From a virus, in IMG/VR virus record IMGVR_UViG_3300031772_000126, positions 1 to 36,883 of that record: a DNA stretch of 36,883 bases; one strand, written 5' to 3'. Position numbers and translations under genes: made by a program. Under the pieces are notes generated by a model. It searched no databases. It saw nothing but the letters and a program-made list of their open reading frames with translations, and was not told where the DNA came from. This document shows positions 1-36,883 of this stretch, one piece after another; within the stretch, counting starts at the first letter, position 1, and every line of letters begins with the position of its first letter.

Positions 1-1240
1 CCGTGGCCACCTCTCGCTGCCCTTCGCGCACCGATCTCGCTTCCTGCTTGGCCCAATATTCCTGGGCCTTCGGCCGTGACACCGCGGGTCTCGGAGTCGT
101 TTCCCGCACGTCCTGGGCCTTCGCCTCCGCGCGTTGTGCCGGCTCCGCCTTGGCCTTCGCCGGGCGCTCGGCCTTCGCCTCCGCGCGTTGCGCTGGCTCC
201 GCTTTGGCCTTCGATGCCTTGGCTGTGGCTTGGCCTCCCATCTGCTGGCGGATCTGAAGGTCGCGGGCGATCTTCAACGCGTCCGTCTGCGACTTGTTGT
301 GCCACCTCCCCTTCTCGTCCTGCGTGCCCAGCAACTTCTTTACGTCGGGCGGGCCGACCGCGTCCTTGAGCTGCTTCTCCGTCGCCAACGCCTCGATGAA
401 TGCGCCCGTCGCCCCACGACAGTGCGGGTGGAACGGCAAACCCCCGTCAGGCAGGGAATCGTAAGCTGGATACTTATCACTCTTCCCGCTGAGGGAAAAG
501 ACCTGACCGCGAAACGCGGCGCACACGTCGCACGCGTCCGCCTGCTCCATCACAACAATAAGGTCGATGTCCAACTCACTGAGCCGATCGTGCTGAGCTG
601 TGATGGACGCCTCGGCCGTCTGCGTCCTCGCCACCATTTCCGCGTAATACCCGACCTCGTATTCGTGGCCGTTGATCTCAATCTTCTTGCCGTGGACCGC
701 CTTGAGCTCCCCCCTCAACTGGCGGATCGCCGCCACCGGCGTCCCTTCAATCAATCCGCCAGCAAGAATGGTCTGAATCTTCCGCTCGTCCAGGCCCAGT
801 TGAGACGTCCTGCGAATCACGCCCTTGGCCCGGTCGCCCATGCGTTGAGTGGCGTTGCCGAGATGGCCGGCGATGTTCTTCGCGAAGATCTCGACGGCCC
901 CCTCGTTGATGAGGGCGAAACTGCCACGCAGCGCGCCGCCGGGCAGTTTCACCCCCGCCGCCTTGGCTTGCTTGTGAGCCGTGCGCAAACCCCTCACCAT
1001 CGCCTCCGGAACGAACTCGCCCACCCACAGGCCAGACTGCTTGCCCAGGGCGATCAGAACCTGATCCACCTGCTCGATCTGCTGGCTGGCCCGGCCGCGG
1101 TTCCACTCGCGGGCGGGGTCCGTTTTGCCCGTGGGGCGCAGGACCATCTCCCGAATCCGCTCCGCGGCGGTCGTGTACAGGTCCGTCAGCGCCTTGATCT
1201 CAGCGTCGTTCAGGCCGGGGATGGGGTGGTGGCTGGGCAT
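1..1240 (-). CDS. Mu gpF / SPP1 gp7-like minor head protein, C-terminus cut by window edge
   Basis: 413 codons are visible and the gene runs off position 1. The start is the ATG at 1240, 10 nt after the stop of the preceding gene, with no clear Shine-Dalgarno. The C-terminal half has the signature of phage head-morphogenesis (Mu F-like) proteins: MVARTQTAEA at about 202-211, then CDVC (237-240) and HPHCRG (271-276). These Cys/His pairs are the family hallmark. In the family the protein joins the portal vertex inside the prohead. After about residue 310 the protein becomes a Lys/Ala/Glu-rich low-complexity tail encoded by a 54-bp repeat. The position is odd: it is the last gene of the early leftward operon, whereas this family normally follows the portal gene, which here is 17 kb away on the other strand. 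Family assignment is confident; timing of expression is inference. Confidence 0.82.
   Translation of the reverse strand, partial: MPSHHPIPGLNDAEIKALTDLYTTAAERIREMVLRPTGKTDPAREWNRGRASQQIEQVDQVLIALGKQSGLWVGEFVPEAMVRGLRTAHKQAKAAGVKLPGGALRGSFALINEGAVEIFAKNIAGHLGNATQRMGDRAKGVIRRTSQLGLDERKIQTILAGGLIEGTPVAAIRQLRGELKAVHGKKIEINGHEYEVGYYAEMVARTQTAEASITAQHDRLSELDIDLIVVMEQADACDVCAAFRGQVFSLSGKSDKYPAYDSLPDGGLPFHPHCRGATGAFIEALATEKQLKDAVGPPDVKKLLGTQDEKGRWHNKSQTDALKIARDLQIRQQMGGQATAKASKAKAEPAQRAEAKAERPAKAKAEPAQRAEAKAQDVRETTPRPAVSRPKAQEYWAKQEARSVREGQREVAT
116..216. repeat. 54-bp in-frame tandem repeat (about 1.9 copies)
   Basis: The block starting at 116 recurs at 170 with a few substitutions. Period is 54 bp, or 18 codons. 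On the minus strand it encodes alternating AKAEPAQRAEAKA-type sequence in the tail of the minor head protein. It keeps frame, so it looks like length-variable low-complexity coding sequence. Confidence 0.75.
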
Positions 1241-1252
1241 CAGGGGTCAGGG

Positions 1253-1618
1253 TCAGCCGTCATTGGCAAGTCCTGTGTTTGCAGACGTAATATGACATTG
1301 CCATTCGTCGACATTGATCGCCACTATCGTATATGAATATCCGGGAAACAAACGAGACGCGGTGACCTGGTCGGGGCGTGGCCTCAATTTGATCGTCATG
1401 ATCGCGCCGTTGCGCTGAGTCAATCGGATCTCGCAGTCCAATTGCTCGGTTGTGTCTTGATGCCTCAAAAAGTCGTGGAACATCGCTTCCAACAGCGGCG
1501 CCCCGTGCAGGTGCGCCTTGTGGAACTCCTGGTCGTTCTGATTCGTCATGCCTACCTCGTCGTAAAAGGTGCTCCGGTCATCTTGGCTTCCGTCAACCCA
1601 GTATATCCATCCCGCCAT
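1253..1618 (-). CDS. Hypothetical protein, 121 aa (intact copy of tandem pair)
   Basis: No family is recognised. The protein begins MAGWIYWVDGSQDDRS, is polar and acidic early, and has a central HDFLRHQDTTEQLD segment that looks alpha-helical. It ends in a beta-rich stretch (TIKLRP, YSYTIVAINV). There is no signal peptide or membrane segment. It lies 10 nt upstream of the minor head gene. Its start has no strong Shine-Dalgarno, so it may be translated by coupling. A second, frameshifted copy lies immediately upstream. That the C-terminus differs only through a frameshift in the other copy suggests this is the functional one. The alternation of hydrophobic residues resembles a small single-domain protein, but no function can be given. 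Confidence 0.6.
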   Translation of the reverse strand: MAGWIYWVDGSQDDRSTFYDEVGMTNQNDQEFHKAHLHGAPLLEAMFHDFLRHQDTTEQLDCEIRLTQRNGAIMTIKLRPRPDQVTASRLFPGYSYTIVAINVDEWQCHITSANTGLANDG

Positions 1619-1668
1619 CCGTTTCGCAGGCCGGGGATGGGGTGGTGGCTGGGCATCAGGGGTCAGGG

Positions 1669-2033
1669 TCAGCCGTCACTGGCAAGTCCTGTGTTTGCAG
1701 ACGTAATATGACATTGCCATTCGTCGACATTGATCGCCACTATCGTATATGAATATCCGGGAAACAAACGAGACGCGGTGACCTGGCGGGGCGTGGCCTC
1801 AATTTGATCGTCATGATCGCGCCGTTGCGCCGAGTCAATCGGATCTCGCCGTCCAATTGCTCGGTTGTGTCTTGATGCCTCAAAAAGTCGTGGAACATCG
1901 CTTCCAACAGCGGCGCCCCGTGCAGGTGCGCCTTGTGTAACTCCTGGTCGTTCTGATTCGTCATGCCTACCTCGTTGTAAAAGGTGCTCCGGTCATCTTG
2001 GCTTCCGTCAACCCAGTATATCCATCCCGCCAT
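1669..2033 (-). pseudogene. Frameshifted duplicate of the 121-aa gene
   Basis: The first 80 or so residues match the intact copy downstream except for four changes (D to N, F to L, C to G, Q to R). A one-base deletion near 1785 (cctggcgggg against cctggtcgggg) shifts the frame after RPRP. The product then ends early, at 1740, with 97 residues and an unrelated tail. The promoter-proximal copy is the damaged one. A truncated but stable product cannot be excluded. Confidence 0.75.
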
Positions 2034-2063
2034 CCGTTTCGCAGGCCGGGGATGGGGTGGTGT

Positions 2064-2294
2064 TTAGCCATGGTGCTGGGACCGCAAAATCCGCCGACGC
2101 AGGTCGCGGGCGCATAAATCTATCAACCCCAACGCCTCTGGAATCGAACCCGTCGTGTACGCCACCAACCGATGATTCGCCCAAACTGTGGCCATGACGA
2201 CGCACGTAACCGATCGCGCGGACAACTCCCGGAGCAATACGTTCGTGCCGACGTGGGCCAGGGGCCGGGGCTTGGTTGATGGCTCACGATTCAC
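2064..2294 (-). CDS. Small hypothetical protein, 76 aa, GTG start
   Basis: The GTG start overlaps the stop of the DUF5131 gene by four bases (GTGA), with a good aggag Shine-Dalgarno upstream. The second half, from MATVWANHRLVAY to LCARDLRRRILRS, looks like real protein; the first part is basic and proline-rich. An internal ATG at residue 34 is an alternative start. No family is recognised. The tight overlap suggests co-translation with the upstream gene. It ends 2 nt before the boundary of the tandem duplication. Confidence 0.5.
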   Translation of the reverse strand: MNREPSTKPRPLAHVGTNVLLRELSARSVTCVVMATVWANHRLVAYTTGSIPEALGLIDLCARDLRRRILRSQHHG

Positions 2295-2947
2295 TCGCGA
2301 CTCCTGTCCGCCGGGGATGGGAACTCATTCCACTCGCGGCCGTCCAGTATCCGGCACTTGGACTTGCCGCCCCAACCCTTGAAGAAAAACGCCACGCCGT
2401 GGGCGCCGCTCCAATCGCGGATGCCGCGCACCCATGACGGGTGCATGGGCCGCGCGCCCGGACCCGTCTCCCCACCCACGATGATCCAGTCGGGCCGATA
2501 CCCCGATTCCCAATCGTCATCCCCGAACGTGATGCCCCCCAGCAGCGGCTCCATGCTCAGGCCTCGCACGATGGACGGGACCGACGCCAACTTCCGCAGC
2601 CGCGGCAGTGTGTCCTGACACTCGACCGTGGCCATGAGCCAGACGTTGGGCCAGCCATCGGCCCAGTCGGGGGGCAACATCACTGGGATGTTCTCCGGCC
2701 GCTTGGTCAGCAGTATCCAGTCGAGATGGGGCGTGCGCTGGATCAGGTTCCACAGCCGTCGCCTTGGCTCGATCAGGTCGCCGCGAGCTTCGGCCCAGTC
2801 GCACATGCTGCCAGCAAACACCTTGTGTCGCTCGCCGGTGTGCCTCGCGTGAAACTGCCACTGCAATGGCTCCGCCCAGTTGGTCAGGAGGTGCAGGTGG
2901 AGGTTGAAGGTGTGGTCGGTCCATTCGATTGTGGAATTGCGGCTCAT
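2291..2947 (-). CDS. DUF5131 (phage Gp37/Gp68-like) protein lacking its Cys cluster
   Basis: 218 aa with a gaggaga Shine-Dalgarno. It carries most signatures of the DUF5131 family common in phages: IEWTDHTFN (7-15), LTKRPENIP (80-88), SMEPLLG (131-137), VGGETGPGARPMHPSWVR (157-174) and FFFKGWG (187-193). Family members normally have, right after the IEWTDxTWN motif, a cysteine-rich stretch (GC...PGC..CYAE) of roughly 25-40 residues. Here the sequence passes directly from TFN to LHLHLLTNWAEPLQW, so the cluster is missing. The rest aligns to the end, so this reads as an internal deletion rather than a truncation. The biochemical role of the family is not established to my knowledge. Loss of the putative metal site predicts an altered or dead protein. 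Confidence 0.85.
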   Translation of the reverse strand: MSRNSTIEWTDHTFNLHLHLLTNWAEPLQWQFHARHTGERHKVFAGSMCDWAEARGDLIEPRRRLWNLIQRTPHLDWILLTKRPENIPVMLPPDWADGWPNVWLMATVECQDTLPRLRKLASVPSIVRGLSMEPLLGGITFGDDDWESGYRPDWIIVGGETGPGARPMHPSWVRGIRDWSGAHGVAFFFKGWGGKSKCRILDGREWNEFPSPADRSRE

Positions 2948-2956
2948 GCGCTCTCC

Positions 2957-3523
2957 TCAGTTGACCGGAACGAGCCGGACGTCGCCGCCTTCGATTTTCA
3001 GCTCCGCCTCGCCGTCCAACACCCGCTGCAACCTGGCGTGAATCTCGGCGATGCCCTGATACCATTTCATCACCATCCCAATGTCCGTCTCGCACATCAC
3101 CCCGCCCTGACCGCGCGATAACGCGAGGAGGATCTTGGCCAGGTGAACGCGATTGACGTGCAATGACCCCGCCGTCACGGAGGCGGCGGGCGTCGGAGGC
3201 GGAGCGACCTTGCCGGGGAACAAACCAGCCGGCAGCCGGTGCTTTCGCGGTCGGCCCGTGACCGCGCTGGCGGATGCCTGCGGCCATGGCAGGCCCACAC
3301 GCCGCCAGATCATCCCCCCGATCATCGCCTTCGATGAGGGCGACGCCAAAGACTTGACGCTCGATTCCTTCAAGCCAAACTCGGCCGCAACCTCAGCCGG
3401 AGTGTATGTCTGGCCGGGCCGCTCCTTGCACTCCAACACCCAGACGCCACGCTTGGGCGCAGCCTCGCTTCGGTCCAAGGTCTCGCCGTGCGCCAACCGA
3501 TCCAACGCTCGTACCGATTCCAT
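2957..3523 (-). CDS. Hypothetical protein with helix-turn-helix-like segment, 188 aa
   Basis: The start is set at 3523, where an ATG lies 5 nt after a perfect GGAGG. An in-frame ATG six codons upstream (3541) would place the GGAGG inside the gene. Residues 41-61 (TPAEVAAEFGLKESSVKSLA) look like a helix-turn-helix. The middle is basic and Pro-rich (about residues 70-105). The C-terminal 60 residues are helical, ending in an acidic-basic EAELKIEGGDVRLVPVN. It may bind DNA in early phage replication or regulation. No family is recognised. It shares its leader and first codons with the next upstream gene, suggesting a copied translation signal. Confidence 0.6.
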   Translation of the reverse strand: MESVRALDRLAHGETLDRSEAAPKRGVWVLECKERPGQTYTPAEVAAEFGLKESSVKSLASPSSKAMIGGMIWRRVGLPWPQASASAVTGRPRKHRLPAGLFPGKVAPPPTPAASVTAGSLHVNRVHLAKILLALSRGQGGVMCETDIGMVMKWYQGIAEIHARLQRVLDGEAELKIEGGDVRLVPVN

Positions 3524-3549
3524 GCGAACCTCCGTGTTCATTTGCTGCC

Positions 3550-4143
3550 TTAGTTGCTCGATTTGCCGCGGCGGTTCTCGTAAGCCCAGTCAACGGACGG
3601 CCGGCTCCCGAAATACCGCCTTTGAAAGCTTGCTGTGTCCTCATCCATCGCCGCTAAATACGCCTCGAAGTTCTCGCGTTGCTGTGCTGGCGGCAAGAGC
3701 TTCCACCACCGATCAGCAGTGTTCTGTTTCATCGCGAGAGTCTTGAAGTCCTCGGCCTGTTGCGCCAGCCGGCGACGTTTTAGTGCGAACTCTGCATCGC
3801 GTTCTTGCTTGGCTGAGTTGGGTTTGTAGGTGCCAGATGCGTCAACAAACACACACCCCTGCCAACTGCCGGCGATGGCCCGCTTGAGCTGCGCGATCGC
3901 CTTAAGTTCTCCCATCGCCTCCAATGCCTCCAGTTGCTCCTCCGCCGCAAGTGAACGCAACGGCTTCCGTATCTGGCTCCGAGATGCGATCCACCTCGCC
4001 CAGACCCGTTGAAAGGCAGGAGTGTCGAGCGCGCGTGGGAGCGGGGGAAGAACGTCGGATGTCCGTTTGCGCGTTTTGGCCTTGGCCTCGGGCGCATCAG
4101 GTAACAGGACGCCTTGCCTATCCATCTCTCGTACTGGGCCCAT
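3550..4143 (-). CDS. Hypothetical basic protein, 197 aa
   Basis: The start at 4143 follows GGAGG by 5 nt, in the same leader found at the gene downstream. The upstream ATG at 4161 is less likely. The protein is rich in Lys, Arg and Gln. Residues 30-120 are predicted helical (PAFQRVWARWIASRSQIRKP, LEALEAMGELKAIAQLKRAI). The C-terminus (RENFEAYLAAMDEDTASFQRR) is amphipathic. No cysteine motif or membrane segment is seen. No family is recognised; its place in the early operon suggests a replication or accessory role, which is inference. A heptanucleotide array lies directly upstream of its leader. Confidence 0.6.
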   Translation of the reverse strand: MGPVREMDRQGVLLPDAPEAKAKTRKRTSDVLPPLPRALDTPAFQRVWARWIASRSQIRKPLRSLAAEEQLEALEAMGELKAIAQLKRAIAGSWQGCVFVDASGTYKPNSAKQERDAEFALKRRRLAQQAEDFKTLAMKQNTADRWWKLLPPAQQRENFEAYLAAMDEDTASFQRRYFGSRPSVDWAYENRRGKSSN

Positions 4144-4163
4144 GCGAACCTCCGTGCTCATTT

Positions 4164-4213
4164 GGCCACTGACAACTGACAACTGGCAACTGGAAACTAT
4201 CAACTGGCAACTA
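4164..4213. repeat. Heptanucleotide array 1 (TGACAAC on +)
   Basis: About seven imperfect heptads (tgacaac, tggcaac, tgaaac) fill the gap between the 43-aa membrane-protein gene and the leader of the 197-aa gene. On the coding strand it reads GTTGTCA and is stop-free, so the frame stays open upstream of the true start. Confidence 0.85.
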
Positions 4214-4222
4214 CTCGCTGCC

Positions 4223-4354
4223 TCAGTTGTTGGATGGGGTGTTCCACCTGTACATCCGCCGCCGACGCGAGCCGCCGGCCAGGAGGCACATCAGCACGAT
4301 CCCGAATACGCCGCCGCTGAAACATCCAATCACGAGTCCCATGACGAATCCCAT
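4223..4354 (-). CDS. Small membrane protein, 43 aa
   Basis: It starts at the ATG at 4354 behind a perfect aaggagg Shine-Dalgarno. The frame continues upstream only through a heptad array. Residues 2-25 (GFVMGLVIGCFSGGVFGIVL) form one glycine-rich transmembrane helix, followed by LLAGGSRRRRMYRW, a positively charged end. By the positive-inside rule the C-terminus should be cytoplasmic. Such single-span peptides in early phage operons can act on host membranes or in lysis control, but nothing here identifies the role. Confidence 0.65.
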   Translation of the reverse strand: MGFVMGLVIGCFSGGVFGIVLMCLLAGGSRRRRMYRWNTPSNN

Positions 4355-4370
4355 CACGACCTCCTTCGCT

Positions 4371-4398
4371 GGCAACTGACAACTAACAACTGACAACT
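4371..4398. repeat. Heptanucleotide array 2 (TGACAAC on +)
   Basis: Four heptads (tggcaac, tgacaac, taacaac, tgacaac) lie just upstream of the Shine-Dalgarno of the 43-aa membrane-protein gene. They read GTTGTCA/GTTAGTT in the gene direction. Confidence 0.85.
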
Positions 4399-4479
4399 CC
4401 ACGCTAATAATCAAAAAACGGCGTCCGTGCCGATCCTCCGTCCCTGGAGGCGCGAATCCTTTCGCGGACGCGCTCACGA

Positions 4480-5013
4480 TCAGAACGGAATCTCCTCCTC
4501 GCTCAACGGCACCATCGAATCACAAACCGGCGGCGACGGAACATGAGAAGGTGTTAGGATGTCCTTTCTGAATGCGCCCGCCGCCGCCGTGGCGTTGCCC
4601 ATCGGGACCGCCCCGATGGTTACGAATTCCCTCGCCAGGATGGCCTTCAACGCCTCGATCACACCCGCCGCCTCGCGTGGCCTGAGCTTGGATGCGTCGG
4701 AGACGCGACCGTAACTCTGCTGAATCACCAGCGTCTGGAGCAACTCCTCCCGCCCGAGGGCCAGGCGCTGGATCTCCCACCGCTGCCGTGAGTTGGCGAA
4801 CCGCCCGCGGTTCTCGACCTGCATCCGCCAGTAACGACCCTTGGGAAACCCCCGCGCCTCGAGAAACGCCATCACGTCCTCCAAGCCGGTGTTGCTCAGA
4901 TCCTTGCGGCTCTCCACATGGCCGATGTTGCGGAGAATCAACCTCAGCTGATCCTCCTCCAGCTTGTGCCGGGCGAACGCTGTGCTGAGAAGTTTGATCT
5001 GCGGCTTGGTCAT
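4480..5013 (-). CDS. GemA-like (DUF1018) early protein, 177 aa
   Basis: The start is the ATG at 5013, one base after the stop of the preceding gene, suggesting translational coupling. The N-terminus (MTKPQIKLLSTAFARHKLEE, then LRLILRNIG, SRKDLSNTGLEDVMAFLEARGF) matches the pattern of Mu GemA/gp16-family proteins: a leading Lys-x-Ile-x-Leu helix, a short Asp/Glu turn, then S.K.L....L..VM..L...GF. GemA in Mu is an early modulator of host gene expression. The C-terminal half has the LRPREAAGVIEALKAI segment and an acidic tail ending EEEIPF, which resembles the C-terminal tails of ssDNA-binding proteins. Family call is from remembered pattern, not a search. Confidence 0.6.
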   Translation of the reverse strand: MTKPQIKLLSTAFARHKLEEDQLRLILRNIGHVESRKDLSNTGLEDVMAFLEARGFPKGRYWRMQVENRGRFANSRQRWEIQRLALGREELLQTLVIQQSYGRVSDASKLRPREAAGVIEALKAILAREFVTIGAVPMGNATAAAGAFRKDILTPSHVPSPPVCDSMVPLSEEEIPF

Positions 5014-5014
5014 G

Positions 5015-5980
5015 TCATGTGGAGTGTGTGAGCTGGAGACTGGAGGCTGATGTATGCTGGAGGGCTCGATCTGTGATGGCGTATCGAGGCCCGTGGTCCA
5101 TCGGAAGATCTGGACGCACGATCGTGGGCGCAACATAGATGAGTTCAATGCGCGGACTCTCCATTGGCCCCTTTCGCTGGTGGCGGAGGTGGCCCCGCCG
5201 CAGATGAGCGTGGGTCAATTCTCGCCCTGGGCCAGAGGAATCTCTGTGGGCGTCCAGCAGCTTTAGCACGGATGGCGGCAGTTCGATCTCTCGGCCGAGG
5301 GTCAACTGTAATCCACTGCGGGTGGGCTCCTGTTTACCTGCGAGCTCCCGACGCCTGGCCAAAACGATGGGCGGCTCCAAATCTGGCATGACGAGATGGT
5401 GCTTCCCTTGAATGAAGAGGCAGGCGCAGACACAGGTCGCGACATGACGCCGTACCGCGACCGAGAACAGTTCTGTTTCGGGGGTGGGCATGCACGCTAT
5501 GGCTATGGTTGACCGCACGCACGCGTCCAACGTTGGCAAGAGAAGTAGTACGGAAATCTCAATTGCGGTGGGGGAAAAGGCGTACTGGCCACTCCTTATC
5601 GGACGCCTTTCGTCGTAGATCTTGCCGTACGCGACTGAAAGGTGAAGCTCTCGCTGAGACGCGTACACCAGGATCGAGTACGGGTATGTATAGCCTACAA
5701 TGCCATGCGGGAGCCGGACCTCGATCGGAGTTGATGGCCGCTCGAATTCCTGGGTTGGGATGGCAATGTCGCTCAATGCGAGACAGTCAAGCATCCTCGG
5801 CCATATTTTGACGTACGACCTGCCGGATTCGATGAAGTTCATCTCCGCCCGCAATCGCGGCACTGCATCGGCCCTGCGGTTCGCGACCGCCGCGAGAATC
5901 TCTTGCCGGTAATACCGCCGTGGATCGATGTCGGGATGTCTGGCATCATATTGCGTGATGTAGTTGCTAAAATGCATCAT
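5015..5980 (-). CDS. Hypothetical protein, 321 aa
   Basis: The start is at 5980 or 5977 (consecutive ATGs) with ggag four bases upstream. The frame extends further upstream only through a non-coding-looking stretch and a heptad array. The protein begins HFSNYITQYDARHPDIDP and has a beta-rich middle (EVRLPHGIVGYTYPYSILVY). A hydrophobic helical segment (ISVLLLLPTLDACVRSTIAI) lies near residue 155. Near the C-terminus, around residues 255-290, HLRRGHLRHQRKG followed by IELIYVAPTIV resembles the RGHxRRxxxG...V.PHWRG motif seen in an unnamed phage protein family. No function is known to me. It lies between the transposition ATPase and the GemA-like gene. Confidence 0.6.
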   Translation of the reverse strand: MMHFSNYITQYDARHPDIDPRRYYRQEILAAVANRRADAVPRLRAEMNFIESGRSYVKIWPRMLDCLALSDIAIPTQEFERPSTPIEVRLPHGIVGYTYPYSILVYASQRELHLSVAYGKIYDERRPIRSGQYAFSPTAIEISVLLLLPTLDACVRSTIAIACMPTPETELFSVAVRRHVATCVCACLFIQGKHHLVMPDLEPPIVLARRRELAGKQEPTRSGLQLTLGREIELPPSVLKLLDAHRDSSGPGRELTHAHLRRGHLRHQRKGPMESPRIELIYVAPTIVRPDLPMDHGPRYAITDRALQHTSASSLQLTHST

Positions 5981-6030
5981 GAGGCTCCGATCTCGTATCC
6001 GCGTAAATCCGCGTGCATCGGCACAGGCTC

Positions 6031-6046
6031 CTGGCAACTGACAACT
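6031..6046. repeat. Heptanucleotide array 3 (short)
   Basis: Two heptads (tggcaac tgacaac) lie between the MuB-like ATPase stop and the 321-aa gene start. Confidence 0.7.
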
Positions 6047-6055
6047 TGCCGATCC

Positions 6056-7222
6056 TCACCCGGCGGCGGCGATACGCGCGGCTCTGGGCTCGTCCGCCTG
6101 ACGGCACAGCGTCTCCGCCCGCTCCGTCCGCACGCCGCATTGCAATGCTTCACGCAACAGCGGGACATCGATCGATGGCAGACCCCGCATCTCCGCCAGC
6201 ATCGTGGCATACTCCACGATCTGCACACACAGACCGATCGCGCCGCCATCGGGGATGTGCGCTAATTGGTACAGGAACTTCGCCGCCGCGCCCGTGATTT
6301 TTAGCTTGTTCTTGGCGAACATCTCGCGTACCTGCTCGATGGTCACGAGGGGCTCGCCGTTCCCCTCCTCACCCGGCCGGACGTTCTGCATCAGGTCCAC
6401 GATGGGGAAGATGCGGCGGCGGATCTGGGCGAGGCTTTCGTCGGCGTTCCGGGCCTGCTGCCGCTGCAGATACGCCACCAGATCGCTCGTCCCGCACCAG
6501 AGTTGCGCCGTCTGGGTCGCATCGTACAGGTCGGTGAGAATATAGAAGGGTTTGTCGTCCTTGCTCCATCTGAGATTGTGAATCTGATCAATCATCAGCA
6601 GGAAGGACCGCCCGGTCAACTTCTGTACGATTCGCTGGAATCGCTGACGGTTGGAGCCGCGCCCATCATCGATGTGAATGGCGGCACAGAGTTTCCGCAA
6701 CAGACCTGTCGGGTTGGCATCCACCTTGTCGATCGTCGCCAGCGCCGCCCGCCGCGGCCCCATCTCGGGCAATCCCAGGATGGCATTCAGGGCGACGGTC
6801 TTGCCCACGCCGCTGGTGTCGGGGCCGTAGACCATGGCGATCTTGCGGTAATCCCTCGCATAACTGGCGACGGCCTTGATCTGCATGGCCACATTGGCCC
6901 AGACGAATTGCGTGGTTTGGGGCCGCGATCGCCGCTTCTCCTCCTCAAGCAGCCAACCTTCGAGCGCGATCGCGAGCTGGCCGCGGTCGCCGGCATACTT
7001 GCCGTTGACGAAATCGGAGATCACGCTGGGCGAGTAGCCAATCGACTTGGCGACATCTTTGCGGTTGATCTTCGGCTTCTGCTGGCCGCAGAACATCTCG
7101 ACGTCGGCGGCAACAATGCGGATCTGCTCGTCCGTTACTTTATTGGGGTCCGTCCCTTCAGGAATCATCCTTGACGCTCCTCTGATCCGTTCGCGATCGA
7201 CCAGGGTGTCACGCTCGCTCAT
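6056..7222 (-). CDS. MuB-like AAA+ transposition ATPase
   Basis: 388 aa with ggagg five bases before the ATG, which overlaps the transposase stop (ATGA). The N-terminus has a Cro-like helix-turn-helix (RKDVAKSIGYSPSVISDFVN, 54-73) followed by GKYAGD, as in MuB. The AAA+ domain has a P-loop at 133-142 (GPDTSGVGKT), a Walker B at 209-213 (LMIDQ) and a sensor-like WCGTSDLV. MuB-type proteins bind DNA as ATP-dependent filaments, select the target and activate the transposase. Two details are unusual. The P-loop is two residues longer than GxxGxGKT. Walker B has Gln where Glu is normal. The pairing with the adjacent DDE transposase makes the assignment firm. The C-terminal ~100 residues are helical, as expected for the region contacting MuA. 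Confidence 0.9.
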   Translation of the reverse strand: MSERDTLVDRERIRGASRMIPEGTDPNKVTDEQIRIVAADVEMFCGQQKPKINRKDVAKSIGYSPSVISDFVNGKYAGDRGQLAIALEGWLLEEEKRRSRPQTTQFVWANVAMQIKAVASYARDYRKIAMVYGPDTSGVGKTVALNAILGLPEMGPRRAALATIDKVDANPTGLLRKLCAAIHIDDGRGSNRQRFQRIVQKLTGRSFLLMIDQIHNLRWSKDDKPFYILTDLYDATQTAQLWCGTSDLVAYLQRQQARNADESLAQIRRRIFPIVDLMQNVRPGEEGNGEPLVTIEQVREMFAKNKLKITGAAAKFLYQLAHIPDGGAIGLCVQIVEYATMLAEMRGLPSIDVPLLREALQCGVRTERAETLCRQADEPRAARIAAAG

Positions 7223-9270
7223 GACTCCTCCGTGGCCGATCCGTGGCCGTGATACGTAAATGTCGCACCATGAGGCTCGTCCTCGGACGCGGGCCTGGGT
7301 TTGTATGTGAACGCCGAAAGCTGCTCGGCGCCGACGGCCAGCCGCTGGGGCTGCGCGTCGAACGCCCGTTGAATCGCCGGCAACTGATCGTCGAATGGCG
7401 TTCGATGAGGCTGGAGGGGGGGCAGGGGGGGCGGGGGTTCGGTCGGATTGGCCCTGGCCGCAAGCTGCCGCTGGGCCGCCTTGCGGGCCACGAGCTGGCC
7501 GATGTCCTCGGCCATCCGAGGCCGCTGCTTCACATACGCCGCCATCGTCCTGCGAAGCTGCTTCTTCTCGACAATCGCCGCCCGCAACATCCCGTGATCC
7601 ATGTTGAAGGACCCCGTGATGTTCCGCCTGGCCCGGCAGATCAGCCGGCCCTCCAGGTCCAGAATCAAACAGTAGGAAAGATCGTGCTGGTTGATCCCCA
7701 CCATCACGGACTTTCCGTAAAGCTTCTGCACCTCGGCGTCGAAACCCCCGAAAAACAGGCCCTTGTACGTGACGCCGTGCTGAGAAACCTTCACCGGGCC
7801 GTGCGGCAATGCCGCGGCGAACTCCAGCATCGCGTCGGGCACCACGACCTTAGTCACCAGGCACTCGTCAAACACCTGGGCCGGGGTCTTGCCGTCCATC
7901 GAATTGCCGGAGTGCGCCTTGGCGTGGTAGTCGCCGGCCAGGTAGTCGGCGAACGCCCGGCGCACCTCGTCCAGCGTCGGCGCCTTGCCCAGACCCATCT
8001 GCCTGGCAAGATCATCAGGCTTGGTCTGCGGCTTGTTCCCGCAGTAGGTGTCGAATGTTTTGGCGAACCGATCGCAGACGCTTCGGAACTGCCGCTCGAT
8101 GGGCTTGGACTGCCCGTGGTAAATCCATGCTATTGTCGCCTTGATGCCCAGGATCTGGAACATGCCCACCAGCCGCTTGGGTGCGATGCCCAGCCGTATC
8201 TCCCGCCTGGTCCGACCGTGCAGTGTTCGGCCCCGATAGTCCTTGCCGTTGTCGACCAGGACCCGGTGGGGCTTGCCGTGGCTGCGGACCGCGTTGGCGA
8301 ACGATTCGACGATGGTGTCGGCGTTGCCCGCGTGCGCGTGGATGCACCAGCCCGTGATCTTCCGGCTCCGCATGTCCTCCCATCCGGTGATCGTCGGGCG
8401 GATGAACTGGCCCTCGTGCAGGCAGATGATGTCCAGCGTGTGATGGTCGCCGCAGGCCAGGTCGTTGGAATTGAGACTGGAGTAGTCGCGCCGGATCGCA
8501 GGCTCGCAATGATCCTCGAATGATTTCTTGCCCTCACGCATCATGATGACGAGTTGCGGAGGCAGTGTCTTGATGTGGCGCTGGGCGGCCTTGTAACTGG
8601 GGATCACGCCATCGGGGCAGTCGCTCTGCGCTGCCTTCTCGCACGCCAGGTCGTAGCACAGCTTGATCGAACGCCGGTGCTGTGTGAGCCAGAGCCGCTG
8701 CAGACACTCCAGGAACGGGCTGGGGCCTGGCTCGCCTGCCCCACGCCTGCGCGTGCTTCGCTCGTCGAGCAGCCCCGCCGTGCCGTTGGCCTGATACGAC
8801 TGCCGCCAGTTGTGCAGCGTCCGTTCGCAAATCGCGTCCCCGTCCCCCACGTCCAGCCGCTGCAGATACTGCGCGGTGATCTGCGATCGAGTGAAACCCA
8901 GCTTGATCCCGCCGGCGAGCGCCGTCTCCCAATCGTCCAGGATCCGCTTGCGCCGGTGGAGCTGCCCCCGCTTCGCTTCGGTCAGTGCGGATATGTCCAA
9001 CTCGGCGGTGTGTTTCGCCCTGGCGAAAACCGGATCAGCCGACTCGTGAATCCACCACATGGTCTGATTCCGCTCGCCACCCGGCCGCTTCTGGGCCAGG
9101 CCGCTGGCGGTCCACTCGGTTTTGCAACGCCGACCTAGATGATCGTCGTTCCGCCCCGACCGGCGTGCCGCCTCATGTATATCGATCCAACGCAGCCCCG
9201 CGGGCGTGTCCGCGGGCAGCGGGGGCGATGGGGGCGATGGGGGCGAGGATGCTTGCGGACAGGCGCTCAT
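7219..9270 (-). CDS. MuA-like DDE transposase
   Basis: 683 aa from the ATG at 9270, which has ggagg 8 nt upstream and overlaps the preceding stop (ATGA). The open frame extends upstream but only antisense or shadow. The N-terminal ~170 residues carry DNA-binding parts, including an HTH-like CERTLHNWRQSYQANGTAGL. The integrase core has the catalytic triad: D275 (GDHHTLD), D340 (VLVDNGKDY) and E392 (KPIERQF), with RPTITGWEDMRSRKITGW between. The D340-E392 spacing is 52. The domain after residue 500 matches the Mu C-terminal beta-barrel, and the tail is Pro-rich. It should cut both phage ends and drive replicative transposition with the MuB-like partner. Length is close to MuA (about 660 aa). 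Confidence 0.95.
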   Translation of the reverse strand: MSACPQASSPPSPPSPPLPADTPAGLRWIDIHEAARRSGRNDDHLGRRCKTEWTASGLAQKRPGGERNQTMWWIHESADPVFARAKHTAELDISALTEAKRGQLHRRKRILDDWETALAGGIKLGFTRSQITAQYLQRLDVGDGDAICERTLHNWRQSYQANGTAGLLDERSTRRRGAGEPGPSPFLECLQRLWLTQHRRSIKLCYDLACEKAAQSDCPDGVIPSYKAAQRHIKTLPPQLVIMMREGKKSFEDHCEPAIRRDYSSLNSNDLACGDHHTLDIICLHEGQFIRPTITGWEDMRSRKITGWCIHAHAGNADTIVESFANAVRSHGKPHRVLVDNGKDYRGRTLHGRTRREIRLGIAPKRLVGMFQILGIKATIAWIYHGQSKPIERQFRSVCDRFAKTFDTYCGNKPQTKPDDLARQMGLGKAPTLDEVRRAFADYLAGDYHAKAHSGNSMDGKTPAQVFDECLVTKVVVPDAMLEFAAALPHGPVKVSQHGVTYKGLFFGGFDAEVQKLYGKSVMVGINQHDLSYCLILDLEGRLICRARRNITGSFNMDHGMLRAAIVEKKQLRRTMAAYVKQRPRMAEDIGQLVARKAAQRQLAARANPTEPPPPLPPLQPHRTPFDDQLPAIQRAFDAQPQRLAVGAEQLSAFTYKPRPASEDEPHGATFTYHGHGSATEES

Positions 9271-9716
9271 GCGGAGGCCTCCGGGAATTCGCCCACCGCC
9301 CAGGTGAGGATCGCCTTGATCTCGGCGGCCGGAACACGCAGGTAACCCAGATCCTGGTACAGCCTCCGCCAGGCGTCCCGGCGGATCTCGCGATACCTCG
9401 GCAGCCATCGCGGCAACGCGTTGGCCAGGACCATGCGGTCCATCGCCACCCGAACGGCGAATTGAATCCCCCGCACCGCCAGTTGCTGATCCAACTCCCA
9501 CGCGTCATACAACTGCTCGGCGGTCGCTCGGGTTACCGTCCTCGCCAGCCAGTCCTCCAATGACTCGCCGTCTCGCATCAAGAGTGGATCGTTGGCGGCC
9601 TCGTCCCGACGCGGGGCCTCCGCCAACCGCTCCAGCCGACGCAGTTGGCCGCGGGAGACTCGCTTCCGCCAGACCTCGCTGCCTCGCGTCGCGTGATCGT
9701 CAAGCATGGTTGTCAT
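9267..9716 (-). CDS. Hypothetical protein upstream of transposase, 149 aa
   Basis: The start at 9716 (MTTMLDDHATRG) or 9707 (MLDDHATRG) has no strong Shine-Dalgarno; a heptad array lies just upstream. The protein is mostly helical and basic: VSRGQLRRLERLAEA, a central WELDQQLAVRGIQFAVRVAMDRMV, and a C-terminal domain ending AAEIKAILTWAVGEF. It overlaps the transposase start by four bases, so it is co-translated with it. Its position just before the A gene corresponds to small early accessory genes in transposable phages. No homologue is recognised. Confidence 0.6.
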   Translation of the reverse strand: MTTMLDDHATRGSEVWRKRVSRGQLRRLERLAEAPRRDEAANDPLLMRDGESLEDWLARTVTRATAEQLYDAWELDQQLAVRGIQFAVRVAMDRMVLANALPRWLPRYREIRRDAWRRLYQDLGYLRVPAAEIKAILTWAVGEFPEASA

Positions 9717-9728
9717 GAGTCGCTCATA

Positions 9729-9759
9729 GTTGCCAGTTGGTAGTTGCCCGTTGCCAGTC
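9729..9759. repeat. Heptanucleotide array 4 (GTTGCCA on +)
   Basis: Four heptads (gttgcca, gttggta, gttgccc, gttgcca) fill most of the gap between two minus-strand genes. The orientation is opposite to arrays 1-3 relative to transcription. Confidence 0.8.
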
Positions 9760-10018
9760 AGGACTCCGGGACCGTCTGGGCCGTCTCGCCGTTGATGTCC
9801 TCCATCGCCGCGTGTTCCTTTGGACTCACCTCTCGCAGGATGCGATCGAATCCGTCGTCGTCCGCGGTCGGGTCCGCCGCCTGGGCGGCCTCCTGGAGTC
9901 GGCCGTCCCGCTCGTTGAGAATCCGCTGACGCCGGGCGAGCAGCTCCTCCATGCTCCGCCGCGCGGCGGCGATGTCCTCGTTGACCTCCCACAATCGACT
10001 CTTGATGTTGGACAACAT
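9758..10018 (-). CDS. Small coiled-coil protein, 86 aa
   Basis: The start at 10018 has gaggag at good spacing. Residues 1-50 (LSNIKSRLWEVNEDIAAARR, SMEELLARRQRILNERDGRL) form a continuous helix with heptad-spaced hydrophobics, likely a coiled coil. The second half is acidic (ADPTADDDGFDRILREVSPK). There is no cysteine or membrane segment. Heptad DNA arrays flank the gene on both sides. Function unknown; a dimeric accessory or regulator protein is a guess. Confidence 0.6.
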   Translation of the reverse strand: MLSNIKSRLWEVNEDIAAARRSMEELLARRQRILNERDGRLQEAAQAADPTADDDGFDRILREVSPKEHAAMEDINGETAQTVPES

Positions 10019-10045
10019 AATGGACTCCTCGGCGAATCGGTTTTC

Positions 10046-10081
10046 TGACAACTGACAACTGACAACTGACAACTAACAACT
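10046..10081. repeat. Heptanucleotide array 5 (TGACAAC on +)
   Basis: Five near-perfect heptads (tgacaac x4, taacaac) end exactly at the TAG stop of the zinc-binding protein gene. This is the cleanest copy of the repeat in the window. Confidence 0.9.
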
Positions 10082-10382
10082 ATCCCGCAATCTGCCTGTC
10101 GCCGGCGAGCTTGCCTACCCGCTTCAGGATGGACTGGCGGATAGGCTCGTCGTTCACGAGCGTCACGTCGCCGATGTAGTGCCAGTTGCCGCCGGAAAGC
10201 TCCTGAAATCCCTCGAACACGCGGGTACACGCGTGGCAGTAGGCGCGCACCCTCCGCTGCAGCACGGACCTGTTGGCGTCGCGGAAGATGTTCTCCCACA
10301 ACAGAGACGCATCGCACGACGGACAGGCCCCCGGGCTTTCGGTGTTGACCGTCAGCATCGGGACTTTGGTCGCTGGGGACAT
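10080..10382 (-). CDS. Small zinc-ribbon-like protein, 100 aa
   Basis: It starts at 10382 with gggagg upstream. Two Cys pairs, CPSC (20-23) and CHAC (49-52), about 26 residues apart, suggest a structural zinc site. The intervening helix has RDANRSVLQRRVRAY. The C-terminal part (HYIGDVTLVNDEPIRQSILK) is mixed alpha/beta. It may be a small DNA- or RNA-binding early protein. It lies downstream of a tRNA-like gene with its own terminator, so it may depend on read-through or antitermination. Confidence 0.65.
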   Translation of the reverse strand: MSPATKVPMLTVNTESPGACPSCDASLLWENIFRDANRSVLQRRVRAYCHACTRVFEGFQELSGGNWHYIGDVTLVNDEPIRQSILKRVGKLAGDRQIAG

Positions 10383-10396
10383 GGAACCTCCCGGAA

Positions 10397-10425
10397 AGTT
10401 GCCAGTGGGTAGTTGCCAGTTGCCG
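10397..10425. repeat. Heptanucleotide array 6 (GTTGCCA on +)
   Basis: Four degenerate heptads lie between the zinc-ribbon gene's Shine-Dalgarno and the terminator of the tRNA-like gene. Confidence 0.75.
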
Positions 10426-10428
10426 GTG

Positions 10429-10450
10429 AAAAAGGGCGCCGGGCGGCGCC
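10429..10450 (-). terminator. Intrinsic terminator after tRNA-like gene
   Basis: On the minus strand GGCGCC-GCCC-GGCGCC forms a 6-bp all-GC stem with a 4-nt loop, followed by CTTTTT. It lies about 40 nt downstream of the tRNA-like 3' end and before the zinc-ribbon gene, so it should end or attenuate transcription there. Confidence 0.7.
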
Positions 10451-10488
10451 ATGCATAACCCGCCCGGCCGCCCCATCACTCCGCAGAA

Positions 10489-10575
10489 TATCGCCGGCGG
10501 GAGTTGAACCCGCAACCGTGTACACTTGTGTACCCAGGTTATGAGTCTGGCGAGCTGCCATTGCTCTACGGCGCG
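10489..10575 (-). tRNA. tRNA-Met-like (CAT) with extended variable arm
   Basis: Reading the minus strand: acceptor CGCGCCG, TA, D-arm GAGC-AATGGCA-GCTC, anticodon arm CCAGA-CTCATAA-CCTGG (anticodon CAT), T-arm GCGGG-TTCAACT-CCCGC, and 3' acceptor CGGCGAT. The D, anticodon and T arms are convincing. Two features are odd. The variable region is 20 nt, containing the inverted repeat GTACAC-AA-GTGTAC, where a CAT tRNA normally has 4-5 nt. The two outermost acceptor pairs are mismatched, so only five of seven form. No CCA is encoded. It could be a degenerate phage tRNA or a tRNA mimic. An intrinsic terminator follows. Confidence 0.6.
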
Positions 10576-10584
10576 GTTGATGAG

Positions 10585-10615
10585 AGTTGTCAGTTGTCAG
10601 TTGCCAGTTGCCAGG
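10585..10615. repeat. Heptanucleotide array 7 (GTTGTCA on +)
   Basis: Four heptads (gttgtca x2, gttgcca x2) lie about 10 nt upstream (minus strand) of the tRNA-like 5' end. Confidence 0.85.
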
Positions 10616-10625
10616 AAGATACAAT

Positions 10626-10693
10626 GCCGGGCGGGAGGGACCATCCGGGGAGGTCAGGAAAGGATGAGGAAGGGAGAGGGTTGCCCGCCCGGC
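10626..10693. repeat. 10-bp perfect inverted repeat with 48-nt spacer
   Basis: GCCGGGCGGG at 10626-10635 pairs with CCCGCCCGGC at 10684-10693. The spacer is strongly purine-rich on the plus strand. It begins 2 nt after the stop of the 79-aa HTH gene, between that gene and the tRNA-like gene, so it could be a processing or terminator-like structure. Confidence 0.55.
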
Positions 10694-10695
10694 TG

Positions 10696-10935
10696 TCACG
10701 TCTGTTCGCGGTCGGCTGCGCCGCCGGCGGCGGCCATGATCCGGATCAGCTCCTCCGCCGTCTCGCGGGGCATGGCCCTGGCCAGGTCCTGCAGCCGCTG
10801 GCGGTTGTCGTACCACCATCGCGAAACCTTGTTTGGGTGAATGTCTAGCACGCGCGCCATGTCCTTGACGGGCCATGCGTGGTCGGGCCGGCGACCCTCC
10901 ATGATCGCGCGATGTGATTGAAGGATCGCGCTCAT
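10696..10935 (-). CDS. Small helix-turn-helix protein, 79 aa
   Basis: The start at 10935 has gagg close upstream. Residues 23-42 (VKDMARVLDIHPNKVSRWWY) form a clear helix-turn-helix with a Trp-rich recognition helix. The C-terminal part (RETAEELIRIMAAAG) is one helix. It is immediately downstream of a region with repeated TTTAACC half-sites, including an 18-bp perfect palindrome. It is a candidate to bind there and regulate itself, which is inference. No named family is recognised. Confidence 0.65.
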   Translation of the reverse strand: MSAILQSHRAIMEGRRPDHAWPVKDMARVLDIHPNKVSRWWYDNRQRLQDLARAMPRETAEELIRIMAAAGGAADREQT

Positions 10936-10961
10936 AATGCCTCGGAAAAACAGCCAAAGGA

Positions 10962-10996
10962 AGTTGCCGGTTGCCAGTTGTCAGTTGCCAGTTGCC
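10962..10996. repeat. Heptanucleotide array 8 (GTTGCCA on +)
   Basis: Five heptads (gttgccg, gttgcca, gttgtca, gttgcca, gttgcca) lie between the 18-bp palindrome and the HTH gene start. Confidence 0.85.
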
Positions 10997-10997
10997 A

Positions 10998-11063
10998 TTT
11001 AACCACGTGGTTAAAGATTCCTGAAAGTCGTTGGGATGGTTAAAAGTCGGGGAGGGTTTAACC
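10998..11063. promoter_or_regulatory. Cluster of TTTAACC operator-like half-sites
   Basis: TTTAACCACGTGGTTAAA (10998-11015) is a perfect 18-bp palindrome. GGTTAAA recurs at 11038-11044, and GGTTTAACC at 11055-11063 is two opposed half-sites. All lie in the 206-nt gap between the 81-aa and 79-aa genes. The arrangement looks like an operator cluster for a dimeric HTH protein. No convincing -10/-35 pair was found here. Confidence 0.6.
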
Positions 11064-11141
11064 TTGCGAACCTCCGGGTCCTGCGGTATGGTTGCGGGGT
11101 GAGGATGGATCGAAAGGGTGGGCATGGAGGCTCAAGTATCT

Positions 11142-11387
11142 TTAAAGGTTCGTGGCGTCGATGGCGAGCTTGCGGAGTGTCCGTGTGTGCGAGTCCAGAG
11201 CCTTGATCAGTCGGCCCAGCCGCAGGGTCAGCGGGCGAGGTTGACCGTGCTCGCTGAGCATGGCCCCGGCGGCGTGATAGAGGCGGTCCAGCGCGTGCCG
11301 TGCGTTGTCGATTGATCTGCCGTAGGCGACGATCCCCTGTTCGATCTCGGATAGGGTCGGGCCTGTGTCGAGTGTGATGGTCGGCAT
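11142..11387 (-). CDS. Hypothetical helical protein, 81 aa
   Basis: The start at 11387 has an aggaga Shine-Dalgarno formed by the end of a heptad array (GCCAGGAGA). Upstream codons in frame are repeat-derived. The protein is nearly all helical: LSEIEQGIVAYGRSIDNARH, LDRLYHAAGAM, LTLRLGRLIKALDSHTRTLR. It has no cysteines or membrane segment. It may be a small helical bundle regulator; no family recognised. Confidence 0.55.
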   Translation of the reverse strand: MPTITLDTGPTLSEIEQGIVAYGRSIDNARHALDRLYHAAGAMLSEHGQPRPLTLRLGRLIKALDSHTRTLRKLAIDATNL

Positions 11388-11397
11388 CGGTTCTCCT

Positions 11398-11433
11398 GGC
11401 AACTGACAACTGACAACTGACAACTGACAACTA
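11398..11433. repeat. Heptanucleotide array 9 (TGACAAC on +)
   Basis: Five heptads (tggcaac, tgacaac x3, taacgac) lie between the plus-strand gene and the 81-aa gene. In the minus direction the array reads GTTGTCA...GTTGCCAGGAGA, so its end forms the 81-aa gene's Shine-Dalgarno. Confidence 0.9.
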
Positions 11434-11437
11434 ACGA

Positions 11438-12088
11438 CTACGGCTTTGGAAGGTGGTGATGGGATGGGTGAGTTACCTTTGTTGACGGTGCAGGTGCTGG
11501 TGATCGTCCGCGTGTTGAAACGCTCAGTGCTTCCGGAGGTGATGGACAACGCCCTCGGTGAGCTTGCACCTTTGTGGACGGAACCGCTGCCGCCGGCGAA
11601 GCCGCTGCTGGAGAAGTTAATCGCGATGCAGGACGACGCGGAGCTTCGCTTGTTTTTGCAGGAGCGCGCGACGGTCGGCGAGGCGTTGAAGATCCAGAAC
11701 GCACTGGAGTTGTACGAGGAAAAGGTTCGACGGATGCCGCCAGACCAAGAAGAGTTTGCCCACTGGTCGGGTGCGCTGATCGCTCTCCCGACGGCTCTGC
11801 ACGTGTGTCAAGTGGGACTAACCCTGCTTGCTCTCTTAGACGCTGAACGGCCAGGCGATGCCAGTCCTTGAGTTCCGCGAAGATGTCTGGACAAACAGGA
11901 CGGGCGAGGATCTTCTCGACGCGGTAGGCCAATTCTCGTGCCCGCTGAATCCTGTAGTCGCGGGCGATGTCGCTGAGCTGGTGGCCGCTGAGCGCGTTGA
12001 ATTGCCGGACGTTGCTCCGCCGCTCGGCGGTGGCTTTCCGTCCGTCGGACATAGTGGCCTCGAACGACGGTGGTTTGCGGCGGGACAT
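11438..12088 (-). CDS. Hypothetical protein; N-terminal part supported, C-terminus doubtful
   Basis: The start at 12088 has a perfect ggagg. About 85 residues look like real protein (MSRRKPPSFEATMSDGRK, then FNALSGHQLSDIARDYRIQR, ARELAYRVEKILA, ELKDWHRLAVQRLREQAG), helical and basic. Beyond about residue 90 the frame becomes a Pro/Ser/Arg-rich stretch typical of antisense reading. It lies opposite a convincing plus-strand gene (11464-11871). No stop intervenes until 11438, giving 216 aa. The natural end may be lost or the tail may be junk. It is the second gene of the leftward operon, so it is likely early. No family recognised. Confidence 0.5.
   Translation of the reverse strand: MSRRKPPSFEATMSDGRKATAERRSNVRQFNALSGHQLSDIARDYRIQRARELAYRVEKILARPVCPDIFAELKDWHRLAVQRLREQAGLVPLDTRAEPSGERSAHPTSGQTLLGLAASVEPFPRTTPVRSGSSTPRRPSRAPAKTSEAPRRPASRLTSPAAASPAAAVPSTKVQAHRGRCPSPPEALSVSTRGRSPAPAPSTKVTHPSHHHLPKP
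11464..11871 (+). CDS. Hypothetical protein on opposite strand within early operon, 135 aa
   Basis: The start at 11464 follows ggaaggtggtg; an in-frame ATG at 11446 is an alternative. Codon third positions and composition fit coding on this strand (LPLLTVQVLVIVRVLKRSVL, LEKLIAMQDDAELRLFLQ, EALKIQNALELYEEKVRRM). Hydrophobic segments at 3-16 and near the end (ALHVCQVGLTLLALL) are short for membrane helices. It is transcribed against the surrounding early genes and entirely antisense to the tail of the minus-strand gene. That suggests an independently expressed accessory (moron-like) gene. No family recognised. Confidence 0.55.
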   Translation: MGELPLLTVQVLVIVRVLKRSVLPEVMDNALGELAPLWTEPLPPAKPLLEKLIAMQDDAELRLFLQERATVGEALKIQNALELYEEKVRRMPPDQEEFAHWSGALIALPTALHVCQVGLTLLALLDAERPGDASP

Positions 12089-12107
12089 TGAAAAACCTCC
12101 GGTTCGT

Positions 12108-12145
12108 AAAAATGCCCCGCGGGGGAGGCGGCCCATTCCGCCGCC
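12108..12145 (-). terminator. Possible attenuator between first two early genes
   Basis: The minus strand has a 6-bp hairpin GGCGGC-GGAATGG-GCCGCC, then CCCCGCGGGG and CATTTTTA. A T5 run follows the second GC-rich palindrome. It could cut down transcription after the first early gene. The loop geometry is not ideal. Confidence 0.4.
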
Positions 12146-12166
12146 CCGTCCCGCGCGGCCTTCGGT

Positions 12167-12385
12167 TCATGCGACGGCGGCTGTCGGTTCGGCGGATTTC
12201 GGTTGAGTCGGAAGTTTGCCGGGCTGGACTCTGGAGATGCCGTGTGCGCTCGCGATCTGGATGACGGTCGCCTCGGAGACCTGGTGATCCGTGGCGATGT
12301 CGCCCCAGTTGCGTCTCGCTCTGATGTCGGCCAGGATTTTCCTCCGGCGATCGTGTCGGTCACGGTGAGTCATGTGTTCGTGCAT
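12167..12385 (-). CDS. First early gene: small helix-turn-helix protein (Ner/Cro-like role), 72 aa
   Basis: The start at 12385 has gagg upstream and lies about 22 nt from the expected transcription start of the strong promoter at 12414-12442. Residues 28-50 (GDIATDHQVSEATVIQIASA) form a helix-turn-helix. The N-terminus is basic (RDRHDRRRKILADIRARR). It is the first gene transcribed away from the repressor, the position of Ner in Mu and Cro in lambda, so a role in shutting off the switch promoters is likely. The sequence itself is not recognisably Ner. The C-terminus is Pro-rich and probably disordered. Confidence 0.65.
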   Translation of the reverse strand: MHEHMTHRDRHDRRRKILADIRARRNWGDIATDHQVSEATVIQIASAHGISRVQPGKLPTQPKSAEPTAAVA

Positions 12386-12413
12386 CAAAGGAACCTCAAT
12401 GTAGGTGAGTACC

Positions 12414-12442
12414 AGAATAAGGCAGCGTCTATGCAGTGTCAA
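12414..12442 (-). promoter_or_regulatory. Leftward early promoter
   Basis: On the minus strand TTGACA (12442-12437), a 17-nt spacer and TATTCT (12419-12414) make a near-consensus sigma70 promoter. It points into the HTH gene and the transposition operon. The -35 lies in CCCCTTGACAC, shared with the second leftward promoter at 15.0 kb. Confidence 0.8.
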
Positions 12443-12502
12443 GGGGTCGTGTCTATATTTTTAGAATGTGGTGAGATTCTTCTGGTAGTCTTGTGACTAA
12501 CT
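12443..12502. promoter_or_regulatory. Repressor-early intergenic: candidate operators
   Basis: AGAAT-N8-ATTCT (12463-12480) and TAGTC-TTGT-GACTA (12486-12499) are small inverted repeats between the early -35 and the repressor start. They are candidate operators for the repressor or Ner-like protein. A weak rightward TAGAAT (12462-12467) may serve as the repressor -10. Confidence 0.4.
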
Positions 12503-13141
12503 ATGTTTAGAACAATGCGTCTGTCTGGTGAAAGGGTCGATCTATGGCGGCAGGAGTTGCGTTTCTCGCAGAAGGGTTTGGCGCGAAAGTTGGGAATTAC
12601 AGAAGCCAACGCCATCCGCCTGTGTCAGCGCGGCGCCCACGGCGTGTATTTGGATACGTTCGCGGGGATGATTAAGGCGAGTGGCCTTTCTGCCGAGGAG
12701 TTGCTTGCCAAGATCGGGGCGGATGTTGTGGCGGAGGACGCGCGGCCGGTTGATGAGGAGATCCCGATGTTCGATCTCTCCCTCGCCGCCGGCCCGTGGA
12801 CGGACGTGAGCGAGGTTGGCGAAACCTTTGTGGAAGCCGTGAAGGAGCGTGGGCTCTTCCGCGTGCGGATCGCGGGCGACTCGATGACGCCGATCTATCC
12901 TGACGGCGCGATCGTGGAGTTCCGGCGGCTTCGCCTCGATCGCGAGAGTCCAGTGCCGACCAGGGACTATTACGTCCAGCAGAGCGACGGTCGGGCGACG
13001 TTCAAAATGCTTGAAAAAGCAGGGGAAACAGAGTATGTTCTGCGGGCACTGAACCGCCGGAAATACCCGCAGCCGCTGACGGTCGAGAAGTCGCTGGTCG
13101 TGAATATGGCCGCGGCGGTCGGAAAGGTGGAGTTGATTTGA
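12503..13141 (+). CDS. LexA/CI-type phage repressor with S24 peptidase domain
   Basis: 212 aa. The N-terminal HTH domain (LWRQELRFSQKGLARKLGIT, 14-33) is followed by a linker and an S24 self-cleavage domain. The Ala-Gly cleavage site is at A96-G97 (SLAAGPW), the nucleophile is Ser127 in GDSMTP and the general base is Lys168 (FKML). This is the organisation of repressors inactivated by RecA-stimulated autocleavage, so SOS induction is expected. This differs from the Mu c repressor. The gene is divergent from the early promoter. No Shine-Dalgarno is visible before ATG 12503 or the alternative ATG 12515, so translation may be weak or leaderless. Confidence 0.9.
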   Translation: MFRTMRLSGERVDLWRQELRFSQKGLARKLGITEANAIRLCQRGAHGVYLDTFAGMIKASGLSAEELLAKIGADVVAEDARPVDEEIPMFDLSLAAGPWTDVSEVGETFVEAVKERGLFRVRIAGDSMTPIYPDGAIVEFRRLRLDRESPVPTRDYYVQQSDGRATFKMLEKAGETEYVLRALNRRKYPQPLTVEKSLVVNMAAAVGKVELI

Positions 13142-13152
13142 CCATGGGGTGA

Positions 13153-13548
13153 ATGATGGAAAAGTGCGAGAACTGCGGGCGCACCATTGGCCGGCTGGAG
13201 CGGGCGTGTGTGTGGGACGATCACACGGTCTGCGCGGAGTGCCATGGGCACCTGTCCGCATCGGAGCCAAGCCCGGAGGCGGTCCCGGAGATGAGGCGGG
13301 ACCCGCTGATGTCGTTGGCGGAGAGTCAACGGCATCGCGTGCGACCGGTGCTGGTCGAAAGAACCAGCAAAAGGTGGAAGAGGCATATCGACATCGGGGG
13401 CGGGATTGCGGGTTTTGGCTTCCTGGCTTTGATCCCCGGCTGTGTGAAAGAGAACGCGGTGTTGGCCTGGCTTGGACTATGGCTGATCGTGGTGGGAGTC
13501 CTTTGGGCTGCAGTCGCCAAACGAAAAGCATGGTGGGAAACGGGCTGA
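13153..13548 (+). CDS. Zinc-ribbon membrane protein, 131 aa
   Basis: The start is at 13153 or 13156 (two ATGs), 11 nt after the repressor stop, likely co-transcribed. CENC (5-8) and CAEC (27-30) form a four-cysteine zinc ribbon. A basic linker follows. Two hydrophobic helices at about 80-97 (IDIGGGIAGFGFLALIPG) and 102-122 (AVLAWLGLWLIVVGVLWAAV) should anchor it in the membrane with both ends cytoplasmic. A lysogenic-phase gene next to the repressor is often a superinfection-exclusion or conversion gene; that role here is inference. Confidence 0.65.
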   Translation: MMEKCENCGRTIGRLERACVWDDHTVCAECHGHLSASEPSPEAVPEMRRDPLMSLAESQRHRVRPVLVERTSKRWKRHIDIGGGIAGFGFLALIPGCVKENAVLAWLGLWLIVVGVLWAAVAKRKAWWETG

Positions 13549-13621
13549 ATTCGCGGGGGTTTGGGGGATTCGTGGCAGGTTGGGGTGTGTCTGAAGATTG
13601 CCGATCTATGAAAATCCAATA

Positions 13622-13999
13622 ATGTCCTCCTTGACAGGGCCGGGTGGCATGGTATTTGTGCCGGCTGGTTCGTTGGCCTTTGGTCCGCCTGGGACCGCCC
13701 CGGCGGGTTTGAAAATCCTGGTGTACATGCCCCGCGGGAACCGCAACGGAGTGCCGGTTCGACGCGGGAATTGTGTTTACAGGATTCGCCATGGCCAACG
13801 GAGTGGCAAGCAAAACGAAGCACCTTGTGCCCGGCCGCACACCGGGCATCGCGCCGGACCGGTACTCCCGCCCGCGTCTGCGACGCCCGCGTGGGGGGGG
13901 GGAAAGTTGCCAGTTGCCAGTTGCCAGTTGCCGGAACGCATCCCCGGCGCCGGGCATCGCGGCCGCCCGGTCATCCCAGATACTTGCTCAATGCGATAA
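13622..13999 (+). CDS. Doubtful small ORF, about 60 credible residues
   Basis: From ATG 13622 the frame reads MSSLTGPGGMVFVPAGSLAF and continues sensibly to about residue 60 (LVYMPRGNRNGVPV, NCVYRIRHGQ). It then turns into repeat-derived sequence. There is no Shine-Dalgarno. A second short frame starts at ATG 13791 (MANGVASKTKHLVPG) with acagga upstream. Both run into a G10 tract and a heptad array. Otherwise the 13549-13970 gap holds only these, so coding here is uncertain. Confidence 0.25.
   Translation: MSSLTGPGGMVFVPAGSLAFGPPGTAPAGLKILVYMPRGNRNGVPVRRGNCVYRIRHGQRSGKQNEAPCARPHTGHRAGPVLPPASATPAWGGGKLPVASCQLPERIPGAGHRGRPVIPDTCSMR
13893..13902. repeat. G10 homopolymer
   Basis: Ten consecutive G on the plus strand, inside the two doubtful overlapping frames and directly before a heptad array. 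Long G tracts are slippage-prone. Confidence 0.8.
13905..13933. repeat. Heptanucleotide array 10 (GTTGCCA on +)
   Basis: Four heptads (gttgcca x3, gttgccg) lie about 40 nt beyond the stop of the minus-strand zinc-ribbon gene, just after a G10 tract. Confidence 0.85.
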
Positions 14000-14273
14000 T
14001 CACCAGATCACGCAGGCTGATGCCGTCCGTGATCGCGCGATGTTTGGCCTGGTCCCAGAGGCCCTGGGGCATATCCCGGATCTTGCAATCGGACGTGTCG
14101 TTATCCGCCCGGAACATCCGCTTGGCGATGCCCATGGCGTTGACGGATTTCCCGGCCGCGTGGCCGGCGTCCAGCTCGGCGCGCACATCCACCGCGCAGG
14201 AGCGGCAGAGCAACGCCCCGCCAATCCCGAACCCGCCCTTAACGTCCGTCCCGCATGCGTCACAGAGTCGCAT
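13971..14273 (-). CDS. Zinc-ribbon / ribbon-helix-helix-like protein, 100 aa
   Basis: It starts at 14273 with a GGAGA Shine-Dalgarno abutting a GC-rich palindrome. CDAC (4-7) and CRSC (23-26) make a zinc ribbon. The C-terminal 35 residues (IRDMPQGLWDQAKHRAITDG, then ISLRDLVIIALSKYL) look like a ribbon-helix-helix: beta strand, helix, turn, helix. Together these suggest a small DNA-binding regulator. It is the last gene of a three-gene leftward operon and ends opposite the rightward repressor unit. Confidence 0.65.
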   Translation of the reverse strand: MRLCDACGTDVKGGFGIGGALLCRSCAVDVRAELDAGHAAGKSVNAMGIAKRMFRADNDTSDCKIRDMPQGLWDQAKHRAITDGISLRDLVIIALSKYLG

Positions 14274-14281
14274 GATAAGCT

Positions 14282-14307
14282 CGTTTCTCCGGCCCGCGGG
14301 CCGGGGT
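14282..14307. repeat. Palindromic linker copy 1
   Basis: A 26-bp sequence containing the 16-bp palindrome CCGGCCCGCGGGCCGG (14289-14304). It links the stop of the 95-aa gene to the start of the zinc-ribbon gene. A copy lies at 14603-14628. Confidence 0.85.
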
Positions 14308-14594
14308 CAATGTGGGGGGAGATTGCACGGCCCAGGTCTCACGCCTGCGGCGGCGCACTGGGCAACAGTCGCGTGGATCATCACCTCGCGGTGCCTGGCG
14401 ATGTACGCCTCAACGCGCCATTTCTCCGGCCCGCGCTGTTCTATCTTGATCTTGCGTCCCTTGTCGCGTTGCGCCGAGGCGACCGACTCGGCTTGTTCGG
14501 CGCTCGCACAGTTGGCGACAAAGCGCCACTTCCCGCCCCCGGTGATCGTGGAATGCCGTGCCCAGTTGCCAGCGTTGGTTTTCGACAGTCGCAT
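14307..14594 (-). CDS. Hypothetical protein, 95 aa
   Basis: The start at 14594 follows the second copy of the palindromic linker, which supplies GGAGA. The protein begins MRLSKTNAGNWARHST and is basic. It has a beta-strand/helix/beta-strand pattern: KWRFVANCASAEQAESVASA, then KIKIEQRGPEKWRVEAYI. No membrane segment or metal motif is seen. It is the middle gene of the leftward three-gene operon. No family recognised. Confidence 0.55.
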   Translation of the reverse strand: MRLSKTNAGNWARHSTITGGGKWRFVANCASAEQAESVASAQRDKGRKIKIEQRGPEKWRVEAYIARHREVMIHATVAQCAAAGVRPGPCNLPPH

Positions 14595-14602
14595 GACATT
14601 TC

Positions 14603-14628
14603 CGTTTCTCCGGCCCGCGGGCCGGGGT
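14603..14628. repeat. Palindromic linker copy 2
   Basis: Identical 26-bp linker with the palindrome at 14610-14625. It lies between the stop of the 109-aa gene and the 95-aa gene. Confidence 0.85.
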
Positions 14629-14957
14629 TAAAAGGCCGAATCCGCCCGATCCATCTCCTCGGTCAACGTCAGCCCGCGCCGCGAACGGTACTCAGGCAAT
14701 GGGGCCCCCGCCGGCGCGTCCTCGCCGACGGTGATGGTCCGGGCAACGCCGTCCGCGATCACCTGGCGAATGACCTGCTCGACGGCATGGCAGTCGGCGC
14801 AATCCGGCAAAAACGTCCCATCCCATGTGATCCGATCCGATCCATCCGCGTTGCCGGCGATCCCGCCGAATGCCGAGAGGGGAGAGTGGCGGTCCGTGAG
14901 CCGGTAGCCGTCCGCGTCGTACCGGTTGCCCCTGCTGATTGTCAGGTCGTGTCTCAT
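14628..14957 (-). CDS. Hypothetical protein, 109 aa, first gene of second leftward operon
   Basis: The start at 14957 has caggaga eight bases upstream and lies about 24 nt from the predicted transcription start. The protein has a polar N-terminus (MRHDLTISRGNRYDADGYRL), a CADC motif in the middle, a helix (AVEQVIRQVIADGVARTI) and an acidic C-terminus. No family is recognised. Its promoter carries a strong operator-like near-palindrome, so expression is probably switched by a repressor. Confidence 0.55.
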   Translation of the reverse strand: MRHDLTISRGNRYDADGYRLTDRHSPLSAFGGIAGNADGSDRITWDGTFLPDCADCHAVEQVIRQVIADGVARTITVGEDAPAGAPLPEYRSRRGLTLTEEMDRADSAF

Positions 14958-14987
14958 TGTCGTCTCCTGGTTAATGGTCATGAGTAT

Positions 14988-15016
14988 AGTGTACACCGTG
15001 GTGACCATGGTGTCAA
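14988..15016 (-). promoter_or_regulatory. Second leftward promoter with 19-bp operator
   Basis: The minus strand has TTGACA (15016-15011), 17-nt spacer and TACACT (14993-14988). The spacer is occupied by CACCATGGTCACCACGGTG (14994-15012), a 19-bp inverted repeat with 16 of 19 positions symmetric. A protein bound there would block RNA polymerase. The -35 context CCCCTTGACAC matches the early promoter. Confidence 0.7.
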
Positions 15017-15130
15017 GGGGATAATTGAAAAAATCGGAGAGAACTCCGGGCTGGGTGTAAGTCCTATGGCGGGCGTGAGTTATGAGCGGTTGGCAGCTGG
15101 CGGGCCGCAGCCGCCGCTGGGGAGGGCCGC

Positions 15131-15622
15131 ATGAAACTCGCATTCTACCTCGCCGAAAACGGCACGTTTTTTGATAAACTCATCGCCTGGTGGAGCGGGC
15201 TGTTCAAGGGCGGAGCACGATTCTCCCACGTCGAGCTGGTGATCGGAGAGCCGGAGGGCGAACCGCCGCTCTGCTTCTCCTCCTCCCCCCGCGATGGCGG
15301 CGTGCGAACGAAACACATCGACCTGAGCAGCGGACATTGGGAAATCGTGGATGTCCCCGTCCTCGAACGCGAGTACGTGATCATCCTCAGGGCCGTCAAT
15401 GCCATGGCCAATGCTGGATTGAAATACGACTGGGCGGGCGTCCTCGGATTCGCCCTGCCCTGGTGCGGCCAGGATGGGCAGAGATGGTTCTGCTCCGAGG
15501 TTGTGCTGTTCGTCCTGCAGACCGCCGGAGTCCTGCCGGGGCGAAGGCCCTCCGGCGTGTCGCCGTCCAGACTCTATCAACTGGACACGGGCATGTGGCC
15601 GGGAAAGAAAGGGGATCGATGA
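15131..15622 (+). CDS. Permuted NlpC/P60-like (YiiX-type) hydrolase, probable lysis or entry enzyme
   Basis: 163 aa with ggggagg upstream. Motifs of the circularly permuted papain-like fold are visible: RFSHVELVIG (His33, Glu35) near the start, KYDWAGVLGF (99-108), and WFCSEVV with the likely nucleophile Cys121. Such enzymes cleave amide bonds in peptidoglycan or other substrates. There is no signal peptide. It is the first late gene and occupies the position of the Mu lysozyme gene, so an endolysin-like role is likely; a head-carried or processing hydrolase is possible. The stop overlaps the next start. Confidence 0.7.
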   Translation: MKLAFYLAENGTFFDKLIAWWSGLFKGGARFSHVELVIGEPEGEPPLCFSSSPRDGGVRTKHIDLSSGHWEIVDVPVLEREYVIILRAVNAMANAGLKYDWAGVLGFALPWCGQDGQRWFCSEVVLFVLQTAGVLPGRRPSGVSPSRLYQLDTGMWPGKKGDR

Positions 15623-16146
15623 GCTTAATAGTTGCCAGTTGTCAGTTGCCGGTTGCCAGTGGTCAGTGGCCGGTGGCCGTGCTCGATGGGCTGGGCATCA
15701 CTCTGTCCATCATCCAGTTCGCGCTCTCGATCGGGATGGCGATCGCGCTGGCCTGGGTGGCGAGCAAAACCCGCAAGATCGAAACCCTCGAAGAGAAGCT
15801 CGAGGAAACCACCAGCCGGCTCGTGGACACGAAACTCGTCGCCGCCATGGCGGAGCTGCGCATCACCATCGCGGGCCTGGCTGAACAAGTGAAACACATC
15901 GCCGGCCGCCTCGAACGCGGGGACGATAAATTCGAGCAACTGGGCGATGGCAGGCAAACCCTGGAACTGAGACTGCTGTCGAAGATCGGCGACCTGAAAG
16001 ACTTTGTGCGAGAGAACTGCGCCAGCAAGGGCGATTTTGACTCGCTCTCCAAGCGATTCGCGGAGCTGCAGGTCGTTGTGGCTGGAACCGAAGCGGCGCG
16101 TTGCGAGAGGGAAGCGGCACGCTGCGAAAGGGAGAGTGGCGCATGA
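15619..16146 (+). CDS. Mu gp25-like (DUF2730-like) membrane coiled-coil protein, 175 aa
   Basis: The ATG at 15619 overlaps the preceding stop (ATGA). Residues 4-20 are encoded by a heptad array (VASCQLPVASGQWPVA). A transmembrane helix follows at 24-48 (GLGITLSIIQFALSIGMAIA). A long coiled coil runs from about 50 to 105 (KTRKIETLEEKLEETTSRL). One hydrophobic helix then coiled coil, between the lysis enzyme and a winged-helix gene before the small terminase, is what Mu gp25-type proteins look like. The role is unknown in Mu. The repeat-derived N-terminus suggests the start was extended by repeat insertion. Confidence 0.65.
   Translation: MSLIVASCQLPVASGQWPVAVLDGLGITLSIIQFALSIGMAIALAWVASKTRKIETLEEKLEETTSRLVDTKLVAAMAELRITIAGLAEQVKHIAGRLERGDDKFEQLGDGRQTLELRLLSKIGDLKDFVRENCASKGDFDSLSKRFAELQVVVAGTEAARCEREAARCERESGA
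15630..15680. repeat. Heptanucleotide array 11 (GTTGCCA on +), inside a CDS
   Basis: Six or seven increasingly degenerate heptads, translated in frame as the N-terminus of the gp25-like protein. Confidence 0.85.
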
Positions 16147-16490
16147 TCGACTTTGAAGCCGCCAACCTCGCACGCGACGCGCGACTGCGATTCCGCATTC
16201 TCCGCGTCCTCAACGAGTGCCGACCGATCTCCCTGCGCGGCATGCAGATCAAGGACATCCTGGCCAGCGCCGCTGGAAAGGACGAAATCGAGGATGAACA
16301 ACACGTGGTGCGGCTCCTCACCGACCTGAGCAACGGTGGATACATCGTGGTCGAGGACAAACGCACGCGCACGCGGGAGGAACTGGGCCTGGGATTCATG
16401 GATTGCTGCGTCACCATCAAAGGAACTCGGTTTATTTCGGGCGCCGCGCCGCCCGATGCGCTCATCGCCGATGGAAGGATTGTGAAGTAA
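16143..16490 (+). CDS. Mu gp26-position winged-helix protein, 115 aa
   Basis: The ATG at 16143 overlaps the previous stop. The protein has an N-terminal helical part (ARLRFRILRVLNECRPISLR) and EQHVVRLLTDLSNGGYIVVE, the recognition helix and wing of a winged-helix fold. An ending of the type V.IKG..FI.G..P.D follows. Similar small winged-helix proteins precede the small terminase gene in Mu-like phages. No function is established. The order supports a shared ancestral late cassette. Confidence 0.6.
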   Translation: MIDFEAANLARDARLRFRILRVLNECRPISLRGMQIKDILASAAGKDEIEDEQHVVRLLTDLSNGGYIVVEDKRTRTREELGLGFMDCCVTIKGTRFISGAAPPDALIADGRIVK

Positions 16491-16493
16491 CCG

Positions 16494-17015
16494 ATGTCCA
16501 GGCACTTCAAAGTCGACGAGTTCCTGCAGACGAAGACGCCCGAAGAGCGGGCGGAATACGATGCGATCGCGCGCGACGCGCGCACGACCGTGGACGCCGC
16601 ACAGGCCTGGCTGGTCGAGCATGGCTATGACGGAAGCCGGCACTCAACGGCGAACCATAAAAAGAGCTTCGATGAGGTGCTGAAGGGCGTTCGCCGCTCC
16701 GCCGAAATGGCCTCGAGCTTCGGTCAGGTCCTCAGGGAGGGCGGCACGGAGCACATCAATGAGGCGGTACTCGGCCGCTTCCAGCAGCTCCTCATGGGCA
16801 AGCTCATGGAGATGGAGGCGGAGGACGCCGATACCGGCGATCTGCTCAAGCTGGCCATGTCCGTCCGCCAGACCATCGGCTCGGCGAAGGACCTCCGGAA
16901 GATGCTGGCGGAGAAGTTCGAACAGGAAATGACCGCGGAGGCGCAGAAACGAACGGATCGGACCATCACCCCCGAACAGATCGCCGACGCACGAAAACGG
17001 ATTTTTGGCTGCTGA
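16494..17015 (+). CDS. Small terminase / Mu gp27-like (DUF3486) protein
   Basis: 173 aa starting 3 nt after the previous stop. It matches the DUF3486 pattern: a short N-terminal recognition part (HFKVDEFLQTKTPEERAEYD), a helix near WLVEHGYDGSRHSTANHKKS, a long central helix, then LLKLAMSVRQTIGSAKDLRK. In Mu gp27 is the presumed small terminase subunit that recognises the packaging site with gp28. Its place directly before the large terminase supports this. Confidence 0.75.
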   Translation: MSRHFKVDEFLQTKTPEERAEYDAIARDARTTVDAAQAWLVEHGYDGSRHSTANHKKSFDEVLKGVRRSAEMASSFGQVLREGGTEHINEAVLGRFQQLLMGKLMEMEAEDADTGDLLKLAMSVRQTIGSAKDLRKMLAEKFEQEMTAEAQKRTDRTITPEQIADARKRIFGC

Positions 17016-17018
17016 ACC

Positions 17019-18539
17019 ATGCTCGCAACCGCCATTGCCAACCCGCCCCCCCTGCCCTCCCCGGCCGACGCCGATAACGGCGAGTCGATGATCACGCTCG
17101 ATCCGACTCAGCGGACGTTCTTCCTCAATCAGTCCAGAGTCATCGCCGCGTGCTGGCACCGCCAAAAGGGCAAAGATTTCGCGACGGCCGCCAAGGCCGC
17201 CACCAGTGCCATCGAGACCAGACGGAACTGGTACATCGTCTCCCTCACCCAGCGCCAGGCGGATGCGACGTTCGCAAAGTGTGTCAAGGCCGCCGAGGCA
17301 TACAAAGAAGTGTTCAAACTCCAGGGGCCGATCGCCTTCGATTCCCGCGATTACGTCGAGTACGACAAGTGGATCGACGAGAAATTCAAGTGGAAAACGC
17401 GAGAGATCATCTTCCCCGGCGGCGGCACCGTCGTCTCCCTCCCCGGGCGCGATCCCGACACCCTGGCCGGGTACACGGGCAACATCATCTTCACGGAATT
17501 CGGCCTGTTTCCGGGCGGCGGCTACGACCACTGGCGAGTCGTCTTCCCCATGACCACGCGGGGGTTCCAGTGCCTGGCCATCTCCACCCCGCGCGGCAGA
17601 AATACGAAGTTCTTCGAGCTGGTCAACAACCCCACGCTCTACAGCGTTTCCTTCTGCGACATCCACAAGTCGGTGGCGGAGGATGGATACGTTCTCGAGG
17701 ACAACAACGGCAAGCCGTGTACGATCGATGAGTTCCAACGGATCTACGCCGACGACGTGGGATTCCAGCGGGAATACGAGTGCCAGTTCACCGGCGACCT
17801 GCAGACGCTCATCAAGTGGGCGGAGCTGATGGCCGCTGGCGAACTGGGGCGGGATGAACCGTTTGATTATCTGCGCGTCGAAGGCGACGCGGGCTGGGTC
17901 GACTCCTTTTTCGCGCAGGCCAGGTCGCTGAGGGCCCCGCTGGAAATCGGCTGGGACGTCGCTCGCACGGGCGATCTGGCGGCCGTGTGGTGCAATGTTG
18001 CGACCGGCGGAGGCGGGGCCGACGGACGGGGGCGCAGATCATTGCGGTATCTGGTGATCCTGCACAACACGTCGTTTGCCCTGCAACGCCACGTGATCCA
18101 GCGGGCCATGGACGCCCGCGGCTGGGGATCCGGCGTGGGAGCCGGCGACGCCACGGGCCTGGGCATGAGCGACAACGAGGCGCTGGAGGCGATGTACCGC
18201 GGCCGCTGGGAGTCTGTCAATTTCTCGCCCGCTCGCAAGAGCGAACTGGCCGCGGTCGGACTGGCCGCGTACCGCGACAGGAACCAGGCGATCCCGTCGC
18301 TGAACGGGCCGCACAAGTTCATCGCCACCGACCTGTACGCGGTGCAGCGGGTCTGCGACGCGGAGGGCAATGAGAATGATCTGGAGAAGCGGCTGAAGGT
18401 CACCGAGGGCGAGAACCCGCTGGCCGAAGAATCACACTGCGACATCGCGTATGCGAATTTCCTGTCCCTGCGAGCGGGTAGCAAGCACGCGGCGCCGCCG
18501 CTGCCGCCGCCGATGCGATTTAAACCGGTGGGAATGTAA
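17019..18539 (+). CDS. Large terminase subunit, Mu gp28-like
   Basis: 506 aa. The ATPase half has a degenerate Walker A at 48-53 (RQKGKD) and a Walker B-like IIFTEF (155-160). The catalytic Glu is kept but the preceding Asp is replaced by Thr. STPRGR (189-194) resembles a coupling motif. The nuclease half has the acidic triad candidates D312 (GWDVARTGD), D376 (GAGDATG) and D474 (HCDIAY). This motor packages DNA by a headful mechanism in Mu-like phages, cutting into flanking host DNA. The start at 17019 lacks a clear Shine-Dalgarno; an in-frame ATG at 17088 is possible. The last base overlaps the portal start. Confidence 0.88.
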   Translation: MLATAIANPPPLPSPADADNGESMITLDPTQRTFFLNQSRVIAACWHRQKGKDFATAAKAATSAIETRRNWYIVSLTQRQADATFAKCVKAAEAYKEVFKLQGPIAFDSRDYVEYDKWIDEKFKWKTREIIFPGGGTVVSLPGRDPDTLAGYTGNIIFTEFGLFPGGGYDHWRVVFPMTTRGFQCLAISTPRGRNTKFFELVNNPTLYSVSFCDIHKSVAEDGYVLEDNNGKPCTIDEFQRIYADDVGFQREYECQFTGDLQTLIKWAELMAAGELGRDEPFDYLRVEGDAGWVDSFFAQARSLRAPLEIGWDVARTGDLAAVWCNVATGGGGADGRGRRSLRYLVILHNTSFALQRHVIQRAMDARGWGSGVGAGDATGLGMSDNEALEAMYRGRWESVNFSPARKSELAAVGLAAYRDRNQAIPSLNGPHKFIATDLYAVQRVCDAEGNENDLEKRLKVTEGENPLAEESHCDIAYANFLSLRAGSKHAAPPLPPPMRFKPVGM

Positions 18540-20092
18540 TGCAATTGATCCCGCCCATCCCGAGAGTCTGGCAACACGCCGCCGGCAACTACCAGGCCAT
18601 GGGACACTCCGCATACGCCGCGTTCCTCACGCAGGATCAGAAAGTCCGACTGGAACGCGTACGCCAGGCCCGCCTGCTCAAGAGCGGAAAACACTTCGAG
18701 TACTTCATCGGCGAAGGGCGAACCCAGTTCCCGTTCCCGCCCCTGGAAACGGTGTCGGGTGAAGTCATCCCCGTGTACGTCACCGTGAACTTCCCCGGGT
18801 TGATCTCCGAAACCACCGCTGACCTGCTCCTGGGCGATGATCCGATCCTGCGCGTCGATGACGAAATCCAGCAGGCCAAGCTGACCGAGCTGGTCGAAAG
18901 CGCGTCGCTGGCGGAGCTGCTCCACGACGCCGCTGAGGATTGCTCCGCCGAGGGTGAGGCCTTCCTGGAAGCGGCCGTCGATGACACCGAGGGCGTGGGA
19001 CGCGTGGTCATTAAACGCGTTCCCGCTGATGAGATTTTCCCCGAGGGCGATCCGGGGCCGGACCGCCAGTACCGCAGATATGTCCGCTACTCGCTGCGCA
19101 ACGCGGGCACGGAGAAGACGCCCATCTGGGTGCTGCTGGAAAGCCGATACCTCGTCGGATCCATCACCCGTACGGTCTGGCAATTGGACGACGCCGGAAA
19201 ACGCGGACCCGAACTGGACATCGCCGCGTGGAACAACCTCGACGCCGGCCAGCCGCCGGTCCCGCCCGTGACGCCCACGGGAATCAGCCGCAACACCATC
19301 ACCTGGATTCCCAACCGCCTGTCCGGCGATAACCCGGTCAGCGATTATGACCGCCTGCTGTCCCTGCTGGACACGGTCGCCGCCAAGTATTCGCAACTCG
19401 CCCGCATGATGGCGATGCACGCCGACCCCTCCATGTATTTCCTCCCGGGATCGTTCGATGCCAACGGCAAAATCCGCACGAACAACAAGGCGTGGCCCGC
19501 CAGCTCCAAAGACGAGGCGCCTGGGTACATCACGTTCGACGGGCAGTGCGAGGCGGCCCTCCGCGATCGCGCCGCCGCTGAACGCATCCTCCTCATCACC
19601 GCGCGCATGAGCCCGGCCCTGCTGGGCCTCAAGGAAGGCGCCGCCGCAACCTCCTGGAAAACCCTGCGGCTGGAGTCGAACAATACCCTCGCCATGATCC
19701 GCGGCAAGTCCCGCATCTGGGCACCGCGAATCCGCCGGCTCCTCTCCGTCGCCCAGGACCTCCAGCAGACCCTCCCCGGCGAACGATTCGACCGCTACCC
19801 CATCGCCTGCGAAATCCGCGATGGAATCCCCGTCGACGACAACGAGCAGGCTAACACCATCGCCACCCTCCTCTCCGTCGGCGCGCTCTCCCGCAAACGC
19901 GCGGTGCGGATGCAACTGGTGGATGAGGCCGCCACGGCGGAGGAAGTGGCGCAGATCGAACTCGAGGAGGCAGAGCGGTCCGCCCGCAATACCCCGGCGA
20001 TCCTGCTGGGGCGGCCGGCGGATCTGCCCGCCAATGACGCCGGGGAGGAAGTTGGCAGTGATCAGTTGCCAGTTGCCAGTGAAGAGGAATGA
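18539..20092 (+). CDS. Portal protein, SPP1 gp6-like
   Basis: 517 aa. The sequence fits the SPP1 gp6-type portal family rather than the DUF935 (Mu gp29) type. It has the N-terminal VNFPGLISETTADLLLGDDP segment, LLHDAAEDCSAEGEAFLEAA, the wing-stem region with DYDRLLSLLDTVAAKYSQL, SPALLGLKEGAAATSWKTLR, and a long C-terminal helix. The portal forms the dodecameric DNA channel and docks the terminase. The last dozen residues (DQLPVASEEE) come from a heptad DNA repeat. It overlaps the next gene (ATGA). A gp6-type portal joined to Mu-type terminase indicates module exchange. Confidence 0.85.
   Translation: MQLIPPIPRVWQHAAGNYQAMGHSAYAAFLTQDQKVRLERVRQARLLKSGKHFEYFIGEGRTQFPFPPLETVSGEVIPVYVTVNFPGLISETTADLLLGDDPILRVDDEIQQAKLTELVESASLAELLHDAAEDCSAEGEAFLEAAVDDTEGVGRVVIKRVPADEIFPEGDPGPDRQYRRYVRYSLRNAGTEKTPIWVLLESRYLVGSITRTVWQLDDAGKRGPELDIAAWNNLDAGQPPVPPVTPTGISRNTITWIPNRLSGDNPVSDYDRLLSLLDTVAAKYSQLARMMAMHADPSMYFLPGSFDANGKIRTNNKAWPASSKDEAPGYITFDGQCEAALRDRAAAERILLITARMSPALLGLKEGAAATSWKTLRLESNNTLAMIRGKSRIWAPRIRRLLSVAQDLQQTLPGERFDRYPIACEIRDGIPVDDNEQANTIATLLSVGALSRKRAVRMQLVDEAATAEEVAQIELEEAERSARNTPAILLGRPADLPANDAGEEVGSDQLPVASEEE
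20051..20080. repeat. Heptanucleotide array 12 (GTTGCCA on +), at CDS end
   Basis: Four heptads (gttggca, gtgatca, gttgcca, gttgcca) are read in frame as the C-terminus of the portal protein and supply the spacing to the next gene's Shine-Dalgarno. Confidence 0.8.
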
Positions 20093-20766
20093 CGATGGGA
20101 ACGTGGACGAATTTTTTTAAACGCTCGCCGATAACCGGCGGCGGAAAGGACGCCTATATGGCAGAGCCAAACGCTCCCGCCACACCGCCGGCGGCTAGTG
20201 GCGGACCCCCCTCCTCTCCCGTGGATGTGGAGGCATTGAAGACGGAGCTTCGGACTGAGTTCGCATCCGCGATCGCCGAGGCCATGAAGCCCGTTGGCGT
20301 GGGACTGGCGGAACTCCAGAAGGGCCAGCAGGCCCTCGCGGAGGCCGCTGGGAAGGCGATCAGGCCCGAAGACGTGCAGAAGGCGGTGGCCGAGGCGGTC
20401 AAGGCCCAGACGGCCGTACAGGCCGCGGATGCCGCCAAGGCGACGTTCATCGCGGCCAAGCTCACGGGCGTCCCCGCCGCCTACTACGCGAAACTCGGGG
20501 CCGACCCCGCCAAGTGGCCCGCTGAGGAACAAGCCATCCGCGCGGAACTCCAGGCGGACCTGGCCAAGCTGGGGGTCAAGGCCACTCCTGTGGATGGGGC
20601 CGCCGGAACGGCTGGGGCGGGGAAACCCGGACAGGCGGTCGATACCTCGAAACTCTCGGCCGTCCAGCTCATGGAGCTTGGGCTCGGTGAGTCCAGCCCC
20701 ATTGGGGCCTCGGCCCGCGCGGCGACCGCGGCGGCGGAAACGGCCCCAACAACGCCGGCGAAGTAA
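20089..20766 (+). CDS. Scaffold-like protein, 225 aa
   Basis: The ATG at 20089 (gaagagga upstream) overlaps the portal stop; ATGs at 20095 and 20158 are alternatives. The protein is Ala/Pro/Glu/Lys-rich. A long amphipathic helix spans about residues 45-120 (VEALKTELRTEFASAIAEAM, LAELQKGQQALAEAAGKAI). The C-terminus is disordered and Ala-rich. Composition, length and placement between portal and major capsid fit a scaffolding protein. No protease motif is visible, so a separate maturation protease is absent from this position. Confidence 0.6.
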   Translation: MTMGTWTNFFKRSPITGGGKDAYMAEPNAPATPPAASGGPPSSPVDVEALKTELRTEFASAIAEAMKPVGVGLAELQKGQQALAEAAGKAIRPEDVQKAVAEAVKAQTAVQAADAAKATFIAAKLTGVPAAYYAKLGADPAKWPAEEQAIRAELQADLAKLGVKATPVDGAAGTAGAGKPGQAVDTSKLSAVQLMELGLGESSPIGASARAATAAAETAPTTPAK

Positions 20767-20769
20767 GCG

Positions 20770-20803
20770 ACGGAATGCGGGGGAGCAACGGAATGCGGGG
20801 GGA
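20770..20803. repeat. Short direct repeat before capsid gene
   Basis: The sequence acggaatgcggggg occurs twice in a row in the 61-nt gap between the scaffold-like and capsid genes, followed by a good aaaggaaagga ribosome-binding site. Significance unknown. Confidence 0.6.
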
Positions 20804-20827
20804 TGAACGAAAGGAAAGGAATCTGAT

Positions 20828-21751
20828 ATGGCACTGACACTGTTGCAAATGAAAGCCCTCTTCCCGGACCCCGTCCGGCAGGGGATCGTGGAGATGATGT
20901 ACCGCGAGGGGCCGGCGCTCTTCGATCGGCTGAACTTCATCAAGCACAACGCGATGGCGTACCCGTACAGCCAGGAGGTGGCCCTGCCGGGGGTCAGCTT
21001 CCGCGGCCTGGGCGAGGAGTTCGCCGCCACCGCCGAGGGCGTCGTGAACCCCGCCGTCGAAACCCTCGCCATCCTCGGCGGAGACATCTCCACCGATTCA
21101 ATCTACATCGCGGAGAAGGGACTCGGCCCCGCACGGTCCTGGCGATTGGCCAAGAAGGCCAAGGCGGCGGCGAGGTTCTTCATCAAGAACTTCTTTGTGG
21201 GATCCAAGGCCACCACGCCCAAGGGGTTCGATGGCCTGAAAATCCGACTGGGCAGCTCCCTCGTCATCACCAACTCGACCAACGGCGCCCTGCCCATCTG
21301 GGAAAGCTTCGTCAAGGCCCAGGATCTGCTGGAGGGCGAGAACAGCGGGAAACTCCTGTGCATGAACATCACGACGCGGAGAAACCTCTCCTTTGAGGTC
21401 TCCGCCCATGCCCTGAACATGGGCATGTACGACGTCGGCCAGCAGCTCACCACGTTCAACGGCTCGCAGATCTTCATCATCGGAAACGATGAGGCGGGTG
21501 CGGCGATCCTGCCGTTCACGGAAACCTGCGGATCGGGCGTTGGCACCTGCGGCTCCGCCTATTGCGTCCGGCTGGGCAGCGACGTCGATGAGGAATACGT
21601 TCAGGGCATCTCCGGGCTGGCCGAGATCATCCAGTTCATTGATGTCGGCTACACGGGAACGCAGTACAAGGACGTGATGCAGATGGGCGCTGGAATGGGC
21701 CTGTTCTCTGGCTTCTGCGCCTCTCGCATCGAAGGGATTCTGGCGGCGTAA
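20828..21751 (+). CDS. Major capsid protein, HK97-fold type
   Basis: 307 aa with aaaggaaagga upstream, the strongest ribosome-binding region of the late operon. It starts directly with the mature-like sequence ALTLLQMKALFPDPVRQGIV. The FIKHNAMAYPYSQEVALPGV stretch and AETLAILGGDIS-type loop are followed by an A-domain-like region (YDVGQQLTTFNGSQIFIIGN) and a C-terminal AEIIQFIDVGYTGTQYKDVM. This layout is typical of phage major capsid proteins of this size without a delta domain. Position after portal and scaffold supports it. Two Cys-containing loops (TCGSGVGTCGSAYC) near residue 240 are unusual and could form disulfides. Confidence 0.85.
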   Translation: MALTLLQMKALFPDPVRQGIVEMMYREGPALFDRLNFIKHNAMAYPYSQEVALPGVSFRGLGEEFAATAEGVVNPAVETLAILGGDISTDSIYIAEKGLGPARSWRLAKKAKAAARFFIKNFFVGSKATTPKGFDGLKIRLGSSLVITNSTNGALPIWESFVKAQDLLEGENSGKLLCMNITTRRNLSFEVSAHALNMGMYDVGQQLTTFNGSQIFIIGNDEAGAAILPFTETCGSGVGTCGSAYCVRLGSDVDEEYVQGISGLAEIIQFIDVGYTGTQYKDVMQMGAGMGLFSGFCASRIEGILAA

Positions 21752-21763
21752 TCGGCCATTCTC

Positions 21764-21797
21764 TGGCAACTGACAACTGACAACTGACAACTAGCAA
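21764..21797. repeat. Heptanucleotide array 13 (TGACAAC on +)
   Basis: Five heptads (tggcaac, tgacaac x3, tagcaac) lie between the capsid stop and the Shine-Dalgarno (aaagaaagga) of the cement gene. They put stops in all three frames on the sense strand. Confidence 0.9.
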
Positions 21798-21817
21798 CGG
21801 ACAAAGAAAGGAATCGA

Positions 21818-22225
21818 ATGAACAAGAACTATGTGCCAGGCCCGTATGACTCCAACCTGCTGATCGCCGCATCGGCGACCAAGACGGCCAACTTCAACAC
21901 CGCCAGCCTGGATCTGGGCGCTGGCTACGCGCCCGGCGGGTGCGGTGCGCCCGTGGCCGCCGTCGTGGACGTCACGGCGGGCGATCGCGCCAACCAGGAT
22001 GAGACGTATACCTTCACGCTCGAAGAGTCGAGCGACAACACCAACTTCACGGCCTGCGGGCCCGGCGTCGCCGTCACCGTGGCGACCACGGTTTTCACCA
22101 CCGGCGCCATCAGCGTGCCGGGGCTCGTGTCGAAGCGTTACGTTCGCGTGGCTCTCGTCGTCGCCGGCACAACGCCGTCGATCACGTACAGCACGCACCT
22201 GGTGCCGATCGGCCGGCCTGGGTGA
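21818..22225 (+). CDS. Probable capsid cement/decoration protein (Bbp16-like), 135 aa
   Basis: It follows the capsid gene with aaaggaatcga upstream. The protein is beta-rich with a gly/ala-rich start (SLDLGAGYAPGGCGAPVAAV), then YTFTLEESSDNTNFTAC and a C-terminal VSKRYVRVALVVAGTTPSIT. This matches small head proteins of the Bbp16 cement type by length, order and the D..F....P motif, but the match is from memory. Cement proteins stabilise the expanded capsid by trimeric binding. Confidence 0.5.
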   Translation: MNKNYVPGPYDSNLLIAASATKTANFNTASLDLGAGYAPGGCGAPVAAVVDVTAGDRANQDETYTFTLEESSDNTNFTACGPGVAVTVATTVFTTGAISVPGLVSKRYVRVALVVAGTTPSITYSTHLVPIGRPG

Positions 22226-22259
22226 TTGGGAAAACCGCGTTCCGCGTTGGGGGTCGAAA

Positions 22260-22292
22260 CCTCTTCGATGGGGCTGAGAAGCCCCGTCGAGG
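22260..22292 (+). terminator. Strong hairpin after cement gene
   Basis: CCTC..TCGA..GGGGCT-GAGA-AGCCCC..TCGA-GG forms a stem of about 13 pairs with small internal mismatches and a GAGA loop. No T run follows, so it may be an mRNA-processing or stabilising structure rather than an intrinsic terminator. It would raise capsid mRNA relative to downstream genes. Confidence 0.45.
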
Positions 22293-22310
22293 ATTGATCG
22301 AAAAGTGAAG

Positions 22311-22374
22311 AAGTTGCCGGTTGGCGAAGGAAGTTGCCAGCAACGAGTTGCCAGTTGGTAGTTGGTAGTTGCCA
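22311..22374. repeat. Heptanucleotide array 14 (GTTGCCA on +)
   Basis: Seven to eight degenerate heptads with two interruptions. The array ends in GCCAGGAGA, which is the ribosome-binding site of the next gene. Confidence 0.85.
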
Positions 22375-22383
22375 GGAGACATC

Positions 22384-23298
22384 ATGAGCGATCGCTTTAG
22401 CTGGGACCAGAAACTCATCATCGACCGCGATAACCGCAATATGGCGGACCCCGCAAACAACATCCCCATGGGCACGGAACTCAATGCGATCTGGGCGGCC
22501 ATCGACCAGGGCGCCATCGGGATCACCGCCAACCCTTATGACGTCGACGCCGTCGCCCGCGCGGGCGGAGTCTTCTCACACAACGAAGGCTCCACCAGCG
22601 GCCTGACGTGGGCGCACCGCGGCGGCCAGGTGCTTTTCGGCCAGACCGTCGTTACCGTCGCCGCGGGAACCGTCACGCTGACCGCCTCCGCCGTCAACTA
22701 TGTCGAGGTCGATTCCGCCGGCGTGGTGTCGACGCACACCTCGCCCGCCGCGTTCACCGCCGGCAAAGTGCCGTTGTATAAGATCACCTGCGGCTCGGCG
22801 GCGATCTCGCTTAAGGAGAACTGCCGCGTCCTGCTCGTCGGCAACCACGCGGGCGTCGTCGTCGGCGCCATGCTCTCCACCGCGGGGAAAACGAAAACGC
22901 TGCCGTTCCGGTTGGGGACGCTGACCAAGGACACGGTCGACACATACCTCCTGGTTATCGCGCCCAACTTCGCGGGCACGTTCAGTGGAGTCAGGCTCGC
23001 GGTCAAGACGGCCGTGCCCAAAAACGACACCGACTACTGGACGATCACCTGCGTCAACAAGAGCAACTCCGACAAGGCGATGCTCGCCGCGTCGCCGGAT
23101 AACACCACGATGAATACCGGGGGATTCCCCCTGGTTGCCTATACGGCCAAACCCCTCAACCTGCACGGCACCGCGGGCAACCTCGTCACCGCCGCACTGG
23201 ACTGCCTGCTCTTTAAGATTACACGGACGGGCACCGTAGCGACAACTTACGACCTGGTGGATGCGACGGTGGAGTTCGATGTCACGCATGAGGTGTAG
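22384..23298 (+). CDS. Hypothetical structural protein, 304 aa
   Basis: The start at 22384 has aggaga six bases upstream, from the end of a heptad array. The protein opens SDRFSWDQKLIIDRDNRNMA, then becomes Thr/Val/Ala-rich and beta-strand-rich (VTVAAGTVTLTASAVNYVEV, LLVIAPNFAGTFSGVRLAVK). The C-terminal half contains NDTDYWTITCVNKSN. This resembles phage fibre or head-surface beta-sandwich proteins. A similar LLxIAPNFAGT-type domain is seen in tail-fibre-like proteins, but I cannot name the family. It lies within the head gene cluster, so a head-surface role is likely. Confidence 0.55.
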   Translation: MSDRFSWDQKLIIDRDNRNMADPANNIPMGTELNAIWAAIDQGAIGITANPYDVDAVARAGGVFSHNEGSTSGLTWAHRGGQVLFGQTVVTVAAGTVTLTASAVNYVEVDSAGVVSTHTSPAAFTAGKVPLYKITCGSAAISLKENCRVLLVGNHAGVVVGAMLSTAGKTKTLPFRLGTLTKDTVDTYLLVIAPNFAGTFSGVRLAVKTAVPKNDTDYWTITCVNKSNSDKAMLAASPDNTTMNTGGFPLVAYTAKPLNLHGTAGNLVTAALDCLLFKITRTGTVATTYDLVDATVEFDVTHEV

Positions 23299-23302
23299 GA
23301 GG

Positions 23303-23369
23303 CAGTCGCCAGTTGTTAGTTGCCAGTTGCCGGAGGAAGTCGCCAGTTGTTAGTTGCCGGTTGCCGGAG
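23303..23369. repeat. Heptanucleotide array 15 (GTTGCCA on +), itself duplicated
   Basis: Two roughly 32-bp copies of gtcgcca-gttgtta-gttgcc-gttgccggag follow each other (from about 23305 and 23339). Each ends in CCGGAG, and the second serves as the next gene's Shine-Dalgarno. Confidence 0.85.
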
Positions 23370-23374
23370 AACCT

Positions 23375-23509
23375 ATGACCTTTGAGATTTACAACGCGCA
23401 TCACGCAATCGGCGCCGTGATCTGGCGCGGTGGGACTGGTGAGACGTGGCGGCCCGATGCGCTGTGGGGCCTGGAAGTGATTCGGAGAGCGGAGGCGGCG
23501 CGTGCTTAA
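23375..23509 (+). CDS. Small hypothetical protein, 44 aa
   Basis: ATG 23375 follows ccggaga. The peptide is MTFEIYNAHHAIGAVIWRGG then TGETWRPDALWGLEVIRRAE AARA. Its stop overlaps the GTG start of the large surface protein by eight bases, so it probably couples translation to it. It has no membrane helix. Short peptides of this kind precede fibre genes in several phages, but no function is known. Confidence 0.55.
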   Translation: MTFEIYNAHHAIGAVIWRGGTGETWRPDALWGLEVIRRAEAARA

Positions 23510-26500
23510 CCTCACAGGCACAGCAGGAACCAAAACGCTCTACGCGAGCGCCACCACCACCGCGCATTATGCCGCGACGAAGCTGGAGGTTCTGTTCACG
23601 GTCAGAGTAGAGGCGGCTAATGGGAACACGGATGCCGCCAGCATGATAACGCTGGGCAACGACAACCCGCGGTATTTTCATGTTGCTCGAGAAGGTACGA
23701 CGTGGCAGGTCAAGATCACGACGCAGAAGACGAATGGAAGCCTGTCCACGGCCTATCACACCATCTCCGCTGGCACGCTTACCGCGGGTGTCATCTATCA
23801 ATTCCTGATGATGTACGACAGTTCGCTTGGCAGCCTTCAAATGAAGTTGTACAAGCGACAGGGCATGGCGTGGTTGCTACTGAGTGAAAGCACCCACCCG
23901 GACAGCGGGGCCGGCACCTTCTTCGACGATTCGCCCAGGTCCGCATACATTCGCGGTTCTGGTTATGCGGGAGTCAATCACTCGGTCGGCGCCTTCGCGT
24001 ACACGGTCGGCGACACCATCCACACGTTGACGCAGTGGACGCAATACCTGACGGGCGTGAGCACGCTGGCTGATTTGGATGCGCTGGTCGCCTTCACCGG
24101 TTGCTATGAATTCGACGATGTGCTGCATGAGACGACGTACATGAACGATCAGACGGGGTCGCTGCACTTCCCCGCTCTCGCCTCGCCGACCGCCGGCGCG
24201 GCCGCGACCATCGACCACAGCGATGTCACCGCCCCGGTCCTGGACACGCACGTCGTCCCTGCCGCCGGTTCCTCCATCATCCTCGGATGGACCGAAGCGG
24301 GCAATGTGCCGGTCTGGGCATCGCAGACGTTTTCCAATTACACCATCGGCGGTACTCACAACACACTGACGGTGACAAGTGCTGTTGTGTCGAGCAATAC
24401 TACGGTGACCCTCGGCTTTTCCGGCGGCGTGATCTATGAGTCGGCCATCGACACGCCAGTCCTCACCATCACGGTTCGTTCGGTCATTGACTCGGCGGAG
24501 TATCCCAACGGCAACGACGTCATCACCGCTCACGTGCTGACGAACAACAGCACGCAACCCCTGGATATAGTCAGCCCTACCGTCACGATCAACCGCGCGG
24601 CCAGCCAGTTCAGCCCCACACCGAACGCGACGATCAACTACACCGTCGTGTTCAGCGAGTCGGTGGCCGATTTTGCCACAGGAGACGTGACCCTCACTGG
24701 CACGGCTGGCGCGACCACAGCTACGGTGACGGGCAGCGGCACCACGTACAACGTCGCTGTCACAGGAATGACCGGCCCCGGCACTGTCATCGCCACCATC
24801 GCCGCGCACGTGTGCCACGACGCCGCCGACAACCCCAACGCGGCATCGACCAGCACCGGCAATGACAACACGGTGCGGTACGATACGACTGTCCCTGCGC
24901 CGCAGTGGAGTTTTCGCGCCGGCGGCAACTGCCGCGTTGCCACCACCTTTGTCCCTTGTACCGATGGCCAGAATGTCTGTCGGTGGCTCACCGATCAGAA
25001 CGCGGCCATCTACGTCGCACGCGACAGGGTGAGCGAGCAGCCGCACTACCATACTGGCGGGCAGAACGGGCTTCCGTACCTCGAGTTCTGGTACGGACTG
25101 GTCGACGACCGCTGGGGCCGCTTTCTGCACAACGACGCCTGGACCGATGGTGGCGGAGCTGATGATTGGGATTGCGAATACTGGCTCGTTATTGACCCGC
25201 ACGTCCGCACTGACAAAGCCAAGCCGTTCCACTACCACCTCTACCCCTCCCTGCTCACCGGCTGCTCCAGTCCCCACGCGGACGATACGGGCGTGGTGAC
25301 GGGAGCGGGCGAGACGGTCATGGCGGCTACCGTTAACGCCTGCCAAGTAATCAGGATGGTCTGCAACAACACCGCTGGCACGATGCAACTCTGGCGTGAC
25401 GGAGTTCTGCTGGGCACCGCCGCGTTCGCTCAGACGGGTTTGCGCGATCACATCGTCTTCGGCGGCGACGAGATTTTCCTCACCCATTTCTTCGATGGCC
25501 TTATTTACGAGGCGCGGCGATATTCCGCAATCCTGAGCGACGCACAGGCCGCCGTGGTACTCGCGAGCGTAAGGGCCACGTATGGGTTGACCGATGTGAC
25601 CAACCCGACCGTGACGGTCAACCAAGCGGCTTCACAGGCCGATCCCATCAACGCATCGCCGATCCTCTTCGAGGCCGTCTTCAGCGAGCCGGTGACGATG
25701 ATAACGCCCGACACGCCAGGCGTTCTACTCACAGGCACGGCGGGAGCCACCACGGCCGTCGTCACCGAGATCGCGCCGTTTGACGGCACGACCTACAGGG
25801 TGAGTGTGTCGGGGATGACGGGGCCTGGCACGGTGATCGTTGACATCGACAGCGGCTATTGGATGGACGCCGCCGAGAATACCAACGATGCCTCCACCAG
25901 CACGGATCACACCGTCACGTATGATGCAACAGGCCCGACCGTCACGATCAACCAAGCATCCGGACAGGCCGATCCGACTTGCACGTCGCCGATCAACTTC
26001 ACCGTCGTGTTCAGCGAGTCGGTATCTGATTTTGCTACCGGCGATGTGAACTTTACGGGCAGCACGGCTCCGGGCACGCTCGTAGGCACGGTGACGGGCA
26101 GTGGGACCACGTACAACGTCGCCGTCTCCGGGATGACGGGCAGTGGTACTGTCATCGCGAGCATCGCCGCGCATGTCTGCCACGACGCCCTCGACAACCC
26201 CAACGCGGCCTCCACCAGCACCGATCACACGGTCGCCTACGATGTGACCGCCCCCGTCGCCACGGTCGATGCCGATAACGTCACCGAAACGGCGGCGACG
26301 TACCTCTTCAATATCCAGTGGGACGATCCCTCTGGCCCGGATTACACCACAATAGCGGCTCAGGCGAACATTCAGATCGTCAAGGTGGGCGGCGGATCGA
26401 ACGGCAATTGCCTCTGCACCGCATGGGGTTGGAACCCCAACCCGACAGGCATCGCCGCTCAGTACACGGTCACGCTGGCGCACGCATGGACTGCCGCCGA

Positions 26501-26693
26501 CAACGGGACGTGGAACATCATTCATGTCGATGAGACGGAAACGCAGGTGGCGGACGAGTTGGGCAACAAGGTCGCGCTGGGCGCCGTGCTGGAATCATTC
26601 ACCGTCAACATCGGTGCCGGCTCGCCCGGAAAGAAAAGCCGCATCCCCATGATCCTCGCCGCGCTGCAGGCCGCGGGAGTTCTCAAACTGTAG
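23502..26693 (+). CDS. Large Ig-like/LamG-like surface protein, 1063 aa
   Basis: It starts at GTG 23502 (ggagg upstream). The N-terminal ~240 residues resemble a concanavalin/LamG jelly roll (LEVLFTVRVEAANGN, YQFLMMYDSSLGSLQMKLYK). Residues 358-461, 700-808 and 811-914 are three copies of an Ig-like repeat with PTVTINxAASQ, NYTVVFSESVADFATGDV, TTYNVAVTGMTGPGTVI and DAADNPNAASTST. A second LamG-like domain fills 468-695. Repeats 1 and 3 are very similar in DNA. The C-terminal part has KKSRIPMILAALQAAGVLKL. There is no signal peptide. It lies between the cement gene and the connectors, so it is probably a head-attached fibre that binds host glycans or surface protein. Confidence 0.75.
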   Translation: MLNLTGTAGTKTLYASATTTAHYAATKLEVLFTVRVEAANGNTDAASMITLGNDNPRYFHVAREGTTWQVKITTQKTNGSLSTAYHTISAGTLTAGVIYQFLMMYDSSLGSLQMKLYKRQGMAWLLLSESTHPDSGAGTFFDDSPRSAYIRGSGYAGVNHSVGAFAYTVGDTIHTLTQWTQYLTGVSTLADLDALVAFTGCYEFDDVLHETTYMNDQTGSLHFPALASPTAGAAATIDHSDVTAPVLDTHVVPAAGSSIILGWTEAGNVPVWASQTFSNYTIGGTHNTLTVTSAVVSSNTTVTLGFSGGVIYESAIDTPVLTITVRSVIDSAEYPNGNDVITAHVLTNNSTQPLDIVSPTVTINRAASQFSPTPNATINYTVVFSESVADFATGDVTLTGTAGATTATVTGSGTTYNVAVTGMTGPGTVIATIAAHVCHDAADNPNAASTSTGNDNTVRYDTTVPAPQWSFRAGGNCRVATTFVPCTDGQNVCRWLTDQNAAIYVARDRVSEQPHYHTGGQNGLPYLEFWYGLVDDRWGRFLHNDAWTDGGGADDWDCEYWLVIDPHVRTDKAKPFHYHLYPSLLTGCSSPHADDTGVVTGAGETVMAATVNACQVIRMVCNNTAGTMQLWRDGVLLGTAAFAQTGLRDHIVFGGDEIFLTHFFDGLIYEARRYSAILSDAQAAVVLASVRATYGLTDVTNPTVTVNQAASQADPINASPILFEAVFSEPVTMITPDTPGVLLTGTAGATTAVVTEIAPFDGTTYRVSVSGMTGPGTVIVDIDSGYWMDAAENTNDASTSTDHTVTYDATGPTVTINQASGQADPTCTSPINFTVVFSESVSDFATGDVNFTGSTAPGTLVGTVTGSGTTYNVAVSGMTGSGTVIASIAAHVCHDALDNPNAASTSTDHTVAYDVTAPVATVDADNVTETAATYLFNIQWDDPSGPDYTTIAAQANIQIVKVGGGSNGNCLCTAWGWNPNPTGIAAQYTVTLAHAWTAADNGTWNIIHVDETETQVADELGNKVALGAVLESFTVNIGAGSPGKKSRIPMILAALQAAGVLKL
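24573..26243. repeat. Three Ig-like repeat units within the surface protein gene
   Basis: Units at about 24573-24884, 25599-25925 and 25932-26243. Units 1 and 3 share long nearly identical stretches (e.g. catcgccgcgcangtntgcc). Unit 2 is more diverged. The spread suggests duplication followed by insertion of the LamG-like module. Confidence 0.75.
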
Positions 26694-26702
26694 GAGCAAC
26701 AC

Positions 26703-27023
26703 ATGGCATCCAAAACCGCCGGGTCCTTCACGCTCGCCTCCGACACCGCCGTCGAGATCTATAACCAGGCCACCGATGGCAAGATGCACAAGGCCGTCAA
26801 GATCGTCAACGACGCCGCCTCGGTCGGCCAGATCTATGTGGTCTATACCGTCTTCCGCCACGGCGTCCCCGGCATCGCCGTCCTCAAGAGCGGCGAGTCG
26901 ATCCCGCTGTCGTCCGGCGAGGATCATCTGATCACCGACCACATCGGCCACATCGACACGATCACGGTGACGCGAGAAGCCGGCAAGGCGGCGACCCTTC
27001 GGTTCGGCCCCGTTGTGTCCTGA
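26703..27023 (+). CDS. Hypothetical small structural protein, 106 aa
   Basis: It starts 9 nt after the surface-protein stop with taggagcaac upstream. The protein is a compact beta-rich domain: SFTLASDTAVEIYNQATDGK, KAVKIVNDAASVGQIYVVYT, SGESIPLSSGEDHLITDHIG, and a C-terminal THGRAATLRF-like strand (KAATLRFGPVVS). The pattern resembles phage beta-sandwich decoration or fibre-tip proteins. No family is recognised. It probably works with the large protein before it. Confidence 0.5.
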   Translation: MASKTAGSFTLASDTAVEIYNQATDGKMHKAVKIVNDAASVGQIYVVYTVFRHGVPGIAVLKSGESIPLSSGEDHLITDHIGHIDTITVTREAGKAATLRFGPVVS

Positions 27024-27025
27024 CA

Positions 27026-27056
27026 CTGGCAACTGACAACCGACAACTGGCAACTA
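27026..27056. repeat. Heptanucleotide array 16 (TGACAAC on +)
   Basis: Four heptads followed by taagaaccc and the ATG of the connector gene. The whole block is nearly identical to array 17, 1.29 kb downstream. Confidence 0.9.
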
Positions 27057-27063
27057 AGAACCC

Positions 27064-27564
27064 ATGACGAGTTACCTCACCTATGCCGCCGCCGACGCGA
27101 TCGCCGCCACGATCCCCGCCCTCGTTGCGTATGCCGCCGCGACCAATGCCAATAAGGCGATGGCTCTCATGCAGGCTTCCCTCGACGTCGATCTCGCCAT
27201 GCGATACCAGGGCCGCAAGTACCTCGACACGCAGGAGCATCAGTTCCCGCGAATCCACGGCGATCCGGCTGTGCAGTCGAGTTATCCCTACGACCTGCCG
27301 GCGGGCGGATCGGAGATCTGGGATTGGGACTCCGCCACCAGCACCGCCATCGTGCCCGCCTACGTCAATCTGGCCGTGCTCTATCAGGCGGACAGCATCA
27401 TCGAGGGCGCACGCGAGAAGCGGCTCAAGGATCTGCATGACAAGATCACGAGTCAGTCGGCGGATGGATTATCGGAGACGTTCAGCGGCAATGCCTCTCG
27501 CCTGTGCAGGCGAGCGTACGAGATCATGCGGGAGTATAAGCTGCGAAGCGGGAGTATGGTATGA
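27064..27564 (+). CDS. Head-tail connector (adaptor, gp6-like), 166 aa
   Basis: The start ATG is 7 nt after array 16. The protein is helical with ALMQASLDVDLAMRYQGRKY, a QHQFPRIHGDP-like loop (EHQFPRIHGD), then STAIVPAYVNLAVLYQADSI and a long C-terminal helix. The A..AS..ID....GRK.......FPR..... pattern is that of head-tail adaptor proteins that bind under the portal. Its usual partner genes (stopper, neck) follow only after the methyltransferase gene. Confidence 0.7.
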   Translation: MTSYLTYAAADAIAATIPALVAYAAATNANKAMALMQASLDVDLAMRYQGRKYLDTQEHQFPRIHGDPAVQSSYPYDLPAGGSEIWDWDSATSTAIVPAYVNLAVLYQADSIIEGAREKRLKDLHDKITSQSADGLSETFSGNASRLCRRAYEIMREYKLRSGSMV

Positions 27565-28352
27565 GGCGATTGGATCGCAATCTGGGCGAAGGCATGCGCT
27601 GCATCAAGGGAGATGCGGTTGAGGAGCTGGCGAAGCTCACTCGCGCAAACATCGCCCTCGTTGTGCTCGACCCGCCCTGGGGACTGACGTCGTGTTTGTG
27701 GGACACCAGGATCGATCCCCTTGCCTTATGGGGCGCCCTGAATGTCGTGGATCGCCCGATGCAGATTACCCTGGTTTTCGGCTCCACGTCTTTCCTCTCT
27801 GACACCATTGCGTCGAACCGGCGGAACTTCCGTTATGGGATGGTCTGGCACAAGAATCAGACGGTAGGCTTTCTGGACGCCAAACGCCGACCGTTGCGAG
27901 CACATGAGTTGATCGGTGTTTTCACCCGCCACCTTCACGCGTCTTGCTATAGGCCACGCATGATAAGGGGCAAGCGACATGCCAGGGGCCACGAGAACCA
28001 AAGAAGTACGACGCTTTATGGGGGGAAGCCCAACTGCCCGCCAACCCGAATGACAAGCGTCTACTATCCAACGGACATCCTCGTCTTCAAAAAGGATCGA
28101 CCGCACCTCCACCCATGCCAGAAGCCGCTGGCCCTCATGACGTGGTTGCTCGAAACGTACTCGCGGCCGGGCGACCTCGTCCTCGACCCGTTCATGGGCA
28201 GCGGCACAACGGGCGTCGCGTGCGTACGCACTGGTCGCAAATTCATCGGCATCGAGAAAGCCCCCAAATACTTCAAGGTCGCCTGCCGCCGCATCGCCGC
28301 AGAGCAGAAGCTGGCAACTGGCAACCGACAACTGGCAACTAAGAACCCATGA
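27561..28352 (+). CDS. DNA methyltransferase (N6-adenine/N4-cytosine, beta-type order)
   Basis: 263 aa starting inside the connector stop (ATGA). The catalytic motif DPPW is at 37-40, preceded by LVVL. The SAM-binding motif DPFMGSGTTG is at 209-218, with HPCQKPLALMTWLLETYSRP before it. This motif order (DPPW first, FxGxG last) is that of N6_N4 methylases such as CcrM-type orphan enzymes. It has no visible endonuclease partner, so self-protection or regulation is likely. The C-terminal tail (LATGNRQLATKNP) is repeat-encoded. It is inserted between genes that are normally adjacent in head-tail modules. Confidence 0.88.
   Translation: MRRLDRNLGEGMRCIKGDAVEELAKLTRANIALVVLDPPWGLTSCLWDTRIDPLALWGALNVVDRPMQITLVFGSTSFLSDTIASNRRNFRYGMVWHKNQTVGFLDAKRRPLRAHELIGVFTRHLHASCYRPRMIRGKRHARGHENQRSTTLYGGKPNCPPTRMTSVYYPTDILVFKKDRPHLHPCQKPLALMTWLLETYSRPGDLVLDPFMGSGTTGVACVRTGRKFIGIEKAPKYFKVACRRIAAEQKLATGNRQLATKNP
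28311..28341. repeat. Heptanucleotide array 17 (TGGCAAC on +)
   Basis: Four heptads with the same order and end (taagaaccc-ATG) as array 16. It encodes the methyltransferase C-terminus and precedes the stopper gene. Confidence 0.9.
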
Positions 28353-28687
28353 TCGAAAACGCCACCATCATCCGCATCACGGCGCCGAACGCACCCACGT
28401 CGGGCGGCGAGGTGACGCATACCCCCGCCGTGGGAACGCTGGCCATCCGATGCCTGCAGTCGCGCCCGCTGCGGGAACAACGCATGGCACTCGGCACCGT
28501 CATCACCTCCGCCACCACAACCGTCCGGGTCCTGGCGGATCGGCTGGGGTCGCTGACCATCGCGGAGAATTACCAGATCCAGGTGACCCTCGATACGCGA
28601 ACCGTTCAGACGTATTTCGTGGTCCACGTGATCGACATCGTTAAGGAGGGGATTCCCAACGTTGTGGCGTTTTTGAGGAAGACATGA
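28349..28687 (+). CDS. Probable head-closure (stopper) protein, 112 aa
   Basis: The ATG overlaps the methyltransferase stop. The protein is beta-rich: NATIIRITAPNAPTSGGEVT, then TLAIRCLQSRPL, VITSATTTVRVLADRLGSL and VTLDTRTVQTYFVVHVIDIV. Length, all-beta character and position between adaptor and the HK97 gp10-like gene fit the stopper that plugs the portal channel. No sequence signature is decisive. Confidence 0.55.
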   Translation: MIENATIIRITAPNAPTSGGEVTHTPAVGTLAIRCLQSRPLREQRMALGTVITSATTTVRVLADRLGSLTIAENYQIQVTLDTRTVQTYFVVHVIDIVKEGIPNVVAFLRKT

Positions 28688-29049
28688 GCGCGACCGCCGA
28701 TGTGTCCCGATTTTTGAAGAGCGTTCAAGGCGTCACCGAACGGCGTTTGAAGGCGGCTCGAGAGGGCGTCGATCAGTTCGGCGAGGCGGTCCTGACGCGG
28801 GCGAAAGAACTCTGCCCGGTCGATACCGGGGCGCTCCGCCGAAGCGGAACCGCCCGGCCGGCGGAGGTGCATGGAACCGTCGTCACCAAGTCCCTGGGCT
28901 TCGACACCAACTATGCGGCGGCGGTGCACGAACGCCTGGACCTGCGGCACAAGCCGCCCACGCAGGCGAAGTTCCTGAAGTTCGCGATGAAGGAACTGGA
29001 CCACAAGTTCCTGCCGTACATGCGAGACGCGATCAACGGAGCCGGCTGA
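28684..29049 (+). CDS. HK97 gp10-like neck protein, 121 aa
   Basis: The ATG overlaps the previous stop. It has the family hallmark AKELCPVDTGALRRSG around 41-56, followed by TNYAAAVHERLD and a C-terminal helix. HK97 gp10-like proteins join the tail to the head connector. The fit is good in length and motif. Confidence 0.8.
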   Translation: MSATADVSRFLKSVQGVTERRLKAAREGVDQFGEAVLTRAKELCPVDTGALRRSGTARPAEVHGTVVTKSLGFDTNYAAAVHERLDLRHKPPTQAKFLKFAMKELDHKFLPYMRDAINGAG

Positions 29050-29050
29050 T

Positions 29051-29485
29051 ATGCCCTTCACCTTCGACACGTTCCTGCAGCAACTCGTGGCCGCGATCGC
29101 GGCGGCGACGGGGTTGGCGTATGCCAGCGCGCCTTTTGCGCTCTACCGGCACGTCGACCCGGGCGACGCGGCGAATTCCACCGACCCGTACTCGGTGCTC
29201 CGCGTCTATGCCGGCGACCAGGCCGCCACCACCCCCGAGCACACGCTCTCCATCCAGTGCATGACGAATGGCTCATCCTCCGCCGCCGCGTGGACGCGGG
29301 CGCAGTTGATCCGCAACACCCTGCTCGATACGGCGGGGCTGCCCAGGCGGATGTGGACGCTGACCACGTATCGAATTCTTGGAGTTACGCTGAGGCCCCT
29401 CATGGAGGTTGGCCCGGACGCAAATAGACGATCCCTGATCGTGTTTAACTTTGACGTAGACGCGGTGCTGCTGCCCGCGGCGTGA
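29051..29485 (+). CDS. Probable tail terminator, 144 aa
   Basis: It starts 1 nt after the neck gene stop. The protein begins MPFTFDTFLQQLVAAIAAAT, continues with PFALYRHVDPGDAANSTDPY and LSIQCMTNGSSSAAAWTRAQ, and ends VFNFDVDAVLLPAA. The pattern of an N-terminal helix, a short beta sheet with the QC.T.G....A....A helix, and a final strand is that of siphophage tail-terminator (minor capsid-like) proteins. These cap the tail tube before joining the head. Confidence 0.6.
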   Translation: MPFTFDTFLQQLVAAIAAATGLAYASAPFALYRHVDPGDAANSTDPYSVLRVYAGDQAATTPEHTLSIQCMTNGSSSAAAWTRAQLIRNTLLDTAGLPRRMWTLTTYRILGVTLRPLMEVGPDANRRSLIVFNFDVDAVLLPAA

Positions 29486-29497
29486 TTGGAGGCCTCA

Positions 29498-30013
29498 ATG
29501 GCGGAAGCGTATAGGGACCCGACCCACCTGAAACTGACGGCGTGGGATGTCAACTGGAATAGCAACGACCTGGGCTGGGCGGACAAAGTCACGCCCAAGC
29601 TGGAGTTCATCACCAAAGAGAAGAAGGTGGGCACCCTGGGCAATGTTCCCATCGGAGAGTGGTTCCTGGGCATGTCGGGCATCGTCACCGTTGAGTTTCG
29701 CGAGATCGTGCTGGACCTGGTGCAGAAGATGTGCCCCTGGTGGGCGAGCGGCGCGACGATGCTGACGCCGGCCGCGGGCGTCGATCTCTATACCTACGCC
29801 CAAAAACTTGTGCTCCACCCGCACGACATCGCCGCGGGAACGCTGACGGATGATCTGACGATCTACAAGGCCGTCCCGTTGAAGCCCTATGCGGTCGAAC
29901 GCGACGGCGAGACGCCCGACAAGTGGGCCGTCGACTTCAAGATCTTCCCCGACCAGTCCAAGCTCGCCGCGAGCGGCCTGGTCTATGGATACTACGGCGT
30001 GGCGCCGACGTGA
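29498..30013 (+). CDS. Probable major tail (tube) protein, 171 aa
   Basis: The start at 29498 has ttggagg nine bases upstream; the frame opens four codons earlier at TTG. The protein is beta-rich with LKLTAWDVNWNSNDLGWADK, VTPKLEFITKEKKVGTLGNV, GMSGIVTVEFREIVLDLVQK and a C-terminal KWAVDFKIFPDQ. The sequence of strands and its size fit a non-contractile tail tube protein. No sheath gene is present, so the tail is siphovirus-like. A heptad array follows. Confidence 0.65.
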   Translation: MAEAYRDPTHLKLTAWDVNWNSNDLGWADKVTPKLEFITKEKKVGTLGNVPIGEWFLGMSGIVTVEFREIVLDLVQKMCPWWASGATMLTPAAGVDLYTYAQKLVLHPHDIAAGTLTDDLTIYKAVPLKPYAVERDGETPDKWAVDFKIFPDQSKLAASGLVYGYYGVAPT

Positions 30014-30018
30014 GCAGA

Positions 30019-30075
30019 GGCAACTGACAACTGGCAACTACCTCCGGCAACTGGCAACTAACAACTGGCAACTAC
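30019..30075. repeat. Heptanucleotide array 18 (TGGCAAC on +)
   Basis: Seven heptads (tgacaac, tggcaac, tggcaac, taacaac, tggcaac and variants) with a cctcc interruption, filling the whole gap between tail tube and chaperone genes. Confidence 0.9.
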
Positions 30076-30076
30076 C

Positions 30077-30442
30077 ATGAACATTGATGTTGACAAACTG
30101 ATCGCCGAGGCCGTGCAGACACTGCTGCCCTGGTCCCTGACGATCAAGATCGGCGGCGTGGAGTACACGGTGCGGCCCCTGACGGTTGCGGATGTGGCGG
30201 TCGCCGAACAGATCCAGAAGTCGGTCGCCGCTGAGAGCGACCCCGGGCGCCTGGAGGAGCTGGCCAGATCGATGTTCGACCTGATCACCGGCTGGTTCGC
30301 CGAGCCCAGGCCGGACCTGGCGAAACTGACGGCGGATCAGATGCAGGCCGTACTCGGTAGCATCATGGTGTACCTCGCAAAAAAAAAGTCGGAGGCGATT
30401 ATGCGGGCGACGAAGGCGGCGGTCGAGGCGGCGAGGTCCTGA
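30077..30442 (+). CDS. Tail assembly chaperone, zero-frame product (lambda gpG-like), 121 aa
   Basis: The protein (MNIDVDKLIAEAVQTLLPWS, GGVEYTVRPLTVADVAVAEQ, TDQMQAVLGSIMVYLAKKKS) has the acidic helical character of tail chaperones. It lies between tail tube and tape measure. Near its end codons GCA AAA AAA AAG contain the slippery heptamer A AAA AAG (30382-30388). A -1 shift there adds a 105-residue second domain. The shorter form ends normally 17 codons later. The pair of products at a fixed ratio builds the tail around the tape measure. Confidence 0.8.
   Translation: MNIDVDKLIAEAVQTLLPWSLTIKIGGVEYTVRPLTVADVAVAEQIQKSVAAESDPGRLEELARSMFDLITGWFAEPRPDLAKLTADQMQAVLGSIMVYLAKKKSEAIMRATKAAVEAARS
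30382..30388 (+). promoter_or_regulatory. Programmed -1 ribosomal frameshift site, A AAA AAG
   Basis: A nine-A run (30379-30387) followed by G. In the zero frame it is GCA AAA AAA AAG. The heptamer A AAA AAG is the efficient E. coli dnaX type. A -1 slip re-enters the next frame, which then stays open to 30705. A downstream stimulatory hairpin was not confidently identified. Confidence 0.8.
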
Positions 30443-30705
30443 GCTGGGGCGAAGTGCCGGCGGCGATCCTGTTCGCCGTACCGGCACTGACGCCCGGAGA
30501 GGTGCTGGCGATGCGAGCGGACCTGGCCATGTATACGCTGCAAGGGAGAGCGGACTTCATGCGCCGATTCGCGCCGGGCGTGGGAGGCGGCGGGGAAACG
30601 GCGCGGCCGGAGGTCAGGCATATGCCCGACGGCACCATCCGCACCCGCATCACGTCGTTCGATCAGCTCGCCGCCGAGATGAAACAGCATGGAGGTAAAC
30701 TCTGA
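30388..30705 (+). CDS. Tail chaperone second domain, -1 frame (lambda gpT-like)
   Basis: From the slippery site the -1 frame reads GGDYAGDEGGGRGGEVLSWG then VPAAILFAVPALTPGEVLAM and FDQLAAEMKQHGGKL, ending one base into the tape-measure start (TGATG). The fusion with the upstream gene would be about 209 residues. A GTG at 30454 could allow independent initiation, but there is no good Shine-Dalgarno before it. The Gly-rich linker at the junction is typical of frameshifted tail chaperones. Confidence 0.8.
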   Translation, partial: VGGDYAGDEGGGRGGEVLSWGEVPAAILFAVPALTPGEVLAMRADLAMYTLQGRADFMRRFAPGVGGGGETARPEVRHMPDGTIRTRITSFDQLAAEMKQHGGKL

Positions 30706-31889
30706 TGTCAGAAGTTGCCGCCATCACGGGAGCGATGAAGTTCGACTTCTCGCAGTACATGCGGGGGATGATGCAGGTGCAGTCGCTCACCGCGATCTTC
30801 CCGCAGTGCGTCACCAACTTCATCGCCAACCCGCTGCTGGGGCTGGTGGGGATCTTCAAGGACGCGACGCGCACCATCGCGGGGTGGGTGGGCAACCTCG
30901 CGGAAGCGGCGGACTCGGCCGATGAACTGGCGGCGAGCGTGGGCATGAATGTCGAGTTCATGACCGCCTTCGCCCGCGTGGCGGAGTTGAATGGAGCGAG
31001 CCTCCAGGATGTCGGCCAAGCCGCTCAGTTTCTCAATCGATCCATGGCGGAAGCGGCCGCCGGTGGCGACAAGGCGAAAGTATTCGGCGATCTGGGCGTG
31101 AAATTCAGAAACTCGGCGGGGGGCATGCGAACCGCCGAAGAGGTGATCCTCGATGTCGGCGAAGCCCTCAAAAACTTGCCCGACGCGGCTAAGCGGACGG
31201 ACATGGCGATGGACCTGCTGGGCCGCGGGGCAGGGCCCATGATCACTGTGTTCATGCAGGGGAAAGCGGCCATCGAAGATCAGATGAATACCTTTCGGCA
31301 GTTGGGCGGGGTCACGACGGTGGAAGAGGCGAAGATCGCGTCCGCGTTCATGGACACGGCGAATATGGTCGGCAAGGCCTGGGAGGGGGTCAAGAAGGCT
31401 CTGGCGATCCCCCTGATGCAGGGACTGACGCCACACCTGCAAATGATGGTGGATTGGTTCAAGACCAACCCCGATGCCATGAAGCAGAAGATGCAGGACC
31501 TGGCCAACGGCATCGTCAACGCCTTCAAGCTGGTGGGGGCGACAGTCGAGTTCCTGCTCAATAACCTGAACGCGGTGATCATCGCGTCAACGACCCTGGC
31601 GGGCGTGTGGGCAGGGTTCAAGATCGGCGGCGGCATCGGGGCCATCGCCGGCGGAGCGGCGGGGTTGGGGGCTGGGATGTACCTGACGCGGAATACCGGT
31701 GGGGCGGGGGCAGGGGGAGGAGGCGGAGTCGTTATCCAGAACCTCAACGTCCAGGCACCCCCGCTCGATCAGGCTACCACCACACGCATCGCCGGGAGCC
31801 TCCAGGCACCCCTCCGTGATGCCATGCACCAGCAGCAGACCGACTACGAGGGCCAGTTCAAAGCCGCCGCCATGGCAGGAGGGATCTGA
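30705..31889 (+). CDS. Tape measure protein, 394 aa
   Basis: ATG 30705 shares one base with the chaperone stop; ggagg lies eight bases upstream. The protein starts SEVAAITGAMKFDFSQYMRG and has long helices (e.g. LADSADELAASVGM, ESARVEELNGASLQDVGQ-type). Hydrophobic stretches occur near residues 40-60 and 285-330 (VIIASTTLAGVWAGFKIGGG, AIAGGAAGLGAGMYL). TMP-type proteins set tail length. At 394 residues the tail should be short, roughly 60 nm if the usual 1.5 angstrom per residue applies. It ends with a Gln-rich tail. Confidence 0.75.
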   Translation: MSEVAAITGAMKFDFSQYMRGMMQVQSLTAIFPQCVTNFIANPLLGLVGIFKDATRTIAGWVGNLAEAADSADELAASVGMNVEFMTAFARVAELNGASLQDVGQAAQFLNRSMAEAAAGGDKAKVFGDLGVKFRNSAGGMRTAEEVILDVGEALKNLPDAAKRTDMAMDLLGRGAGPMITVFMQGKAAIEDQMNTFRQLGGVTTVEEAKIASAFMDTANMVGKAWEGVKKALAIPLMQGLTPHLQMMVDWFKTNPDAMKQKMQDLANGIVNAFKLVGATVEFLLNNLNAVIIASTTLAGVWAGFKIGGGIGAIAGGAAGLGAGMYLTRNTGGAGAGGGGGVVIQNLNVQAPPLDQATTTRIAGSLQAPLRDAMHQQQTDYEGQFKAAAMAGGI

Positions 31890-31892
31890 ACC

Positions 31893-33146
31893 ATGGCCGC
31901 ACTCGACGCCGTTATCCGATGCACCGTAGGGACCACTGGTTTCCAGCTGACCAGCTGCAAACTCCACGAGGAGCCTATCATCCGCGAGGGCGCGGGGCTC
32001 GGCTACGGCCGGATCGGCACGAAGATCGTCGTCACCTGCAAGGGGTGGATCGAAGGTGCGACCGCCGACCTGTTCAACACGGCGCTGTGGGCGGTCAAAA
32101 ACGCCCTGAGCTCGCCTGGGCAGAACTTCATCGTCTACGGCCCGGGCGACCGCGTGGAGGTGAGCATCCTCGCCGCCCGCGTGCTCGACGGAGGCCCGCA
32201 CATCACCCTGGATGTGGACGACGGGGCAATCAACTTCAGGGAGATCAGCTTCACCGTCAATGCGCAGACGGCACGCGCGGGCGGAGGCGGAGGAAACAGC
32301 GATACTCCGGGGGGAGAGGACCCGGTTGATTTCTACGAGGCCTTGATGAAGGTGGCCGTGCGTCCGGATGGACTCAGCACGATCACGTACACGGGCGAGA
32401 TTCGCGGCCCGAACGTCCTGGCTCGATTGGCCGCTGTCCTGGTGGGGTTCAACGCCGACTACCCAAGCAACTGGTGGATCAAAAACCACGACTATGAGGT
32501 CAACGAGGCCGGGGATCGGCTCAGCTACACCCTCACCGCAGTGCGACTGAAAGACGAGCAACCGGTGGCGGCGGTGAATGCCGCGATCGACATCGTGCTC
32601 ACGCACAGCCGCGAGGTCGATGAGGGCAGTCGCTGCATGGAGACGTGGGCCTTTGAGGGCATCGTCGACGGGGATGTGGATGTGATGATCAATTGGGTGC
32701 GAAACCACTTCTCGCCCGAAACGGCCATCCTCCGCGAATCCGTCGCGGTCACCAGCATCAAAGAGCGCCGGGTGTCGGCGAGCTTCACGACGGTGCGGTG
32801 CTTCGAGGCGGGCGGGGTATTCAATCAGCAGCAGACCCTGCGATTCGCCAAGGCCCAGAAGGTCTACGATGTGAAGGAATATCCTGGGCTCGATCCAATC
32901 CTTTTGGAACGGTGCAAAACCGTGGGGAGGTTGGTGCAGTCTGGTTCGGCGATCGCCATCGCTGCGTACCCGCCCGCGGCGTCGCCGGTGCTACCCAGCG
33001 CGCCGATGCTTGAGCCGCCAGAGATAGTGCGCAGCCCGCTGAATGCGGTCGAACGCCAGACGCAGTGGACGTACGTTATGGCGGTGACCGATCCGATCTG
33101 GGATCTGTCGAAGCTGCCCGCCGGGGTGCTGGGGGGTGGAAAATGA
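31893..33146 (+). CDS. Distal-tail/baseplate protein, 417 aa
   Basis: It starts 3 nt after the tape-measure stop. The N-terminal domain has IREGAGLGYGRIGTKIVVTC and a first repeated-looking domain. A Gly-rich linker (RAGGGGGNSDTPGGEDP) near residue 128 leads to a second domain with VLVGFNADYPSNWWIKNHDY and VEVNEAGDRLSYTLTAV. The C-terminus is Pro-rich. Position directly after the tape measure fits a Dit-like hub protein. The exact family is not recognised. Confidence 0.55.
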   Translation: MAALDAVIRCTVGTTGFQLTSCKLHEEPIIREGAGLGYGRIGTKIVVTCKGWIEGATADLFNTALWAVKNALSSPGQNFIVYGPGDRVEVSILAARVLDGGPHITLDVDDGAINFREISFTVNAQTARAGGGGGNSDTPGGEDPVDFYEALMKVAVRPDGLSTITYTGEIRGPNVLARLAAVLVGFNADYPSNWWIKNHDYEVNEAGDRLSYTLTAVRLKDEQPVAAVNAAIDIVLTHSREVDEGSRCMETWAFEGIVDGDVDVMINWVRNHFSPETAILRESVAVTSIKERRVSASFTTVRCFEAGGVFNQQQTLRFAKAQKVYDVKEYPGLDPILLERCKTVGRLVQSGSAIAIAAYPPAASPVLPSAPMLEPPEIVRSPLNAVERQTQWTYVMAVTDPIWDLSKLPAGVLGGGK

Positions 33147-35347
33147 GCGCGGACGATAAGCGACTCAACTATGTGACGTTCTTGCCGGATGGGGCGAATG
33201 TCGCACGCATGACCTCTCGCGTGTACCTGAAACTGGAGGGGGAGTTCGTGCTGACGGCGGGCGTGAGGCCATCGGGACCGAACCGGGCGATCCTCCCATA
33301 CACGGAGTTCGCTAAACTCTTTGACAAAGACGGCATTTTCCGGCCACGGGGCGCGATTGAGTTCTGGGAGTCCTTGCCGGATGGGGATGGACCCCCAACG
33401 CCCAAACACTGGATCGGTTCCATCAACATCGTCTTCTGCGAACCCATGAGCTATGGGACGCCGGTGGGGGAGGCCCAGCCCATCATCACCGAGTATCGCC
33501 TATTCCTCAGCGACCGCCGATGCCTCTACTCGGCGCCGTACTGCTCGTACCTGTCACTGGGCCGGATCAACGTGACGAAAGGCAAGTTGGGGAGCCTCTA
33601 TACGAACTCGCAACTAATCCAATTGTGCCTCGACGCGATGGGAGTGGTGCTTGCCGCGGCCCTCTCCAAAGAAGTGGAAGAGTTGCCGGCCATCGAGGAC
33701 TTGGACTGGAATGGGGCGGACCCCGCCGATGAGTTGGTGAAGATCCTGGACAAGTTGGGGGCGGCCATGTGCGTGCGCGGTGACGGGAATGTCGTGATTG
33801 AAATGAAAGGCGATGGCGATTGCCCGGATCAGACGGGCGGGGATGCGATGCCGGAGTTTCGGCTTCCCCAACTTCGCAAGGGCGGGCAGTCCGTTGTGGT
33901 CGCGAGCCTCCCCGTGCCCGTGATCGACACGTACACCCAAGGGACCATCGGGCCGAATGAATGGGAGTTCGTGATCTCGACGCTCTACTTTGCGACCAAT
34001 GCCTATCCTGGCCGGGATTGGGTAACGGTTGACGAGGTCGAGCGGGATCACCCGACGTGGGCGAGGGAGGGCATTACCTGGGCCCATGATTATTACCAAT
34101 GGAAAGAGCAATTCTGCGAACACGCATTCGACCACTTGCGCCTCAGCAAACGCTTCGCCGACCCAGGGATCAGTCCGGTGCTGAACCTGGTGATCAATGC
34201 GGACGGCACGGCGTCGCCTCCGACGGTTCGGGCGAAGATCGCGACGGCCCACGCTGACGGCTGGTGGCACCCGGCGACGGGATTTACTGATGTGCCTATC
34301 CTGCTTCGCTTAAGGGATGCAAAGACCGAGGAGTTCATCTTTGAGGTTGCCTATCGGTTGCTGAATGTGGCCTACGACTGCGATAACATGGCGTTGACCT
34401 ACGTCCGACTCCAAGCCGCCGACTTGCAGATCTCATTCAGCATGGAAGGGTCAAAGGGCGGAACCAAAACCTACTTCATCGGGGGCTACCAGCGGGAACT
34501 GGATCGCCTGGAGCCGCTATCGGAAAGTGAGTGCCTGACGATCCTGAATGGCACCACACACGGCGACGAGAAAAAAGACAAACCGAAGATCGCCGTGCTC
34601 CTCCGTCCGGATCTGGCCCCGCGCCGCGTCGATGGCGTTTGGATCAACGCGAACGCGATGAAGGCGCAGGCGTTGGCGATCGCCACGAAGTATCTGATGG
34701 TCGATTGCGAGACGCCCAGAATCCTCTGCTTCGCTGGCCTCAAAGCGGTGGAGCTCTCCGGGGCGGTCAATGAGGTGCGATGGAGCCAGGACGCATTCAC
34801 GACAATGGTGGAAGTGAACACGTGGCATTGCCCGGGCGCCATGGCGAGGGATCGCGAATCGCTCCGCAAGGCCACACAAGGCGCGTTTGCCGGGGAATCG
34901 ACCTCGGTGCAACGCCGACTCGAGCTGGGCGGCGCAGGGGCGGTCACTCCAACAGTTGTCATCGGACCTGGGCAATCCGTGGCGCCCGGCGGCGCTGCCG
35001 TCCTCTGGGCCACCGCGAAAACCACCTGGACGGGCGGGAATACCATGTGGTGTACCCGTCGCACCAGCTTGCTGGATGCCACCGTTCCTCCAGGGTCGCA
35101 GGATGTCATGCTCGACCTGACCATGCCGTTCTGGGTCAGCCCTGTCGAGGTGCAGATCGGGGCGGGCGATCCCCTGCCCTATATCCTCATCGGGGCGAAT
35201 GAGGGGTTGTGTCTGGCGATCAAGCAGGGAGGAACCGGCAGTGAGTCCATTGGCATGGGCACGACCGCGGGCCAGGTGCCGATCATGATCAATAATGCGG
35301 ATTGGGCGTGGGAACTGCCCTTCGGCGTCAACATCCCCGTGGAATGA
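33143..35347 (+). CDS. Tail-tip / hub protein, 734 aa
   Basis: The ATG at 33143 overlaps the preceding stop (ATGA). The frame upstream of it is shadow. The protein is mixed, with LPYTEFAKLFDKDGIFRPRG, WIGSINIVFCEPMSYGTPVG, a central NVVIEMKGDGDCPDQTGGDA and WHPATGFTDVPILLRLRDAK. The C-terminal third is Thr/Gly-rich beta. In siphophages the gene after Dit is the tail-tip (Tal-like) protein that binds the host and may carry an enzyme; no enzyme motif is visible. Family unknown. Confidence 0.55.
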   Translation: MSADDKRLNYVTFLPDGANVARMTSRVYLKLEGEFVLTAGVRPSGPNRAILPYTEFAKLFDKDGIFRPRGAIEFWESLPDGDGPPTPKHWIGSINIVFCEPMSYGTPVGEAQPIITEYRLFLSDRRCLYSAPYCSYLSLGRINVTKGKLGSLYTNSQLIQLCLDAMGVVLAAALSKEVEELPAIEDLDWNGADPADELVKILDKLGAAMCVRGDGNVVIEMKGDGDCPDQTGGDAMPEFRLPQLRKGGQSVVVASLPVPVIDTYTQGTIGPNEWEFVISTLYFATNAYPGRDWVTVDEVERDHPTWAREGITWAHDYYQWKEQFCEHAFDHLRLSKRFADPGISPVLNLVINADGTASPPTVRAKIATAHADGWWHPATGFTDVPILLRLRDAKTEEFIFEVAYRLLNVAYDCDNMALTYVRLQAADLQISFSMEGSKGGTKTYFIGGYQRELDRLEPLSESECLTILNGTTHGDEKKDKPKIAVLLRPDLAPRRVDGVWINANAMKAQALAIATKYLMVDCETPRILCFAGLKAVELSGAVNEVRWSQDAFTTMVEVNTWHCPGAMARDRESLRKATQGAFAGESTSVQRRLELGGAGAVTPTVVIGPGQSVAPGGAAVLWATAKTTWTGGNTMWCTRRTSLLDATVPPGSQDVMLDLTMPFWVSPVEVQIGAGDPLPYILIGANEGLCLAIKQGGTGSESIGMGTTAGQVPIMINNADWAWELPFGVNIPVE

Positions 35348-35348
35348 C

Positions 35349-36578
35349 ATGACCCTCAACGATCCCATCACGCGCGAAACCCACATGACCAGCCTGTCGC
35401 TGTGGAATATGTTCATCACGGCGATGAATCAGCGGTACGCCATCAGGTGCGAGGGATGGTCCGCCCATCCCCTCCTCGCCGCATCGCCGCATTGTGCGCT
35501 GGTCGATACCGCCGCATGGGATGGCGAGTCCGTACCGCTCGCTGACCGGTTCTCGATCAATACGCTCCGCCGCCTGGCGAACGGAGGATGGTGGGTGAGG
35601 CCCTACGATGAGATCGACTATGCGAATCCGCAGGCATCTGTGGGATTTTGCTACACCGAGGCCGAGATCAAGGGACACGAGGATGGCTGGCGACGAATCC
35701 GGGCGGCTCGGTTCTACGATCCATCAGACACCACCTACGACTGCGGATTGGACGTGAGGGAGGGGGATTACGCACGGTGGGTCGAGAACCCAGGTGTGTC
35801 GGGGGGCACTTGGAACGTCTACCACCGCTCCGGCGGAGTTTGGACTCTGTGCGGGCGACCCCATGAGCAACTTCCGACACTGCTCGGCGACGGCGGTGAT
35901 GATCGCCGTCTGTATGGGGATTTCTCGCCGGGCGACTATTGGGGCTGGTATCTCCTCGAAGACACGCGGCTTGCGTATTTAAAAATGAAACGGTGGCTCT
36001 TCCCCTACTGGTTGCCCGTCGAATTTGCGTGGCCAGATGCGAGTGCATGGACGTGCGATGGGCACGGGGCTGAGGCGACTTGGGGAGCGGCGGCGTCAGA
36101 GGCGGAGGCGGAATTCGATGCCGCGACGCATGAGGAAGCCCCGGGTGAGCACTGCTGGTTTGAGGGGAGCGGAACGATTGGAATAGGGTTTGTGGCGAAT
36201 GCGGAGTCGGGCCAGGATCGGGCGAAAGCTGACTTTGGTGGCGATCCCGGACCGACTGGATTGATGGTGCGATTTTTCACCTACGTTCGTCGCCCGTATA
36301 CCGGTTGGGAGGAGCCCTCGGAGTATGACGCCAATGGGACTGGGTTCGTCGAGTATGAATGGAACGCCATCGGGCAGACCACAGCGGTGGAGGAATCTGG
36401 TGGGCAGTTCTATCGGTACAGTGACGTGGTCGGCGATGTGGACACTCGGCCCGCCCGATGCTCCGATCCATCGACGCCTGGGTACGCCGGCTACTGCATC
36501 CGTGGTTGGGTGGCTGGTAGCCTGACATGGGGATACGAGGTGGTGGCGGACGGAGAAGGTCTGTTCACGTATGGCTAA
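35349..36578 (+). CDS. C-terminal tail protein, aromatic-rich, 409 aa
   Basis: It starts at 35349, one base after the previous stop, and ends with tandem stops TAA TAG. The protein is rich in Trp, Tyr and Asp (NGGWWVRPYDEIDYANPQAS, YWGWYLLEDTRLAYLKMKRW, FPYWLPVEFAWPDASAWTCD). A HCWF-E-containing middle and a C-terminal domain with YRYSDVVGDVDTR and YAGYCIRGWVAGSLTWGY follow. This is a likely host-recognition tail protein. No enzyme motif or family is recognised. Confidence 0.55.
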   Translation: MTLNDPITRETHMTSLSLWNMFITAMNQRYAIRCEGWSAHPLLAASPHCALVDTAAWDGESVPLADRFSINTLRRLANGGWWVRPYDEIDYANPQASVGFCYTEAEIKGHEDGWRRIRAARFYDPSDTTYDCGLDVREGDYARWVENPGVSGGTWNVYHRSGGVWTLCGRPHEQLPTLLGDGGDDRRLYGDFSPGDYWGWYLLEDTRLAYLKMKRWLFPYWLPVEFAWPDASAWTCDGHGAEATWGAAASEAEAEFDAATHEEAPGEHCWFEGSGTIGIGFVANAESGQDRAKADFGGDPGPTGLMVRFFTYVRRPYTGWEEPSEYDANGTGFVEYEWNAIGQTTAVEESGGQFYRYSDVVGDVDTRPARCSDPSTPGYAGYCIRGWVAGSLTWGYEVVADGEGLFTYG

Positions 36579-36586
36579 TAGCCCTG

Positions 36587-36607
36587 ATCGCGGTGGCCGC
36601 TCGCGAT
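36587..36607 (+). terminator. Possible weak hairpin terminator of late operon
   Basis: ATCGCG-GTGGCCGCT-CGCGAT forms a 6-bp stem nine bases after the last late stop. No T run follows, so its efficiency as a terminator is doubtful. Confidence 0.3.
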
Positions 36608-36726
36608 TGGCTCCGTGAAGTTGTGGCCCTTTCGACTACGGTTCGATCTGTGGTCGATTGACAATCGAATCGCGCAGAAAATGCCGGCCCGCATGGGTCC
36701 GGCTGATTGTCTGCGCTGGGGGGCTG

Positions 36727-36765
36727 TGCAAAGTACCTGTCCCAAAATGCAAAGTGGCGTGTCCC
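36727..36765. repeat. Two direct repeats TGCAAAGT...TGTCCC
   Basis: TGCAAAGTACCTGTCCC (36727-36743) and TGCAAAGTGGCGTGTCCC (36748-36765), 4 bp apart. They resemble either end-binding sites of a Mu-type transposase or REP/RAYT-type intergenic repeats of the host. A hairpin follows directly. Confidence 0.6.
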
Positions 36766-36883
36766 GCTATACGCGGGTTCGTTCGATAAACGCTAGCGCC
36801 TGTTGCCGCTGCGGACAGCTCCATCTGCGCCCCTGACGTCCGATGCGGCGAAACCGGCGAGTTGCACGGCGTGAAAGCGCAAC

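Follow-up and report, generated by a model that had tools for sequence, protein, structure and literature searches.

An initiator-type tRNA gene with an expanded variable arm in a Mu-like phage genome

What kind of tRNA is encoded by a viral gene that carries a methionine anticodon and a variable region of 20 nt? The question arises in an IMG/VR virus record of 36,883 bases and 62.5% G+C (hereafter the window, i.e. the whole stretch of DNA analysed), for which a first-pass annotation had offered three readings: a decoy against host anticodon nucleases, a novel class II tRNA-Met, or a decaying gene. The record contains MuA-like, MuB and GemA genes, an S24-type repressor, and terminase, portal and head genes, and judged by this gene content it is therefore a Mu-like temperate phage:

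7219-9501, minus strand: MuA-like transposase
6056-7222, minus strand: MuB
4480-5148, minus strand: GemA
12503-13141, plus strand: S24-type repressor
16.5-21.8 kb, plus strand: terminase, portal and head genes

The tRNA gene lies on the same strand as MuA and MuB, upstream of both, and was the single tRNA called by ARAGORN in the entire window (tRNA-Met(cat), 10575-10489, minus strand). Mu-like phages transpose, and an origin of the gene from an att site or host tRNA was rejected for this record with MuA and MuB. Seven-base tandem repeats of AGTTG(C/T)C and its complement (34 and 39 copies) occupy many intergenic gaps of the window (e.g. 10042-10086, 10394-10424, 10582-10614, 11396-11437, 21760-21804, and 27026-27067), often just ahead of start codons; one array is located directly upstream of the tRNA, and the four nearest Mu-like loci hold only 0-3 copies of each. 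The window also contains a near-perfect direct duplication at 1211-2071 with a period of ~415 bases (1372-1656 vs 1787-2071, 97%; 1211-1375 vs 1627-1791, 98%).

The span originally assigned to the feature, 10429-10575, holds a real element; it covers the tRNA plus its terminator, and the strand is minus. All parts below lie on that strand:

10489-10575, minus strand: initiator-type tRNA gene with anticodon CAU, 87 nt including discriminator A73, no encoded CCA (ARAGORN, Rfam)
10569-10575, minus strand: acceptor 5' strand CGCGCCG, with C1xU72 and G2xA71 unpaired and positions 3-7 paired
10552-10566, minus strand: D arm GAGC-AATGGCA-GCTC, with A11:U24
10541-10543, minus strand: anticodon CAT in loop CTCATAA, within the anticodon arm CCAGA-CTCATAA-CCTGG
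10514-10533, minus strand: 20-nt variable region GTACACAAGTGTACACGGTT
10520-10533, minus strand: palindrome GTACAC-AA-GTGTAC within the variable region, as RNA a 5-bp stem with a CAAG loop
10533-10518, minus strand: the extra 16 nt of the variable region, from comparison with another phage gene (L014, below)
10517-10514, minus strand: GGTT, matching the end of the normal L014 loop AGGTT
10497-10513, minus strand: T arm GCGGG-TTCAACT-CCCGC
10490-10496, minus strand: acceptor 3' strand CGGCGAT, then A
10429-10450, minus strand: intrinsic terminator after the tRNA, stem 10450-10435 with the T run next (scan and fold)

Parsing of the gene confirmed the 20-nt variable region with its inverted repeat and the acceptor stem of five pairs out of seven, in which CGCGCCG and CGGCGAT pair at 3-7 only. 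The first-pass description of the D, anticodon, and T arms as well formed around a CAT anticodon holds for the D and T arms and for the anticodon itself, but the anticodon stem has an A31xC39 mismatch; the unformed pairs are 1:72, 2:71 and 31:39, and the D, anticodon, and T loops retain the usual letters. The covariance-model check proposed for the gene came out in its favour: Rfam model RF00005 matched 10573-10492 at 40.6 bits (gathering threshold 29; E for the whole window 2.2e-05), and the alignment places a 16-nt insertion in the variable region. The terminator said to follow the tRNA was recovered by the scan (GGCGCC-GCCC-GGCGCC, then CTTTTT), which returned 2 terminator-like sites in 1.5 kb against a mean of 1.1 in shuffles; the same scan found no sigma-70-like promoter for the tRNA gene. 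The trailer folds with a z of -3.2. The cloverleaf including the variable stem lies 2.1 kcal/mol above the minimum free energy (MFE), and the corresponding medians are 4.1 for 60 long-armed viral tRNAs and 0.4 for 66 class I tRNAs. Taken as a whole, the tRNA is clearly beyond chance.

The identity of the gene is indicated by its acceptor and D stems. In the published counts excerpted from PMC5143459, position 1:72 is a C-U mismatch in 626 of 4438 bacterial initiators and in no elongator (2762 Met, 2717 kIle), 11:24 is A:U in 4430 of the 4438 initiators and in neither elongator set (0/5479), and U:A at 1:72 is almost confined to initiators. According to passages of a review (PMC7949028), formylation is aided by a 1:72 mismatch, G2:C71, C3:G70, and A11:U24, and P-site binding by three G:C pairs of the anticodon stem. 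The window tRNA possesses C1xU72, A11:U24, C3:G70, and A73, and lacks G2:C71 (GxA instead) as well as three G:C pairs at 29-31:39-41 or their AGG/CCU variant (it has AGA/CCU). By two diagnostic positions the gene is of the initiator type, yet it is not a canonical tRNA-fMet. The missing acceptor pairs noted in the first-pass annotation are in part expected, because C1xU72 with A11:U24 is the published bacterial initiator signature; this signature largely explains the odd acceptor stem and leaves G2xA71 as one mismatch over.

The origin of the arm was approached by comparing the window tRNA, minus its variable region, with 267 distinct parsed CAU tRNAs (66 + 85 + 30 + 86). The nearest core belongs to a gene of another phage (L014, 2648-2576), which is identical in the acceptor 5' strand, the D stem, and the anticodon arm including A31xC39, and has a 5-nt variable loop (AGGTT), C1xA72 and G2:C71; all of the 25 nearest cores listed have a 5-nt loop. 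Relative to L014, the window keeps GGTT and has GTACACAAGTGTACAC replacing A, i.e. 16 nt where one base stood. Because this nearest core has an ordinary loop, the variable region is read as an ordinary loop end (GGTT) with ~16 nt inserted. The T arm has kept its pairing: pair 51:63, A:T in L014, has become G:C in the window, so that the difference is compensatory. With Rfam, L014 scores 64.0 bits and the window ~23 bits lower. The 5-bp stem by itself proves nothing, because 19% of 20,000 shuffles of the 20 bases of the variable region reach at least 5 bp. An exact match to the 14-mer GTACACAAGTGTAC is present at a single site of the window; the palindrome was also considered as a repeated mobile element and rejected for lack of a second exact copy there.

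The check for the same element in related phages went the other way: the nearest core relative has a normal 5-nt loop, and no relative with the same insert was found in which compensatory changes could be read. When the same anticodon 3' arm CTCATAACCTGG was searched with any loop, all 66 distinct parsed tRNAs had variable regions of 4-6 nt, and the same D arm occurred in 3 viral loci, all short-looped, and in 0 together with a long variable region. Single queries with MuA, MuB, and portal found no close phage relatives. A search with a three-protein MuA alignment gave 80 loci, the nearest (L357-L360) at 35-36% identity, and none of the 80 carried the same tRNA (ARAGORN on 80/80, Rfam on 42/80). 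Met tRNAs whose variable loops are normal occur in the Mu-like relatives L385/L386 and L415, the one of L385/L386 having C1xA72. Another relative, L358, encodes a tRNA-shaped RNA (5873-5966, plus strand; Rfam tRNA 56.8 bits) that lies 22 nt ahead of the start of MuA. Its acceptor and T arms are perfect, and a long hairpin (CATGCC-G-GCCACG...CGTGGC-A-GGCATG) takes the place of the anticodon loop; within the MuA leader it might act as a processing signal or as a decoy. Type II hammerhead ribozymes were observed in the Mu-like phage loci L366, L365, L387, and L398 (three in L366, plus RAGATH-28).

Beyond these relatives, start-type tRNAs with a long arm proved common among uncultured phages. Viral contigs scanned for CTCATAA, 16-46 nt and a T arm gave at least 120 stretches, and at 124 places read from them ARAGORN called 77 tRNA-Met(cat), two another tRNA, and 45 no tRNA. 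Parsing (variable region ≥9 nt, at least five of six pairs at 2-7, no demand on 1:72; unparsed and duplicate places dropped) yielded at least 63 distinct long-armed CAU tRNAs, in which 1:72 was a mismatch in 29, U:A in 12 and another pair in 22, so that 41/63 were initiator-type at 1:72. A11:U24 was present in 20 of these 41, with the D-stem register uncertain for 17 of them, vs 2 of the 22 others. G2:C71 with C3:G70 was likewise found in 41/63, a group that overlaps the initiator-type 41 and is not identical to it; pairs 2 and 3 are formed there by construction, pairs 4-7 were each formed in 41/41, and 1:72 was paired in only 13/41, nine being T:A. A second viral scan requiring A11 and U24 returned 19 more long-armed genes, mutually distinct, some of which repeat first-scan genes. 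As for the arms themselves, 27 of 52 distinct ones (60 genes) form at least 3 pairs with a 1-nt lead and a 2-3 nt tail (shuffle control: mean 3.9, maximum 11 in 1000), and the differing pairs at the same places (G:C, A:T, T:A; C:G, T:A) point to covariation. Rfam scored 40.9-58.8 bits for 11 of 13 submitted carriers, compared with 40.6 for the window, and gave no row at or above the cut-off at the gene of L139 (4.7 kb gene) and of L230. Five of ten carrier proteins scanned match phage protein families.

The window gene, with CAU, an initiator-type 1:72, A11:U24, and a variable region above 9 nt, belongs to this set loosely. Its arm has lead 0, beginning right after the anticodon stem, and a tail of 6 nt, in contrast to the 1-nt lead and the tail of 2-3 nt described above. 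Since both the 2:71 position and the arm geometry set the gene apart, and the core closest to it is of class I, the arm is probably an independent expansion of a normal loop and not shared with the set by descent. Long-armed CAU tRNAs with paired 1:72 and, by eye, Leu-like bodies were also seen in viral contigs (L138, L110, L100, L164, L170, L108, L147, L167, and L202), and might read AUG or AUA with another amino acid. One phage contig with a long-armed initiator-like tRNA, L193, has a permuted tmRNA match at 3628-3819 (53.7 bits).

In cellular loci, the variable loop was 5 nt long in 83 of 86 distinct parsed CAU tRNAs, against 20 nt in the window. A similar pattern occurred in 5 of 1081 cellular genomes (1/395, 1/398, 3/288), and reading by eye found no intact tRNA among those five matches. 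The pattern scan of genome contigs gave at least 119 rows and says little about absence in cells, because nearly all rows were false, with a second downstream GGTTC satisfying the gap. A MAG contig labelled 'bacterium SM23_31' (L262) carries two initiator-like genes in which the anticodon loop is followed by a TCCCGC-TTA-GCGGGA hairpin, and an Acidobacteriota locus (L287) has a degenerate hairpin-bearing gene similar to that pair. Against 50,697 phage records, the window tRNA region had partial matches only, and five long-armed genes used as queries found no long-armed match among the matches listed: three had no match at 1e-6, and the remaining two, searched at 0.01, hit either parts of tRNA-Met genes or places of 72-77 nt that span most of the query, lengths of short-loop tRNAs (25 of 36 records listed for one query). 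In the open-licence papers searched, among them passages of PMC7609411 on non-canonical tRNAs, no initiator tRNA with a long arm is described.

Is the gene still in use? A normal L014-like initiator-type tRNA may have gained a 16-nt palindromic insertion and an acceptor mutation and gone out of use, which we regard as possible but rather doubtful. The 5-nt loops of L014 and the other nearest cores listed fit such a loss, as do the absence of G2xA71 from L014, a hairpin within the reach of shuffling, and the uniformly short loops (66/66) of the same-arm scan. Yet the loops of the D, anticodon, and T arms are of normal sequence, the T-stem difference from L014 is compensated, and the cloverleaf lies energetically near the MFE. 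Moreover, A31xC39 and a 2:71 mismatch are no proof of decay, because other phage tRNA genes share them (A31xC39 in L014 and L041, a 2:71 mismatch in 7 of 66 class I phage genes); decay keeps its standing because of G2xA71 and the lack of any relative sharing the insert.

The RNA could instead soak up or resist a putative VapC-type host nuclease, the side arm or altered anticodon stem blocking cleavage. Excerpts of PMC10264068 report that enteric VapC cleaves initiator tRNA and propose that phage tRNAs evade such host tRNases; the AGA/CCU anticodon stem and the L358 RNA, which has no normal anticodon loop, would agree with a decoy or resistant substitute. The same excerpts state that phages usually avoid encoding tRNA-fMet where VapC targets it, and the anticodon loop of the window tRNA is itself unchanged, which makes this role unlikely here, although a long-armed initiator would be a way round that avoidance. 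The proposal of a novel class II tRNA-Met came closest of the original three, being class II-like with CAU, and missed that the signature is an initiator's. Its extension to a leucine- or serine-type elongator of changed identity, reading AUG or AUA, finds parallels in other viral long-armed CAU tRNAs that look Leu-like by eye (L138, L164, L167, L202); it is very improbable, since C1xU72 and A11:U24 are initiator and not elongator features (PMC5143459, tables in part) and the core matches Met initiator-type genes and not that Leu-like set.

The explanation we favour, at about an even chance, is that this phage tRNA is of the initiator type, gained its expanded variable arm independently and is probably functional; most likely it belongs to the early region and serves, or once served, to start phage proteins. 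From its sequence signatures, fold, terminator and position we infer the following course, from expression through charging and formylation to use, together with any protection against host nucleases. On induction, the tRNA would be transcribed in the leftward early region and trimmed, and a host enzyme would add CCA. Host methionyl-tRNA synthetase would charge it via the CAU anticodon, formylation would follow to some degree, and IF2 would use it to start phage proteins. The 16-nt insert, which probably arose independently from a normal 5-nt loop, would form a side helix while the cloverleaf stays foldable; the many uncultured phages with long side arms on initiator-type tRNAs indicate that such arms are tolerated. 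The altered body could serve when host initiator tRNA is limiting or cleaved, e.g. by VapC-type nucleases. Counted against this explanation are G2xA71, which removes one formylation-assisting pair; AGA/CCU, which is not the usual GGG/CCC (or AGG/CCU); an Rfam score below that of L014; an arm geometry that departs from the wider set; and the scan that found no sigma-70-like promoter.

We tentatively extend this to a hypothesis that we hold to be possible and short of probable: uncultured phages, including this one, encode an undescribed initiator tRNA, a tRNA-fMet with a class II arm, in which the arm has a function, was acquired on more than one occasion, and distinguishes the phage initiator from the host's. 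If so, the arm could shield the tRNA against host tRNA nucleases or against modification, or favour its use at phage start sites. Few tRNAs are as constrained as the initiator, whose variable loop is short in the cellular genes read here; repeated addition of a long arm by phages to a tRNA that still works would reveal freedom in the initiation machinery, point to an arms race over translation start, and supply separate initiation systems with a compact natural scaffold. In annotation, ARAGORN labels long-armed genes plain tRNA-Met and Rfam scores them lower.

Compared with known systems, the window tRNA shares with bacterial tRNA-fMet the CAU in CTCATAA, the C-U mismatch at 1:72, A11:U24, C3:G70, and A73, and differs in G2xA71, in AGA/CCU for three G:C pairs, and in a variable region of 20 nt instead of 5. 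With class II tRNAs (Ser, Leu, Tyr) it has in common a variable region of at least 10 nt that could form a helix, whereas its acceptor and D stem are initiator-type and its anticodon is CAU. The class I initiator-like tRNA-Met of L014 matches it in acceptor 5' strand, D stem, anticodon arm and loop end GGTT, and lacks the 16 extra nt and the changes at 71/72. Long-armed initiator-like tRNAs of uncultured phages share CAU, a mismatch or U:A at 1:72, often A11:U24, and a variable region of at least 9 nt, but mostly have G2:C71, and many of their arms combine a 1-nt lead, a 3-6 bp stem, often a GAAA loop, and a 2-3 nt tail.
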